Below, piece after piece: positions 1-52,916 of a stretch of 52,916 nucleotides of DNA. The notes beneath the pieces are model-generated. The model saw only the letters and a program-made list of their open reading frames with translations. It ran no database searches and had not been told where the DNA came from. The stretch lies in assembly GCA_024655885.1 (NCBI GenBank), contig JANLFN010000016.1, positions 1 to 52,916 on the forward strand, in the 5' to 3' direction. The translations under genes were made by a program, and so were the position numbers. Within the stretch, counting starts at the first letter, position 1. The number at the start of each line of letters is the position of its first letter. Source of the DNA: Eubacteriales bacterium (lineage in GTDB: Bacteria > Bacillota > Clostridia > Acetivibrionales > JANLFN01).

Positions 1-8
1 TATCACAT

Positions 9-57
9 AAGGGATAAGTTGTAAAGAACAAATGTTCTTTCTGCAGGAATGTCCCTT
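9..57. other. nested inverted repeat, function unknown
   Basis: AAAGAAC (23-29) pairs with GTTCTTT (34-40) around a 4-nt loop, and AAGGGA (9-14) can pair with TCCCTT (52-57) outside it. There is no T-run after the inner stem, so it is not a clear terminator. It lies upstream of the first promoter and may be the tail of a structured RNA that begins outside the window. Confidence 0.35.
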
Positions 58-90
58 TAATTAAGAATTTTTGCCAGTGCAAGGATTTAG

Positions 91-119
91 TTGTTTCACA
101 TCCTCCATGCTGATATAAT
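91..119 (+). promoter_or_regulatory. sigma-A promoter for the first small gene
   Basis: The -35 element TTGTTT (91-96) and the -10 element TATAAT (114-119) are 17 bp apart. The expected transcript start, about 126, leaves a short leader before the ribosome binding site at 148-154. Confidence 0.6.
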
Positions 120-160
120 ATAATGGGTTGCATAAAGTCTAGAATATGGGGGGAATATCC

Positions 161-544
161 ATGGTCAGCGAAACCAACTTTATTGTCAGGCAGTCGGGAA
201 GGAAAGAGAAAAGCTACTACATAGATTATTTGGGAGCCTATAAAATAACGGATATTTCTAAAATAGTGGGCATAGAAGTTCCCGCACTGAAGGAAAAATA
301 TCTTGGAAATGGAGCTGTATACGACGAAGGTGTTGATTTATATTATTTTGACAGCATCGAGAATGCAAAAAAAACAATCTCGGACATTTTGAGGGATATG
401 AAGGCGGAACAAAGGGGAAAGCTGGTATTTTTAACCGAGGCCGAGGTGGAGTATATACGCAAGGCACTGATCTATGAAGGAGCCAATAATATTCATGTTC
501 AAAATAAAATCAAGGATGCCATTTTTAAAAAATTAAACAGTTAA
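161..544 (+). CDS. hypothetical protein, 127 aa
   Basis: I do not recognise this protein. It is a soluble, charged small protein with no signal peptide or membrane segment and no cysteine motif. The N-terminal half is rich in Tyr, Lys and Ile; the C-terminal half looks helical (FLTEAEVEYIRKALIYEGA and on). I chose the ATG at 161 because the purine run GGGGGGA (148-154) sits 6 nt before it; an in-frame ATG at 146 has no ribosome binding site. It has its own promoter and is followed by a weak terminator, so it is probably monocistronic. The link with the amino acid transporter downstream is position only. Confidence 0.65.
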   Translation: MVSETNFIVRQSGRKEKSYYIDYLGAYKITDISKIVGIEVPALKEKYLGNGAVYDEGVDLYYFDSIENAKKTISDILRDMKAEQRGKLVFLTEAEVEYIRKALIYEGANNIHVQNKIKDAIFKKLNS

Positions 545-581
545 AAGGCAGTGCACTTTATGCGGAATACCCTTTACAAAC

Positions 582-632
582 CCTAAAATGAAGGAAAATC
601 GGGTATTTTAGGAGAATATTATTCTTTTTTTT
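582..632 (+). terminator. possible intrinsic terminator
   Basis: CCTAAAAT (582-589) pairs with ATTTTAGG (605-612). This is followed at once by a second small hairpin AGAAT-ATT-ATTCT (613-625) and a run of Ts to 632. The stems are AT-rich, so strength is uncertain. Confidence 0.45.
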
Positions 633-635
633 ATC

Positions 636-662
636 TTGTAAATGGACAGGTTTTGATATAAT
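636..662 (+). promoter_or_regulatory. candidate promoter for amino acid transporter operon
   Basis: TTGTAA (636-641) and TATAAT (657-662) are 15 bp apart, which is short for sigma-A but the -10 is perfect. No riboswitch or T-box signature is visible in the roughly 70-nt leader. Confidence 0.4.
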
Positions 663-734
663 ATATTTTTATTACGTATTACAGCTTTATGCGAGTAAAG
701 CAAAAGGTAAACCAGCATAAAAGGGGGAAAAAAG

Positions 735-1622
735 ATGTTTAAGTCGAGAAAGAAAGCTTTTATTGCCATTTCTTTAGTGCTTGTCCTTACATTTGCATTA
801 AGTGCGTGCGGAGGCGGCAGCAGTGCTCCCAGCAGTACCCAGAACAGCAGTCAGGGAAGTACCGCAGTTAAGCCCGAGATCCAGAAGCCGGAAGATCTGG
901 CAGGGAAAAAGGTTGGCGTACAGGTATCCACCACGGCCGACGATTCCTGCAAGGAGCTGCTGAAAACCGTTAAATTCGACCTTCAGAAGTACGACCAGAT
1001 CATACAGACTTTTTCGGATCTGAAAACGGGAAGGCTGGATGCCGTTGTTGTTGACGAGGTGGTTGCAAGATACTATGTGAGCAAGGACCCGCAAAGCTAC
1101 AAGGTCACCGGCGCAAAGCTCACCAATGAGCCCATAGGCATATGCTTCAAAAAATCCAATGCCGAGATGAGGGACAGGTTTAATGCAATCATCGATGATT
1201 TCGCAAAAGACGGAACCCTCAAGAAGATATCGGAAAAATGGTTTGGAAGCGACCTGACCAGCAATATACAGAATGTTGGCTCGGGAACCGAACAGGGGAC
1301 ATCCAATCCCAACGCCCAGATCCCATCCGACAAAAAAGTACTGAGAATTGGCGTGGATGATACATACCCGCCCATGGAGTTCAAGGATGAATCCAACAAG
1401 ATTGTAGGCTTTGATGTTGACCTGGCCCAGGAAATCGGGAAAAAACTGAACATGCAGGTTGAATTTGTCCCGACGGCATGGGATGGAATCTTTACCTCCC
1501 TCAACACAGACAAATTTGACTGCATCATTTCTTCGGTAAGTATTAATGAGGACAGGCTTAAGAATTTTGCAATCACCAAACCGTATGTTGCAAATGCTCA
1601 GGTTATCGTAGTGAGACCGTAA
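735..1622 (+). CDS. circularly permuted amino acid-binding lipoprotein (SBP family 3)
   Basis: This is the extracellular substrate-binding lipoprotein of a polar amino acid ABC importer. The signal peptide ends in the lipobox LSAC with the lipid-attached Cys at residue 25, then a Ser/Gly linker. The domain order is reversed. Residues about 50-178 match the usual C-terminal part of SBP family 3 (KKVGVQVSTTADD, LKTGRLDAVVVDEVVARYY, ending DGTLKKISEKWFG). A low-complexity linker (about 180-199) follows. Residues 200-295 then match the usual N-terminal part (KVLRIGVDDTYPPMEF, VGFDVDLAQEIGKKL, and the gene stops at QVIVVRP). Binding-site candidates are present: Arg274 of the INEDR loop, expected to hold the ligand carboxylate, and Asp107. 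Start ATG 735 has AAGGGGG about 8 nt upstream. Membership of the family is certain; ligand is unknown. Confidence 0.93.
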   Translation: MFKSRKKAFIAISLVLVLTFALSACGGGSSAPSSTQNSSQGSTAVKPEIQKPEDLAGKKVGVQVSTTADDSCKELLKTVKFDLQKYDQIIQTFSDLKTGRLDAVVVDEVVARYYVSKDPQSYKVTGAKLTNEPIGICFKKSNAEMRDRFNAIIDDFAKDGTLKKISEKWFGSDLTSNIQNVGSGTEQGTSNPNAQIPSDKKVLRIGVDDTYPPMEFKDESNKIVGFDVDLAQEIGKKLNMQVEFVPTAWDGIFTSLNTDKFDCIISSVSINEDRLKNFAITKPYVANAQVIVVRP

Positions 1623-1650
1623 ACATAAAGTTCAACCTATGAGGATTGAA

Positions 1651-1688
1651 TGTGCCGATGCCGGCTCGAAAGGGCCGCCGTCGGCACA
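1651..1688 (+). promoter_or_regulatory. intercistronic stem-loop between SBP and permease genes
   Basis: TGTGCCGA (1651-1658) pairs perfectly with TCGGCACA (1681-1688), and the GC-rich interior can extend the stem. No T-run follows, so it is more likely an mRNA-stabilising or partial attenuation hairpin. Such a hairpin would allow much more binding protein than permease to be made. Confidence 0.6.
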
Positions 1689-1755
1689 ATGTACGAAATT
1701 ATGAAAATTTTTGCCACACGCGACTAATTGGATAATAGGGAGTTGTATTTTTGCT

Positions 1756-2403
1756 ATGAATCAATTTTTATCTTACATGCCGCCTCTCCTGCAAGGAAGC
1801 TTTCTAACACTTGAATTGACCATCGTATCGGTAATTTTCGGCATGATTTTCGGCCTGTTTTTAGCTCTTGGAAGGCTGTCAAAAAACAGGGTCCTGGATA
1901 GACTATGCTGGTTTTACATCTGGCTGTTCAGGGGAACACCCTTATTAATGCAGTTGTTTTTTATTTATTACGCCCTGCCCATGATTTACCTCCCGCTTAC
2001 CCTTCCGAAAATGCCTGCCGCATTCATTGCCTTAAGCTTGAATTCCGCCGCATACCTGGCGGAAATCATCCGGGCGGCCATACAGTCCATAGACAAAGGA
2101 CAGATGGAAGCGGCCAGGGCCCTTGGGATGACCTATGGACAGGCCATGCAGCGGATTATAATCCCTCAATCCTACAGACGGTTGATCCCCCCTGTGGGAA
2201 ACGAGTTTATCGCACTGTTGAAGGATTCCTCCCTTGTTTCGGTTATAGGTATGACTGAGCTGATGAGGACCACATCGGTTATGGCAAATTCCTCGGGCAA
2301 TGCGTCCATTTATATACCGGCCGCACTTTTGTACCTTGCATTGACAACCGTATTTACTTATGTCTTTGAAAAGCTTGAAAAGAAGTATTCAGTTTATGAA
2401 TAA
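1756..2403 (+). CDS. polar amino acid ABC transporter permease
   Basis: Inner-membrane permease of the His/Glu/Gln/opine type (HisM/GlnP family), 215 aa, with about five hydrophobic segments. The EAA loop that docks the ATPase is clear: MEAARALGMTYGQAMQRII, followed by PQSYRRLIPPVGNEFIALLKDSSL. Start: an upstream in-frame TTG at 1711 would add 15 residues, but the ATG at 1756 puts the N-terminus where family members begin and has AGGGAG (1737-1742) upstream, though at a long spacing of 13 nt. Only one permease gene is present, so a homodimer is expected. It lies between the binding protein and ATPase genes, in the same direction. Confidence 0.92.
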   Translation: MNQFLSYMPPLLQGSFLTLELTIVSVIFGMIFGLFLALGRLSKNRVLDRLCWFYIWLFRGTPLLMQLFFIYYALPMIYLPLTLPKMPAAFIALSLNSAAYLAEIIRAAIQSIDKGQMEAARALGMTYGQAMQRIIIPQSYRRLIPPVGNEFIALLKDSSLVSVIGMTELMRTTSVMANSSGNASIYIPAALLYLALTTVFTYVFEKLEKKYSVYE

Positions 2404-2418
2404 GGGTGGTTTGGTAAA

Positions 2419-3171
2419 ATGATAAAGATGGAAAACGTGGGTAAGTTTTTTGGGCCCCTGGAGGTTCTGAAAAATATTAATCTTGAGGTATCAAAGGCTG
2501 AAGTGGTTTGCATCATAGGTCCCAGCGGATCGGGCAAAAGCACGCTTTTAAGGTGCTTAAATCACTTGGAAGTAATTACAAGCGGAAAAATATATATTGA
2601 TGGTGAACTGGTGGACGAGAAAGTGGCCGGAAAAGACATGGTAAAAATTTCTCAGAAAAAAGTTGCTGAAATATGCATGGAGCTGGGCATGGTTTTCCAG
2701 CGGTTTAACCTTTTCCCCCACATGACTGTCCTTCAGAATATTATAGAGGCGCCTATTACGGTAAAAAAGGTTCCCAGGCAGGAAGCCGAGGACTACGCGC
2801 TGGAACTCCTCAGAAAGGTGGGTCTTGAGGACAAGAGGGACGAGTATCCTTCAAGGCTTTCGGGAGGCCAGCAGCAGAGGGTTGCCATAGCCAGGGCCCT
2901 TGCCATGAGACCGAAGATAATGCTTTTTGATGAGCCTACCTCCGCCCTGGATCCCGAATTGGTGGGGGAGGTTCTTGAGGTCATGAAGGAGCTGGCCAGG
3001 GAAGGAATGACCATGGTTGTGGTCACCCATGAGATGGGCTTTGCCAGAGAAGTGGCAAGCCGGGTTATTTTTATGGACAAGGGAGAGATCCTTGAAGAAA
3101 GTACTCCGGCGGAAATTTTCTCCAATCCTAAGCATGAAAGGACCAAAGCGTTTCTCCAAAAGGTATTGTAA
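2419..3171 (+). CDS. polar amino acid ABC transporter ATP-binding protein
   Basis: ATPase subunit (GlnQ/HisP family), 250 aa, energising uptake by the upstream permease and binding protein. Visible motifs: Walker [10 protein letters not shown] (residues 34-42), Q-loop Gln94, signature LSGGQ (147-151), Walker B IMLFDE (167-172), and H-loop His204. A short charged insertion (about residues 64-88) sits between the Walker A region and the Q-loop, as in some HisP-like ATPases. The gene starts 15 bp after the permease stop and ends before a strong terminator at 3221-3254, closing the three-gene operon. Confidence 0.95.
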
Positions 3172-3220
3172 TGCTTTATCAATACGTCATTGTAATATTA
3201 AATTGAATAAAATATTTGTA

Positions 3221-3254
3221 AAAAAGCCATCCTTAATCCGGGATGGCTTTTTTT
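3221..3254 (+). terminator. intrinsic terminator of amino acid transporter operon
   Basis: AAAAAGCCATCC (3221-3232) pairs with GGATGGCTTTTT (3241-3252) around an 8-nt loop, ending in seven Ts. The symmetric A/T flanks could allow use in both directions. Confidence 0.92.
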
Positions 3255-3303
3255 ATATCTCCAAATATCGGCCATATATGGCGGCTTTTTAAGGATGATA
3301 GGC

Positions 3304-4212
3304 TTGAGAGCGATAAAAAAAAGGTCGGACGGCTGGCGGGATTACCTGTGGATCATTATTGGCTCATTTATCACAGCCGCTTCAATAAACGTGTTTTTGG
3401 TGCCCTATAAGATTGCGCCGGGCGGCGTCAGCGGAGTTGCCACCGTAGTGTATTACTTAAGCGGAGGAAGGTTTCCGGTGGGTACCACCATGCTTGTGCT
3501 GAATGTTCCCCTGTTTCTCGCGGGCATGAGGTTTATCGGCAAAAAATTTGTCATACGCACTCTTTTCAGTACAGTGCTGCTTTCCTGCTTTATAGATACC
3601 ACAGAGCCCATCTCCAGGTATTTTGTGAAAAATTACCTTGTAAAGCTGGAACAGAGCCCATCCTCCCCGGATTTGCTCTTATACGCCATTTTCGGAGGGT
3701 TTTTGATGGGTGCGGGACTTGGCCTGGTGTTCAGGTCCGGTGCCACCACAGGGGGCAGTGACCTTGCCGCAAGAATTGTAAACCACTTCTCTCCCAGCTT
3801 TACCATGGGTCAGATATTATTGTTCATCGATTCCAGCGTCATAGTCTTTGCAGCCATCTCATTCAACAGTTTCCTGCTTGGCCTGTACGCCATTGTGGCG
3901 CTGTACATATCCTCTTATGTAATAGACGCCATTCTTGAGGGCGTCAGCTTTGCAAAAGCCGTGTTCCTTATCTCCGACCGCTCGGACGACATAGCGGCAA
4001 AAATACTTACAGATCTGGACAGAGGTGTGACGGCTCTGCAGGGAATAGGAATGTACACGGGGAAGGAAAAGCATGTTCTTCTGTGTGTCCTTCACAGGAG
4101 CCAGCTGCCCGCTTTAAAGGAGATTACGAGGGAAATCGACGAAAAAGCATTTATTATACTGACCGACATAAGAGAGGTGCTGGGCGAGGGTTTTAAAACC
4201 TATGACCACTGA
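3304..4212 (+). CDS. YitT family membrane protein (DUF161 + DUF2179)
   Basis: Predicted integral membrane protein of the YitT family, whose transport role is not established. About five to six membrane segments fill residues 15-220. They include the family-typical stretches NVFLVPYKIAPGGVSGVATV and LVFRSGATTGGSDLAARIV. The C-terminal domain (about 220-300) is the DUF2179 cytosolic domain, with VFLISDR and the GVTALQGIGMYTGKEKHVL region. I favour the TTG at 3304, because AAGGA (3291-3295) lies 8 nt before it; the ATG at 3295 has no room for a ribosome binding site. It follows a terminator and is followed by one, so it is a single-gene unit. Confidence 0.9.
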   Translation: MRAIKKRSDGWRDYLWIIIGSFITAASINVFLVPYKIAPGGVSGVATVVYYLSGGRFPVGTTMLVLNVPLFLAGMRFIGKKFVIRTLFSTVLLSCFIDTTEPISRYFVKNYLVKLEQSPSSPDLLLYAIFGGFLMGAGLGLVFRSGATTGGSDLAARIVNHFSPSFTMGQILLFIDSSVIVFAAISFNSFLLGLYAIVALYISSYVIDAILEGVSFAKAVFLISDRSDDIAAKILTDLDRGVTALQGIGMYTGKEKHVLLCVLHRSQLPALKEITREIDEKAFIILTDIREVLGEGFKTYDH

Positions 4213-4293
4213 GTGGATGGTAAATTCAACAGAGGCTGAAAAATAGAGAAAAAAAGAGTGAACTTGAAAAATCGTAAGCGAAATAAAGAAACA

Positions 4294-4326
4294 GCAGGTT
4301 CTTTAATTAGAACCTGCCTTTTTATT
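4294..4326 (+). terminator. intrinsic terminator after yitT-like gene
   Basis: GCAGGTTCT (4294-4302) pairs with AGAACCTGC (4309-4317), with a 6-nt loop and a C-TTTTTTATT tail. Confidence 0.92.
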
Positions 4327-4328
4327 GG

Positions 4329-4357
4329 TTGACTCATATAATAGATTTATATAATAT
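4329..4357 (+). promoter_or_regulatory. candidate promoter in the 340-bp gap before the LemA gene
   Basis: TTGACT (4329-4334) is followed at 17 bp by TAATAT (4352-4357), or at 15 bp by TATAAT (4350-4355). The rest of the gap, to about 4545, shows no gene or strong structure. Confidence 0.45.
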
Positions 4358-4563
4358 ATTATAAAGAGCGTCACACTACATATGGGAGTGATATAAATGG
4401 AACTTTGATGGATAATTTTACTTATTTCGATAGAAGCCACAGGAAAAGGGGTAAATTTTGTTTAAGAAAATTCTCATGGGCCAAGGGGCCGAAAGAATAA
4501 TTTATTTTGTAGGAAATACTTATAGCAGTAGAGAAATATTATTTTGAAAGGATGAATGTGATT

Positions 4564-5154
4564 ATGAGCTACAGCTACAATGCTTATCCCTGGGGAAGAT
4601 GGGTCAAGTGGGGCATTCTGGCCCTGGTTGTAATTATACTGGTTTCCAGCTCCATCTCAACCTATAACGGGCTGGCTGCCGCCAACCAGGATGTGCAGAG
4701 CAAGTGGAGCCAGGTGGAGAATGTCATGCAGAGAAGAGCAGATAATATAAACAACCAGGTAGAGGTAGTCAAGGGCTATGTAAAACACGAGGAAAAAGTG
4801 TTTGACGACATAGCGGCGGCGAGGTCGGTGCTGTACAGCGGGTCCTCCGATGTAAAAAGCAAGCTGGAAGCAGATGATAAATTGGCGGCAGCGGCGAGGA
4901 GCATGCTGGTATTGATGGAAAACTACCCGGACCTTAAAGCCAGTGAACTGTTTTCCAACCTGCAGACCGAAATCGCGGGCTCTGAAAACAGGGTATCCGT
5001 TGAAAGGAAACGGTTTATCGATTCGGTGCAGGCATACAATACAAAGGTCACCAGGTTTCCCGGCAGTATTTTCGCCCGCTTGATGGGATTTTCGCCCAAG
5101 GATTACTTCCAGGCCAGCCCTGGAGCCCAGGAAGCCCCCAAAGTGCAATTCTAA
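4564..5154 (+). CDS. LemA family protein
   Basis: LemA family protein, about 196 aa, with one N-terminal membrane helix (WGILALVVIILVSSSIS). A long alpha-helical domain follows, starting with the family hallmark NQDVQSKWSQVENVMQRRAD. The function of the family is not firmly known; many members sit beside TPM-domain genes, as here. Three starts are in frame: ATG 4552 (too close to GAAAGGA), GTG 4558 and ATG 4564. I list 4564; 4558 is possible. It is likely co-transcribed with the TPM gene 143 bp downstream. Confidence 0.88.
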   Translation: MSYSYNAYPWGRWVKWGILALVVIILVSSSISTYNGLAAANQDVQSKWSQVENVMQRRADNINNQVEVVKGYVKHEEKVFDDIAAARSVLYSGSSDVKSKLEADDKLAAAARSMLVLMENYPDLKASELFSNLQTEIAGSENRVSVERKRFIDSVQAYNTKVTRFPGSIFARLMGFSPKDYFQASPGAQEAPKVQF

Positions 5155-5204
5155 TCTAGTGCTTTTTGATATGACAAATTTCTAGCGTGTTCAATATGAT
5201 GGCT

Positions 5205-5242
5205 GTGCCCTGTGTCCAGAACCGAATTCTGTTACGGGGCAC
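5205..5242 (+). other. intergenic stem-loop between LemA and TPM genes
   Basis: GTGCCC (5205-5210) pairs with GGGCAC (5237-5242), with partial pairing inside. No T-run follows. It may tune the ratio of the two gene products or protect mRNA ends. Confidence 0.4.
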
Positions 5243-5297
5243 CGGAGGAGTGGGGCGGCGGCAGCTCCACATTTATTAAAGAAAGGGGAGGTGGACG

Positions 5298-6104
5298 GTG
5301 AACAGGCTTGCAAGAATAGGCATTTTTGTCCTCCTATTTATAATGCTGTGCTCCATACCTGCCTATGCGGAAGGAAATTATCCTTCCCCTACACCACAGT
5401 TTTTCGTCAATGATTTTGCCGGTGTGCTGGACCAGAGCACTGAGAAGAAAATAGCCGGTCTGGGAAAGCAGCTGGAGGATAAAACCGGCGCCCAGGTGGT
5501 GGTTGTGACCATAGATTCCCTTAACGGGCAGGACATTGAAAGCTATTCCATTGATCTTGCCACCCGGTGGGGCATAGGGCAGAAGGGGAAGGACAACGGT
5601 GTGCTGATTTTGGTTGCGGTGAAGGAGAGAAAACTCAGGATCGAGGTGGGATATGGCCTGGAAGGGGCTTTGCCCGACGTTAAGACCGCTCAGATCCGCA
5701 CCGACGATATGAATCCGTCCCTCCGGTATGATGACTATGACAGCGGAATTTTCAGCGGGTATGCGGCCATTGTCAATGAGGTGGCCCAGGAGTACGGTGT
5801 GGACATGGGAGACCTGGGTTCCCAGCGGAATCCGGCAAAAACCTATCCTTCATCCTCCCGCTCAAGAAATGTTACCTTTTTCCCCATCATGTTTGTTTTG
5901 CTTTTAGTGGCCGACGGCATATTTTTCAGGTTCAGGATCACAGGCACCTTAATAAGAATCCTGTTCTGGGCCAGCTTTTTCGGCGGAGGCGGCCGGGGAG
6001 GACGGGGCGGCTTCGGCGGAGGTGGCTTCGGTGGAGGCGGCTTCGGCGGATCCTCGGGCGGAGGGGGAAGCTTCGGCGGAGGCGGCAGCAGCGGCGGCTA
6101 TTAA
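5298..6104 (+). CDS. TPM-domain membrane protein (YgcG-like)
   Basis: Exported protein of 268 aa. It has a signal peptide (cleavage near AYA-EG, residue 25) and a TPM domain (about 35-165) with the conserved opening VNDFAGVLD and the region VVVTIDSLNGQDIESYSIDLATRWGIG split around residue 75. A membrane helix lies at about 193-225, then a very Gly-rich tail (GGGGFGGGG repeats). TPM proteins are often paired with LemA; proposed roles range from phosphatase-like to membrane-complex assembly (as in photosystem II repair in plants), and none is proven here. The start is GTG 5298 behind AAAGGGGAGGTG. The Gly tail DNA is a GC-rich GGCGGAGGC repeat. Confidence 0.88.
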   Translation: MNRLARIGIFVLLFIMLCSIPAYAEGNYPSPTPQFFVNDFAGVLDQSTEKKIAGLGKQLEDKTGAQVVVVTIDSLNGQDIESYSIDLATRWGIGQKGKDNGVLILVAVKERKLRIEVGYGLEGALPDVKTAQIRTDDMNPSLRYDDYDSGIFSGYAAIVNEVAQEYGVDMGDLGSQRNPAKTYPSSSRSRNVTFFPIMFVLLLVADGIFFRFRITGTLIRILFWASFFGGGGRGGRGGFGGGGFGGGGFGGSSGGGGSFGGGGSSGGY

Positions 6105-6206
6105 AGATAGCGCACTTTTAAACTTTACAATAATCCGTTGGGAAACTACCGGCCTTAGGAGTGTTGGAGCAACTGGAAAATTCCATTATAAAGAGCGGTA
6201 TCTATA

Positions 6207-6331
6207 AAGCAGGTTGTCCGGGGAGCGGCGGCTTATTCTCCGGATTTTCGGAAAAACTGCTTGCAGCGGCCTGTGAGGGCTGTGGCAAGTTTATATAGAT
6301 TAAGGGCTCCCCGTTTTTTGGAGGAGCCCTT
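6207..6331. terminator. convergent-gene terminator region
   Basis: Between the two converging units, AAGGGCTCC (6302-6310) pairs with GGAGCCCTT (6323-6331). Upstream of it, AAGCAG (6207-6212) can pair with CTGCTT (6257-6262) around an inner TCCGG/CCGGA stem. T-runs are poor on both strands, so these are candidate bidirectional terminators only. Confidence 0.5.
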
Positions 6332-6341
6332 TGAGCGTACG

Positions 6342-9212
6342 CTACTTTTCTCTTTTCTTTTTCTTCTCCAGCAGGATGGAAATATGGGACCCGGCTTCAG
6401 GCGGAACCGTTTTATTTTGCTCCCGGCCTTTCATGCCGCCGGGAGGGTTAAGGGGGTTCTCCGGCCCTGCGGTTCCCGCCGGAGGCGTTCCGGCAGCAGC
6501 CTCCGCCCCCTCCCGGGCCCCCCCGGGCCCGGCTTTGCCAGCCGCCCGGGTCTCCCGGCCGGAGACCCTGCGTCCTCTCACCCTTTCCAGTGTGAGGGCG
6601 GCGGGCTTATAGACGGCGGCTGCAAGCCTGCCGCCTTTTGCGGCGAAGGCCCGCGCCAGGGGAGCGATCTTGTCCATGGGGATGGAAAGCCGCCTCAGGG
6701 CGATATCCAGTAAAAATAGAAAGATAGCCAGAACCAAAAGTGGGGGTGTCATATCGGTAATGCTCTCCACGGGGGCGAGGGCACCGGAGAACACCTCCCC
6801 GCCGCTTTTCAATACCCTTCCGCCCCCTTCGGCCGCAAGCTTTTCCAAAAAGGCCTCCGGGTCCGTGGACGCTATATTGTACTCCGGCGAATAGGGCACC
6901 ACAACCCCCGAGCGGATGGTTTTGACCGTGTCACCGCCGTCCTTCACGCTCACATTGGCGATATACACTCCTGCCTCGTCCCCGCTGAAGCTTCCCCGGT
7001 AGACGCCGGGGGATACAGGCCGGAGGTCCACCGTCTGTTCTGCCCCCGACGGTGCCACCAGGACGGCTTCCACCCTTTCCCCCTGGGCCCTGTTTTCGGG
7101 AGGCAGAGTCAGCTCCACCGTCCCCGTGCCTGCGGCCATAGAAGCATTGAGACTGTAGTCCTCAGGGTTTTTTTTCTGGATCAGCCAGGATACGAGGTTC
7201 TTCCAGAACTGGGGAGACTGGTCCCACTGCATCCAGGCGGACGTCCACATCCCCTTTGCATCGGGGGTCCAGGCGGCGGTCCGGCCCAGTCCGTACTGCC
7301 AGGTGGCAAGGATGGGGTCGTCCCGGTCGCTGGTGAATACAACGGTGGCCGCGGTCTTTGGAGTTGTCCCCACATACCCGTCCAGCGGGGGAACGGCCTT
7401 TATATCCTTGATTATGGAGGAATAGCTGTTGAGGCTGGGAGTGAAGGTCCTGTTGTTCAGGTAGGTCTTTCCGGCAAGGAAGGTCTCCTTGGCGAATATT
7501 TTAGGGATGTCGGAAAACACGTCGGTCTGGTAAAACCTGCCGTTTCCGCCGATGGACAGGGCTTCCAGAAGCATGGAATCCGCCTCCCGCCCCACGGCGA
7601 CGGTGGAAAGGGTGATGCCTGCTCTGTTGATGCCCTCCATGACTTCGTCGTAGCCGGACTTCTCCGCCTGGCCGTCGGTCAGCAGGATGATATGCTTGAG
7701 CTTTGTGTCCGCATCCTTGAGGGCAAGGTAGGCCTCCTTCAAGGAGGGAAGGATCTGGGTGCCCCCACCCGCCCGGATGGTTCCGATGGCATCCTGTATG
7801 CCTTTCAGGTCCGTTGGCTTCTGCATTTTTACAACCCACTGGGTGGCGGAATCGAAGGCGATGACGCCCAGCATGTCACTGCTCTTTAAAGCCTCGGTGG
7901 AGCGTATGGCCGCTTCCTTTGCCAGTTCGATCTTGGCGATGCCGTATTGGCCTTCACTCATGCTGCCCGACTTATCGATGACCAGCACCAGCCCCAGGTT
8001 GGGGTCCTCCTGCTTGGGCTTGATGTCCATGTTGACGGGGAGCACTTTTTCAAGCACGGTCTTATAGTAGCCCCCCGGTGCATAGCTGTTTTCGCCGCCC
8101 GTCACCAGAAGTCCCTTCCCCTGGTGCTTGATGCACACCTCAAGACTGTTTAGAAACCTGTCGTCCAGCTCTTCGGCCGACACGTCGGAGAGAATGAAGG
8201 CGTCATATTTTTGCAGCCCTTCAACAGTCACAGGAAGGTTTTCAGGCCGGCTCACCTCCACCTTCACGTCCTGGCCCAGGATTTTGACCAGCTCGGAGGC
8301 GGCTTCGTTTCCGTCCTGCACGGCCAGGACCCGGGCCACATCCTCCACATCGGTAAAGGCGGAGACGGTGTTGTTTTTTTCTATGGTGTCGCTTTCAGGC
8401 TGGATAACGGCTCTGTAGGTGACCAGCCCCCCTTTTTTGGCGGTATCCGAGAACACAAAGGTGTTTTCGCCCTCCTGCAGCTCAATGTCCTTTTCCGCCG
8501 CCAATTCCCTGTCGGCAAAAAGCTTGAGGCTGGCCCTGGTCTCCACGGTGCTGTCCACTTTCACCGTGATATCAAATTTTTCGTTCAGGCGCAGGGCTTC
8601 GGGCACGGCCACCTCTTTCAGCTGGACCTCGCTGCCCGAAGCCGTCTTTACAGGATAGACGTCCAGGGTAATTCCCTGCTGCCTTAAAATCCGTGCCTGC
8701 CTGACGGCATCTCCCGCATTCTCAATGCCGTCGCTCACCAGCACAATGCGCTTTTTCTCACCCGAGGGAATGAGGGAAGAAGCCAGCTTCAGCCCCTGCT
8801 CCATGTTTGTGAAATTCCCGTTTATTTTTGACTGCACCGCAGAAAAAACGGGTTTTGCGGTGGGGCTCATATCCACGGCGGCGTTTTGCCCGAAGCTGAC
8901 AATGCCTATTTTGTCCGACGGCTTTCTGCTTTTCAACGAGTCTTTGATAAACTCTTCCGCCGTGGCTTTGGCCTTGGCTGCGCTGTCCGAACCGTCATAC
9001 ACAAATATGGTGGTAGCGGTATCCGGGGCCTTTCTGACGCCGAAGCCCGCCAGGCATAGGGCAAGCAGGCTCAGGACAAGGATCCTGAGCGCCATGGCCG
9101 TCCTTCGTTTCCACTTGGGAAGGGGGAGCCTGCCCCGGGATATAATTATTGTAAAGGCTGCAGCTGCGGGAATCAGCAGCAGTAAAAGCGGATAAGTGAA
9201 ATTAAAAACCAT
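6342..9212 (-). CDS. large membrane-anchored protein with two VWA domains
   Basis: Protein of 956 aa, last gene of the eight-gene minus-strand unit. Two N-terminal membrane helices (about 5-25 and 38-60) are followed by a first VWA-like domain with a DxSxS metal site in VYDGSDS (about 72-78). Next comes a beta-rich region and a glutamine-amidotransferase-like segment (LQKYDAFILSDVS). A second VWA domain has a canonical metal site VIDKSGSMSEGQ. A C-terminal membrane helix (LLVLAIFLFLLDIALRR) and a Pro/Gly/Ala-rich basic tail follow. This architecture matches BatA/YfbK-like proteins seen with MoxR ATPases. It overlaps the upstream gene by 11 bp, so translation is probably coupled. VWA domains bind protein partners through a divalent metal; the partner here is unknown. 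Confidence 0.88.
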   Translation of the reverse strand: MVFNFTYPLLLLLIPAAAAFTIIISRGRLPLPKWKRRTAMALRILVLSLLALCLAGFGVRKAPDTATTIFVYDGSDSAAKAKATAEEFIKDSLKSRKPSDKIGIVSFGQNAAVDMSPTAKPVFSAVQSKINGNFTNMEQGLKLASSLIPSGEKKRIVLVSDGIENAGDAVRQARILRQQGITLDVYPVKTASGSEVQLKEVAVPEALRLNEKFDITVKVDSTVETRASLKLFADRELAAEKDIELQEGENTFVFSDTAKKGGLVTYRAVIQPESDTIEKNNTVSAFTDVEDVARVLAVQDGNEAASELVKILGQDVKVEVSRPENLPVTVEGLQKYDAFILSDVSAEELDDRFLNSLEVCIKHQGKGLLVTGGENSYAPGGYYKTVLEKVLPVNMDIKPKQEDPNLGLVLVIDKSGSMSEGQYGIAKIELAKEAAIRSTEALKSSDMLGVIAFDSATQWVVKMQKPTDLKGIQDAIGTIRAGGGTQILPSLKEAYLALKDADTKLKHIILLTDGQAEKSGYDEVMEGINRAGITLSTVAVGREADSMLLEALSIGGNGRFYQTDVFSDIPKIFAKETFLAGKTYLNNRTFTPSLNSYSSIIKDIKAVPPLDGYVGTTPKTAATVVFTSDRDDPILATWQYGLGRTAAWTPDAKGMWTSAWMQWDQSPQFWKNLVSWLIQKKNPEDYSLNASMAAGTGTVELTLPPENRAQGERVEAVLVAPSGAEQTVDLRPVSPGVYRGSFSGDEAGVYIANVSVKDGGDTVKTIRSGVVVPYSPEYNIASTDPEAFLEKLAAEGGGRVLKSGGEVFSGALAPVESITDMTPPLLVLAIFLFLLDIALRRLSIPMDKIAPLARAFAAKGGRLAAAVYKPAALTLERVRGRRVSGRETRAAGKAGPGGAREGAEAAAGTPPAGTAGPENPLNPPGGMKGREQNKTVPPEAGSHISILLEKKKKREK

Positions 9213-11013
9213 AGGAATAAACCCACCATTCTATTAATAAGAGCAGCAGCACCAGGCACAGCAGGATGCTCTGGAGGCTGAAGCCGCTGTCTGCCACATT
9301 GCCGGCACTGACGGCGGCCTGCGCGCCGGCCGGGGAAGCTGCGCCGTCTGAAGCCAGGTTGGATTCCCTTTCCGAAGGGGCGTTGACGGAAAAATAGTGG
9401 TAGCTTTTGCCTTCCGGCGTCTTCTGCTCCAGCAGGTACTGCCCGATGCCCTCCGTCCGGGTGAAGGCAACGGCCGGAAAGGGAGGCGCCACCGGGACCG
9501 ACTCGCCTCCCGGGGTAATGACCCTGGCCTCCTCCGCCTTCGGATTCAGGTTGAAATCAATGCTCTGCCCGGGATAAAGGCTTTCAATATTTTTGACCTC
9601 AGAGGGGATGAGCCACTCAAAGAAATTGGTCATCATAATGGGGAAAACGGGCTTCAAGGCCATGTCCGTGTTGTGGAGGTCAAAGCCGAAAACCGCAATT
9701 CTCCGGTTATCCGGGGACCCGGCAAAAATGACGGGCCCCTCCCTTGAGTTCAGCACGGTTTCAGCCCAGCGGGGCACCGCCATTTTTTTCATCCTGCCCA
9801 CCACAAAGGAATAGTCGTTTACATAGGCCAGCAGCTCATGGCGGGATTTTTCCACATGGGGCAGCTCAACCTCGCCGCTTACGGTAAAAAGGCTGTTGGC
9901 GGGAGGGTTGAAAATCATGATATTCCCGTCGGAGGGAAGCTTTTCAGGCAGGTACCCGTCAAAGATATACAGATCGTAGCCTTTCAGATTGTCCGCTCCC
10001 GGGAAGTCCGTCTTGAAAAGCTGGATGGAATTCACCAGCGCGGCCGCCTTTTCGATAAATACGTTCTTTTCGCTGACCAGCATCACCCTGGCCGATTTCA
10101 CGGGGTTTACGGCATCCCAGGCCGTGTTGTCCGCATCCAGGGAGTCCTTCCTGTCAATGCTGCACTCCAGCTGCCGGGAATTTTCAGGGATGGAGTCCCA
10201 GTACACATTCACCGTTTCCCGGGGCTTTACGCGCACGTTTTTTGCATCGAATACCCTGCCGTCGGCGTATAAACTGACGGGGAGAACCTCCTCCGCCGGA
10301 CTGAAATTGGCTATCCGGCTTAAAACCGAAATACCGTTTTTGGACCGGGTATGGGATAAAAGGGTTACGGCATAATTGGCGCCGTTCCCGGACAGCTTTG
10401 AAAATTTCACGTCAATACCGGGGCTGTCAAGGGCTTCGTCCCCGAATAGGACCACCTGGGTGCCGGGGTACTGCTTCACCATGGACTGGATGAGGCTGGC
10501 GGCATCCTCCCGGTCGGCGGTGCCATAGGTTGCCTTTAGGCCCTTAAGCCTGTCCAGGACCCGGCTCCGGTCGCTGCTCAGGTTTTCTTCGATGACGGCG
10601 CTGCCGCCCATGCTGATCAGGGTGACCAGGGTCCCCGGAGGCAAATCGGATATGAGCCCCGCTGCCTGCCTTTTTGCCGCTTCAAGCCGGCTTGGGGCCA
10701 CATCCGAAGCCTGCATGCTCATGGAGGTGTCCATGACCACAATCACATTCCCGGCCTTGCCGAAGGGTGTGTCTAAAAAGGGCCTGGACAGCGCCAGTGA
10801 AAGCAGTATGGTTGCGGCAATCTGCAGGAGCATGAGGATGTTCCTTTTAAGCTTCTGCCAGGGGCTGCGGACCTCCATGTCCTTTAAGACCTCCTGCCAG
10901 AGATAGAGGCTGGAGACCGTATGCTCCCGGTGACGCTGTTTTAACAGGTACAGCGCGATAATGGCGGGTACGGTGAGCAGAAATAAAAGAGACCAGGGTG
11001 AATAAAACGTCAT
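9202..11013 (-). CDS. BatA-like VWA domain membrane protein
   Basis: Protein of 603 aa with the BatA N-terminal region (membrane helix at about 5-22 followed by the conserved LKQRHREHTVSSLYLW motif). A second helix (about 58-78) and a VWA domain with the metal site MDTSMSMQ (about 93-100) follow. The C-terminus has one more helix (ILLCLVLLLLLIEWWVY). Start ATG 11013 is preceded by AGGAGGT 4 nt upstream, inside the end of the DUF58 gene (9-bp gap). By analogy with Bat and MoxR systems, it likely forms a membrane complex with the neighbouring DUF58, MoxR and second VWA proteins, acting on maturation or stress of envelope proteins; that role is inferred. Confidence 0.9.
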   Translation of the reverse strand: MTFYSPWSLLFLLTVPAIIALYLLKQRHREHTVSSLYLWQEVLKDMEVRSPWQKLKRNILMLLQIAATILLSLALSRPFLDTPFGKAGNVIVVMDTSMSMQASDVAPSRLEAAKRQAAGLISDLPPGTLVTLISMGGSAVIEENLSSDRSRVLDRLKGLKATYGTADREDAASLIQSMVKQYPGTQVVLFGDEALDSPGIDVKFSKLSGNGANYAVTLLSHTRSKNGISVLSRIANFSPAEEVLPVSLYADGRVFDAKNVRVKPRETVNVYWDSIPENSRQLECSIDRKDSLDADNTAWDAVNPVKSARVMLVSEKNVFIEKAAALVNSIQLFKTDFPGADNLKGYDLYIFDGYLPEKLPSDGNIMIFNPPANSLFTVSGEVELPHVEKSRHELLAYVNDYSFVVGRMKKMAVPRWAETVLNSREGPVIFAGSPDNRRIAVFGFDLHNTDMALKPVFPIMMTNFFEWLIPSEVKNIESLYPGQSIDFNLNPKAEEARVITPGGESVPVAPPFPAVAFTRTEGIGQYLLEQKTPEGKSYHYFSVNAPSERESNLASDGAASPAGAQAAVSAGNVADSGFSLQSILLCLVLLLLLIEWWVYSYGF

Positions 11014-11022
11014 GCGGACCTC

Positions 11023-11880
11023 CTACCTCACCACCATCTTGATCATTTGATCAAGGTCCATGGTGGTTTCCATCTTGATATAATTTACGCCGCGCCTGCG
11101 GCACATGGCCTCAGTGCTTGCGATGAACTTGTGGTACACGTTTTTGTAGGCTTTGACAAGCCGGGAGGTAGCGGTTATATCCCTGTACTCCCCCGTCTCA
11201 ATGTCCACCAGCCGCAGGCTGGCATTGATTTCGGGATTGACCTCCTGGGGGGCCAGCATATGGCAGAGGAATACCTCCTGCTTCCTGAACTGCAGGTATT
11301 TAACCGCATCTTCCAGAGAACCTTGGGAAAACAGGTCTGAGATCAGGATGGATATACCCCGGCCGCTTTTGAGACCGGAATCCCTGACGGCGGCGTAAAG
11401 GTCTGTCGGACCGCCGTACTCCATCTTTTCCAGAAAATCCAGCACCTCCTTAAAAGAGTTTTTGCCTCGCAGAGAGGCCTTGGATTCCTCCATTCTGCTT
11501 CCGATGGAGGTGAGGGAAACCGTATCGTAGTTTGAAAGGCTTATATAACTCAAAACGGCGGCAAGCCTCCGGGAGGCCACGCTCTTGTTGGGCTCCCCCC
11601 AGTCCATGGATTTGCTTGTGTCCAGAAACACGTGGACAGGCGCTTCTCTTTCCTCCATAAAAAGCTTTATATAGAGCTTTTCAAACCTGCCGTATGCGTT
11701 CCAATCCACACGCCTGAAGTCGTCACTCGCGGCGTATTCCCTGTAGTCCGAAAACTCCACCGAGCTCCCCTTGCTGCGGGACTTCCGGTTGCCTCCCATT
11801 CCTTCGGAGAGCACAATTCTGGAGTTTATCACCAGCCGCTGAAGCTTTTTTAAAAATTCGCTGTCGAACAGTTCGCTCAT
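11023..11880 (-). CDS. DUF58 domain protein (MoxR-associated)
   Basis: Soluble protein of 285 aa. The DUF58 signature is visible as SVEFSDYREYAASDDFRRVDWNAYGR, cut here into YREYAASDDFRRVDWNAYGR at about residues 46-65. It is followed by a VWA-like fold with VFLDTSKSMDWG (DxSxS). DUF58 genes almost always follow a moxR gene, as here, and are thought to link the AAA+ ATPase to VWA partners. I chose ATG 11880, which has AGGAGGAACC directly upstream; a start 18 bp earlier has no such site. Confidence 0.92.
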   Translation of the reverse strand: MSELFDSEFLKKLQRLVINSRIVLSEGMGGNRKSRSKGSSVEFSDYREYAASDDFRRVDWNAYGRFEKLYIKLFMEEREAPVHVFLDTSKSMDWGEPNKSVASRRLAAVLSYISLSNYDTVSLTSIGSRMEESKASLRGKNSFKEVLDFLEKMEYGGPTDLYAAVRDSGLKSGRGISILISDLFSQGSLEDAVKYLQFRKQEVFLCHMLAPQEVNPEINASLRLVDIETGEYRDITATSRLVKAYKNVYHKFIASTEAMCRRRGVNYIKMETTMDLDQMIKMVVR

Positions 11881-11898
11881 GGTTCCTCCTACCCCCAT

Positions 11899-11914
11899 CC
11901 CCTCCCGGGAGGGG
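11899..11914. promoter_or_regulatory. perfect 16-bp GC palindrome in front of DUF58 gene
   Basis: CCCCTCCCGGGAGGGG occupies 11899-11914, just upstream of the DUF58 ribosome binding site. In RNA it could form a 6-bp stem with a 4-nt loop. It may be a translation-control hairpin or a binding site. The rest of the 150-bp gap up to the moxR stop shows a doubled TTAGCGC at about 12009-12027 and nothing else. Confidence 0.45.
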
Positions 11915-12030
11915 CGATAAAGTATTCACTCAACTTCCCGCATTCATACGGCCAAGGGGCCCTCTGTTGAAAATAAGGGCTGCTCTATTCAAAGCGGGAA
12001 ATTGAACATTAGCGCAAGATTAGCGCTTAC

Positions 12031-13011
12031 TTAGCCCAGGGCGCTTATAATTTCACCGATCAGGCTGTCGGCGGTAATCCCCTCCGACTGGCCCTCGAAG
12101 TTGAGGAACACCCTGTGCCTCAAGGCGGGGTATGCCGCGTATTTGACGTCTTCAAAAGCCACGTTGTACCGTCCGTCCAGAACGGCCCGGAGCCTTGCCG
12201 CCGCTATGACCGCCTGGGCGCCCCTGGGGCTTGAGCCGAACCGGACATATTTTTTGGTGACAGGAGGCGCAAACTCGCTTTCCGGGTGGGTTGCAAGCAC
12301 AAGCCTCATGGCAAATTCCAGGACCGGCTTCGCCACAGGGATTTCACGGGCAATATTCCTCATGATCATAATTTCTTCGCCGGAGGACACCTTTTGAAGC
12401 TCCTCCTCCCTGTTTCCCGCCGTCATGGTCACGATGTCCGTCAATTCCTCAAGAGAAGGGAAGGGGACGTCCAGCTTGAAGAGGAACCTGTCCAGCTGCG
12501 CTTCAGGCAGGGGGTAGGTGCCTTCCATCTCTATGGGGTTTTGTGTGGCCAGGACGAAAAAGGGCCGGGGCATTTTATAGGTGGTGCCGCCCACGGTCAC
12601 CGTCTGCTCCTGCATGGCCTCCAGCAGGGCGCTCTGGGTTTTGGGGGTGGCCCTGTTGATCTCGTCCGCCAGCACGATGTGGCTGAATATGGGACCGGGC
12701 TGGAACTTGAACATCCCCTCCTCGCCGCCGGACCTGACGATGATATTGGTGCCCACCACATCGGCGGGCATGAGGTCGGGGGTGAACTGGATCCTGGAGA
12801 AACTCAAACCCAGCACTTTTCCCAGGGTTTTGACCAGCCTGGTTTTTCCCAGCCCGGGCACGCCCTCCAGCAGCACATTGCCGCCTGCCAGGATGCAGAT
12901 GACCACCTGCCTTATGAGCTCCCTCTGGCCGACCATCTGCTTTGCAATCTCATTTTCTATTTTTGCCACGGTATCCATGACATTTTTTACATCCGAACCG
13001 CTTACGTCCAT
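12031..13011 (-). CDS. MoxR family AAA+ ATPase
   Basis: Cytoplasmic AAA+ ATPase of 326 aa. Walker A is GVPGLGKTR (about 50-58), Walker B is IVLADEINR followed by the family hallmark RATPKTQSALLEAMQE, and sensor 1 lies in FVLATQNPIEMEGTYPLPEAQLDRF, cut here to LATQNPIEMEGTYPLPEAQ. MoxR proteins are chaperone-like and act with VWA/DUF58 proteins to mature or activate targets. ATG 13011 is chosen because AGGAGGT lies 5 nt before it; the open frame extends to 13128 but that stretch is leader RNA. The leader holds the repeat array at 13064-13259. Confidence 0.94.
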   Translation of the reverse strand: MDVSGSDVKNVMDTVAKIENEIAKQMVGQRELIRQVVICILAGGNVLLEGVPGLGKTRLVKTLGKVLGLSFSRIQFTPDLMPADVVGTNIIVRSGGEEGMFKFQPGPIFSHIVLADEINRATPKTQSALLEAMQEQTVTVGGTTYKMPRPFFVLATQNPIEMEGTYPLPEAQLDRFLFKLDVPFPSLEELTDIVTMTAGNREEELQKVSSGEEIMIMRNIAREIPVAKPVLEFAMRLVLATHPESEFAPPVTKKYVRFGSSPRGAQAVIAAARLRAVLDGRYNVAFEDVKYAAYPALRHRVFLNFEGQSEGITADSLIGEIISALG

Positions 13012-13063
13012 GGTAGACCTCCTGTTGGTATGCATTATTCTGATATCATGCACAGCCTTTACC

Positions 13064-13161
13064 GCTGAGGAGTTCGCTGTGCGAACGCTGAGATATTTGC
13101 TGCGCAAACGCTGAGGTGCTCGCTTCACGAATGCTGGGTCTCTTGCTACGCAAAGGTTGAG
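13064..13161. repeat. tandem 23-bp repeat array with internal mini-hairpins
   Basis: Four contiguous 23-bp units (13064-13086, 13087-13109, 13110-13132, 13133-13155) and the first 6 bp of a fifth. Each opens with GCTGAG (GCTGGG in unit 4, GTTGAG in the partial fifth). The second half of each unit is an inverted repeat with a 3-nt loop: TTCGC/GCGAA, TTTGC/GCAAA, a weaker TCG/CGA, and TTGC/GCAA. The middle pair alternates C:G, T:A, C:G, T:A. The array lies in the leader of the moxR gene. Confidence 0.85.
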
Positions 13162-13203
13162 CTAATTCTTAGTTAATTCTTTAAGGTTAAGGTTGCGGCT
13201 GTT

Positions 13204-13259
13204 CTCCAGAGCCCTTCCCCAATCTCACTTCTCAGCCCCTCAGCCCTCAGCTTCTCAGC
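13204..13259. repeat. CTCAGC repeat cluster, inverted relative to the 23-bp array
   Basis: Four copies of CTCAGC at 13231, 13239, 13246 and 13254, spaced 7-8 bp, are preceded by CTCCAGAGCCCTTC (13204-13217). CTCAGC is the reverse complement of the GCTGAG that opens each 23-bp unit, so the two clusters can pair in RNA. The same hexamer cluster and 14-mer recur at 45743-45833. Confidence 0.8.
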
Positions 13260-13278
13260 GTATCGCTCCGCATTTCCC

Positions 13279-14844
13279 TCACTCCAGCGAGGAGAAGTAA
13301 TCCCTCACCATATCCTGCATCACAGGGGGGATGGAGCTGCCCTCAAGGCTCTGCATGGCCTCGCTTTTGTATTCCCCCAGCACCTGGTCGTAAGGTACGG
13401 TGTTCCCCTTCTGCACGGGCGCTCCCTCCGCTTCCGACCATTGGCTCTGCCCTGCGCCGCCTTTACTGCCCTTCACCTGGGACGCGCTGCTGTCTCCGCC
13501 CAGCCGGGAGGGAGCGTAGATGCCCTCATAGTCCTTTTTCTTCTCCTGGCCGGGCATCCTGGCTCCGCCGCCCGACTCATCCCCGCTGTAGCCCAGGTCC
13601 CTGTTGGAGCTCTGGTCACCGGCCCCGCCCCCGCCTTTATTGGAAGGACCGCTGCCTGTGCCCTGGCCGGGGTTTTCACCCCCCTGGGCTGTGCTTGAGC
13701 CTTGGCCGCCCTGGCTTGAAATTTGCTGCCTAGCACTGTCAAGGGAATTGGACAGCTGCTGCAGCACTTCATTTTCATACTGCTGCATGGCCTGGGCCAG
13801 GGCGCTGTCGCTCCGGGCCAACTGGGACAGGGTGTTCTCCAGGCTCGCCATATGGCTGCCCAGGGAGCTTAAGTCTCCCGAGGCCAATGCCTGGCTGAGG
13901 TCTGCCAGGTTCTGGGCCAGCTCCGGGCTGTTTGCCAATTCCCGGGCAGCCTGCTCAAATTTTTGGGCCAGCTCCTTTTTTCCCTCAGGGCTCAGATTCT
14001 TCAGCCTGTTGTTGAGCTGCTCCAGCTTTTGCTTCATATCAGCCAGATTGCCGTTTTTTAAAGCCTCCCCGAAATCTCTCGTCGCCGGGCTTTCGGAAAG
14101 CCTTTCGCCCAGCTGCTTGAGCTCACTGCTCACCCCTTTGTTTTGAAGCTCTTCCAGCTCATGCTTGGTTTTGGCCAAAGCCTTTACGGCCTTTGCTTCG
14201 GTATCCGCTTTCTTAAGCTCTTTTAAAAGCTGGTCTATCCTCTGGTTGATTTCCTGCAGTTTTTTATCCGAGAGAATCGCTTTTTTGCTCAATTCCTTCC
14301 GCTCTTTGTCAATATTCTCCGCTTGCTTTTTTACCTCATTTGCCAGGTTCTCCATACCCGCCGCCTTTTCCCTGGCGCCGGAGGGCAGGGCGAGGCACAA
14401 TAGAGTCAGCAGGGCAAGGACAACGCAGGCCAATCCCTGGTATTTAGGAAATTTTATGGCGTACAGCGCCTTAAAATTGGTCTGCGAAGCCGCCTTCAAC
14501 GCATCGTACCTCTGGACCCTGGAAAGGGGAGACCCGTCGTCCTTTAATTCATAGGCGGTGATCAGCCGCTCCTTAAGCCCCAGGGCATCGGCGGCCTTGA
14601 TTACGGCCAGGTTTCCCGGCCGGAGGAACAGGGCTGCCGTCAGGGACAACAGGACGGCAAAAAGGTAGACACCGGCGAGGATGCGCATCACAAACGGAAC
14701 GGGCACAAACAGGGACAGGCAGGCGAGGAAGAAGGCTGTTCCACTGGCTGCAGCCAGCCCCCACATGAGGGACAGGACGGCATTGTTCAGGTGCATCCGG
14801 TTTTTCAAAGACTTTATGGATTTGTAAATATATTCCATATCCAT
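13279..14844 (-). CDS. membrane-anchored coiled-coil protein of the MoxR/VWA unit
   Basis: Protein of 521 aa that I do not recognise as a named family; it may be distantly DUF4175-like. Two N-terminal membrane helices (about 28-80) and a third (about 130-150, LACVVLALLTLLCLAL) precede a long charged coiled coil rich in Lys, Glu, Leu and Gln (about 165-375). A Gly/Ser/Gln-rich low-complexity region and a short conserved-looking C-terminus (PPVMQDMVRDYFSSLE) follow. I chose ATG 14844 because GGAGAG lies 6 nt upstream; the frame continues to 14883 without support. It sits between the ABC permease and moxR genes, and may bridge or scaffold the ATPase and VWA proteins at the membrane. Confidence 0.75.
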   Translation of the reverse strand: MDMEYIYKSIKSLKNRMHLNNAVLSLMWGLAAASGTAFFLACLSLFVPVPFVMRILAGVYLFAVLLSLTAALFLRPGNLAVIKAADALGLKERLITAYELKDDGSPLSRVQRYDALKAASQTNFKALYAIKFPKYQGLACVVLALLTLLCLALPSGAREKAAGMENLANEVKKQAENIDKERKELSKKAILSDKKLQEINQRIDQLLKELKKADTEAKAVKALAKTKHELEELQNKGVSSELKQLGERLSESPATRDFGEALKNGNLADMKQKLEQLNNRLKNLSPEGKKELAQKFEQAARELANSPELAQNLADLSQALASGDLSSLGSHMASLENTLSQLARSDSALAQAMQQYENEVLQQLSNSLDSARQQISSQGGQGSSTAQGGENPGQGTGSGPSNKGGGGAGDQSSNRDLGYSGDESGGGARMPGQEKKKDYEGIYAPSRLGGDSSASQVKGSKGGAGQSQWSEAEGAPVQKGNTVPYDQVLGEYKSEAMQSLEGSSIPPVMQDMVRDYFSSLE

Positions 14845-14848
14845 TTTT

Positions 14849-14943
14849 AACTCTCCGCATTCAATACCCGTCTGTTTTTCCAAATTTCAACGTTAAACGT
14901 CCAACATTAAACGGTTTTTTCACTTTCCACTTTCAACTCTCCG
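14849..14943. repeat. degenerate short pyrimidine repeats
   Basis: AACTCTCCGC occurs twice (14849-14858 and 14934-14943). Between them are CGTTAAACGT/CATTAAACGG variants and a run with a 7-bp period (CACTTTC, CACTTTC, AACTCTC, CGCTCTT). The right part is translated as the odd permease C-terminus SGELKVESEKTV. Confidence 0.5.
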
Positions 14944-15863
14944 CTCTTGACCCTTTTCTTTCTCCACAGGCCCTTTACGGGCTTTATCCTGTAGGCGCTG
15001 ATCAATATCAGCAGGATTGAAACAAAAATATCAAAGCCGATGTTTGCCATCCAGGGCTTCAGGGTTATACCCAGGATTACGGGAGCGGAGGCCGCGTACT
15101 GGGACCCTCCGTACATGGAGAACCCGAACCTGAAAATATCGCCGAAAAACGGGATATTGTAGCTCATCCCTTCGGTGAGGGAGCCGAACCCGTAAAGGGG
15201 ATTGGGGAACATAAAGGCCATGGTCTGGGCAAGGGTGACGGGAGTGGTGCTGTACCGCATGAATATGCGGACCCAGATGCCGTATACGATCACCGTCCCG
15301 AAAAGAAGGAACAAAACGGTCAGGTAGGACATGACCATGGCGACGGAGCTTTTTTTGAACAGGGTGGAATAAAAAATGCCTATGCTTCCAAGGGCCAGCG
15401 CAGTGACAATATAGAAAGCAAAAAGAAGCAGGATATCGGTTATCCGGATTCCCCCGTAAAAAAATACGGTCCCCAGAATGGGCAGGGAAGCGGTTATCAG
15501 CAGCATGATATAGGCGATGGAAACAAATATTTTTCCGATGATTACCGAGTGGGTGGAAAGGTTGGTGCACAGGAGCAGGTCAAGGGTTTGCCTCTCCCTT
15601 TCACCGCTGACGGCGCTTCCGGTCATGGCAGGGGTGATGAAGACCACCAGCAGCAGCTGGAAAACCGCCAGGATATTATAGGAGTTGAGAGCCGTGGAAG
15701 GGCCGAATTGTCCGTAGTCGTATGGCGACAGCAGCCGGGTCCCTAAAAAGTTCAGAAATATAATGAGACCCAGGAACACCAGGTATACGGTGATAAGCGC
15801 AGGGGCTTTCCAGCTCCTCATCTTGATTTTTAATTCTTTTTCAATAATCGGGTTAAACCGCAT
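14907..15863 (-). CDS. ABC-2 type transporter permease
   Basis: Membrane permease of 318 aa (ABC-2 family, NatB/GldF-like) with about six membrane segments. The family stretch MTGSAVSGERERQTLDLLLC appears near residue 85, the known coupling region before the second helix. I chose ATG 15863, which has GGAGGAGAAGGG upstream and overlaps the ATPase gene by 11 bp; the frame runs to 15926 without a ribosome binding site. It pairs with the ATPase just upstream. The C-terminal dozen residues are encoded by short repeats shared with the intergenic region and are probably an acquired extension. Confidence 0.88.
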   Translation of the reverse strand: MRFNPIIEKELKIKMRSWKAPALITVYLVFLGLIIFLNFLGTRLLSPYDYGQFGPSTALNSYNILAVFQLLLVVFITPAMTGSAVSGERERQTLDLLLCTNLSTHSVIIGKIFVSIAYIMLLITASLPILGTVFFYGGIRITDILLLFAFYIVTALALGSIGIFYSTLFKKSSVAMVMSYLTVLFLLFGTVIVYGIWVRIFMRYSTTPVTLAQTMAFMFPNPLYGFGSLTEGMSYNIPFFGDIFRFGFSMYGGSQYAASAPVILGITLKPWMANIGFDIFVSILLILISAYRIKPVKGLWRKKRVKSGELKVESEKTV

Positions 15864-16788
15864 TCCCTTCTCCTCCTCCCGTAATGTGCATGAAAATGGA
15901 TTCAAGGCTGCCTTCCAGCTCCGCAAAGGAGACCACCGGAATTCCGCCTGCCACCATGCCTTTCAGTATGCCCGCAAGCACAGCCCCGTCTCCGTCGAAG
16001 TCGGCGTCAATATAGTCGCTGCCTGCGGCAACTCCTGTGAGTGACGGCTGCTCCTGCAGATATTTCACCGCCGGTTCCATATCCCCCAGCACTTTCACCC
16101 GGAGGGTCTTCTTCCGGGAAGCCTTTCGCAGGATTTCCTCCACCGTGCCGCTGACCACCATTTTTCCCTGCTCGATGATGCCGATGGAAGTGCAGACTTC
16201 GGCCAATTCAGGCAAAATATGGGAACTTATGAGGATGGTTTTTCCCATGTCCTTAAGCTCCTTCAGTATTTCCTTCATCTCGATCCTGGCCCTTGGGTCC
16301 AGGCCGGAGGCAGGCTCATCCAGGATGAGCACGTCGGGGTTGTGGATCATGCTCCTGGCCAGGCACAGCCTTTGCTTCATGCCTCTGGAAAGGGAATCCA
16401 CATAGGCTTCCTTTTTATCCGTCAGGTCAACCAGCTCCAGAAGGGGATTGGTGATTTTTTCGCGCTCCTGCCTGGGTATGCCGTAAACCCCCGCATAAAA
16501 ATTCATGTATTCGTCCACCCGGAGGTCGTCATAGACCCCGAAAAAATCCGGCATATAGCCGATCTTCTTTTTTACCTCCCGGGGGTCTCTGGAGAGGTCG
16601 GTGCCGCTGACCACCACCCTGCCCGAGGTAGGCCTTAAAAGACCGGCGATGATTTTCATGGTGGTGGTTTTGCCGGCGCCGTTGGGTCCCACAAACCCAT
16701 AGATGTGTCCCTGTTCTATTTCAAAAGACAATCCGTCCACTGCCTTGAATTTTCCGTATTTTTTCACGAGATTTTCTACCATCAGCAT
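15853..16788 (-). CDS. ABC transporter ATP-binding protein (CcmA/NatA-like)
   Basis: ATPase of 311 aa. Walker A GPNGAGKTT (about 34-42), signature SLSRGMKQRLCLARSM, Walker B VLILDEPASGLDP, and the D-loop and H-switch (ILISSHILPEL) are all present. A C-terminal domain of about 90 aa follows, as in exporters of the ABC-2 class. The start codon overlaps the upstream stop (TAATG), so translation is coupled. With the next gene it forms an ABC-2 transporter. In gliding bacteria a similar set (GldA/F/G plus an exported DUF protein) is known, and the 874-aa protein upstream may be the GldG-like partner, as an inference. Confidence 0.92.
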   Translation of the reverse strand: MLMVENLVKKYGKFKAVDGLSFEIEQGHIYGFVGPNGAGKTTTMKIIAGLLRPTSGRVVVSGTDLSRDPREVKKKIGYMPDFFGVYDDLRVDEYMNFYAGVYGIPRQEREKITNPLLELVDLTDKKEAYVDSLSRGMKQRLCLARSMIHNPDVLILDEPASGLDPRARIEMKEILKELKDMGKTILISSHILPELAEVCTSIGIIEQGKMVVSGTVEEILRKASRKKTLRVKVLGDMEPAVKYLQEQPSLTGVAAGSDYIDADFDGDGAVLAGILKGMVAGGIPVVSFAELEGSLESIFMHITGGGEGNAV

Positions 16789-19412
16789 TACTTCACCACC
16801 CCGCTTATCTCAAGTTCAGGAAGGCCCAGCAGTTCCTCCTGCATCCCGTTTTTGTCCAGGGCCGCATTGACCCTTACCCTCAACTCGCCCTGGCTGTTTA
16901 TATAGTTTGAGGCGTTGGACTGTACGGCAAAGCTTGAACCGATTTCATCCCACCGGGATGCGCTGCAGTTGTATATATAGTATTTGTATGTATTTTTGGC
17001 CATGGCAGGCTGCCCGGCGCTGCCGGCGGCTTTTGCCCTGTACTTGGCATAGGCCGGGAGGAAGGTGGACAGGTCCACTTTGAGCGTCTCTACTTTTATA
17101 TTGGCCGGAAGCGTGAACTTGAAATCCACGTCTCCGTCATTGTGCACCCTCACTCCTTCCGTAACGGGATCCTCCAGGTTTGCGTTTTTTGTGTCTTCAA
17201 GCACCGGCTTGTATATCCCCGGAGGGATGTCCACAGGCTTCCCCTTTTCAAAAAGAATGGGGGTGCCGGAATAGACGATATTGGTGTTATATTTCTTAGG
17301 CTCCTTGCCGTTGATAATAATATTATAACCCTCATCGCTGTAGTTGAAGGCAAAAAACAGAATGCTGGGGCTGCCGCCCGTATCATTCGTGAGCATATTG
17401 CGCAGGACGCTTTCCACAATATTGCGCTTTCTCATCTTTTCCGGCCAATCGGGAGGAAGCTTCTGGCCCGGAGCGCCGTAATAAGGCTGTGCGTAATGGG
17501 AATCCAGGAAGTCGTCCAACCGTTTTTTCACCGAAGGACCATTTAGATCCACATCCAGTCTTTTTTCCTCTCCCGCCGGTATTTCTCCCACGTCGATGAA
17601 GCTGCTGCCCAGGGTAATAAAGGCGTCATTCAAATTGTAGGTGGTGCTGTTTTTGATGACGGCGGTGAGCCTTCCGCTGCTGATTTCCACCGGGTTGATT
17701 TCAAAGCCGTTAATGGACTTGCTTTTATTTGCGTAGATATACCGGGGTTCCCATAAGCGCACATCGTACAGCTCAAAGGACAGGGGGTCGGAGTAAGTGA
17801 ACTTGCTGAGAATGCGGGTGTTCACATTGTCCTGCTGGAAGCTGCCCATATAGATTTCCCTGTTGACGGCGCTGGTATTCACCTCGATATTCTGGTTTTT
17901 GTCGTATTCCACTTTCATATTTCCGCGCTCGTTGTTAAAAGCCCCCATCCAGGTGGTTATTTCCGCGGTCTTCCTGTCCTGGTTGAAGTTGATGAAGGAG
18001 ACATTGTTGAGTACGGCCGTGGTATACCGGGTCTTATAGCCTGCAATGTAGATCAAGCCCACAAACAGGAAGGCGGCTGCCGGTATCAGCACCCAGTTGA
18101 GGTCCCGCTTGTCCCTCCACTTCATAACCAGGTAGAGAGCAGGGCCCACAATGAGGATGTAGGTGCCCAGAAGCACCAGGAGCAGGATGAAAGGAGGCGT
18201 CTGTGACTCGGGTACGTTGGACGCCAGGTATTGGTAGTTCATGTAGGGGCGGCCGTAGGCCTGGTAAGCGCCGGATTGGAGCTGACCGGCCGATGCGGCG
18301 GCCCTGCGGGCTTCGGTGATCAGGTTTTTCCAAAAGCTCTGGATTTCGCCCCACTCGGCAAGAGGACTCAGGAAAGGGTCGAAGGCAAGGGCCACGATGG
18401 TGCCCGCGTCCCGGTTATAGGTTACCGCCAGGGGTAAGCCCCCTTCCTGCAGGGTAGCTTTTTTGTTTCCCAGCACTTTCCCTTTGCCCGCGTTCCCCAC
18501 GGCAATATTCAAATTCCCTGCCGGACCGTCTTTTTCCACAAATCCGGCCATGCTTGCAGGAAAGGGAATATCCCGGGTGCCGCTCACGGCAAAGGGCTTT
18601 AACGGCTCGGTCAGGCCTGCATAGGTCCTTTTCCAGTTGGGGCCGGTGCCCAGAAAGAGGATTTTTCCCCCGGCCAGCCATGCGTCTATTGCCTCCACCT
18701 GCGCCGGGGACAGGGAGGTTGTATCAAAGTTGCTGACGATGAGCATGTCGAAGCCGTTCAACGCTTTAATATCCGGGGGCAGGCTGCCTGCGTCCAGCGG
18801 AAGGATTTCCACGGGAATGTCGGGGAGGAGCCGCTTTTCCGCCGTAACGGAGGAGATGGCTCCGGAGGCGGCTATGGCGGACATCTTCATCTGAATCTCC
18901 CGGGACATTTCCGGATTGGTGTTCTGGGTAATCTTCATCCCCTTTAACTTTCCGGCGATGTTGATGTCGTCGCTCAATACGCCGATGGTGGGGGTTTCGG
19001 GGGAGATCAGCCTGGCGAATTCGTATCCCCCGCTTTTTAAGGTTTTTCCGTTCCGGACAAGCCGGACCTCCGCCTTTTTATTTGCGGTGGAGACCAGCAC
19101 ATTCATGGTCACTTCTTTATTGGAGCCTTTGGGCAAATCAACGGGCGTGGAGAAAATCACCTTGCTTTCGGGGTTGGTGCTCACAATCACCTGTACTTCC
19201 CCCGACAGGTCCTCGCCCCTGTTGACCAGGGAGATTTGAAAAGGCACGTAGGTTCCCACCCTGGCCACATTGTCATAGCCCGCTTTTACCGCCATATCCA
19301 CGTCGGCCCCCGCAGGCGCCGCAAAGGTGCGGAGGGGAATCGACGCCGCAAGCACAAGCAGGCACAGGGAAATTAAAAAGGGGTTTCGCATTTGTATTTT
19401 ATTTTTTGTCAT
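16788..19412 (-). CDS. exported membrane protein, GldG/BatD-like partner
   Basis: Protein of 874 aa, first gene of the minus-strand unit. It has a signal peptide (about 1-32, ending TFA-AP), a beta-rich extracytoplasmic region (about 35-400), and two membrane helices (about 412-435 and 445-468). A second large beta-rich region runs to the end. A segment near 220-270 (LNGFDMLIVSNFDTTSLSPA, DAWLAGGKILFLGTG) resembles the class I glutamine-amidotransferase-like or DUF4350 fold seen in ABC-2-associated proteins; no catalytic site is visible. ATG 19412 has GAGGTGGT 4-5 nt upstream. It likely senses or handles an envelope substrate for the ABC transporter and VWA proteins encoded downstream. Specific function unknown. 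Confidence 0.8.
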   Translation of the reverse strand: MTKNKIQMRNPFLISLCLLVLAASIPLRTFAAPAGADVDMAVKAGYDNVARVGTYVPFQISLVNRGEDLSGEVQVIVSTNPESKVIFSTPVDLPKGSNKEVTMNVLVSTANKKAEVRLVRNGKTLKSGGYEFARLISPETPTIGVLSDDINIAGKLKGMKITQNTNPEMSREIQMKMSAIAASGAISSVTAEKRLLPDIPVEILPLDAGSLPPDIKALNGFDMLIVSNFDTTSLSPAQVEAIDAWLAGGKILFLGTGPNWKRTYAGLTEPLKPFAVSGTRDIPFPASMAGFVEKDGPAGNLNIAVGNAGKGKVLGNKKATLQEGGLPLAVTYNRDAGTIVALAFDPFLSPLAEWGEIQSFWKNLITEARRAAASAGQLQSGAYQAYGRPYMNYQYLASNVPESQTPPFILLLVLLGTYILIVGPALYLVMKWRDKRDLNWVLIPAAAFLFVGLIYIAGYKTRYTTAVLNNVSFINFNQDRKTAEITTWMGAFNNERGNMKVEYDKNQNIEVNTSAVNREIYMGSFQQDNVNTRILSKFTYSDPLSFELYDVRLWEPRYIYANKSKSINGFEINPVEISSGRLTAVIKNSTTYNLNDAFITLGSSFIDVGEIPAGEEKRLDVDLNGPSVKKRLDDFLDSHYAQPYYGAPGQKLPPDWPEKMRKRNIVESVLRNMLTNDTGGSPSILFFAFNYSDEGYNIIINGKEPKKYNTNIVYSGTPILFEKGKPVDIPPGIYKPVLEDTKNANLEDPVTEGVRVHNDGDVDFKFTLPANIKVETLKVDLSTFLPAYAKYRAKAAGSAGQPAMAKNTYKYYIYNCSASRWDEIGSSFAVQSNASNYINSQGELRVRVNAALDKNGMQEELLGLPELEISGVVK

Positions 19413-19470
19413 TTTACCACCTCAACTAATTTTAGACCGGATTTTATTTAAAAAGTTTCATTTCGAGAAT

Positions 19471-19551
19471 ATTTCCCATAAGGGGAAATAACCGCAAGCG
19501 CTTTTTACGGTTTAAAGAAGAAAGTTATAAAAAAATTATTGTTTTATGCAA
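19471..19551 (-). promoter_or_regulatory. promoter and leader hairpin of the eight-gene minus-strand unit
   Basis: On the minus strand, TTGCAT (19551-19546) and TATAAC (19529-19524) are 16 bp apart. Downstream in the leader, ATTTCCC (19471-19477) and GGGAAAT (19483-19489) form an inverted repeat with a 5-nt spacer. Confidence 0.5.
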
Positions 19552-19586
19552 ATTTTTATGAATATGGAAAAGGTGGAGCATTGTTA

Positions 19587-19645
19587 TTTACAATTTGAGA
19601 AGATTAATGTATTATATATATCGGATGTAAATCATGAAGATTTAC
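19587..19645 (+). promoter_or_regulatory. cbiM promoter with operator-like inverted repeat
   Basis: TTTACA (19587-19592) and TATTAT (19610-19615) are exactly 17 bp apart. Just downstream of the expected start, GTAAATC (19627-19633) and GATTTAC (19639-19645) form a perfect inverted repeat with a 5-nt spacer, well placed for a repressor. No cobalamin riboswitch or classic NikR site is seen. Confidence 0.55.
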
Positions 19646-19774
19646 CGGATTATTCTGCGATACCGGCGTTATAAAACCGAATAAGGATGTGAAATACAGC
19701 CATGAAGGTTGATTCCTGCTCTGCAGTATTCAATTTTTGTGGCTTTAATTTTTTTAATCACAAGGAGGACTGTT

Positions 19775-20776
19775 ATGCATATTCCGGACAATTATTTGAG
19801 CCCGTCCACCTGTGCCGTTGTGGGGGCCGCCATGGTTCCCGTATGGGCTGTAGCGGTAAACAAGGTAAAGAAAGAAATAACAAAGGCGAAAATGCCCCTG
19901 CTGGGTGTGGGCGCCGCATTTTCCTTTTTGATCATGATGTTCAATGTGCCCCTGCCGGGGGGAACCACGGGACACGCCGTAGGGGGCACACTGCTGGCCA
20001 TCCTTTTGGGCCCGTGGTCCGCCTGCATTTCCCTCACCATAGCCCTTTTGCTCCAGGCGCTGCTTTTCGGGGACGGAGGCATCCTGGCCTTCGGCGCCAA
20101 TGCCTTTAACATGGCATTCGTCCTTCCTTTTGTGGGATACTTCATTTATAAATTTATAAAAGACAGGGTAAAATCGGAAAAAGGCGAGTATCTCGGAATT
20201 GCTCTGGGGTCTTACTTCGGCATTAATGCGGCGGCCCTATTGGCTGCCATAGAATTCGGCATCCAGCCTTTGCTTTTTAAAAATGCGGCGGGACAGCCGC
20301 TGTATTGCCCGTATCCCCTTTCGGTTTCCATCCCCGCCATGGTCATACCCCACCTTTTGGTTGCGGGATTTGTGGAGGTCCTGTTTACGGTTGCCATTGT
20401 TGCGTTTATAAAAAGAGTTTCACCGGGAATTTTATATGAGGGTGCAAAGCAAAAAACCAGGCCCCTTTACGGTTTAATCGCGGCGTTGATCTGCCTGTCT
20501 CCCCTGGGGCTCCTCGCCACCGGGACGGCCTGGGGCGAGTGGGGGAGCGATGAAATCGCCCAGGTTGTCTCGGGAGGCAAGGCACTGGGGTTTACCCCCC
20601 AGGGCATGAAAAACGGGTTCAGCTTCGAAAGCCTCATACCGGATTACGCCGTTAAAGGCCTGCCCGACGTGGCCGGCTATATCCTGTCGGCTGTGGCGGG
20701 AGCAGCCGTTTTGATCCTTCTATTCAAGATTATCGGTAGCGTGAAGAAAAACAAGACGGAAAATATTTCAGGCTGA
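19775..20776 (+). CDS. ECF-type cobalt/nickel transporter S component with C-terminal PDGLE-like domain
   Basis: Membrane protein of 333 aa, the substrate-binding component for Co or Ni uptake. The mature N-terminus begins Met-His-Ile-Pro-Asp, and the His2 amine-terminal motif is the known metal ligand site. This fixes the start at ATG 19775, which has AAGGAGGA 6 nt upstream; the frame extends further 5' without meaning. About seven membrane segments, with the family stretch PLPGGTTGHAVGGTLLA. The last about 70 residues (LIPDYAVKGLPDVAGYILSA) form the extra domain that replaces a separate CbiN/NikN subunit. First gene of cbiMQO. Confidence 0.92.
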   Translation: MHIPDNYLSPSTCAVVGAAMVPVWAVAVNKVKKEITKAKMPLLGVGAAFSFLIMMFNVPLPGGTTGHAVGGTLLAILLGPWSACISLTIALLLQALLFGDGGILAFGANAFNMAFVLPFVGYFIYKFIKDRVKSEKGEYLGIALGSYFGINAAALLAAIEFGIQPLLFKNAAGQPLYCPYPLSVSIPAMVIPHLLVAGFVEVLFTVAIVAFIKRVSPGILYEGAKQKTRPLYGLIAALICLSPLGLLATGTAWGEWGSDEIAQVVSGGKALGFTPQGMKNGFSFESLIPDYAVKGLPDVAGYILSAVAGAAVLILLFKIIGSVKKNKTENISG

Positions 20777-20798
20777 GTGTTTAATAAGGAGAAAATTT

Positions 20799-21593
20799 AT
20801 GCCGGAGTGGCTGCTGAAAGATGAAAACTATGTTCCCCAGGGGGATAAGGATACTTTTATCAATAAAAGCATCCTGTCTTTACTGGGAGTGCTGTCGAGA
20901 ATACGCGCGCAGGGCGGGTACAAGACGGATAGGCTTGCCGTGAATCCCACCCTTAAGGTGGGCTTTACCGTCCTGCTGGTGGTGCTGCTTTCAATTTCCA
21001 GGAGCTTTGCCTTTGTAATTTTTATTAATGTATATCTGCTGGCCGCCTTATGCCTTTTAAAAGGGGAGGAAATCCTTAAAATTTTGAAAACCAGCTTTGC
21101 TGTGGCTGCTTTCACTTTTATCATCCTCCTTCCTTCGGTTTTCTGGGGGAACTATTACAGCATTTGCATGATTACTCCGAAGGTTTTTGCCACCGTTACG
21201 GCGGTGAACATGCTTTCCCACTCCACAAAGTGGAATGCCATTACCGGCGCGGTTAAATCCTTTTTTGTCCCCGACATTTTCATTCTGGTGCTGGATATTA
21301 CCATAAAGTATATTTTCCTGCTGGGAGAATTTTCGCTGAATATGCTCTATTCCCTCAAGCTGAGGTCTGTGGGGAAGAATGGGGACAAATATACCTCTCT
21401 CTCGGGCGTTGCAGGGACCATGTTCATCAAATCAAAGGAAATGGCGGAAGACATGTATTCCGCCATGGAATGCAGAGGGTTTACCGGGGAGTACCGCAGG
21501 TACCAAAAAATAAAATTTACTTTCGCCGATTTTTTATATATTATGATTCATATGGCCATTATTTTTGTTTTTATTTATCTGGAAAGGGCATGA
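20799..21593 (+). CDS. ECF transporter transmembrane component CbiQ
   Basis: EcfT-type membrane scaffold of 264 aa that couples the S component to the ATPase. About five membrane helices are present. The cytoplasmic coupling motif appears as AMECRGFTGEYRR (about 226-238), a variant of the Ala-Arg-Gly box with Cys-Arg-Gly. AAGGAG lies about 8 nt before ATG 20799. It is 22 bp after cbiM and 4 bp before cbiO, in one operon. Confidence 0.92.
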   Translation: MPEWLLKDENYVPQGDKDTFINKSILSLLGVLSRIRAQGGYKTDRLAVNPTLKVGFTVLLVVLLSISRSFAFVIFINVYLLAALCLLKGEEILKILKTSFAVAAFTFIILLPSVFWGNYYSICMITPKVFATVTAVNMLSHSTKWNAITGAVKSFFVPDIFILVLDITIKYIFLLGEFSLNMLYSLKLRSVGKNGDKYTSLSGVAGTMFIKSKEMAEDMYSAMECRGFTGEYRRYQKIKFTFADFLYIMIHMAIIFVFIYLERA

Positions 21594-21597
21594 AGCA

Positions 21598-22398
21598 ATG
21601 ATTGATTTAAAGGATGTATCCTACTCCTATTCAGGAATAAAGGCGCTGAGCCATATAGACCTGCATATTTCAAAAGGGGAGGCCGTGGTGTTGATGGGAC
21701 CCAACGGCAGCGGAAAGTCCACCCTGCTCAAAATCATCAACGGAATCGCTGTCCCCGACAGCGGGGTCTACAGGTTCAATGGGGAGGAAATAACGCAAAA
21801 AAAGCTTCAAGATACAAAATTTTCCAAACTCTTTCATCAAAAAATCGGTTTTGTCTTTCAGAATTCGGAGGTGCAGCTCTTTTGCCCCGATGTTTTTGAT
21901 GAGATTGCTTTCGGCCCCAGGCAGATGGGAATGAGTGAAACCCAGGTGCAACAGAGGGTGGACGACTGCCTGGAACTTTTATCTATACAGGATTTGAAGC
22001 ACAGGCAGCCCTACCATTTGAGCGGAGGGGAAAAGCGCAAGGTGGCCATTGCCTGTGTCCTGGCTTTGAACCCCGAAGTTCTGACACTGGACGAGCCCAT
22101 GAACGGGCTTGACCCAAGGACGCAGAGATGGCTGGTGGAGTTTCTGGTCCGCTTGAACAGGGCCGGGAAAACCCTGATTTCGTCCATGCATAACCTGGAA
22201 ATGGTGCAGGAGATTTCCCGGAGGGCGGTATTGTTTGATGAAAACCACACCATTGTGGCGGACTGTCCCACCCGGGACCTGCTGGAAGATATGGACCTCC
22301 TGAAAAAAGTCAACCTTGTGGATGAGTATTACCACAAGCATGACGGAAGTGGACACAGCCATTTCCACATCCACAGTTCCCCATTCCATGAGGATTGA
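21598..22398 (+). CDS. ECF transporter ATPase CbiO with His-rich tail
   Basis: ATPase of 266 aa. Walker A GPNGSGKST (34-42), Q-loop VFQNSEVQLFCPDV (about 85-98), signature LSGGEKRK, Walker B VLTLDEPMNGLDP and H-loop SSMHNLE are intact. The C-terminus carries a His-rich tail (HKHDGSGHSHFHIHSSPFH, seven His among 19 residues) that probably binds the transported metal or senses it. ATG 21598 is used; the open frame upstream overlaps cbiQ. Confidence 0.94.
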   Translation: MIDLKDVSYSYSGIKALSHIDLHISKGEAVVLMGPNGSGKSTLLKIINGIAVPDSGVYRFNGEEITQKKLQDTKFSKLFHQKIGFVFQNSEVQLFCPDVFDEIAFGPRQMGMSETQVQQRVDDCLELLSIQDLKHRQPYHLSGGEKRKVAIACVLALNPEVLTLDEPMNGLDPRTQRWLVEFLVRLNRAGKTLISSMHNLEMVQEISRRAVLFDENHTIVADCPTRDLLEDMDLLKKVNLVDEYYHKHDGSGHSHFHIHSSPFHED

Positions 22399-22461
22399 TG
22401 CAAAAATTAACAGAATTTACAGATTCAAGCTATTTGATGAAAGATGTGGCATAAATTTTCC

Positions 22462-22491
22462 TTGACAAAGGCGAGTCTTCCATTTTATACT
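22462..22491 (+). promoter_or_regulatory. strong sigma-A promoter for the metal exporter
   Basis: Consensus -35 TTGACA (22462-22467) and -10 TATACT (22486-22491), 18 bp apart. It drives the NiCo riboswitch leader. Confidence 0.8.
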
Positions 22492-22515
22492 AGAAACACG
22501 TGAAAAATAAATGTA

Positions 22516-22605
22516 ATTCCTAATGAGCAGGCGATGTGCGTTAAAGCACATGGGGCTGGGCCCTTGGCAACGGGCAGCGGAGAGAATACCCGTGGGACAT
22601 GGAAT
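22516..22605 (+). ncRNA. NiCo (czcD) riboswitch aptamer
   Basis: Matches the NiCo riboswitch class that binds Ni2+ or Co2+ cooperatively. Conserved blocks occur in order: GAGCAGGC (22525-22532), a hairpin GATGTGC/GCACAT, GGGC (about 22557-22562), GGCAAC (about 22566-22571), and GTGGGACA (22592-22599). P1 forms from ATTCC (22516-22520) plus ATG (22523-22525) on the 5' side and CAT plus GGAAT (22598-22605) on the 3' side. The downstream gene is a cation exporter, the usual target of this class. Confidence 0.9.
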
Positions 22606-22623
22606 GGTGTCCTGCGGGTTTTT
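22589..22623 (+). terminator. riboswitch-controlled intrinsic terminator
   Basis: CCCG-TG-GGACA (22589-22599) pairs with TGTCC-TG-CGGG (22608-22618), followed by TTTTT. The 5' arm contains the GGGACA and CAT bases needed for the aptamer's last strand, so aptamer and terminator exclude each other: metal bound should mean read-through. Confidence 0.88.
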
Positions 22624-22625
22624 GT

Positions 22626-22652
22626 TGTACAAAGATCTACGGGATTTGTACA
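22626..22652 (+). promoter_or_regulatory. second leader hairpin next to the ribosome binding site
   Basis: TGTACAAA (22626-22633) pairs with TTTGTACA (22645-22652). It ends directly before GGGGAGG (22653-22659), the ribosome binding site of the exporter gene. Confidence 0.55.
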
Positions 22653-22665
22653 GGGGAGGATTGAA

Positions 22666-24078
22666 ATGAGCAGTGAAAAACAGAAGGCGGCATTGAGTTC
22701 GGTAGTGGCGGCGGTCTTTCTGACCTTGGTTAAAATAGGTGTGGGCGTGTTTACCGGAAGCCTCGGAATCCTGTCTGAGGCCGCTCATTCCGCGCTGGAC
22801 CTGGGGGCGGCTTTTGTGACCTTCTTTGCCGTCAGGATTTCGGATAAACCGGCCGACAGGGAGCACCATTACGGGCATGGCAAAGTGGAGAGCTTTTCAG
22901 CCCTCATTGAGACCCTGCTGCTGCTTGCAACCTGCGGGTGGATTATCTATGAGGCTATGGGCAGGCTGTTCTGGGGAAGGATGGTGTCCATTGAAGCGGA
23001 TAAGAGCGTATGGGGCATGGCCGTCATGGTCCTGTCCATTGCTATCAATGTTTCAAGGTCCAGGGTGCTGAAGCGGACGGCAAAGAAATACGGAAGCCAG
23101 GCGCTGGAAGCGGATGCCCTTCATTTTGACACCGATGTGTGGAGTTCTTTGGTGGTTATCGCCGGATTGGTCTGTGCCGGAATAGGAGATTTGCTGGGAA
23201 TCCCGGCGCTGCAGTACGGTGACCCGGTAGCGGCCCTGGGAGTTTCGGCGCTGGTTATTGTGGTGAGTGTGCGGATGGGAAAAAAGACGGTGGACGTGCT
23301 GCTGGATACTGCGCCGGAGGGCATGGTGGAAAGTATTTTGAATGAGGTGAAGGGCGTGCCGGGGGTCCTTGAGGTCTCCAATATAAGAGTCCGGCCCTCG
23401 GGCCCCAATTATTTCATTGACCTGTGTGCAGGTATCGGCAGGAATGAAAGCCATAGGGTGGTGCACTCCATTGTGGACAGCATCAGGGAAAATCTGCAGA
23501 AAAAAATACCCAACAGCGATATCGTCATCAGCACTTTTCCCGTAGATGTGGCGGGAATGCAGGATATGGAGATCTACCAGACCATAAAAAAGATCGTGGA
23601 CAGATTCCCCGTGTGCACAAATATCCACAACATCCATGTCTATGATGTCTCAAGCAAAAAAAATATTGCCATCCACATAGAGGTAAAGGAGCCCATGAGC
23701 CTGGAAGAGTCCCATGAGCTGTCCCATACCATAGCAGCCATGATACAGGAGGCTGTGGAGGGCGTGGAGGATGTGAGCGTGAATTTCGAGTATGTAAAGA
23801 GGGACTATATCCAGGCCCAGGATATTACGGCCCAAAGCGGAGAGCTGATCCGGAAGATTGACGAGTTGATGAAAAACGGGCCGGACAGGGTGGGCTGCCA
23901 TGATATCAAGGTTTACAGGGAAGGGGACAGGGTTTCCATTTTCCTGCACTGTGAACTGTGCGGAAGCTATACCACCGAAAAGATAGAGGCCGTATCCAGA
24001 AATGTTTCAGACACTATTAAGGAGAACATCGACGGTATAGAAAACATACACATCCACGTGGAACCCGCCGAAGAATAG
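22666..24078 (+). CDS. cation diffusion facilitator (Ni/Co-type) exporter
   Basis: Membrane exporter of 470 aa that expels divalent metals using the proton gradient. The membrane domain (about 1-205) shows the metal-site motifs SEAAHSALDLGA (about 43-54; His and Asp) and LHFDTDVWSS (His-x3-Asp, about 150). The cytoplasmic part is unusually long: about 265 aa with three successive CDF C-terminal (ferredoxin-like) modules, starting near VESILNEVKGVPGVLEV, DMEIYQTIKKIVDRFPV and GELIRKIDELMKNGPDRV. Most family members have only one. ATG 22666 follows GGGGAGG; an apparent longer frame is riboswitch RNA. Control by the NiCo riboswitch predicts Ni/Co export. Confidence 0.92.
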   Translation: MSSEKQKAALSSVVAAVFLTLVKIGVGVFTGSLGILSEAAHSALDLGAAFVTFFAVRISDKPADREHHYGHGKVESFSALIETLLLLATCGWIIYEAMGRLFWGRMVSIEADKSVWGMAVMVLSIAINVSRSRVLKRTAKKYGSQALEADALHFDTDVWSSLVVIAGLVCAGIGDLLGIPALQYGDPVAALGVSALVIVVSVRMGKKTVDVLLDTAPEGMVESILNEVKGVPGVLEVSNIRVRPSGPNYFIDLCAGIGRNESHRVVHSIVDSIRENLQKKIPNSDIVISTFPVDVAGMQDMEIYQTIKKIVDRFPVCTNIHNIHVYDVSSKKNIAIHIEVKEPMSLEESHELSHTIAAMIQEAVEGVEDVSVNFEYVKRDYIQAQDITAQSGELIRKIDELMKNGPDRVGCHDIKVYREGDRVSIFLHCELCGSYTTEKIEAVSRNVSDTIKENIDGIENIHIHVEPAEE

Positions 24079-24080
24079 AA

Positions 24081-24104
24081 CAGGCAGGCTATTGCCTGTC
24101 TTTA
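24081..24104 (+). terminator. weak terminator overlapping end of the XRE gene
   Basis: CAGGCA (24081-24086) pairs with TGCCTG (24093-24098), followed by TCTTTATCTT. It overlaps the 3' end of the converging XRE gene and may serve both. Confidence 0.5.
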
Positions 24105-24751
24105 TCTTCAAACATTTTTTCTACAAGCTGGAAAAGGCTTAAGTCGAGGCTGATTCCCAGGTCGTACACCCTTTTGGCAAAATGCAGGTAATGAAGGCTG
24201 TCGGGACTGCTGATCCAATTTTTGAGGTCTTTGTCTTTAATATGGGGCAGGTAATCCTTTTGAGACCCCTTTTTGCCGTATGGGTTGTGCTTGATGGCAT
24301 ATTCAAGGTCGCTGGGAGTGTTTTCCCGGAAGAAAAAGTCGGGGCTTATCCCTTCATATTTTGCAAGGATATCGATGTAAGAAAGCAGGACATCGCCGTC
24401 CTTTCCTCTTTCCAGGGACTCCAGAACCGAAGGGGACACATCCATTCCCGTGACGTTTTTAATGTCTGCCGCCATCTGGGAGTAGGTCATCCCGTTTTTC
24501 TCCCGGATCAGTTTTATGTTTGAAGGGATAAACCTGTCCAGATGGACATACCCCGCCATATTCATGAGCTTTATATAGGAAATACCCAGAGGCGAAGAGA
24601 GCTTTTTCAGCGTATCGGGTTCGGGTATGGTCAGGCCCTTCTCAATCCTATTTATGGTTGCGTTGCTGATATGGGATAAATAGCTGAGTTTCCTTTGGCT
24701 GTATTTTTTTGCTTCTCTTAGTTCTTTAATGTATTTACCTATATCAGACAT
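24089..24751 (-). CDS. XRE-family transcriptional regulator with two HTH-like segments
   Basis: DNA-binding protein of 220 aa. Residues about 4-58 are a classic HTH_3 domain (IKELREAKKYSQRKLSYLSH and NATINRIEKG). A second HTH-like region follows at about 74-130 (IKLIREKNGMTYSQMAADIK, VLESLERGKDG). The C-terminal 80 residues are unknown. The start at 24751 has GGGTGATGG upstream. It is divergent from the operator-flanked promoter at 24831-24884, its probable target. No phage genes surround it. Confidence 0.88.
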   Translation of the reverse strand: MSDIGKYIKELREAKKYSQRKLSYLSHISNATINRIEKGLTIPEPDTLKKLSSPLGISYIKLMNMAGYVHLDRFIPSNIKLIREKNGMTYSQMAADIKNVTGMDVSPSVLESLERGKDGDVLLSYIDILAKYEGISPDFFFRENTPSDLEYAIKHNPYGKKGSQKDYLPHIKDKDLKNWISSPDSLHYLHFAKRVYDLGISLDLSLFQLVEKMFEDKDRQ

Positions 24752-24830
24752 TAAAAACCATCACCCATAAAGATTTTATAACATTTCCAAGGAATAGGGG
24801 AATAAAAAAGCAAGAAATTTTCGAAAAAGT

Positions 24831-24884
24831 GTTGCATATAAGTAACGAATATGGTATAATTTTAAAACGTTGCATGTGTGTAAC
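24831..24884 (+). promoter_or_regulatory. promoter framed by two 16-bp operator-like sites
   Basis: Sites GTTGCATATAAGTAAC (24831-24846) and GTTGCATGTGTGTAAC (24869-24884) share GTTGCAT and GTAAC and are themselves imperfect dyads. The -35 TTGCAT (24832-24837) lies inside the first site. A perfect -10 TATAAT (24855-24860) follows 17 bp later, and the second site covers the transcript start. A repressor bound to both would block the promoter; the neighbouring XRE protein is the best candidate. Confidence 0.7.
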
Positions 24885-24915
24885 ATATTTTAAAAACACT
24901 TTTCTCTCCTTGCAG

Positions 24916-25069
24916 AGATGCCGCGCTTTAAAGCTTGCAGCAACCGGTTCTAAAGTGCGGTATCTACAGGAGGATGTGAAAACTATAGGGGTTCTTTTTT
25001 GCGGGCCGCTTATAGTCCGCTATACGCGGTATAGCAAAACCTATAGGACTCCTTTTTTTCACAGCCTCC
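24916..25069 (+). ncRNA. structured leader RNA of unknown class
   Basis: Two structures in a row. First, AGATGCCGC (24916-24924) pairs with GCGGTATCT (24957-24965), 9 bp with one G-U, enclosing GCTTTAAAGC and AACCGGTT dyads (a possible three-way junction). Second, a long hairpin: GGAGGATGTGAAAA (24969-24982) with TTTTCACAGCCTCC (25056-25069), CTATAGG (24983-24989) with CCTATAG (25040-25046), TTTTGC (24997-25002) with GCAAAA (25034-25039), and a tip GCTATAC/GTATAGC (25019-25035). I cannot match it to a known riboswitch family. Confidence 0.55.
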
Positions 25070-25142
25070 CGCATTAAAGCCTAAAGGCATTTTTGCTGTA
25101 GGGCTTTCGATAGATCAAGACGGGAAGGGGTGAATATCTATT

Positions 25143-25346
25143 ATGCATGTATATGAGTTCAATGCCGTAAGGAGAAGACCCGAAACCGGGGACGAGGATT
25201 TTTCTGAAATCCCGTGGCGTTTTCCGGTGGAAACAAGAATCAAGGGAAAGGTAAAATTTACCACATCCTTTGACGGTACGGAGTGCAGAGCATCTCTGAC
25301 AAGGATGGGCTATGGTGCCCATTGTCCCGGACTGTACCGAAGGAAA
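25143..25346 (+). pseudogene. short DUF1905-like gene, probably 3'-truncated
   Basis: Encodes 67 aa resembling the first two thirds of DUF1905 (VYEFNAVRRRPETG, KVKFTTSFDG, then SLTRMGYGAHCPGL). Full domains continue past the conserved Met-Gly segment for about 25 more residues with a KEIR-type helix; here a stop follows LYRRK, and the next codons in another frame begin EIMGHV, suggesting a one-base slip. GGAAGGGG (25123-25130) precedes ATG 25143. The stop region overlaps an intrinsic terminator. It is the only gene in the operator-controlled unit. It may be a working short version. Confidence 0.55.
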
Positions 25347-25376
25347 TAATGGGGCATGTCCGGGCCTATTTTTTTT
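25326..25376 (+). terminator. intrinsic terminator overlapping the DUF1905-like gene
   Basis: CCCGGAC (25326-25332) pairs with GTCCGGG (25358-25364) around a 25-nt loop, followed by CCTA and eight Ts (25369-25376). Confidence 0.75.
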
Positions 25377-25394
25377 ATATTGTTTTATAAATGC

Positions 25395-25423
25395 TTTATA
25401 ATGTTGCTTTATATTGGTATAAT
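25395..25423 (+). promoter_or_regulatory. candidate promoter for nitroreductase gene
   Basis: TTTATA (25395-25400) and TATAAT (25418-25423), 17 bp apart. The ribosome binding site GGAAGGAGTG follows at about 25459-25468. Confidence 0.5.
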
Positions 25424-25478
25424 TGTATATAGATAATGTAAAACGTTTGTGAGGGATAGGAAGGAGTGAACTCCCAAT

Positions 25479-26039
25479 ATGAATGATGTGCTGAAGTGTA
25501 TCATGAGCAGGAGGAGCATAAGGGCGTACAAGCCTGAGCAGATTAAAGAGGAGGAATTGCAGGCCATTGTCCAGGCCGGATTGTATGCCCCCAGCGCAGG
25601 GAACCAGCAGTCCTGGCATTTTACGGTAATTCAAAACCCGGGTGTGATCGACAAGATAACCCGGACTCTCAAAGCTGCTTTTCTCAAGTCGGATAACGAA
25701 CGCTTCCGTCAGATGGCGGCAAATGAAAAATTCAGCGTGTTTTACAATGCTCCCACCGTGATTATTGTTTCGGGAGATGAGAAGGCCATGATGCCGCAGC
25801 AGGACAGCGCGGCCGCAGTGGAAAACATGCTGCTGGCCGCAGCGTCCCTGAATATCGGGTCCTGCTGGATCGGCATGACGGGTTTCCTTTTCAGCACCGA
25901 GGAAGGGAAGGCACTGACAAAGGAATTAGGCATTCCTGAGGGCTACAAGCCTTTAAACACCATCGTTCTAGGCTATAAAGCGGCGGCGGATCCCAGCCCT
26001 GCTCCCCGGAAGGAAAACCTGGTAAATTACATCAAATAG
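25479..26039 (+). CDS. nitroreductase family protein
   Basis: FMN-dependent oxidoreductase of 186 aa using NAD(P)H; the natural substrate is not predictable. Visible are the N-terminal flavin-phosphate site SRRSIRAYKPEQI (about 10-22), YAPSAGNQQSWHFTVI (about 36-51), and the late segment IGSCWIGMTGF with the flavin-binding AVENMLLAAASLNIGS helix before it. Length is typical for the short, ferredoxin-free class found in anaerobes. GGAAGGAGTG lies upstream of ATG 25479. Monocistronic, closed by a strong terminator. Confidence 0.93.
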   Translation: MNDVLKCIMSRRSIRAYKPEQIKEEELQAIVQAGLYAPSAGNQQSWHFTVIQNPGVIDKITRTLKAAFLKSDNERFRQMAANEKFSVFYNAPTVIIVSGDEKAMMPQQDSAAAVENMLLAAASLNIGSCWIGMTGFLFSTEEGKALTKELGIPEGYKPLNTIVLGYKAAADPSPAPRKENLVNYIK

Positions 26040-26042
26040 CGT

Positions 26043-26075
26043 ACCGGCCCGGACAAGATCCGGGGCCGGTTGTTT
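26043..26075 (+). terminator. intrinsic terminator after nitroreductase gene
   Basis: ACCGGCC-CGGA (26043-26053) pairs with TCCG-GGGCCGGT (26059-26070), followed by TGTTT. Confidence 0.8.
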
Positions 26076-26135
26076 CACCCTGCGGGAAAAGCCCTCAACA
26101 GCCGTTTATCAACGGATTGGAGAGGGATTTTTTCA

Positions 26136-26231
26136 ATGATCAGACATTTTATAAAAATATTTGACCGGGGTGTGGGGGACGACTTTGCGGATAGCGTGAG
26201 AGAAATCCTGGAGGAATACGTGGCGGGTTGA
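26136..26231 (+). CDS. possible 31-aa small protein
   Basis: ATG 26136 follows GGAGAGGG (26119-26126) at 9 nt. The product starts MIRHFIKIFDRGVGDDFADS and ends in an acidic amphipathic helix. No homology is recognised. It lies between a terminator and the HD-domain gene and could be an upstream member of that operon. Coding status rests on the ribosome binding site and a clean reading frame only. Confidence 0.35.
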   Translation: MIRHFIKIFDRGVGDDFADSVREILEEYVAG

Positions 26232-26283
26232 CAGCGAAGGCCTGTGAGGTTAGTATATAAAGAAAACGAAGGAAGGAATTATA

Positions 26284-26865
26284 GTGGGAAACATGACGCC
26301 AACAAGGGAACAGGCCTTAGAGCTTTTAACAAAGTATAACAAAAACGACAGCCTCATAAAGCACGCGCTGGCTGTTGAAGCGGTCATGCGGCATTTTGCG
26401 GATATCCTGGGAGAATCGGAAAGGGAAAAGTGGGGCATCATAGGATTGGTACACGATATTGATTATGAAATGTACCCTGAACAGCACTGCATAAAAGCAA
26501 GAGAGATACTGGAGGAGCACGGCTGGCCCGAGGACTACATCCATGCCGTGCAAAGCCACGGCTGGGAGCTGTGCTGCGGGGTTGAACCGGTCCGACGGAT
26601 GGAAAAGGTTTTGTATGCCGTGGATGAATTAACCGGTTTAATTACGGCCACCGCCATTCTCCGGCCAAGTAAAAGCGTCCTTGACCTTGAAGCAAAATCG
26701 GTAAAAAAGAAGTGGAAGCAAAAAGGGTTTGCCGCCGGCGTGAACCGTGAGGTGATAGAAAAGGGTGTGAAGATGCTGGATATGGAGCTTGATTGGGTCA
26801 TAGAAGAAACCATCAAGGGGATGCGGAAGGCGGCGGAGAGCATAGGATTAAAAGGAGAGCTGTAA
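26284..26865 (+). CDS. HD-domain hydrolase (HDIG type)
   Basis: Predicted metal-dependent phosphohydrolase of 193 aa. The HD core is visible: KHALAVEAVMRHFA (His27 as first ligand), then IIGLVHDIDYEMYPEQHC (the His-Asp pair near residue 57), and AVQSHGWELCCGVEP further on. Proteins of this compact type are found in many Clostridia and the substrate is unknown. Start GTG 26284 follows AAGGAAGGAA. The stop overlaps the next gene's start (TAATG), so the two are translationally coupled. Confidence 0.88.
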   Translation: MGNMTPTREQALELLTKYNKNDSLIKHALAVEAVMRHFADILGESEREKWGIIGLVHDIDYEMYPEQHCIKAREILEEHGWPEDYIHAVQSHGWELCCGVEPVRRMEKVLYAVDELTGLITATAILRPSKSVLDLEAKSVKKKWKQKGFAAGVNREVIEKGVKMLDMELDWVIEETIKGMRKAAESIGLKGEL

Positions 26866-27128
26866 TGTACCGTGACGACAAGGCAATTATTCAATGCCCC
26901 AAGTGTTCCCAAAAACTGCGGGTGCCTGGAGATGAGGGAAAATTATCCGTTACGTGCCCCATATGCAAAACGGAGTTCATTTTTAATCCCAGGAATATTC
27001 TATATAGAACCACATCATATTTTAAAAATATTCTGAATGCCTGGAAGCGAAATATATCGAATTTAAGGACGTACGAGAATGTTTTTTACCAGGTGTGGAG
27101 AAGCATGAACAGCCGGTTCAGGAGGTAA
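26865..27128 (+). CDS. small zinc-ribbon protein
   Basis: Protein of 87 aa. A zinc ribbon fills residues 11-45: CPKC and CPIC knuckles in IIQCPKCSQKLRVP and VTCPICKTEFIFNP. The basic C-terminal half (Lys/Arg/Tyr-rich) resembles the MJ0042-like ribbons joined to a nucleic-acid or membrane contacting tail. AGGAG lies inside the end of the HD gene, with TAATG overlap. It probably works with the HD hydrolase. Specific role unknown. Confidence 0.8.
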   Translation: MYRDDKAIIQCPKCSQKLRVPGDEGKLSVTCPICKTEFIFNPRNILYRTTSYFKNILNAWKRNISNLRTYENVFYQVWRSMNSRFRR

Positions 27129-27221
27129 AGCTTTAAAAATTGATTTCTTATTTTTATCCTCCACATATCGTACCTGAGATATAATGAAAATATTATTAAA
27201 AGAAATGAGGGTGGGTTCTAC

Positions 27222-27866
27222 ATGGATATATTTAAAACTTTTTACAGTGCGCGGGATGACGGAAATGCTGCAAAAATGTCCGCATATATGAAAAATCGAT
27301 TTCCTTTTTTGGGCATACCAAAGCCAATCAGGGCAAAGCTCTCCAGGGATTTTTTGAGACAAAAGAAAACGGAGAAAGAAATTGACTGGCCGTTTATATT
27401 TGGGTGCTACAATATGCCGGAGAGAGAGTTTCACTATCTGGCCCTGGATTACTTGACCGCTGTTAAAGACCTGCTGGTTCCCGGGGATATGGGTAAAATT
27501 GAAGCACTTATAACCACAAATTCCTGGTGGGATAGCGTGGATTGCCTTGATGCCGTTGTGGGACACCTTTGCCTTGAATACCCTGGGTTAAAAGACAGTA
27601 TTATCCCCAGATGGATTGACAGTGAAAATATATGGCTCAAGAGGATATCCATTGATTTTCAGCTGCAATATAAGGAAAAGACCGACACAGATGTTTTAAG
27701 CCGGGCAATACTGAAAAATTGCGATACAGGAGAGTTTTTCATAAACAAAGCCATAGGCTGGGCCTTAAGGCAGTATTCAAAAACAGACAGGGAATGGGTA
27801 AAACAGTTTATTGTCCGCAATAAACTGCACCCTTTAAGTGTTAAAGAAGCAGGCAAATATCTTTAG
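27222..27866 (+). CDS. DNA alkylation repair protein (AlkD-like glycosylase)
   Basis: HEAT-repeat DNA glycosylase of 214 aa that removes alkylated bases such as 3-methyladenine and 7-methylguanine without base flipping. Family marks: LGIPKPIRAKLSRDFL (about 31-46), the catalytic-surface motif ITTNSWWDSVD (about 97-107; Trp and Asp), WLKRISIDFQLQYK, and FINKAIGWALRQYSKTD near the end. Length is typical. ATG 27222 follows GAGGGTGGG. It appears monocistronic. Confidence 0.92.
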   Translation: MDIFKTFYSARDDGNAAKMSAYMKNRFPFLGIPKPIRAKLSRDFLRQKKTEKEIDWPFIFGCYNMPEREFHYLALDYLTAVKDLLVPGDMGKIEALITTNSWWDSVDCLDAVVGHLCLEYPGLKDSIIPRWIDSENIWLKRISIDFQLQYKEKTDTDVLSRAILKNCDTGEFFINKAIGWALRQYSKTDREWVKQFIVRNKLHPLSVKEAGKYL

Positions 27867-27932
27867 TTTTAATAAAAATATAGTTTTATGAACAAGCTAT
27901 TATTACAATTTCATGAAGAGGCTCATTACTCC

Positions 27933-27962
27933 AAAATATGGGCTTGCAAAAGACCATATTTT
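27933..27962 (+). other. stem-loop after the AlkD gene
   Basis: AAAATATGG (27933-27941) pairs with CCATATTTT (27954-27962). The 3' arm ends in Ts, so it may act as a weak terminator. Confidence 0.45.
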
Positions 27963-28069
27963 CCATTCTGAGGAGTCGATGCTCTAACAGTGTTCTGCAA
28001 TTGATAAACAGCCGTTGGGCAGCGGATATGATAAAATACTTATTAAAGCAAACGGAAGAAGGGAAGAAA

Positions 28070-28423
28070 ATGTCGAAAAGTGTAGGAAGCGCTAAAAAAG
28101 CTGATATCACCATGCGCATGTCGGAATTTGAAATGCCTCCCATGCAGGATGTCCTTATTGTGGGCAGGGGGGCGCCAATCGGGCCGGAAGCGGCAAGATG
28201 CATGGTGGATATGCTATCCCCTGACCAGTATGAAATCATAAAGGTGGATCATCCCGCCATAGAGGCCATGGTAGTAAGGAAGGCTCTTTTCAATATGCTT
28301 CCACAGGAAAAGCTGGTTGCATTTTTATTGGAAGAGGGGGGTAGGGTTGCTAACGGGTCGACCATAGTGAAAGCCCAGGTCAACATTGTACTCCATATCA
28401 GCAAATCCATCGACATGTCATGA
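28070..28423 (+). CDS. hypothetical protein, 117 aa
   Basis: I do not recognise this protein. It is soluble, with no signal peptide, opening with MSKSVGSAKKADITMRMSEF. It contains a compact alpha/beta segment (DVLIVGRGAPIGPEAARCMV, then a KVDHPAIEAMVVRKAL helix) and ends in beta-rich VKAQVNIVLHIS. I chose ATG 28070 with GAAGGGAAG close upstream; the open frame reaches 27938 but that part crosses a hairpin. It is followed by a strong terminator and then the ger operon, so it is transcribed separately. Confidence 0.65.
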   Translation: MSKSVGSAKKADITMRMSEFEMPPMQDVLIVGRGAPIGPEAARCMVDMLSPDQYEIIKVDHPAIEAMVVRKALFNMLPQEKLVAFLLEEGGRVANGSTIVKAQVNIVLHISKSIDMS

Positions 28424-28424
28424 G

Positions 28425-28452
28425 AAAAGCGCTGGCGGCAGGGCTTTTTTTA
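28425..28452 (+). terminator. intrinsic terminator
   Basis: AAAAGC-G-CTG (28425-28433) pairs with CAG-G-GCTTTT (28439-28448) around GCGG, ending in a T-run to 28451. Confidence 0.85.
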
Positions 28453-28490
28453 TTTTGCTTGTTTGCCTTTGCTTAAAGGGCGCTAATTGT

Positions 28491-28520
28491 GTATGCAGAA
28501 TAAAGGTATTGGTCACACTA
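28491..28520 (+). promoter_or_regulatory. candidate forespore sigma-G promoter of the ger operon
   Basis: GTATG (28491-28495) and CACACTA (28514-28520) are 18 bp apart, close to the sigma-G pattern GnATR-N18-CATnnTA. Sigma-G control is the rule for germinant receptors. If real, transcription begins near 28527, which favours a start at GTG 28540 over ATG 28525. Confidence 0.4.
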
Positions 28521-28524
28521 TAAA

Positions 28525-30117
28525 ATGGGTGATGAAGGTGTGTTTGAAAAAATAAAAAACAGTAATAGGGCAGCAAAGCAAAACATCAACAGCGATGGTG
28601 CCTGCATTGATGAAAATGAACCTATACCACAGGCAATTGAAGCAGTAAAAGCAAGACTCGGTGAAATATTTTCCGGATGCAGTGATTTTATGTATCGGGA
28701 AATTGTATGCGGGGAAAACAATTGCATCAAAATGTCGGTGGCATATATCAATGGTTTTGTAGACAAGAGGGTGTTAAACCAGGATGTGGTCCGTCCGGTG
28801 CTCGACTATTTTTCTAATGCAATACTGCAGGATAAAAGAAACCGCATATACGAACAGCTCAAAGAATGCGTTGTCAACAACAGCGACATTAAGGAAGCGG
28901 AAAATATGCGGCAGGTTGTAGACAATATCGTGTCTGGGGAAGCCCTGCTTTTTATTGACGGAGAAGACAGGGCCTTGGTTATCGGGGTAAAAGCCCCACA
29001 GGGCAGGCAGGTATCAGAGCCGGACACAGAGGTTTCCATAAGGGGTGCAAGGGAAGGTTTTGTCGAGAACCTGCTTACAAATACCACTCTTATCCGCAAA
29101 AGGATTAAAAACCCGAACCTGAAGCTGGAAATAATGCAGTTGGGGGAACAGACCAAAACCGATATTTGCATTTGCTATATCAAGGGGATTGCCAATGAGG
29201 AGATTGTCAAGGAAGTGCGGGACAGGCTCAAAAAAATCAAAACCGACGCCATCCTCGACTCCGGGTATATTGAGCAGTTTATTTCCGACAGCCGGCTGTC
29301 CCTTTTCCCTACGGTGGGAAACAGCGAAAAATGCGACAAGCTGGCAGGAAAACTGCTGGAGGGGCGGGTGGCCATTTTCTGCGACGGGACGCCCTATGTC
29401 CTTACGGTTCCTTACCTTTATATAGAGTCCATTCAAGCATCGGATGATTACTATGACCATGCTTTTTTTGCTACTTTTATGCGGCTGTTACGGCTGCTTG
29501 CGCTGCTGGTGTCAAATTTGCTGCCGGGAATGTATGTAGCGCTGGTCGGCTTCCATCATACGGTAATCCCGTTCAAGCTGATGATCACCCTGGCGGCTTC
29601 ACGGCAGGGGATCCCTTTTTCGCCTTTTACCGAAGCGGTATTGATGATCCTGGCCTTTGAACTCCTCCGTGAAGCGGGTGTCCGTATGCCAAGGCCCATA
29701 GGCCAGTCATTGAGCATTGTGGGGGCCCTTGTGCTGGGAGAGGCGTCGGTTGCGGCAGGGATTTCCAGCAACCTTATGGTGATCATTGTCGCCATAACAG
29801 CCGTATGCAGCTTTGTTGTCCCGCCGCTGATCAGGGCAACCATGCTAATACGCTTTGTGTTCCTGGCTGCGGCAAATTTTCTGGGTTTCTTTGGAATATC
29901 CTCTGTGTTTGTGGCTGTTTTCATACACCTCTGCAGGCTGCGTTCCTTTGGAATCCCATATATGGCACCTTTTTCACCGCTTACGGCTTCCGACCTCAAA
30001 GACTCCCTGGTTGTGGTGCCCATCTGGGCGATGGTTACAAGGCCGAGGATACTGCGGCAGGAGAATGTCAAAGGTGCAGCAGGTGTAAAACGCCAGGAGG
30101 TGCGGCTAAAGCGGTGA
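28525..30117 (+). CDS. spore germinant receptor subunit A (GerAA/GerKA family)
   Basis: Inner spore-membrane receptor subunit of 530 aa. A long soluble N-terminal domain (about 1-310) contains the family block DFMYREIVCGENNCIKMSVA and a later SRLSLFPTVGNSEKCDK. The membrane domain (about 310-500) has several helices, including LLPGMYVALVGFHHTVIPF, PFTEAVLMILAFELLREAG and RPIGQSLSIVGALVLGEASV. The ATG at 28525 has no ribosome binding site; GTG 28540 with GGTGAT upstream is an alternative. It forms, with the C and B subunits encoded downstream, a receptor that triggers germination in response to small nutrients. Confidence 0.94.
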   Translation: MGDEGVFEKIKNSNRAAKQNINSDGACIDENEPIPQAIEAVKARLGEIFSGCSDFMYREIVCGENNCIKMSVAYINGFVDKRVLNQDVVRPVLDYFSNAILQDKRNRIYEQLKECVVNNSDIKEAENMRQVVDNIVSGEALLFIDGEDRALVIGVKAPQGRQVSEPDTEVSIRGAREGFVENLLTNTTLIRKRIKNPNLKLEIMQLGEQTKTDICICYIKGIANEEIVKEVRDRLKKIKTDAILDSGYIEQFISDSRLSLFPTVGNSEKCDKLAGKLLEGRVAIFCDGTPYVLTVPYLYIESIQASDDYYDHAFFATFMRLLRLLALLVSNLLPGMYVALVGFHHTVIPFKLMITLAASRQGIPFSPFTEAVLMILAFELLREAGVRMPRPIGQSLSIVGALVLGEASVAAGISSNLMVIIVAITAVCSFVVPPLIRATMLIRFVFLAAANFLGFFGISSVFVAVFIHLCRLRSFGIPYMAPFSPLTASDLKDSLVVVPIWAMVTRPRILRQENVKGAAGVKRQEVRLKR

Positions 30118-31301
30118 AATGCAGGAAAGATAAATATGCCGTGAAAATTGCCATACTTGCCGTTTTAAGCACGGTACTTCTGCTCCTGACCGGTTGCTGG
30201 AGCTACAGGGATCTGACGGAAATCAACATGGTGACGGCACTGGGGGTAGACAGGCTGGAAGACGGAAAGGTGCTTGTGACTGTCCAGGTAGTAGAACCCG
30301 CCGCCATCCAGTCAACGGCTTCAGGAAAAGGAAAAGGCGGAGTGACACAGCAAAAACCCGTATTTGTCGAATCTTACGAAGGTGAAACGGTTTTTGACGC
30401 TTTAACGAGCATGCTTTCTATAGTTGATAAAAAGCTGTTTTTAGGTACAGCCCAGGTTTTAATACTTGGAGAAGGGCTTTCTAAAAACGGCATTAATGAG
30501 GTGATGGACTTTTTCCAGCGAAACCATGAAATGGAATATGATACTGTGGATGTTCTGGTTGCAAAAGATGTCACGCCGAAAGACCTCCTGAAAATTGAAA
30601 CCGACATGGACCCCATACCGGCCATGTACATAAAGAAAACAGCGGAAAACACGGTTTCACGGGCAAAGGTAAAGCGGACAATGATGATAGATTTAATAAA
30701 AGAGATGGGAAACAGCGGAAGGCAGGCAGTCATCGGCCAGGTTGCGAAGGAAGGAGAAAAAGAGGTCAGGACGGAAGGGGCTGCGGTTTTCAGGGACGGA
30801 AAACTGGCAGGCTGGCTTGACCCGTATGCAACACGGGGATATTTGTTTGCCACAGGCGAAGTAAAAAGCACCATTGTCAATATCCCTGCAGATAGCGGTA
30901 AAATATCCATGGAAGTAATACGGTCAAAGGGGAAAGTCAATGTGGTATTTAGAAATGGCGAGCCAGCCTTGTTGACTATCCAGGTGGTCCTTGAGGCAAA
31001 TGTGGGAGAATACGAAGGGGAGAGGAAGCTGGATTCGCCTGATGACTTGCACAGGCTGGAGGAAACTTTAGGTGAGGAAGTAAAGAAAGAAATCAGGATG
31101 ACTGTAAATCTGGCACAAAAGGACTATTCAAGCGACATTTTCGGTTTCGGCACGCAGGTGCATAAATACCACCCGCAATACTGGAAAAAGGTAAAGGACG
31201 GCTGGAATGATACTTTCAGCAAACTGCCGGTGGACATTAAAGTGGATGCAAGAGTAACACGGACAGGGTTTATAAAAGGTCAAATTAAGAAGGATGGATA
31301 A
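30114..31301 (+). CDS. spore germinant receptor lipoprotein subunit C (GerAC/GerKC family)
   Basis: Lipoprotein of 395 aa with a basic start, a hydrophobic run and lipobox LLTGC followed by WSYRDLTEINMVTALGVD, typical of GerAC. Central family region: EVMDFFQRNHEMEYDTVDVLVAKD cut here as FFQRNHEMEYDTVDVLVAKD. The start is GTG 30114, overlapping the stop of subunit A by 4 bp (GTGA), with AGGAGG 13 nt upstream. A longer open frame inside gerKA is out of phase with it and not real. Confidence 0.92.
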   Translation: MKCRKDKYAVKIAILAVLSTVLLLLTGCWSYRDLTEINMVTALGVDRLEDGKVLVTVQVVEPAAIQSTASGKGKGGVTQQKPVFVESYEGETVFDALTSMLSIVDKKLFLGTAQVLILGEGLSKNGINEVMDFFQRNHEMEYDTVDVLVAKDVTPKDLLKIETDMDPIPAMYIKKTAENTVSRAKVKRTMMIDLIKEMGNSGRQAVIGQVAKEGEKEVRTEGAAVFRDGKLAGWLDPYATRGYLFATGEVKSTIVNIPADSGKISMEVIRSKGKVNVVFRNGEPALLTIQVVLEANVGEYEGERKLDSPDDLHRLEETLGEEVKKEIRMTVNLAQKDYSSDIFGFGTQVHKYHPQYWKKVKDGWNDTFSKLPVDIKVDARVTRTGFIKGQIKKDG

Positions 31302-31518
31302 AGCTATGGTAATAATCCTGGCAGTATTTATAATTTTGGCTTTATATGACCTGCCAAGGTTTATAAGGAAAAAAGAACCGGTAAAAGTTTTTGTTGTTTA
31401 TGTTTTCCTGATGGCGGCAAGCCTGGCTGTCAGCCTGCTTTTAGCAGCAGGCAAAAGGCCTGCTAGCCCTGCCCGATGGATAGAATGGATATTGAAAATG
31501 ATTGGAGTGGTAAAGTAA
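31294..31518 (+). CDS. small two-helix membrane protein in the ger operon
   Basis: Protein of 74 aa with two membrane helices (MVIILAVFIILALYDL and VKVFVVYVFLMAASLAVSLLL) and a short amphipathic end. It overlaps subunit C by 8 bp and subunit B by 1 bp, so it is firmly built into the operon. Small membrane proteins (GerD-unrelated, GerVB-D or GerUD class) occur in some ger operons and can tune receptor activity. Whether this one is homologous to those I cannot tell. ATG 31306 is an alternative start. Confidence 0.75.
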   Translation: MDKAMVIILAVFIILALYDLPRFIRKKEPVKVFVVYVFLMAASLAVSLLLAAGKRPASPARWIEWILKMIGVVK

Positions 31519-32600
31519 TGGAAAAAGCCAGAATATCCAGCATACAATTATTCCTGCTTATTATAGGTTTTCTATATGGCAGCACGGTTATAATAAACCC
31601 TGCGTTGAGCGCTAAAAATGATGCATGGCTGGCCATCCTCCTCGGAGGGGTGGGTGGTGCTTTGCTGATAGGGGTCTATGCGTCCATTGCATTATTGAAC
31701 CCTTCAAAAACTCTGGTGGAAATTTTAATGGACAGGTTTGGGAAGTTAATCGGGAATGCTGTTTCCATCCTGTACATATGGTACTTTATCCACATAGCTT
31801 CCCTGGTGTTCAGGAATTTTGGGGAGTTTATAACCACGATGACATTTCCTGAAACCCCTATGGCAGTGGTTATCGGAATTTTTGCTGTCTTGCTTGTTTA
31901 TGGAATAAACAGCGGGATAGAAGTCATGGGAAGGACAAGCGAGTTGTTTGTACCCTTCATACCTGTCACAGCCCTTATTATCAGCCTGTCGCTCATAACC
32001 ACCCGTGATTTCACAGCTTTCCTTCCAATGCTGGAAAACGGCATGGCGCTTGTATTGAATGCAGCTTTTAGTTTTATCACATTCCCATTTGGAGAAACAA
32101 TCGCATTCCTTATGCTGTTTCCACATTTGAACAAAAAAGAAAATCTGAAAAAGGTTGCCGCTTTATCGGTATTATTCATAGTTGTACTGTGCCTATTTAT
32201 TTTTATAAGAAATATTAGTGTTTTGGGGAGTGATTTGATGTACCGGGCAATTTTTACACCCCATTTAACATCACTTCTTATCCCAGGTTTAAATGTTGAG
32301 CCTCTTATTGACATCAACCTGCTGATAGGGGGAGGGACAAAGATTTCCGTCTGCATATATGCGGCGGCAAAGGCTTTAAGCCAGGTATTGGGAATCAGTG
32401 ACTACAGGAAATTGACCACGGCAATCACAACCTTTTGCGTTGTACTTTCGATATGGGTATACGAGAATGTGCTTGAAATGTTTAGCTGGGCTGAAAAGGT
32501 CTGGCCTTACTATTCCATTCCCTTCCAGATGGTTATTCCCCTGATACTGCTTTTTTTATCTTTAAAGAAAAGGGCTGAACCTTCAAAATCCAGGGAATAA
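31518..32600 (+). CDS. spore germinant receptor subunit B (GerAB/GerKB family)
   Basis: Transporter-like integral membrane protein of 360 aa, APC superfamily, about ten helices. Family features include the opening ISSIQLFLLIIGFLYGSTVI, the segment PETPMAVVIGIFAVLLVYGI and FPFGETIAFLMLFPHL. Subunit B proteins bind the germinant (often an amino acid) in the pocket equivalent to the APC substrate site; ligand here unknown. ATG 31518 overlaps the previous stop (TAATG); a frame starting at 31476 is upstream sequence only. Last gene of the operon. Confidence 0.93.
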   Translation: MEKARISSIQLFLLIIGFLYGSTVIINPALSAKNDAWLAILLGGVGGALLIGVYASIALLNPSKTLVEILMDRFGKLIGNAVSILYIWYFIHIASLVFRNFGEFITTMTFPETPMAVVIGIFAVLLVYGINSGIEVMGRTSELFVPFIPVTALIISLSLITTRDFTAFLPMLENGMALVLNAAFSFITFPFGETIAFLMLFPHLNKKENLKKVAALSVLFIVVLCLFIFIRNISVLGSDLMYRAIFTPHLTSLLIPGLNVEPLIDINLLIGGGTKISVCIYAAAKALSQVLGISDYRKLTTAITTFCVVLSIWVYENVLEMFSWAEKVWPYYSIPFQMVIPLILLFLSLKKRAEPSKSRE

Positions 32601-32601
32601 A

Positions 32602-32795
32602 AAATTGACATGGACGAAAAACAGAAAACCTGCATCCGGCGTACAACCTTAAGAGCTTCAAAGATATCCATTTTCTTCATTACTTGTTTTGATTGGCCCT
32701 TAAGCCGCTTGGGCTGATTCTTAATAAGATAATATTTAATACCATCCGGGACTTCAGTTCTTTTCCACTTTCCACTTCGGCCGGCTTTTTTGTGG
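32602..32795. other. gap after ger operon with possible coding remnant
   Basis: No intact gene. On the minus strand an open frame through 32602-32780 reads GIKYYLIKNQPKRLKG and MKKMDIFEALKVVRRMQVF, which faintly recalls the C-terminal part of an ISL3-type transposase. It has no start signal and is likely a relic. A short TTCCACT tandem (about 32763-32776) resembles the heptad repeats at 14.9 kb. Confidence 0.3.
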
Positions 32796-33000
32796 GATTT
32801 CGGACTCAGCAAATTTGATTATCTTTCAGATGAGGAATTGGATTTTGTTTCTAGAATATCAAGGCAATTTTAAGGCCGTTCAGGAGCAAAAAGGAATGGC
32901 ATATCCTGCAGTAAAGAAGATTGCTGATATTGTATTGAAATTAGGCATTAATAATATAAAAAATGAAAAAGAGGAGGCCCTGGATGTGCCAACTGTGTGA
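32796..33000 (+). pseudogene. frameshifted DUF2089-type gene remnant
   Basis: One frame reads DFGLSKFDYLSDEELDFV, then the match jumps by one base to a second frame: LEYQGNFKAVQEQKGMAYPA and onward VKKIADIVLKLGINNIK. Together these follow the DUF2089 helix-turn-helix region (Phe-Asp-x-Leu-Ser-x-Glu-Glu-Leu-x-Phe, Gly-Asn-x-Lys, Tyr-Pro-x-Val). The slip lies near GTTTCTAGAA (about 32849-32856). The zinc-ribbon N-terminus expected in this family is missing, so the gene is broken twice. Confidence 0.7.
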
Positions 33001-33116
33001 GTTCGAGGGCTTCCCGCCCTTGCCTTCTTCTGTTTCTTATAGCTTTATTATCAAGACAGGTTGCAGATTGTATGCTTTTTTGTACATGGAAGGCTGCGTT
33101 GCACGATGCAGTATGT

Positions 33117-33821
33117 TCACCTGTCTACATAAGATTTATAATCTTGAACATTTCCGATAATGCGGCAGTGCTGTTTGAGGATTTCATTGTTATCCATTTT
33201 CCATGTATGCAGATTGATATCTTTTTTTCTTATATATGCATAATTGAACCTGTTGACGGAATATATTTTAATACCGTTTTTTTGGCAATCCAGGGAGAAC
33301 TGCCAATCAGAAATATCATTATCAATGAATTTGACTTTGTCAAATATGCTTTTTTTCATAAACATGGTGCGGCCATCCATATAATCCACATAGCAGTTTT
33401 CTTTTTCAGGATGCAGCAATGCCATTGTCTGGCTGTCTTCGATATATACATAATGTGTCTTTTTCCCCAATAGGCCTGCGTCAACATAGGGAGCCACTTC
33501 TACAAAATCATTCAGGTATTTTGGCCCGTAATAATCATCATGGTCGAAATTGGCGATGTAATCATATTTTGCCTGGCTAACGGCAAAGTTCATGCAAGAA
33601 CCTAAGGTAATCTGTTCGGGCATAAAGAATATTTTAACATCTTTATAGCTCTCTGATTTTTTTAACCATTCAAAAATATTAAGAGAGGAATTGTTGAGAA
33701 TAATTATTAGCTCTTTTACTTTATGGCTCTGCCTGTCATAATTGTCAAATATATTTTCCATGTAATAAGGAAAATGTGTGCAAGTAATGATGGATACCCC
33801 GGAATCGTTGTCCTGCTGCAT
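33117..33821 (-). CDS. family 2 glycosyltransferase
   Basis: GT-A fold glycosyltransferase of 234 aa. Motifs: GVSIITCTHFPYYMENIFDN at the N-terminus, IIILNNSS (start of the nucleotide site), NFAVSQAKYDYIANFDHDDY with the metal-binding DHDD near residue 94, and DWQFSLDCQKNGIKI with a possible catalytic Asp. Rather short but complete. AAGGAG precedes ATG 33821. Donor and acceptor are unknown; spore-surface or exopolysaccharide glycosylation is possible given the GT14 neighbour. Divergent from that gene. Confidence 0.88.
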   Translation of the reverse strand: MQQDNDSGVSIITCTHFPYYMENIFDNYDRQSHKVKELIIILNNSSLNIFEWLKKSESYKDVKIFFMPEQITLGSCMNFAVSQAKYDYIANFDHDDYYGPKYLNDFVEVAPYVDAGLLGKKTHYVYIEDSQTMALLHPEKENCYVDYMDGRTMFMKKSIFDKVKFIDNDISDWQFSLDCQKNGIKIYSVNRFNYAYIRKKDINLHTWKMDNNEILKQHCRIIGNVQDYKSYVDR

Positions 33822-33978
33822 AATATCTGCTCCTTATAATAAAGTTACGTTTTAATACACAATATGATGCAGCAAAAACAAATGTTACATAAATATGTAA
33901 TGTGCAACTTATGTAATTTTTCACCATATAATACAATACAGAGCTTCGTCGATACTAGTGGAATGGAAGTGATTCATT

Positions 33979-34881
33979 GTGCTTACGGCTTATTTAATAT
34001 TGGCCCATAAAAGTCCAAACCAATTGAAAAGGCTTGTTGCAAGGCTTTCTTCAGAAAATTCCCATATATTTATACATCTTGATAACAAAACAGTAAATGT
34101 TTTAGACTATTTCAGCATTGCGAATGAAGTGAAAAATGTTTATTTTATCGCCAATCGTGTCATTGTCAACTGGGGAGCATACAGCATGGTACAGGCTACC
34201 CTGAACGGTTTGCAGCAAATAATGGATACAGGAATCCCTTTTGACTACATTCACCTGTTGAGCGGGGAAGATTATCCTATTAAACCCAACAGCTATATCC
34301 AGGATTTTTTCAATAGGAACAAAGGGGCTGAATTTTTAAGTTACAGTGCTTTCCCGACCCCTGACCTTCCTGGAGGAGGCATGGACAGGATTGAATATTA
34401 TTATGACTTTGATAACCCCGATACTTCCTATAATAGTCCCAATTATGACGTGTACGAAAGAGAAATGAAGCAAAAGGGAATCAAACGGAAGTTCATAGAA
34501 GGAATGAAGCCATATCATGGTTCCCAATGGTGGAGCCTGACTGCAAATTGCATAAGGTATGTCCTTAAAACTGTTGGGGAAAACAGTGAGATAACCAATT
34601 TCTACAGGTACTCAAAGTTTTCGGATGAACAGTTTTTTCAAACAATCATTATGAACTCGGAATTTTCAAAGAAAGTAATCAATAACGGATTAAGATATAT
34701 TGACTGGAGAAATGTCGATATTAAAGATATTGACTGGGTAAATAGTCCTCCACATCCTAAAATCCTGACTACAATGGATTTCCCGCTTTTGTACAAGTCG
34801 CCGGCACTGTTTGCCAGAAAATTTGATGAGAAAGTAGACAGCAATATCCTTAATATGATTGACGAAAAACTTTTAAAATGA
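33979..34881 (+). CDS. beta-1,6-N-acetylglucosaminyltransferase-like (GT14, Branch domain)
   Basis: Glycosyltransferase of 300 aa resembling core-2/I-branching enzymes. Landmarks: AYLILAHKSPNQLKRLV, FIHLDNKT, the central HLLSGEDYPIKPNSYIQDFF (about 91-110), GSQWWSLT (about 180-187) and FSDEQFFQTIIMNS (probable catalytic Glu, about 215-228). In Bacillota such genes are usually linked to surface or spore polysaccharides. Start GTG 33979 follows GGAAGTGA. It is transcribed away from the GT2 gene; the 157-bp gap probably holds both promoters. Confidence 0.88.
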   Translation: MLTAYLILAHKSPNQLKRLVARLSSENSHIFIHLDNKTVNVLDYFSIANEVKNVYFIANRVIVNWGAYSMVQATLNGLQQIMDTGIPFDYIHLLSGEDYPIKPNSYIQDFFNRNKGAEFLSYSAFPTPDLPGGGMDRIEYYYDFDNPDTSYNSPNYDVYEREMKQKGIKRKFIEGMKPYHGSQWWSLTANCIRYVLKTVGENSEITNFYRYSKFSDEQFFQTIIMNSEFSKKVINNGLRYIDWRNVDIKDIDWVNSPPHPKILTTMDFPLLYKSPALFARKFDEKVDSNILNMIDEKLLK

Positions 34882-34939
34882 ATGTTTAGTATGATTGAGT
34901 GTATCTTATCACTCTTTTTATTTTTACGTGCAGATTTCA

Positions 34940-35323
34940 TTATACAACACGGTTATTGTGGTGGTCTCCCCAGTTCGGAAGGCCACTTATAATATCCACT
35001 TTGGTTCCATTCGGCTTTACTACGGTAACAAATCCCCTGTGGGCAACGTAAATATCTCCTTTATAGTAGGTAATGCCTGTAAGAGGAGGGTTAAAACCTT
35101 CAGCAATTACTTCAAACCTGCCATTTAGCAATTTTAAGACTTTTCCATTACCGGATGTAACCCCTGCGTCTGCAACAAGCATTTCTCCTTCATCGGTCAT
35201 GATTAAGTTGATAGGAGTAGTTAAACCTTCGCCAAAGACATTTATCTTATAACCTGGTGGTAAGGCAATATCGTCAGGATGAATCTTTCTTATTATTTTT
35301 GGCTCACGATTCATTAATAGCAC
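34940..35323 (-). pseudogene. truncated sugar/sorbosone dehydrogenase-like beta-propeller gene
   Basis: Encodes 127 aa matching only the N-terminal quarter to third of PQQ-type glucose/sorbosone dehydrogenase-like six-blade propellers: PPGYKINVFGEGLTTPINLI, MLVADAGVT, GRFEVIAEGFNPPLTGITYY, then GLPNWGDHHNN. Intact relatives go on for 250 or more residues after this Trp-Gly-Asp-His-His motif; here a stop comes five codons later. No convincing ribosome binding site is present. Confidence 0.75.
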
Positions 35324-35375
35324 TAATATGACTGCTTATGTTAATATATTCGTACTTACTGCTTTATGTGACCCA

Positions 35376-35633
35376 TCAATTATTTTTTTTGGTAAAATTC
35401 AAATACTTGAACTGTCCGGTTTTCTTAAGGATGTCAACAGAAAATCTCAGTATGAATACCCAGATGGCCGAATAGAATAAAGCGAATAACAAAAATATGA
35501 AAGCCGTAATTATTAATGGGGAACTGGGTGTTAGCCCCCCAAATGCAGCTATACCTGCTACTATGTCACCATTAAACTGTATTAGTCGTGTATATAAGTT
35601 TATTTTTTCTACATCAACTGGACAAAAATAACC
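35376..35633 (-). pseudogene. fragment of a membrane protein gene without start codon
   Basis: An 85-codon minus-strand frame, closed upstream by a stop at 35634-35636, lacks any usual start. It reads as coding: PVDVEKINLYTRLIQFNGDI, a long helix LIITAFIFLLFALFYSAIWV, and a basic end DILKKTGQFKYLNFTKKNN. It was too poor in start codons to be called as a gene. It lies just upstream of the truncated propeller gene and may be its former operon partner. The rest of the 390-bp gap to cheR shows nothing. Confidence 0.5.
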
Positions 35634-35712
35634 CTATTCCATTAGAATATAGGGTGATGCAATATATGACCCTTCTTTACACAGGGCACATTTTTCTTAT
35701 AAGAGGTGTAAA

Positions 35713-36528
35713 ATGGTTAATATAGCAGATAAGGAATATGAGCTTTTAACAGATTATATATTAAAGAACTATGGAATAAAACTAGGAAACCAAAAAAAGT
35801 CCCTTGTTGTTGGCAGACTTCAAAACGTCCTACTGCAAAAGAATTTCAGCAGCTTTTCAGAATACTATGATTATGTTGTCTCCGACAAAACAGGAGATGC
35901 TGTGGCTGCTCTGGTCGATAAAATCACTACCAACCATACCTTTTTTATGCGGGAGCCTGGCCATTTTTATTATTTCAGGGATAATGTCCTGCCTTATCTT
36001 GCAAGTACCATTAAGAATAAAGATTTGCGTATATGGAGTGCGGGATGTTCCACTGGAGAGGAAGCGTATACTCTGGCAATGATTATGCAGGATTATTTCG
36101 GCACTGAAAAACCATTATGGGATACAAGGGTGTTAGCGACCGATATTTCCAGTAAAGTGTTGGAGACTGCAAAAAAAGGAGAGTATAGGAATAAAGATAT
36201 TGAAGCCATTCCTTTACATTGGAGAACTAATTATTTTACGAAAATTGATAACGAAAAAAGTGTTATCGCAGATAAAATTAAAAATGAAGTCATATTCAGG
36301 TCTTTCAACCTGATGAATTCCAGTTTCCCATTCAAAAAGAAATTCCACGTCATTTTCTGCAGGAATGTAATGATATATTTCGATGCACAAACGAAGAAGG
36401 AACTGGTGGGCAGGTTTTATGATTTTATGGAACCTGGCGGGTTCCTGTTTATTGGACACTCGGAATCTCTTAATAGGGAGGAAACAAGGCTCAAATATGT
36501 TATGCCTGCGGTTTATCGAAAGGAATAA
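35713..36528 (+). CDS. chemotaxis protein methyltransferase CheR
   Basis: Transfers methyl groups from S-adenosylmethionine to receptor glutamates; 271 aa. An N-terminal helical domain (about 1-75) is followed by the methyltransferase fold: TTNHTFFMREPGHFYYF, the SAM site IWSAGCSTGEEAYTLAM (about 111-127), LATDISSKVLETAKKGEY, and FCRNVMIYFD (about 215-224). AGAGGTG precedes ATG 35713. First gene of the chemotaxis cluster; cheB follows 5 bp later. Confidence 0.95.
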   Translation: MVNIADKEYELLTDYILKNYGIKLGNQKKSLVVGRLQNVLLQKNFSSFSEYYDYVVSDKTGDAVAALVDKITTNHTFFMREPGHFYYFRDNVLPYLASTIKNKDLRIWSAGCSTGEEAYTLAMIMQDYFGTEKPLWDTRVLATDISSKVLETAKKGEYRNKDIEAIPLHWRTNYFTKIDNEKSVIADKIKNEVIFRSFNLMNSSFPFKKKFHVIFCRNVMIYFDAQTKKELVGRFYDFMEPGGFLFIGHSESLNREETRLKYVMPAVYRKE

Positions 36529-36533
36529 AGCAA

Positions 36534-37562
36534 ATGAAGATTATGAAAAAAATTAAGGTTCTCGTTGTTGATGATTCAATTGTATACAGGGAGCTCCTGT
36601 CCAAAGGCATTTCCGCTGACCCAGGTATTGAAGTGGTTGCTACTGCGGCAGATCCGTATGATGCCCGTGATAAGATCATTGAATATGAACCTGATGTTAT
36701 GACACTTGACGTGGAAATGCCGAGAATGAATGGGATAGAATTCTTGCGGAAGCTTATGCCCCAGTATCCGCTGCCTGTTATTGTGATAAGTTCGGTGAGT
36801 GAAAGTGTTTTTGATGCCTTGAATGCGGGAGCAGTCGATTTTGTTGCCAAGCCTGGTGTGAAAGCGGGTAAAAGTATTGAAAGCTATATAAACGAACTCA
36901 TAATAAAGATTAAAATTGCTTCAACAGCAAACCTGTCACGATGGAAAAATCAACCGAAGAAAGTAATAAGTAATGCAAAACCAAACTGGAAAAACAAAGT
37001 GATTGCAGTAGGAGCTTCTACCGGCGGGACAGAAGCCATACTTACAATACTAAAGTTTCTGCCGAGGGAAATGCCTGGGATTGTCATAGTCCAGCATATG
37101 CCGCCCGTGTTTACGAAAATGTATGCACAAAGGCTTAACAATTCAGTTGCACTTAATGTAAAAGAAGCACAGACAGGGGATGTTGTCCAGCAGGGATGCG
37201 TATTGATTGCCCCAGGAGATTACCATATGATAATTGAAAAATCAGGCAGCACTTATAAAGTTGAGTGCTTTAAAGGTGAAAAAGTAAATGGACACTGCCC
37301 GTCCGTTGATGTGCTTTTTAATTCGGTAGCGCAGGAAGCAGGGAAAGACGCTATAGGTGTTATCCTTACAGGCATGGGATACGATGGTGCAAAGGGACTG
37401 CTTTCTATGAGGCGGAATGGTGCGAGAACGGTAGGACAGGATGAACACTCCAGTGTGGTATATGGTATGCCCAAGGTAGCTTATGATTTAGGAGCTGTTG
37501 AAGAGCAGGCCCCGCTGGAGAATATACCACAAATCATTTACTCTTTTTTGAATGAGCGGTAA
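36534..37562 (+). CDS. chemotaxis response regulator/methylesterase CheB
   Basis: Removes receptor methyl groups and deamidates receptors when phosphorylated by CheA; 342 aa. Receiver domain 1-125 with acidic Asp13/Asp14 and phospho-acceptor Asp59 (TLDVEMPRMNG). Esterase domain about 155-340 with catalytic Ser162 (GASTGGTEA), His188 (QHMPPVF) and Asp284 (GMGYDGA). AAAGGA lies upstream of ATG 36534; ATG 36543 is possible. Cotranscribed with cheR. Confidence 0.95.
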   Translation: MKIMKKIKVLVVDDSIVYRELLSKGISADPGIEVVATAADPYDARDKIIEYEPDVMTLDVEMPRMNGIEFLRKLMPQYPLPVIVISSVSESVFDALNAGAVDFVAKPGVKAGKSIESYINELIIKIKIASTANLSRWKNQPKKVISNAKPNWKNKVIAVGASTGGTEAILTILKFLPREMPGIVIVQHMPPVFTKMYAQRLNNSVALNVKEAQTGDVVQQGCVLIAPGDYHMIIEKSGSTYKVECFKGEKVNGHCPSVDVLFNSVAQEAGKDAIGVILTGMGYDGAKGLLSMRRNGARTVGQDEHSSVVYGMPKVAYDLGAVEEQAPLENIPQIIYSFLNER

Positions 37563-37566
37563 GGAC

Positions 37567-37813
37567 ATGGAGAAGATAGTAAGAATTGGTGAATATGCGG
37601 TATCAAATAACAGGAATGATATATTAAAAACTTTTGCCCTGGCTTCGTGTGTTGCCTTTTGGTAAGAAGAACCTAAATATTGTAAAAGAATCATTAACTT
37701 ACTTGGGCTTACGGTATAATGCATCTGAAACAGGGGGTAAATATAGCAGGTCGCTTGAGATGGATGTATCTAATGGTAATATAAAACTTACTTTGCAGCC
37801 AATAAGGATATAG
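37567..37813 (+). pseudogene. internally deleted cheD
   Basis: Receptor deamidase gene reduced to its ends. ATG 37567 opens EKIVRIGEYAVSNNRNDILK and TFALASCVAF, the CheD N-terminus up to the catalytic Cys (SCV). Then a stop (37663-37665) follows at once. In another frame, from about 37657, the CheD C-terminus runs FGKKNLNIVKESLTYLGLRY and ETGGKYSRSLEMDVSNG to a stop at 37811-37813. The central 70-80 residues with the catalytic His and Thr region are missing, so no active enzyme can be made. Confidence 0.88.
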
Positions 37814-37937
37814 TTCAAATCACAATTTGTATGTCTTATAATCCAAGAAAAATTTTCTATAATATTTGTCTAAATTTTGTGCTTATGGTATTAATGGTAA
37901 GGGAATACTATATAATAAGCTAAATACTTATTTCAAA

Positions 37938-37959
37938 ATGTAACAATATGCTCAAAATG
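37938..37959 (+). repeat. left 22-bp inverted repeat
   Basis: Perfect reverse complement of 38773-38794; identity stops exactly at both ends. Confidence 0.95.
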
Positions 37960-38028
37960 TTGTATTTGTTCATATTATCCTCTTATTCGACACAGAATGT
38001 GTTTTTCCTGCAAAATATCCAAAAATTT

Positions 38029-38589
38029 TTAAAATTGCACAAGAGAATATAATTCATCCTTTTGATCCTGGTTCACTCCGATATATCGCAGGGTTATACT
38101 TACAGAACTATGGTTAAATGTGTCCATAATAAGTCCTATATTATAACGTGATATTTTATAAGTCCAGTACCCCCATGTTTTACGCAAACTGTGCGTACCA
38201 AAGTTTTCAATACCCATAATATCTGCAGCCTCTTTTAAAACACGATATGCCTGTACCCTGCCTATATGTGTGCCCTTTTGACTTGAAAACAAATAACTGT
38301 CAAAAGTAAGTCCTTCATTTTTAACATATGACTGTATAGAATTACGCAGAGCATTATTAAGCTTGATCTTCTTTTCTTTGCCGGTTTTCTTCTCTTTTAG
38401 AATTAAGTGTTCTCTAAAGCCCCAGTTAGTATTAAATACATCACTTGCTTTTAACGGAAGTATGTCACTTATACGCAATCCTGTATTAAGTCCAAATCGA
38501 AAAAGTAAACCATATTTGGGGTTTTTTCCGTTTAGATAATTATACATTTGTTTTATTTTTGCTTTATCCCTTATGGGTTCTACCGTCAT
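38029..38589 (-). CDS. small tyrosine recombinase
   Basis: Site-specific recombinase of 186 aa made almost only of the catalytic domain, like FimB/FimE-type invertases. The full active set is visible: Arg39 (TGLRISDIL), a beta-hairpin Lys near 65-68 (LKEKKTGKEKK), His133 and Arg136 (GTHSLRKTWG), His160 (FNHSSVSITLRY) and the nucleophile Tyr169. It therefore looks active. The usual N-terminal core-binding domain is missing, as in Fim recombinases. It lies opposite to the chemotaxis genes that flank it, inside the 22-bp inverted repeats. Confidence 0.92.
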   Translation of the reverse strand: MTVEPIRDKAKIKQMYNYLNGKNPKYGLLFRFGLNTGLRISDILPLKASDVFNTNWGFREHLILKEKKTGKEKKIKLNNALRNSIQSYVKNEGLTFDSYLFSSQKGTHIGRVQAYRVLKEAADIMGIENFGTHSLRKTWGYWTYKISRYNIGLIMDTFNHSSVSITLRYIGVNQDQKDELYSLVQF

Positions 38590-38647
38590 AATTGCATCTC
38601 CATTATTAGTGTATTTGCATCATTAGTTGCTTGAAGCATCATAAAAA

Positions 38648-38688
38648 TGTAACATTCATTACAAATATTATAGTTTTATTACATGTAA
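38648..38688. promoter_or_regulatory. two small dyads inside the recombinase segment
   Basis: TGTAA (38648-38652) and TTACA (38659-38663), then the palindrome TTACATGTAA (38679-38688). The TGTAAC core is shared with both 22-bp repeats, so these may be accessory binding sites or the recombinase gene's own operator. Confidence 0.35.
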
Positions 38689-38700
38689 AATCAACTAGTA

Positions 38701-38728
38701 TAAAAGCCATTCCATACATCACCGATCC
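38701..38728 (+). promoter_or_regulatory. possible sigma-D (flagellar/chemotaxis) promoter toward cheA
   Basis: TAAA (38701-38704), 16 bp, then ACCGATCC (38721-38728), compared with the sigma-D pattern TAAA-N15-GCCGATAA. The CCGAT core matches; the end does not. It points at cheA and lies inside the invertible segment. Confidence 0.3.
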
Positions 38729-38772
38729 ATAAAAGCCAGTAATTAGGCATATTACAAGAGCTAAAAAAGTAG

Positions 38773-38794
38773 CATTTTGAGCATATTGTTACAT
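38773..38794 (-). repeat. right 22-bp inverted repeat
   Basis: Perfect reverse complement of 37938-37959. Its last 3 bp overlap the 19-bp hairpin arm at 38792-38810. Confidence 0.95.
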
Positions 38795-38834
38795 AGATTT
38801 AATAAAAAAAGAACATTTTTTTATTAAATCTATG
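38792..38834. repeat. perfect 19-bp inverted repeat upstream of cheA
   Basis: 38792-38810 (starts CATAGATTTAATAAA) and 38816-38834 are exact inverted copies around GAACA. The stem is AT-rich and no T-run follows, so it is not a normal terminator. It ends 20 bp before the cheA ribosome binding site. Confidence 0.85.
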
Positions 38835-38864
38835 GGTAAGATATAAAACAATGAGGTGAACATT

Positions 38865-40850
38865 TTGAACGGCAGTTTAGAAAAAGACCCTATGCTTGAA
38901 CTATTTGTTTTTGAAACACTTGAATTGATATCACAACTGGAAAACATTGCATTGAATAGTGAAGAAGCGAATACTATTGAATCACAAATTAATGAAGTAT
39001 TCAGGATTGTACATACCATTAAAAGTTCTGCAGCTATGATGAATTTTGAGAATATAGCGTCCCTTTCGCATTCCATGGAAGACGTATTCTACTATATACG
39101 TGAAAATCATCCAGAAAATGTTGATTATTCAGCTCTCGCAGATATTGTCTTAAGAAGTACGGATTTTATTAAAAATGAAGTAAATCAAATCCAGACTGGG
39201 AATAATCCCAATCGTGATGCTTCTGCAATTGTACAGGAAATAAATGAGTTCCTTTCCTTTTTAAAAAATGAAAATGGTTTATCAAATAAAAATACTTCTT
39301 TAAGTAAAAAAGAAAATAACGAAGTATATGGAGCAACTGGCGAAAACCGCTTCAAAGCTTTAATATTTTTTGAAGATGACTGTCAAATGGAAAATATCAG
39401 AGCTTTTAATGTTTTACATAACCTTGAAAAAGCTGCTGATATAATCAGCTATTCTCCGAAAGATATTATTGAGAACCAGGGATCTGCTGAAGTCATAAGA
39501 AAAAGCGGATTTGACATAGAGTTTAGCACAGATCTTTGCATTGATGATGTTAAAACAATCCTATCAGATACTATTTTTTTAAAAGATTTGAAACTGGAGA
39601 CAATTAGTACAGCAGAGATAATAAAAGCAGACCACTCTTCTAAAGAAAAAAGCGATAGTAATGGTGAAAATAGCAAATCAACCATAAAACAGAGTATGAT
39701 AAGTGTCAATGTATCTAAACTGGACAGGCTCATGGATCTGGTGGGTGAGCTGGTCATTTCACAGGCAATGGTTATCCAGAACCCTGAATTGGAAGGGCTT
39801 GCCTTAAACAGCTTCAATAAGGCTTCAAGTCAGCTCCAGAAGGTGACCAACGAATTGCAGGATGCTGTAATGTCCATACGTATGGTGCCTTTATCCGTTA
39901 CATTCCAGAAAATGCACCGCATTGTAAGAGATATGGGAAAGAGGCTTAATAAAGAGGTAAAGCTGGAGATTATCGGAGAAGAAACCGAAGTTGACAAGAA
40001 TATTATAGAACATTTGTCAGACCCTCTTATCCACCTTGCACGCAATGCGGTGGACCATGGCATTGAGCCTGCTCAAGAAAGAGCAAATAAAGGTAAACCT
40101 ACAGCAGGTAAAATTACCCTGGAAGCAAGGAATGAAGGCGGGGACGTATGGATTATCGTAAGAGATGACGGAAAAGGGCTTGACAGGAAAAGCATACTGC
40201 AAAAAGCCAGACAGCGGGGGATTTTAAATAAACCAGAGAATGAACTTACGGATCGGGAAATCTATTCTTACATTTTCCTGCCAGGATTCTCCACAAATGA
40301 AGAAGTAACCGAGTTTTCAGGCAGGGGAGTAGGAATGGATGTAGTAAATAAAAACATTGAGGAAATTGGCGGAACTGTCCAGATTGACAGCTCACCAGGA
40401 ATCGGAACCACAATATCTATAAAAATCCCCTTAACCCTTGCAATTATGGATGGAATGAAGGTAAGAGTAGGCAAATCTATCTATATTATCCCTATAACTT
40501 CAATAAAAGAATCTTTCAAGGTTCAGGAATCAACTGTTATCAGGGACGAAGCCAACAACAGTGAGATGATAATGATCAGAGGGGATTGCTGCCCTGTTTT
40601 AAGGCTTCATGAATTCTTCAAGGTAAAGCCTGACACTACAAACCTGGAGGAAGGCATCATTGTTGTTGTTGAAAATGAATCAACGGTTATGTGCCTGTTT
40701 GCAGACGAGCTGATGGGAGTACAGCAGGTGGTTGTAAAAGCGTTGCCCAGATACATAAAAAAAGTAAATGGAATTTCTGGCTGCACGGTTATGGGAAATG
40801 GCAGTGTCAGCCTGATCATCGATGTTTCGGGGCTAATTAACAGTTCATAA
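38865..40850 (+). CDS. chemotaxis histidine kinase CheA
   Basis: Receptor-coupled kinase of about 661 aa. P1 phosphotransfer domain with the phospho-His in IVHTIKSSAAMMNF (about residue 50). A divergent P2 region (about 155-245) that binds CheB/CheY follows. P3 dimerisation helices start near MISVNVSKLDRLMDLVGELV. P4 ATPase shows HLARNAVDHGIEPA (N box), VRDDGKGLD (G1) and FSGRGVGMDVV (G2). The CheW-like P5 is at the C-terminus. I favour TTG 38865 because AGGTGA lies 5 nt upstream; GTG 38856 overlaps that site. Its leader carries the 19-bp hairpin and abuts the recombinase segment. Confidence 0.95.
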   Translation: MNGSLEKDPMLELFVFETLELISQLENIALNSEEANTIESQINEVFRIVHTIKSSAAMMNFENIASLSHSMEDVFYYIRENHPENVDYSALADIVLRSTDFIKNEVNQIQTGNNPNRDASAIVQEINEFLSFLKNENGLSNKNTSLSKKENNEVYGATGENRFKALIFFEDDCQMENIRAFNVLHNLEKAADIISYSPKDIIENQGSAEVIRKSGFDIEFSTDLCIDDVKTILSDTIFLKDLKLETISTAEIIKADHSSKEKSDSNGENSKSTIKQSMISVNVSKLDRLMDLVGELVISQAMVIQNPELEGLALNSFNKASSQLQKVTNELQDAVMSIRMVPLSVTFQKMHRIVRDMGKRLNKEVKLEIIGEETEVDKNIIEHLSDPLIHLARNAVDHGIEPAQERANKGKPTAGKITLEARNEGGDVWIIVRDDGKGLDRKSILQKARQRGILNKPENELTDREIYSYIFLPGFSTNEEVTEFSGRGVGMDVVNKNIEEIGGTVQIDSSPGIGTTISIKIPLTLAIMDGMKVRVGKSIYIIPITSIKESFKVQESTVIRDEANNSEMIMIRGDCCPVLRLHEFFKVKPDTTNLEEGIIVVVENESTVMCLFADELMGVQQVVVKALPRYIKKVNGISGCTVMGNGSVSLIIDVSGLINSS

Positions 40851-40906
40851 TAAATTACTCTATAAAACTAATTTTTATTGGCAACTACTCATAGAACGGA
40901 GGGAAA

Positions 40907-41407
40907 ATGCACATGGCGGAAAAGCATGAGGAAACATTGGAAATGGAGGAAGATACACAAAAAGGGAAATTTCTGACGTTTTCAATCGGTAAGGAGGTCT
41001 ATGCTATCGAAATAAAATTCGTAACCGAAATAATAGGCATCCAGCCTATTACGGAAGTACCTGAACTGCCGGCGTATGTAAAAGGTATTATCAATCTGCG
41101 GGGGAAAATAATACCTGTAATGGATGTCAGGTTGAGGTTTAAAAAGAAGCCTATGGAATATAATGACAGGACATGTATTATTGTAGTTGAAGTAAAGGGC
41201 ATTTCTATAGGGCTGATTGTTGATAATGTATCAGAAGTATTATCAATCGCAGACGACGATATAGTACCTCCACCAGATATGAACAAAGGAACGGAAAACA
41301 AATATATTAAAGCAATTGGCAAGGTTGAAAAAGAAGTCAAACTGATCCTCGACTGCGAGAAACTTATGAATGACAATGATGTCGAGGCAATTAGCCAAAT
41401 AGCATAA
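40907..41407 (+). CDS. chemotaxis coupling protein CheW
   Basis: Adaptor of 166 aa linking CheA to receptors. The CheW fold begins at about residue 24 with FLTFSIGKEVYAIEIKFVTE, then IGIQPITEVPELPAYVKGII, NLRGKIIPVMDVRLRF, and GLIVDNVSEVLSI. About 20 acidic residues precede the fold. GGAGGG lies upstream; ATG 40907 or 40913 may be used. No cheY, cheC or cheX is seen in the window. Confidence 0.95.
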   Translation: MHMAEKHEETLEMEEDTQKGKFLTFSIGKEVYAIEIKFVTEIIGIQPITEVPELPAYVKGIINLRGKIIPVMDVRLRFKKKPMEYNDRTCIIVVEVKGISIGLIVDNVSEVLSIADDDIVPPPDMNKGTENKYIKAIGKVEKEVKLILDCEKLMNDNDVEAISQIA

Positions 41408-41453
41408 GCATTGGGAAAAGCAATACTGATTACTACGAAATAGGAGGGATATT

Positions 41454-43856
41454 ATGGGACTCTTTAGAAAAAGCAGGATAATAAACTACCAGAAAGAAGA
41501 AATCGGACGGCTTGAAAGGAACTTAAAAAAGTTAGCAGATGGAGAGTTTAATGTTAATCTGGAGGTTTCCGAAGGGGACGATTATACCAGGTCTGAAAAA
41601 GAACAATTTGTTAAACTGAACCAGTACATATTAAAAATTAAAGAATCATTTAATAACCTTATAAAGGATACAGAAAACCTGTCGAACAATATAAAAGATG
41701 GCAACCTGGACTACCGTATGGATACCACAAGATATAACGGCCAATATTCAAGAATAGGCAAGGACATCAATACAGCAATTGAGGCTATATCACAGCCATT
41801 AAATGAAGCGGGAAATGTACTCGGAAAGATGGCAATGAACGACCTTACATTGAAAATGGAAGGTAACTATAAAGGACAGTTATCACAACTTTCAGGTGAG
41901 ATTAATGATCTCCACACTCGCCTTTTAAGTATTCAGGACGTATTTGTCAGGGTATCAAATGGTGATACCAGCCGACTTGAGGAATTCATAAAAGCAGGCA
42001 AGCGGTCTGAAAATGACAAACTGATACCTGCAGCCATAAATATGATGCAGGCCATTCAAAACCTTATAGCAGAAGTAGAGAAAATTACTGCTGAAAACAT
42101 GAACGGTAATATAAAAAATGCAAGAGGCAATGCTGACGGTTTCAAAGGAGGATATAAAGAAATTATTACTGGCATTAACAATATACTCGATGCAGTAACG
42201 AAACCATGCAGCGAAGCAGTCCAGGTACTTACGAAAATGTCCGTAAATGATTTTTCCGAGTTAATGAGCAGTGACTATAAGGGCGATTTTGGTACACTTG
42301 CAAGTAAAATTAATGATGTACAAAAGCACATGTTGAATCTAGAAAATGTTGCTGTAAAAGTTTCACAGGGTGACATTAGTGAACTTGAAAATTTCCGTAA
42401 AGTAGGAAAGAGGTCGGAAAATGACCATCTTGTACCGGCGTTTATCAGTATGATGGAAACGATACAGGCATTAATAAATTCAGTAGCTAAATTTGCAAAC
42501 GCAGCAGAAGAGGGCAATTTGAGCACAAGAGAAGATGCGGGGAATTTTAAAGGTGAATACGGGAATATAATAAAGGAGCTAAATAGAACTCTCGATGCAG
42601 TAACTAAACCAATGAAAGAAATTACTGAAGTTATGTCACAGATTGGAATAGGAAATTTGAGTGTGACTGTTAAAGGTAACTATAAAGGAGACTATGCAAT
42701 ACTTACAAATGCGGTGAATTCTACAGTTGAAACTTTAAATCATGTTATTGAGGAAATAGGAAATATACTATCAGAAATTGCACAAGGGAACCTCAATATT
42801 TCAAAAGTTAGGGAGTTCAAAGGCGATTTTGCCATTATTTCAGATTCTCTTAATAAAATTATTAACTCTTTAAACCAGACGCTCGGAGAGGTAAATACTG
42901 CCGCAGAACAGGTAGCGGCAGGTGCAAGGCAGATTTCCGATGCGAGCCAGACATTATCCCAGGGTTCAGAGGAACAGGCAAGCTCTGTTGAAGAAGTAAC
43001 TGCATCCATAACGGAAATGGCCGCACAGGTAAAACAGAATGCCGCAAACGCAAACCAGGCAAATGAATTGAGCCTTACAGCAAAGGGAAATGCAGTCAAA
43101 GGCAACGAACAGATGAAGGAAATGCTGCAGGCAATGCATGATATTAATGAATCATCAACAAACATTTCCAAGATTATTAAGGTCATAGACGATATTGCAT
43201 TCCAGACGAACATTCTGGCTTTGAATGCGGCAGTTGAGGCAGCACGGGCAGGACAGTACGGTAAAGGCTTTGCCGTTGTGGCGGAAGAAGTCAGGAATCT
43301 GGCGCAAAGGAGCGCAAATGCGGCTAAAGAAACTACGGCCATGATAGAAGGTTCAATTGAAAAGGTTGGTGCAGGAACAAAGATCGCAAACAATACGGCA
43401 CAGGCTTTGAATGAAATTGTTGAAAGCATTACCAAAGCTGCAGAGCTTGTCGGCCAGATTGCCTCTGCGTCCAATGAACAGGCTTCAGCTATTTCACAGA
43501 TCAACCAGGCTGTTGAGCAGGTATCCCAGGTTGTTCAGACCAACTCTGCGACTGCTGAAGAAAGTGCTTCTGCGAGCGAACAGCTTTCCAGCCAGGCTGA
43601 AATGTTAAAGCAAATGGTAAACAAATTCAAGCTCAAGGCTATAAAAGATATGAGTGCCACAAATCTCGAAAAATTGAGTCCAGATATTATCCGTGCAATT
43701 GAAGAAATGGTTGAAAAAAGGGATAAAATACAGGAAAACAAGGAACAAGATAATAAAAGGCAGGATAAAAACGCTAATGTAAGCGAAAAGAAAGCTGCCG
43801 TATCTGGCAACAAGCCTCAAATCTCGCTTGATGATAAGGAATTTGGGAAGTACTAA
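41454..43856 (+). CDS. cytoplasmic methyl-accepting chemotaxis protein with tandem HAMP-like modules
   Basis: Receptor of 800 aa with no membrane segment, so it senses a cytoplasmic signal. Residues about 15-460 are a chain of HAMP-like repeats marked by recurring motifs: [45 protein letters not shown] and EFKGDFAII, each followed by an Asn-rich helix, plus the twice-used GKRSEND. The signalling domain (about 480-725) has the conserved tip [20 protein letters not shown] and nearby [14 protein letters not shown]. The end is a charged tail without a CheR-tethering pentapeptide. AGGAGGG precedes ATG 41454. Last gene of the cluster. Confidence 0.93.
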
Positions 43857-43880
43857 CCTTAAGTCCTTTAATCCGTAAGT

Positions 43881-43962
43881 GTAATATTTTGAAATATTAC
43901 TTCGGGTTGCCAACAATAATATAAATAAGGAGTAACAGATCTGTTATCTGTTCTCCTTTTTT
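43881..43962 (+). terminator. double stem-loop terminator after the chemotaxis cluster
   Basis: GTAATATTT (43881-43889) pairs with AAATATTAC (43892-43900). Then AAGGAG-T-AACAG (43927-43938) pairs with CTGTT-CTCCTT (43948-43958), followed by a T-run to 43962. The second is a strong terminator. Confidence 0.88.
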
Positions 43963-44054
43963 ATACATTTTTAAACAGGGCCCTTGAATAATTATTGCTG
44001 TTTATTCCTAATGACGGACAGTATGGAAAAATCTTCTTAAAAGGGGATATAGCC

Positions 44055-44897
44055 ATGTATAAGACAAGGAAAAACGATAATAACAAACTGCAGTATTTCA
44101 ATAATTGTATGAACGGAGAAATGCGTCTGTGCAGTAATATGAAAAGAGATTTAAGAAATGCAATAGAAAATGAAGAATTTTTTCTATGTTACCAGCCGCT
44201 TATAGATATAAGGATAAAAAAAGTGGTATGCATGGAAGCTTTGATAAGGTGGAAGCACCCCAGGAAAGGAATAATCAGCCCTATGGAATTCATACCAATA
44301 GCGGAAGAGACAGGGCTTATATTACCAATTGGCCAGTGGGTTCTTAAAACTGCTTGCAGTCAATTAAAGGAATGGCATGATATGGGCTACAACAACTTTG
44401 GCCTATCAGTCAACGTTTCTGTAATCCAACTTCAGCAGCCTGATTTTGCCGAAACTGTAAGCAGAATTATTGCAGAGAATAGGCTATTACCTGAATACCT
44501 TGAGCTTGAGATTACTGAAAGTGCATTTATGGAGTCGGCTCGTACTGTAGCAAGGAATTTAAACAGCTTAAGGAAGCGGGGCATTAAAGTTTCAATTGAC
44601 GATTTTGGTACAGGTTACAATTCGTTGAAGTATATTCAGAAACTTGCAGTAAACAGCTTAAAGATAGATAAAACATTTGTTTATAATATCAAAGATGATA
44701 TAAACAAAGTGATTATTGATGCAATAATTTCCCTTGCGCATAAGATTAATGCAGAAATAACTGCGGAAGGGGTGGAAACAAAAGAACAGTATGAGTACCT
44801 GAAAAAGAAAGGTTGCAATAAAATCCAGGGGTATTATTTCAGTAAGCCTCTTTTGCCGGAAGAAGCAGCAGAATTCTTAAAAATAAATAGCGATTAA
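44055..44897 (+). CDS. EAL-domain c-di-GMP phosphodiesterase, GGDEF part lost
   Basis: Cyclic di-GMP phosphodiesterase of about 280 aa. All main motifs are intact: EAL in VVCMEALIRWKHP, VNVSVIQLQQPDF, LEITESAF, the DDFGTGYNSL loop, IDKTFV, AEGVET and QGYYFSKP. Catalysis is therefore expected. Upstream and N-terminal codons (from 43995: PNDGQYGKIFLKGDIAMYK) match the last strand and helix of a GGDEF domain, so the gene is the remnant of a GGDEF-EAL protein. I chose ATG 44055 with AAGGGG about 8 nt upstream; TTG 43995 is the other option. It may affect motility together with the chemotaxis cluster. Confidence 0.88.
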   Translation: MYKTRKNDNNKLQYFNNCMNGEMRLCSNMKRDLRNAIENEEFFLCYQPLIDIRIKKVVCMEALIRWKHPRKGIISPMEFIPIAEETGLILPIGQWVLKTACSQLKEWHDMGYNNFGLSVNVSVIQLQQPDFAETVSRIIAENRLLPEYLELEITESAFMESARTVARNLNSLRKRGIKVSIDDFGTGYNSLKYIQKLAVNSLKIDKTFVYNIKDDINKVIIDAIISLAHKINAEITAEGVETKEQYEYLKKKGCNKIQGYYFSKPLLPEEAAEFLKINSD

Positions 44898-44926
44898 AGT
44901 GAGAGTGGGTTATAAGTGAGGAAAAT

Positions 44927-45251
44927 ATGGCTTTAAATATTTCAAGAAGAGTCATTGCAGCACTTCGAAACAGGCAGTTCTTTAGCCTCTATGAGATCAA
45001 CCAGGCCATCAGTGAATGCCTTCTAAAATTGATTATCCGCCCATTTCAGAAGATGGAGGGCAACAGGCTGACCGCCTTTGAAAAGATAGATAAGCCTTGC
45101 TTGCACCCGGGAACTCATAAAGCGTATTCTTGAAAGCCGCGAATATCCTGTACAGACCTATAAGGCATGCATGAGAATTATGAGATTGGACAGAAGCTGC
45201 TCTGCTGAAATCATGGAAGCTGCCAGCCGGGAAGCACTTGATAAAAATACT
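44927..45251 (+). pseudogene. IS21-family transposase (istA) remnant
   Basis: First fragment: FFSLYEINQAISECLLKLII, RPFQKMEGNRLTAFEKIDKP, matching the IstA region before the C-terminal beta domain. Second fragment, in another frame from about 45111: LIKRILESREYPVQTYKACM and RLDRSCSAEIMEAASREALD, matching the IstA C-terminus. Around 100 residues between them are deleted. No istB and no terminal repeats were found nearby. Confidence 0.82.
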
Positions 45252-45254
45252 TAT

Positions 45255-45740
45255 TCATTCGTATTCTTTTACAAGCAAAGCCCTGATGTAGCCTCTATCC
45301 CTGGTGGTTGAATCGATATAAAAGCCCCGGCCGTAGTAAAAACGCATTAAATCGGCATGCTTTGAAGCGGTATAAAGGCTTACCCTTTTTACCCCTCTGG
45401 ATATTAAAAGCTTATCCACCAGGTTCATCAGGGACTTTCCTATACCGTTGTTGTGATACTGCAGGCGCACTCCAAACCGGCTGATACGAGCCGTATTGTC
45501 CGGCAGGATCTGCACCCTTATGCTGCCCACCGGAACGTCGTCAATAAGGGCAATAAAGACTTCTTTTTGGACGATATCGCGCTTTATATCGTCAATGGAT
45601 TCTTCAAGGGCTTCCATAGGTCCTGGAATCCCCGAGTCTTCCATATACTTTTTAAAAGACTCCCTGATTATATTCTGAATAGCATAGGCATCTTCTACCA
45701 CCGCTTTTCTTATGACAAAGGAATAATTCAAAACCCTCAC
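45255..45740 (-). CDS. GNAT family N-acetyltransferase
   Basis: Acetyl-CoA-dependent acetyltransferase of 161 aa. The fold is complete: FVIRKAVVEDAYAIQNII at the start, VGSIRVQILPDNTARISRFG, the CoA loop VRLQYHNNGIGKSLMNLV (Gln/Arg-x-x-Gly-x-Gly/Ala type, about 93-110) and LYTASKHADLMRFYYGRGF. Substrate unknown. The listed start is GTG 45740; TTG 45731 is possible. Its ribosome binding site is formed by the purine-rich GCTGAGGG repeat (minus strand). It follows argF by 112 bp and may share the arginine operon transcript. Confidence 0.85.
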   Translation of the reverse strand: MRVLNYSFVIRKAVVEDAYAIQNIIRESFKKYMEDSGIPGPMEALEESIDDIKRDIVQKEVFIALIDDVPVGSIRVQILPDNTARISRFGVRLQYHNNGIGKSLMNLVDKLLISRGVKRVSLYTASKHADLMRFYYGRGFYIDSTTRDRGYIRALLVKEYE

Positions 45741-45742
45741 CC

Positions 45743-45833
45743 CTCAGCTTCTCAGCTCCTCAGCCCTTAACCTCTCAACCCTCAGCCTTCTCAGCCCTTC
45801 CCGCCTCAGCCCTGCCTTCCTCCAGAGCCCTTC
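45743..45833. repeat. CTCAGC repeat cluster between argF and GNAT gene
   Basis: CTCAGC at 45743, 45751, 45759, 45781, 45790 and 45805, a variant CTCAAC at 45774, and the 14-mer CTCCAGAGCCCTTC at 45820-45833. The hexamers and the 14-mer are the same as in 13204-13259, although their order is reversed. Confidence 0.8.
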
Positions 45834-45851
45834 TGCAACCTCTATGCATGC

Positions 45852-46781
45852 TTAAATCCTGCCACCGCCCATCAGCATGACCATAATGGCTTTTTGCACG
45901 TGCAGCCTGTTCTCGGCCTCATCGAAAACAGCGGACCGGGGGCCGTCTATGATCTCCTTGGTTACCTCGTATCCCCTGTATGCAGGCAGGCAGTGCAAAA
46001 AAATCGCGTCCTTTTTTGCCAGGGAGAAAAGCCGGCTGTTGACCTGGTAGGGCATGAACACCTTTATCCTCTCTTCCTTTTCCGCCTCCTGGCCCATACT
46101 GACCCACGTATCCGTATACACCACATCCGCCTCCTTTATGGCTTCCTCCGGGTCCTGGGTTAGGACAATCCGGGAGCCGGACAGTTCTGCGTCCGAACGG
46201 GCTTCGGAAATAATTTTGGGGTCACATTCAAATCCCCTGGGAGAAGCGACGGCAATGTCCATTCCCGTCTTGGCACAGCCGTGGAGAAGCGAATTGGCCA
46301 CGTTGTTCCCATCTCCCACATAGGCCAGCTTTAAACCCTTTAAAGCGCCTTTTTGCTCGTAGATGGTGAACAGGTCGGCCAAAATCTGGCAGGGGTGCAT
46401 CAGGTCGGTCAGTCCGTTTATCACCGGAATACGGCCGTACCTGGCCAGGTCTTCCACGTCGCTTTGCTTGAATGTCCTTATCATGATGCAGTCAATATAC
46501 CTGGACAATACCTGGGCGGTATCGTATACGGTTTCACCGCGTCCAAGCTGGATATCGCCTGCGCTCAGGAAAAGGGCATAGCCTCCCAGCTGGTACATCC
46601 CCACCTCAAAGGAAACCCTGGTCCTTGTGGAGGACTTGGTAAAGATCATCCCCAGGGTCTTTCCTTTCAGCATAGGATGCTGGACCCCTTCTTTCACATA
46701 CTTTTTCAGTTTTTCGGCGAGCCTGAAAATTTCTTCTATTTCCCCGGCGGACAAATCATAAAGACTCAAAAGATGTTTCAT
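45852..46781 (-). CDS. ornithine carbamoyltransferase
   Basis: Makes citrulline from ornithine and carbamoyl phosphate in arginine synthesis; 309 aa. Motifs: carbamoyl phosphate site SSTRTRVSFE (about 48-57), FLSAGDIQLGRGE, HPCQILADL (about 128-136), the ornithine-binding DTWVSMGQE, and HCLPAYRG (about 262-269). I chose ATG 46781 with GGGGGAAT upstream; the frame reaches 46823 inside the end of carB. It lies 22 bp after carB, in the operon argD-carA-carB-argF. The presence of all synthetic partners points to the anabolic enzyme. Confidence 0.95.
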   Translation of the reverse strand: MKHLLSLYDLSAGEIEEIFRLAEKLKKYVKEGVQHPMLKGKTLGMIFTKSSTRTRVSFEVGMYQLGGYALFLSAGDIQLGRGETVYDTAQVLSRYIDCIMIRTFKQSDVEDLARYGRIPVINGLTDLMHPCQILADLFTIYEQKGALKGLKLAYVGDGNNVANSLLHGCAKTGMDIAVASPRGFECDPKIISEARSDAELSGSRIVLTQDPEEAIKEADVVYTDTWVSMGQEAEKEERIKVFMPYQVNSRLFSLAKKDAIFLHCLPAYRGYEVTKEIIDGPRSAVFDEAENRLHVQKAIMVMLMGGGRI

Positions 46782-46803
46782 ATGGCTATTCCCCCAATCA
46801 TTG

Positions 46804-49800
46804 TTATTTTGAATACTCGTCAAGCGTGTAAATATCCGAATCTTTCCGGTGCAATATCATTTCAAGCACCTCCAAAACCGCATGGGTTGTATCCAGGGAA
46901 GTTATGCAGGGCACATTGTACTCAATGGCGGTCCTCCTCAGCAAAAAACCCGCTGTTGAAGGGATTTTCCCTTTGGTAGGAGTGTTGATGACAAGAGCGA
47001 CCCGGTCAGACTGGATATAGTTCCGGATATTTTCACTGGAGACATATTCAACGTCCATGCCTGCTTTGGACAGGTACGCATGGGTATTTCTGGTTGCCAT
47101 AAGCTTGAAATCAAGCTCCGAAAGCCTGCGGGCAACGGCAACGCACTCTTCTTTGTCCCGGTCGGCCACCGACAGCAGTACGTTTCCTCTTTCCGGAATC
47201 TTCAGCCCGGAGGCCACCAGCGCCTTGTAGAGGGCAGTTTTAAAATCTCTGTCCACCCCCATGACCTCCCCGGTGGATTTCATTTCAGGGCCTAAAAAGG
47301 TATCCACGGTTGTCAGCTTGGGGAAGGAGAACACGGGAGCCTTGACCGCATAGAATTCCGCCTCCTCTGCAAGGCCGGGCGCGTATCCCAGGTCTTTGAG
47401 CCTGCCGCCCATAATCAGTTTGGTGGCCACGTTCACCATGGGAATGCCGGTGATTTTGCTCATGACGGGGACTGTACGGCTGGCCCTGGGGTTCACCTCG
47501 ATGACATAGACCTTGTGGTTTGCGTCCAGCACAAACTGTATGTTGAACAGCCCCACAACCTTAAGGGCCTTTGCCAGCTTCACCGTGTAATCCACAATTG
47601 TCTCCTTGGTTTTGGGGCTTAAGCTCCTTGGGGGATAGATGGCGATGCTGTCGCCCGAATGCACCCCCGCACGCTCCACGTGCTCCATAATTCCCGGGAT
47701 AAGGACGTCGCTGCCGTCACATATGCCGTCCACCTCCACCTCCTTGCCCAGGATGTATTTGTCGATGAGCACGGGATGCCGGGATGAAATATCTACGGCC
47801 ATATTCATGTATTCCTCCAGGGTCTGGTCGTCGTACACGATTTCCATGGCCCTTCCTCCCAGCACGTAGGAGGGCCTTACCAGAACGGGATAGCCGATGC
47901 CGGCGGCAATGGACTTTGCCTCAGCCACCGAAAAAGCGGTGCTCCCCGGAGGTATGGGGATCTCCAGGTCTTCAAGCAGCTTTAGAAACTTGTCCCTGTC
48001 CTCAGCCACATCGATGTCCTCCACCGAAGTGCCCAGGATTTTCACACCTTCCTTATGGAGCGGAGCGGCAAGGTTGATGGCGGTCTGTCCGCCGAACTGC
48101 ACAATCACCCCCAGGGGCTTTTCCTTGACAATCACATCCAGCACGCACTCCTTTGTAAGAGGCTCGAAGTACAGCTTATCCGAGGTGTCAAAATCGGTGC
48201 TGACGGTTTCAGGATTGTTGTTTATGATGATGGATTCAATCCCAAGTTCTTTCAAGGCTTTTACCGAGTGGACGCTGCAGTAGTCGAACTCAATGCCCTG
48301 GCCTATGCGGATGGGACCGGAACCCAGAACAACCACCTTCCTCTTGTCCGAGACAACGGCGTCGTCCTTTTCCTCATAGGTGGAGTAGTAGTAAGGCGTA
48401 ACCGCCTCAAATTCTCCGGCGCAGGTGTCCACCATCTTATACACGGGATTTACGGGGAATTTGTGCCTGAGCTCCAGTATGGAGTCCAGGGGGACATTGG
48501 CCAGGTTGGCTATGTAGGAATCCCCGAAGCCGATTTTTTTGGCTTTTGAGTACAGGTCGTAGTCAAGCCAGGCGATTCCCGAGTTTTTGACCTCTTCCGC
48601 CAGGTTTACGATTTTCTCCAGCTTTTTAATAAAGAAAATGTCTATCTGGGTGATGTCAACAATCTCTTGGGCGGAAATCCCTTTCTGCAGGGCCTTGCAT
48701 ATGGCAAAAATCCTCTGGTCGTGAGGCTTTTTCATGAATTCAATGAGTTCCTCCGCGGACTTGCTCTCAAAGAGGCTCAGGCCCAGCTGGTAATTGAACT
48801 TGACGTCCAGCGAGTCGATGGCCTTAAGGAGTGCTTCCTCAAAGGTCCTCCCGATGGCCATAACCTCGCCTGTGGCTTTCATTTGAGTGCCTAAGGACCT
48901 GTCGGCGGTGGAGAACTTGTCAAAAGGCCACCTGGGGACTTTTGCCACCACGTAGTCCAGGGAGGGCTCAAAACAGGCGTAGGTGTTCCGGGTGACCGAG
49001 TTTCTGATCTCGTCCAGATTAAGCCCGATGGCGATTTTGGCCGCCACCCGCGCAATGGGGTATCCGGTTGCCTTTGAAGCCAGGGCGCTGGAGCGGCTGA
49101 CCCGCGGATTTACCTCGATGACCACGTATTCGAAGCTGTGGGGGTTCAGGGCGAACTGGATATTGCAGCCGCCTTTTATGTCCAGGGCCCGGATGATTTT
49201 AATGGAAGCACTGCGCAGCATCTGATATTCCACATCGGACAGGGTCTGGCTGGGGGCCACCACAATGCTGTCTCCCGTATGGACACCCACCGGGTCGAAA
49301 TTTTCCATGTTGCAGACCACGATGCAGTTGTCCGCACCGTCCCTCATAACCTCGTACTCTATTTCCTTCCAGCCCGCCACACTCTGTTCCAGGAGCACCT
49401 GGTTGATCATGCTGAGCTTTAAGCCCTTGCCGCAGATGTACTTAAACTCCTCCATATTGCCGGCGATGCCGCCTCCTGTGCCTCCCAGGGTATAGGCGGG
49501 ACGGATGATGATAGGGAATCCCACCTTCCGGGCAAAGGCAACCGCCTCCTGCAAGTTGGTGACGATAACGCTGTGGGGGACCTTTTCCCCGATTTCCTGC
49601 ATGGTGAGCTTGAACAGCTCACGGTCCTCCGCTTTTTTTATGGACTGGAGGGAGGTCCCCAGAAGCTCAATTTTCATCTCGTCGAGAATTCCGTCCGCTG
49701 CCAGCCGGACCGCCATATTGAGGCCCGTCTGGCCTCCCAGGGAAGCGAGGATCCCATCGGGCTTTTCCCTCCGGATGATCTTTTTTACAAAGTCAAGGGT

Positions 49801-50007
49801 GATAGGCTCTATATAAACCCGGTCCGCCGCTTCCCTGTCGGTCATGATGGTGGCGGGATTGCTGTTCACCAGCACCACTTCGATGCCTTCCTCACGCAGG
49901 GCTTTGCAAGCCTGGGTTCCCGAATAGTCGAACTCAGCGGCCTGACCTATGATAATGGGTCCTGAGCCTATGACCAGGACTTTTTTAATCCAATCTACTT
50001 TTGGCAT
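46804..50007 (-). CDS. carbamoyl phosphate synthase large subunit
   Basis: Makes carbamoyl phosphate from bicarbonate, two ATP and ammonia channelled from CarA; 1067 aa, full length. Two homologous ATP-grasp halves, each opening with the PreATP motif ([20 protein letters not shown] and [20 protein letters not shown]), and the glycine-rich GGTGGGIAG in the first half. The C-terminal MGS-like domain (about 935-1060) is the allosteric site, with [28 protein letters not shown] precedes ATG 50007. It lies 22 bp after carA. Confidence 0.97.
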
Positions 50008-50029
50008 TTTGACCTCCGAATGATAAATT

Positions 50030-51088
50030 CTACCCCATCATCTTCACGAAATCGTCAAAGATATACGCGGAGTCCTGGGGGCCGGGGGAGGCCTCGGGGT
50101 GGTACTGCACGCTTAAGACAGGCATATGCTTGTGCCTGAAGCCCTCCACCGTACCATCGTTTACGTTTAAGTGAGTGATGACAACCTCCCGGCTGAAATC
50201 TTTCTCAAGGGCATAGTTGTGATTCTGGGAAGTGATGTAGCACCTTCCTGTGATAAAATCCTTAACGGGATGATTGCCTCCATGGTGGCCGAATTTGAGC
50301 TTGTAGGTGCGGCCCCCCAGGGCAAGCCCCAAGAGCTGGTGGCCTAAGCATATCCCCAGCATGGGTTTTTTGCCCAGCAGCTTTCGGATGGTTTCCTTTG
50401 CGCCGGGCAGGTCCATAGGGTCCCCCGGACCGTTGGACAGCAGGATTCCGTCCGGTTTGAAGCCCATAATCTCTTCATAGGAAGAGTGGGCAGGCAAAAC
50501 ATAGATGTCGCAGTTCCTTTTCTCAAGAGACCTGAGGATGTTGTACTTGACGCCAAAGTCCAACACAACCACTCTTTTTCCCGTTCCCGGCCTGTGGACC
50601 GGGGACTTGGTGGTGACTTCCATGACCAGGCTGCGCTTTTCATTTTTTTTACGGTTTAACGCGTCAAGAAGGATATCCGTGTTTCCACACTCGGTGGATA
50701 TGATGCCGAACATGCTTCCATGCCGGCGGATATGCTGGGTCAGCGCCCGGGTATCAATGCCTTTGATGCCCACGATATGGTTCCTGGCGAAATACTCTTC
50801 GGGGCTGATGCTGCAGCGCCAGTTGTTGGGCGCATCGCACAATTCCTTTACTATGAAGCCCTGCACATGGGGCCTGTAGGATTCGTTGTCCGAATCGTTA
50901 AAACCGTAGTTGCCCACCAGGGGGTACGTCATGGCAACAATCTGTCCGTTATAGGAAGGGTCCGTGGTTATTTCCTGGTACCCTGTCATGCAGGTATTGA
51001 ATACTATTTCGCCGGCGGCTTCGCCCTTCTCCCCGAAGGCTTCCCCCGCAAAATAGGTTCCGTCCTCCAGAACCAAAACTGATTTCAT
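50030..51088 (-). CDS. carbamoyl phosphate synthase small subunit
   Basis: Glutaminase subunit supplying ammonia to CarB; 352 aa. The N-terminal CarA domain begins [17 protein letters not shown]. The class I amidotransferase triad is complete: Cys in [17 protein letters not shown], then His and Glu in [11 protein letters not shown] chose ATG 51088, which overlaps the argD stop (ATGA); a frame to 51214 lies within argD. GGAGGGAG is upstream. Coupled to argD and carB, so this set probably serves arginine more than pyrimidine synthesis. Confidence 0.96.
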
Positions 51089-52278
51089 TCTGTTATCGCT
51101 CCCTCCAATACGTCCACCATACCGTCGATATCCTGTTCCGTCACAATCAAGGGGGGAAGAATCCTCAGTATATTGCCGCCCACGCTTCCGATGAGATAGC
51201 CTTCCCGGAAGCATTTTTCCTTTATTTCCACGGCCCTGTCCTCCGAAAGCTGGACTCCGATCATCAGCCCTTTTCCCCTCACCTCGGACAGGATGGGGTG
51301 CTTGCCGGCTAAGGCCTTTAGCTTCCCGATAAAATAATTTCCCACCCTTTCCGCGTTTTCCACAAGGCCGTCGTTCAGCAGGGTATCCATCACAGCCAGG
51401 CCTGCCGCGCAGGCCAGGGGATTTCCTCCGAAGGTGGAGCCGTGGTCGCCGGGTTCAAATGCGGCGGCGGTATGGGCCTTTGCGCAAAGAGCGCCTATGG
51501 GGAAGCCTCCTCCCAGGGCTTTGGCCAGGGTGAATATGTCGGGCTCCACGTCAAAATGCTGGTAGCCGAATAATTTCCCTGTCCTTCCAAGGCCGCACTG
51601 GACTTCATCGAATATCAGGAGGATTCCTTTCTTATCGCATAAATCCCTTACCCCTTTTATATACTCGAGGGTGGCCGGGTATACGCCGCTTTCCCCCTGG
51701 ACGGGTTCCAGCATTACGGCACAGGTGGATTCATCAACGGCCTCTTCCAGCGCCTCCAGGTCGTTGATGGGAACGCTGCTGAAGCCGGGGGTCAGGGGCA
51801 TATAGGGCTTGTGGTATTTTTCCTGGCCGGTGGCCGCAAGAGTGGCGAGGGTGCGCCCGTGGAAGGAGTTTCGGAGGGTGATTACCCCATACTTCTCCGG
51901 CATGCCCTTTTTCTTGAAGTAAATCCTTGCCAGTTTTATGGCGCCCTCATTGGCCTCCGCTCCGCTGTTGGCAAAGAATACCCTGTCAGCGCAGGAATTT
52001 TCCACCAGCACCTTCGCCAGGTGTGCCTGCTGTTCTATGTAATACAGGCTGGAGCAGTGCATCAGTTTTTCCGCCTGTTCCTTTATGGCATTTACCAGCT
52101 TGGGGTGGGAGTATCCCAGGGCGTTGACGGCGATGCCTGAAAAAAAGTCCCGGTATTTCCTGCCTTCGGTGTCCCACAGGTCTATACCCTTGCCGTATTC
52201 GAAACACACAGGGGTCCTGTTGCCGAAAGTGTTCATGTAATACTTTTTATCCATCTCAATAATTTCATTTAAATTCAT
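51085..52278 (-). CDS. acetylornithine aminotransferase
   Basis: PLP enzyme of 397 aa converting N-acetylglutamate semialdehyde to N-acetylornithine. Motifs: FANSGAEANEGAIKLAR (about 98-114), NSFHGRTLATLAATGQ, LIFDEVQCGLGRTGKLF with the PLP-pairing Asp, and the Schiff-base Lys in FTLAKALGGGFPIGA. Length and motifs fit ArgD. ATG 52278 has GGAGG about 6 nt upstream. First gene of the arg-car operon, directly behind an ARG-box promoter. Confidence 0.95.
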   Translation of the reverse strand: MNLNEIIEMDKKYYMNTFGNRTPVCFEYGKGIDLWDTEGRKYRDFFSGIAVNALGYSHPKLVNAIKEQAEKLMHCSSLYYIEQQAHLAKVLVENSCADRVFFANSGAEANEGAIKLARIYFKKKGMPEKYGVITLRNSFHGRTLATLAATGQEKYHKPYMPLTPGFSSVPINDLEALEEAVDESTCAVMLEPVQGESGVYPATLEYIKGVRDLCDKKGILLIFDEVQCGLGRTGKLFGYQHFDVEPDIFTLAKALGGGFPIGALCAKAHTAAAFEPGDHGSTFGGNPLACAAGLAVMDTLLNDGLVENAERVGNYFIGKLKALAGKHPILSEVRGKGLMIGVQLSEDRAVEIKEKCFREGYLIGSVGGNILRILPPLIVTEQDIDGMVDVLEGAITE

Positions 52279-52382
52279 ATAAAGCCTCCATTGCTCACAT
52301 CCGTCTACATCTGCTTTATAATAACAGCCGCTTGCCGGATAATAAATTTTCTTTGCAGCAGAAAACAAGAAGCATATTTATA

Positions 52383-52412
52383 ATTATACAGATAAATGCA
52401 TAAAAATTCAAT
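52383..52412 (-). promoter_or_regulatory. argD operon promoter with ARG box
   Basis: Minus strand: TTGAAT (52411-52406) and TATAAT (52388-52383), 17 bp apart. ATTGAATTTTTATGCATT (52412-52395) overlaps the -35 and fits the 18-bp ARG box bound by ArgR/AhrC. Arginine repression of the whole arg-car operon is expected. Confidence 0.72.
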
Positions 52413-52454
52413 ATTTTTATATATTTCTTTTAGTGTTGTGCACTTAAAAGTAAA

Positions 52455-52664
52455 TTGCCTTCAATGCTGACCGAGCTATCCATGTCGTTTTCTACACTTT
52501 GCTATAATATAGTCATTATAAAACGCATAGGAGAAATCGGTGTTACCGCATACAGTATAGTGCTTTATGTAATATCTATCATTGTAATGATATTGATGGG
52601 GATTACGATGGGAATTCAGCCGATCATCAGTTATAATTACGGAGCTAAAGAATTCTTTTTTTAG
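52455..52664 (+). pseudogene. MATE efflux transporter fragment
   Basis: Encodes about 69 aa from the middle to second half of a MATE family transporter: LPSMLTELSMSFSTLCYNIV, GEIGVTAYSIVLYVISIIVM, GITMGIQPIISYNYGAKE. The first roughly 220 residues and the last roughly 140 are missing, and an in-frame stop lies shortly upstream. It abuts the arg promoter on one side and the PucR-like gene on the other, so it is a relic. Confidence 0.75.
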
Positions 52665-52916
52665 TTTTAATGTAGCCAATATATTCTAATATTTTATAAG
52701 TAAGCCGCAGGTGAAAGCTTAAATTTTCATCATTCAAGTGTATATTCGTGATTTTCTTTATCAGGTTAATACGTCGTACTAAAGTACTACGATATATGCT
52801 TAGTTCGTCGGATGTTTCCTGTTGTTTCTGCATGTTTTTGAGATAAGTATAAAGGGTGTATGCAAGGTTGGTTCCATTTCTCCTGTCATAGATAGACAAG
52901 TCAATCATTGCTTGAT
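52645..52916 (-). CDS. PucR/CdaR-type regulator, 3' end only
   Basis: The last about 89 codons of a gene that enters from the right edge. They match the C-terminal HTH of PucR/CdaR regulators: AMIDLSIYDRRNGTNLAYTL, YLKNMQKQQETSDELSIYRS, TLVRRINLIKKITNIHL. The Met near 52908 is almost certainly internal, because family members have the same segment preceded by several hundred residues. The stop overlaps the end of the MATE relic. Product and targets cannot be judged further. Confidence 0.7.
   Translation of the reverse strand, partial: QAMIDLSIYDRRNGTNLAYTLYTYLKNMQKQQETSDELSIYRSTLVRRINLIKKITNIHLNDENLSFHLRLTYKILEYIGYIKTKKRIL

Follow-up and report, generated by a model that had tools for sequence, protein, structure and literature searches.

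A naturally circularly permuted family 3 solute-binding lipoprotein predicted to serve a polar amino acid importer, with permuted relatives across Clostridia

The open reading frame (ORF) that begins 735 bases into the window (the whole stretch of 52,916 nucleotides analysed here, from contig JANLFN010000016.1) very probably encodes the functional substrate-binding lipoprotein of an ABC importer for polar amino acids. The two halves of its family 3 solute-binding protein (SBP) chain occur in naturally circularly permuted order. It is a single ORF with an ATG start, exactly as the preliminary description had placed it (Table 1). The ORF matched PF00497 with 142 bits (cut-off: 26.4) in two stretches, which places it in the family by sequence, and the normal order of that profile, first half before second, was not found. 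Using phmmer, residues 49-171 were aligned to residues 109-232 of the 4zv1 chain (E = 3e-27) and residues 202-294 to residues 11-103 (E = 7e-22), 4zv1 being a solved relative of normal order, the ancestral protein AncQR. Both segments are present, their order is exchanged, the old ends are joined, and the chain ends one residue past the usual first half. Relatives of normal order and common descent were also found, as orthologues in the same operon and as a clade of 13 normal and 2 permuted proteins. The preliminary description had read a second half, a Ser/Gly/Asn linker and a first half after the lipobox; the separate, reversed matches to 4zv1 agree with it, and its central claim of a natural circular permutation in family 3 is upheld by the reversed halves here together with the normal-order orthologues of the same operon.

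Residues 1-24 look like a signal peptide and residues 22-25 (LSA-C25) were recognized by eye as a lipobox, as expected of a lipoprotein. Both ligand residues named earlier, Arg274 and Asp107, whose role at the ligand site of family 3 proteins we take as given, were retained, and across 22 aligned permuted proteins Asp107 was invariant and Arg274 was kept in at least 90%. The operon is otherwise normal, as had been noted, with a PAAT-type permease and then an ABC ATPase 3' of the SBP gene, and from this context the protein is most likely the amino acid receptor of its importer. Searching the window genome turned up a single further family 3 SBP, which has its own permease and ATPase, so the permuted SBP should serve the adjoining permease. 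No Rfam match at gathering scores lay near the ORF, where a riboswitch could have named the ligand, and the upstream gene had no Pfam or NCBIfam match. The hairpin between the SBP and permease genes possibly stabilises the SBP message; in the related UBA1305 locus (L001, about 4973-5009) a different inverted repeat was seen by eye at the same position. The sole Rfam match in the window was a NiCo riboswitch (RF02683, 22513-22602, 53 bits) at a 514-aa ORF listed as beginning at 22534.

Table 1. Coordinates of features at the permuted SBP locus (positions in the window)
Feature	Position	Strand	Basis
Permuted family 3 solute-binding lipoprotein gene, 295 aa	735..1622	+	ORF; PF00497 in two stretches
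Signal peptide and lipobox (Cys25 codon 807-809, presumably lipidated)	735..809	+	Sequence; lipoboxes of L001, L003 and L086 aligned
Ser/Thr/Gln-rich spacer from lipid anchor to first half-domain	810..878	+	Sequence
Residues 49-171, normally the second half (bulk of lobe 2, second crossing and C-terminal portion of lobe 1)	879..1247	+	phmmer to 4zv1 109-232; VIA-align, residues 45-131 to TmArgBP domain 2
Asp102-Asp107 (DAVVVD)	1038..1055	+	Both Asp invariant in 22 permuted proteins
Second lobe crossing, single continuous strand, residues 123-138	1101..1148	+	Predicted structure
Linker from old C-terminus to old N-terminus, residues 172-201	1248..1337	+	Normal-order C-terminal tails aligned
Residues 202-294, normally the first half (bulk of lobe 1, first crossing and initial strand of lobe 2)	1338..1616	+	phmmer to 4zv1 11-103; VIA-align, residues 196-287 to TmArgBP domain 1, rmsd 1.0
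Arg274, ligand-site arginine named earlier	1554..1556	+	At least 90% conserved in 22 permuted proteins
First lobe crossing, single continuous strand, residues 285-293, followed by new C-terminus	1587..1613	+	Predicted structure; TmArgBP lobe boundary
Stable RNA hairpin in the SBP-permease intergenic region	1652..1687	+	Fold of 1620-1755, z -3.6
PAAT-type permease	1756..2403	+	PF00528; TIGR01726 above cut-off
ABC ATPase of importer	2419..3171	+	
Upstream 132-aa gene, conserved	146..544	+	Found in 13 of the 14 distinct loci, at 52-64% identity; syntenic in relatives

The structure of the window protein was predicted with AlphaFold2 from a 63-row alignment in which 29 rows were permuted proteins and 34 were halves of normal-order relatives, the latter having been entered as half fragments only. 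The model (numbered as protein residue minus 42) had a mean pLDDT of 93.9 and a pTM of 0.89, a confident prediction of the single fold that the preliminary description had proposed to look for; the lowest inner pLDDT blocks (84 and 71) fell in the linker, which is 30 residues long and rich in Ser, Gly, Asn and Gln. With VIA-align, model residues 3-89 matched TmArgBP domain 2 (83 residues aligned at rmsd 2.0 Å, Z 11.9) and model residues 154-245 matched TmArgBP domain 1 (92 residues aligned at rmsd 1.0 Å, Z 10.9). The top row, and the best match over the whole length, was OpuAC 2b4l (Z 12.8, rmsd 4.5, 206 aligned, 9% identity), tied with the TmArgBP domain 2 row under VIA-align's rule of one Z unit; among whole-length rows of other single-domain proteins, the highest reached Z 11.3 with 157 aligned residues. 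This best whole-length match suggests that the modelled window protein has the chain order of OpuAC. Whole-length Foldseek rows had modest TM-scores to the query (0.40-0.49), as expected when a permuted chain is compared by a sequential aligner. A second and equally confident AlphaFold2 model, of the permutant L258, which is cut in mid-lobe (23 rows, pLDDT 93.9, pTM 0.86), matched AncCDT-1 over 178 residues (Z 16.5, rmsd 2.5).

The preliminary description had placed the cut in one of the two crossings between the lobes, leaving a single covalent hinge. In the model, both crossings are spanned by uninterrupted strands (residues 123-138 and 285-293). The TmArgBP study gives domain 1 as residues 20-114 and 207-233 (PMC7589609), and TmArgBP residue 114 maps to window residue 287, eight residues before the chain end. 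The cut thus lies within lobe 2, about eight residues beyond the first crossing, and the single-hinge idea was rejected on the continuous strands and on a cut beyond this published lobe boundary. With continuous strands and such a cut, both crossings are predicted to survive and both termini to lie in lobe 2. The chain would start in lobe 2 just past the first strand of that lobe, run through lobe 2, cross to lobe 1, pass through the linker that joins the old ends, complete lobe 1 and cross back, ending as the first strand of lobe 2. Since both crossings and the ligand residues are kept, the permuted protein should close on its amino acid as an ordinary Venus flytrap does. The model also moves the lipid anchor, with the N-terminus, from lobe 1 to lobe 2.

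A search for homologues of the same order, which had also been proposed, found one in UBA1305, an independent assembly in which the permuted protein is 68-69% identical over nearly its full length and has like neighbours (a 129-aa upstream gene, permease and ATPase) in the same operon. The scan of named genomes kept the best 79 of 153 loci; the order of halves was readable in all 79, and the UBA1305 locus was the one permuted. For comparison of the operon, 17 locus records were reduced to 14 distinct places by dropping three repeats. The upstream gene, permease and ATPase occurred together in 13 of these, L011 showing none of the three, and the SBP had normal order in every compared locus except UBA1305, including Ruminiclostridium hungatei and G001, which was the sole further member of the window's family in the set. 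In a careful tree of 64 proteins with the halves put in a common order, the window protein and that of UBA1305 paired at 100/94 inside a 15-row clade (100/99) of 13 normal and 2 permuted rows. Given these normal-order orthologues in the same operon and this tree, the permutation would most simply have arisen within the window's lineage, a gain being the simplest reading there. The permease identities (85% to UBA1305 versus 67-75% to the remaining 12 distinct loci in which a match was found) agree with this pairing; the ATPase, 78-86% identical to all loci, did not discriminate. UBA1305 belongs to a different family from the window genome and G001, of the window's own family, has normal order, so the descent of the operon is not simple. 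Between the window and UBA1305 genes, pN was 0.18 and pS a saturated 0.76; the low pN points to purifying selection, which is only bounded because dS is saturated.

That the order is an artefact of annotation or of a tandem or chimeric locus wrongly assembled is extremely improbable: the gene's start only 735 bases from the contig start speaks for it, but UBA1305 was assembled independently, has the same order and is flanked on both sides, on which grounds this explanation was rejected, and permuted relatives occur in many other genomes besides. We also consider it very improbable that the gene is a degenerate relic, a decaying fusion left by recombination, whose importer uses another binding protein. 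A second family 3 SBP does exist in the window genome, but it comes with its own permease and ATPase; moreover, the ligand residues are kept, and the permuted form is common to two genomes of different families with a low pN between them.

A domain-swapped arrangement, in which the halves of neighbouring chains pair and the protein works as a dimer or chain, has precedent in the family, TmArgBP reportedly being a swapped dimer (PMC4022495), and many permuted relatives have gaps of just 14-19 residues between their half-domains. The monomer was nevertheless predicted confidently (pTM 0.89) and the window linker, at about 30 residues, is longer than that of most permuted relatives, and on balance we regard swapping as unlikely, if less so than the relic.

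The linker carries traces that bear on its origin. Its start resembles the C-terminal tail of normal orthologues (FGSDLTSNI in the window, FGKDATSNI in G001), and in permuted proteins its end resembles the N-terminal spacer that precedes the first strand of normal orthologues; an old tail followed by an old spacer is what a trimmed tandem duplicate would leave. The permutation may most simply have come about by in-frame tandem duplication of a normal-order gene, after which copy one lost its first half and copy two its second; this route had been suggested from the start, and the make-up of the linker is consistent with it. No intermediate of such a duplication was seen in the window lineage. 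GlnPQ SBD1-SBD2 (6h30) is a tandem with the layout that trimming would leave: the second half of SBD1, the linker and the first half of SBD2 align to window residues 49-288 as the single best stretch, although GlnPQ, unlike the window protein, has two complete normal domains. Runs of two to eight side-by-side family 3 binding proteins were observed in Selenomonadales assemblies, many of them from the ruminant gut, and in a Megasphaera (loci L004-L010, L012, L015, L017, L018 and L036), and are plausible raw material for permutation.

By the evidence of the trees, this kind of change happened more than once in Clostridia. Well-supported branches of the careful tree force at least 6 changes between normal and permuted order, a count that does not separate gains from reversals, and an earlier, faster tree of 227 rows had 11, with weak deep branches. 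Approximately unbiased (AU) tests rejected trees in which all 28 permuted rows were held together (p = 1e-4), in which the window pair was grouped with seven further proteins sharing its cut site (p = 4e-45) and in which it was held with three GPEDLE-ending proteins (p = 7e-42); the first grouping was set by chain order, the other two were picked after the tree had been seen, and the deep branches are long. A single ancestral permutation for all was ruled out by these tests.

To survey permuted proteins, 391 genomes of the class were searched with a permuted relative and then with a profile built from 22 permuted proteins, and many matches were collinear through the second half and then the first. 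We retrieved 100 regions and classified the ORFs of 321 loci by separate profiles for the two halves. This gave 325 distinct ORFs with family 3 halves. Normal order was read in 195 and second-first in 56; in 59 the order was second-first-second, the cut falling within the second half. The remainder were 6 tandems of normal order, 7 alternating arrays of greater length and 2 lone halves. These proportions do not represent a frequency of normal and permuted forms, many loci having been chosen for their permuted look. The set holds 106 distinct stand-alone permuted ORFs under 400 aa (one of them, L235, cut by its contig end), with a lipobox-like motif in 103 by pattern. A permease or ATPase lay within 2.5 kb on the same strand for 98 and both for 94; of the 8 lacking an importer gene nearby, 5 had at least 1.5 kb of downstream sequence. 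The first match started at positions 1-5, 7-12, 23-29 or 41-77 of the 126 in the second-half profile (in the last group, all but one at 58-77), giving at least four cut sites, every one in lobe 2, as window residues 45-131 match that lobe; the profile queries themselves began with the second half, so that a cut in lobe 1 could be missed.

Each genome search kept about the best 150 rows and scored only so many candidates in any one genome; all counts are therefore minima, and absences apply to the matches listed. Of the 391 class genomes, at least 81 had stand-alone permuted ORFs (82 with a collapsed identical copy in G399), as did at least 18 of the 58 genomes from the order, with the window genome and UBA1305 included, and at least 9 of 120 Spirochaetota genomes; in the 23 genomes reached through named loci, such ORFs were found in UBA1305 and in the Spirochaetales genome G449. 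The Lachnospiraceae genome G446 has a permuted ORF of 527 aa. No permuted single protein was confirmed among the matches listed for 249 Pseudomonadota genomes, where the sole full-span row consisted of adjacent normal genes, nor among those listed for 250 Bacilli genomes, where long proteins of 723-789 aa made up 14 full-span rows (the six examined, L294-L299, were all normal-order tandems) and one 282-aa row, in G779, stands as a candidate. Among the matches listed for 110 Negativicutes genomes, reversed order occurred only in long ORFs (L313-L315).

A uniform, highly conserved subfamily cut in mid-lobe and ending in ..IDEAPAQSIVKAINELN was present in at least 26 of the 391 class genomes (for example L258:1911-2834, L264:2118-2990 and L273:1991-2896). 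A Spirochaetales ORF (L220:708-1598) is of the same sequence type and is cut elsewhere, which suggests re-permutation. Second and first halves alternate in the long ORFs of L183, L241, L244, L252 and L277; scans of L241, L252 and L277 found a permease domain at the end of each. Such arrays may consist of permuted domains in tandem or be cyclically permuted with their ends pairing, and their short first-to-second gaps look like intact normal domains. Permuted binding domains were also found in ORFs of 501-537 aa (L168, L172, L209, L217, L254 and L315), and in those scanned (L168, L254, L315) the domain is fused directly to a PAAT permease domain, its new C-terminus leading into the membrane part.

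The permutation itself stands, and it is broader than the preliminary description had presented it, the form being widespread in Clostridia and natural circular permutation of the two-lobed binding-protein fold being already known for the glycine betaine-binding OpuAC of Bacillus subtilis relative to ProX (PMC2395249, which also names molybdate-binding proteins and CysB). OpuAC resembles the window protein in this, but differs in its ligand and in showing no sequence relationship (9% identity), and in the window's case, unlike that of OpuAC and ProX, both orders occur among close orthologues of one operon. The three Pfam families matched at E up to 0.001 did not include that of OpuAC (PF04069). 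None of eight permuted proteins scored above the cut-off of any NCBIfam family that would name the permuted form. Among the best 60 of 107, 107 and 111 PDB sequence matches, there was no solved natural family 3 permutant, and only the GlnPQ tandem spanned both halves of a permuted query in one stretch. Among the matches listed from open-licence full-text literature, no report of natural permutation in family 3 was found. With family 3 SBPs such as GlnH, ArgBP, ArtJ and LAO, the window protein shares both half-domains, the ligand residues and the permease and ATPase neighbours, and its lipoprotein anchor is as in Gram-positive members; unlike normal members, it has reversed halves, with new ends and an anchor predicted in lobe 2. 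Clifton et al. in 2017 reportedly engineered circular permutants of binding proteins, which we take to be family 3 proteins, for FRET sensors; these are permuted as well, but by design and not naturally.

Somewhat short of an even chance is what we would give to the proposal that the shift of the tether from lobe 1 to lobe 2 is a recurrent solution in Clostridia and Spirochaetota, reached by several independent rewirings with the ends always in lobe 2, because the anchor site affects docking to the permease or release. Neutral drift following a duplication accounts for the data just as well as such an effect of anchor position on docking. At least one fifth of the sampled class genomes (81/391) carry permuted family 3 proteins, which profile searches report as ordinary family 3 matches in pieces. 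As both orders exist among the orthologues of one operon, cause and effect can be tested on close proteins and not on distant families. Permuted family 3 proteins are natural scaffolds for biosensors, and offer a direct test of how chain order and anchor position affect a binding protein.
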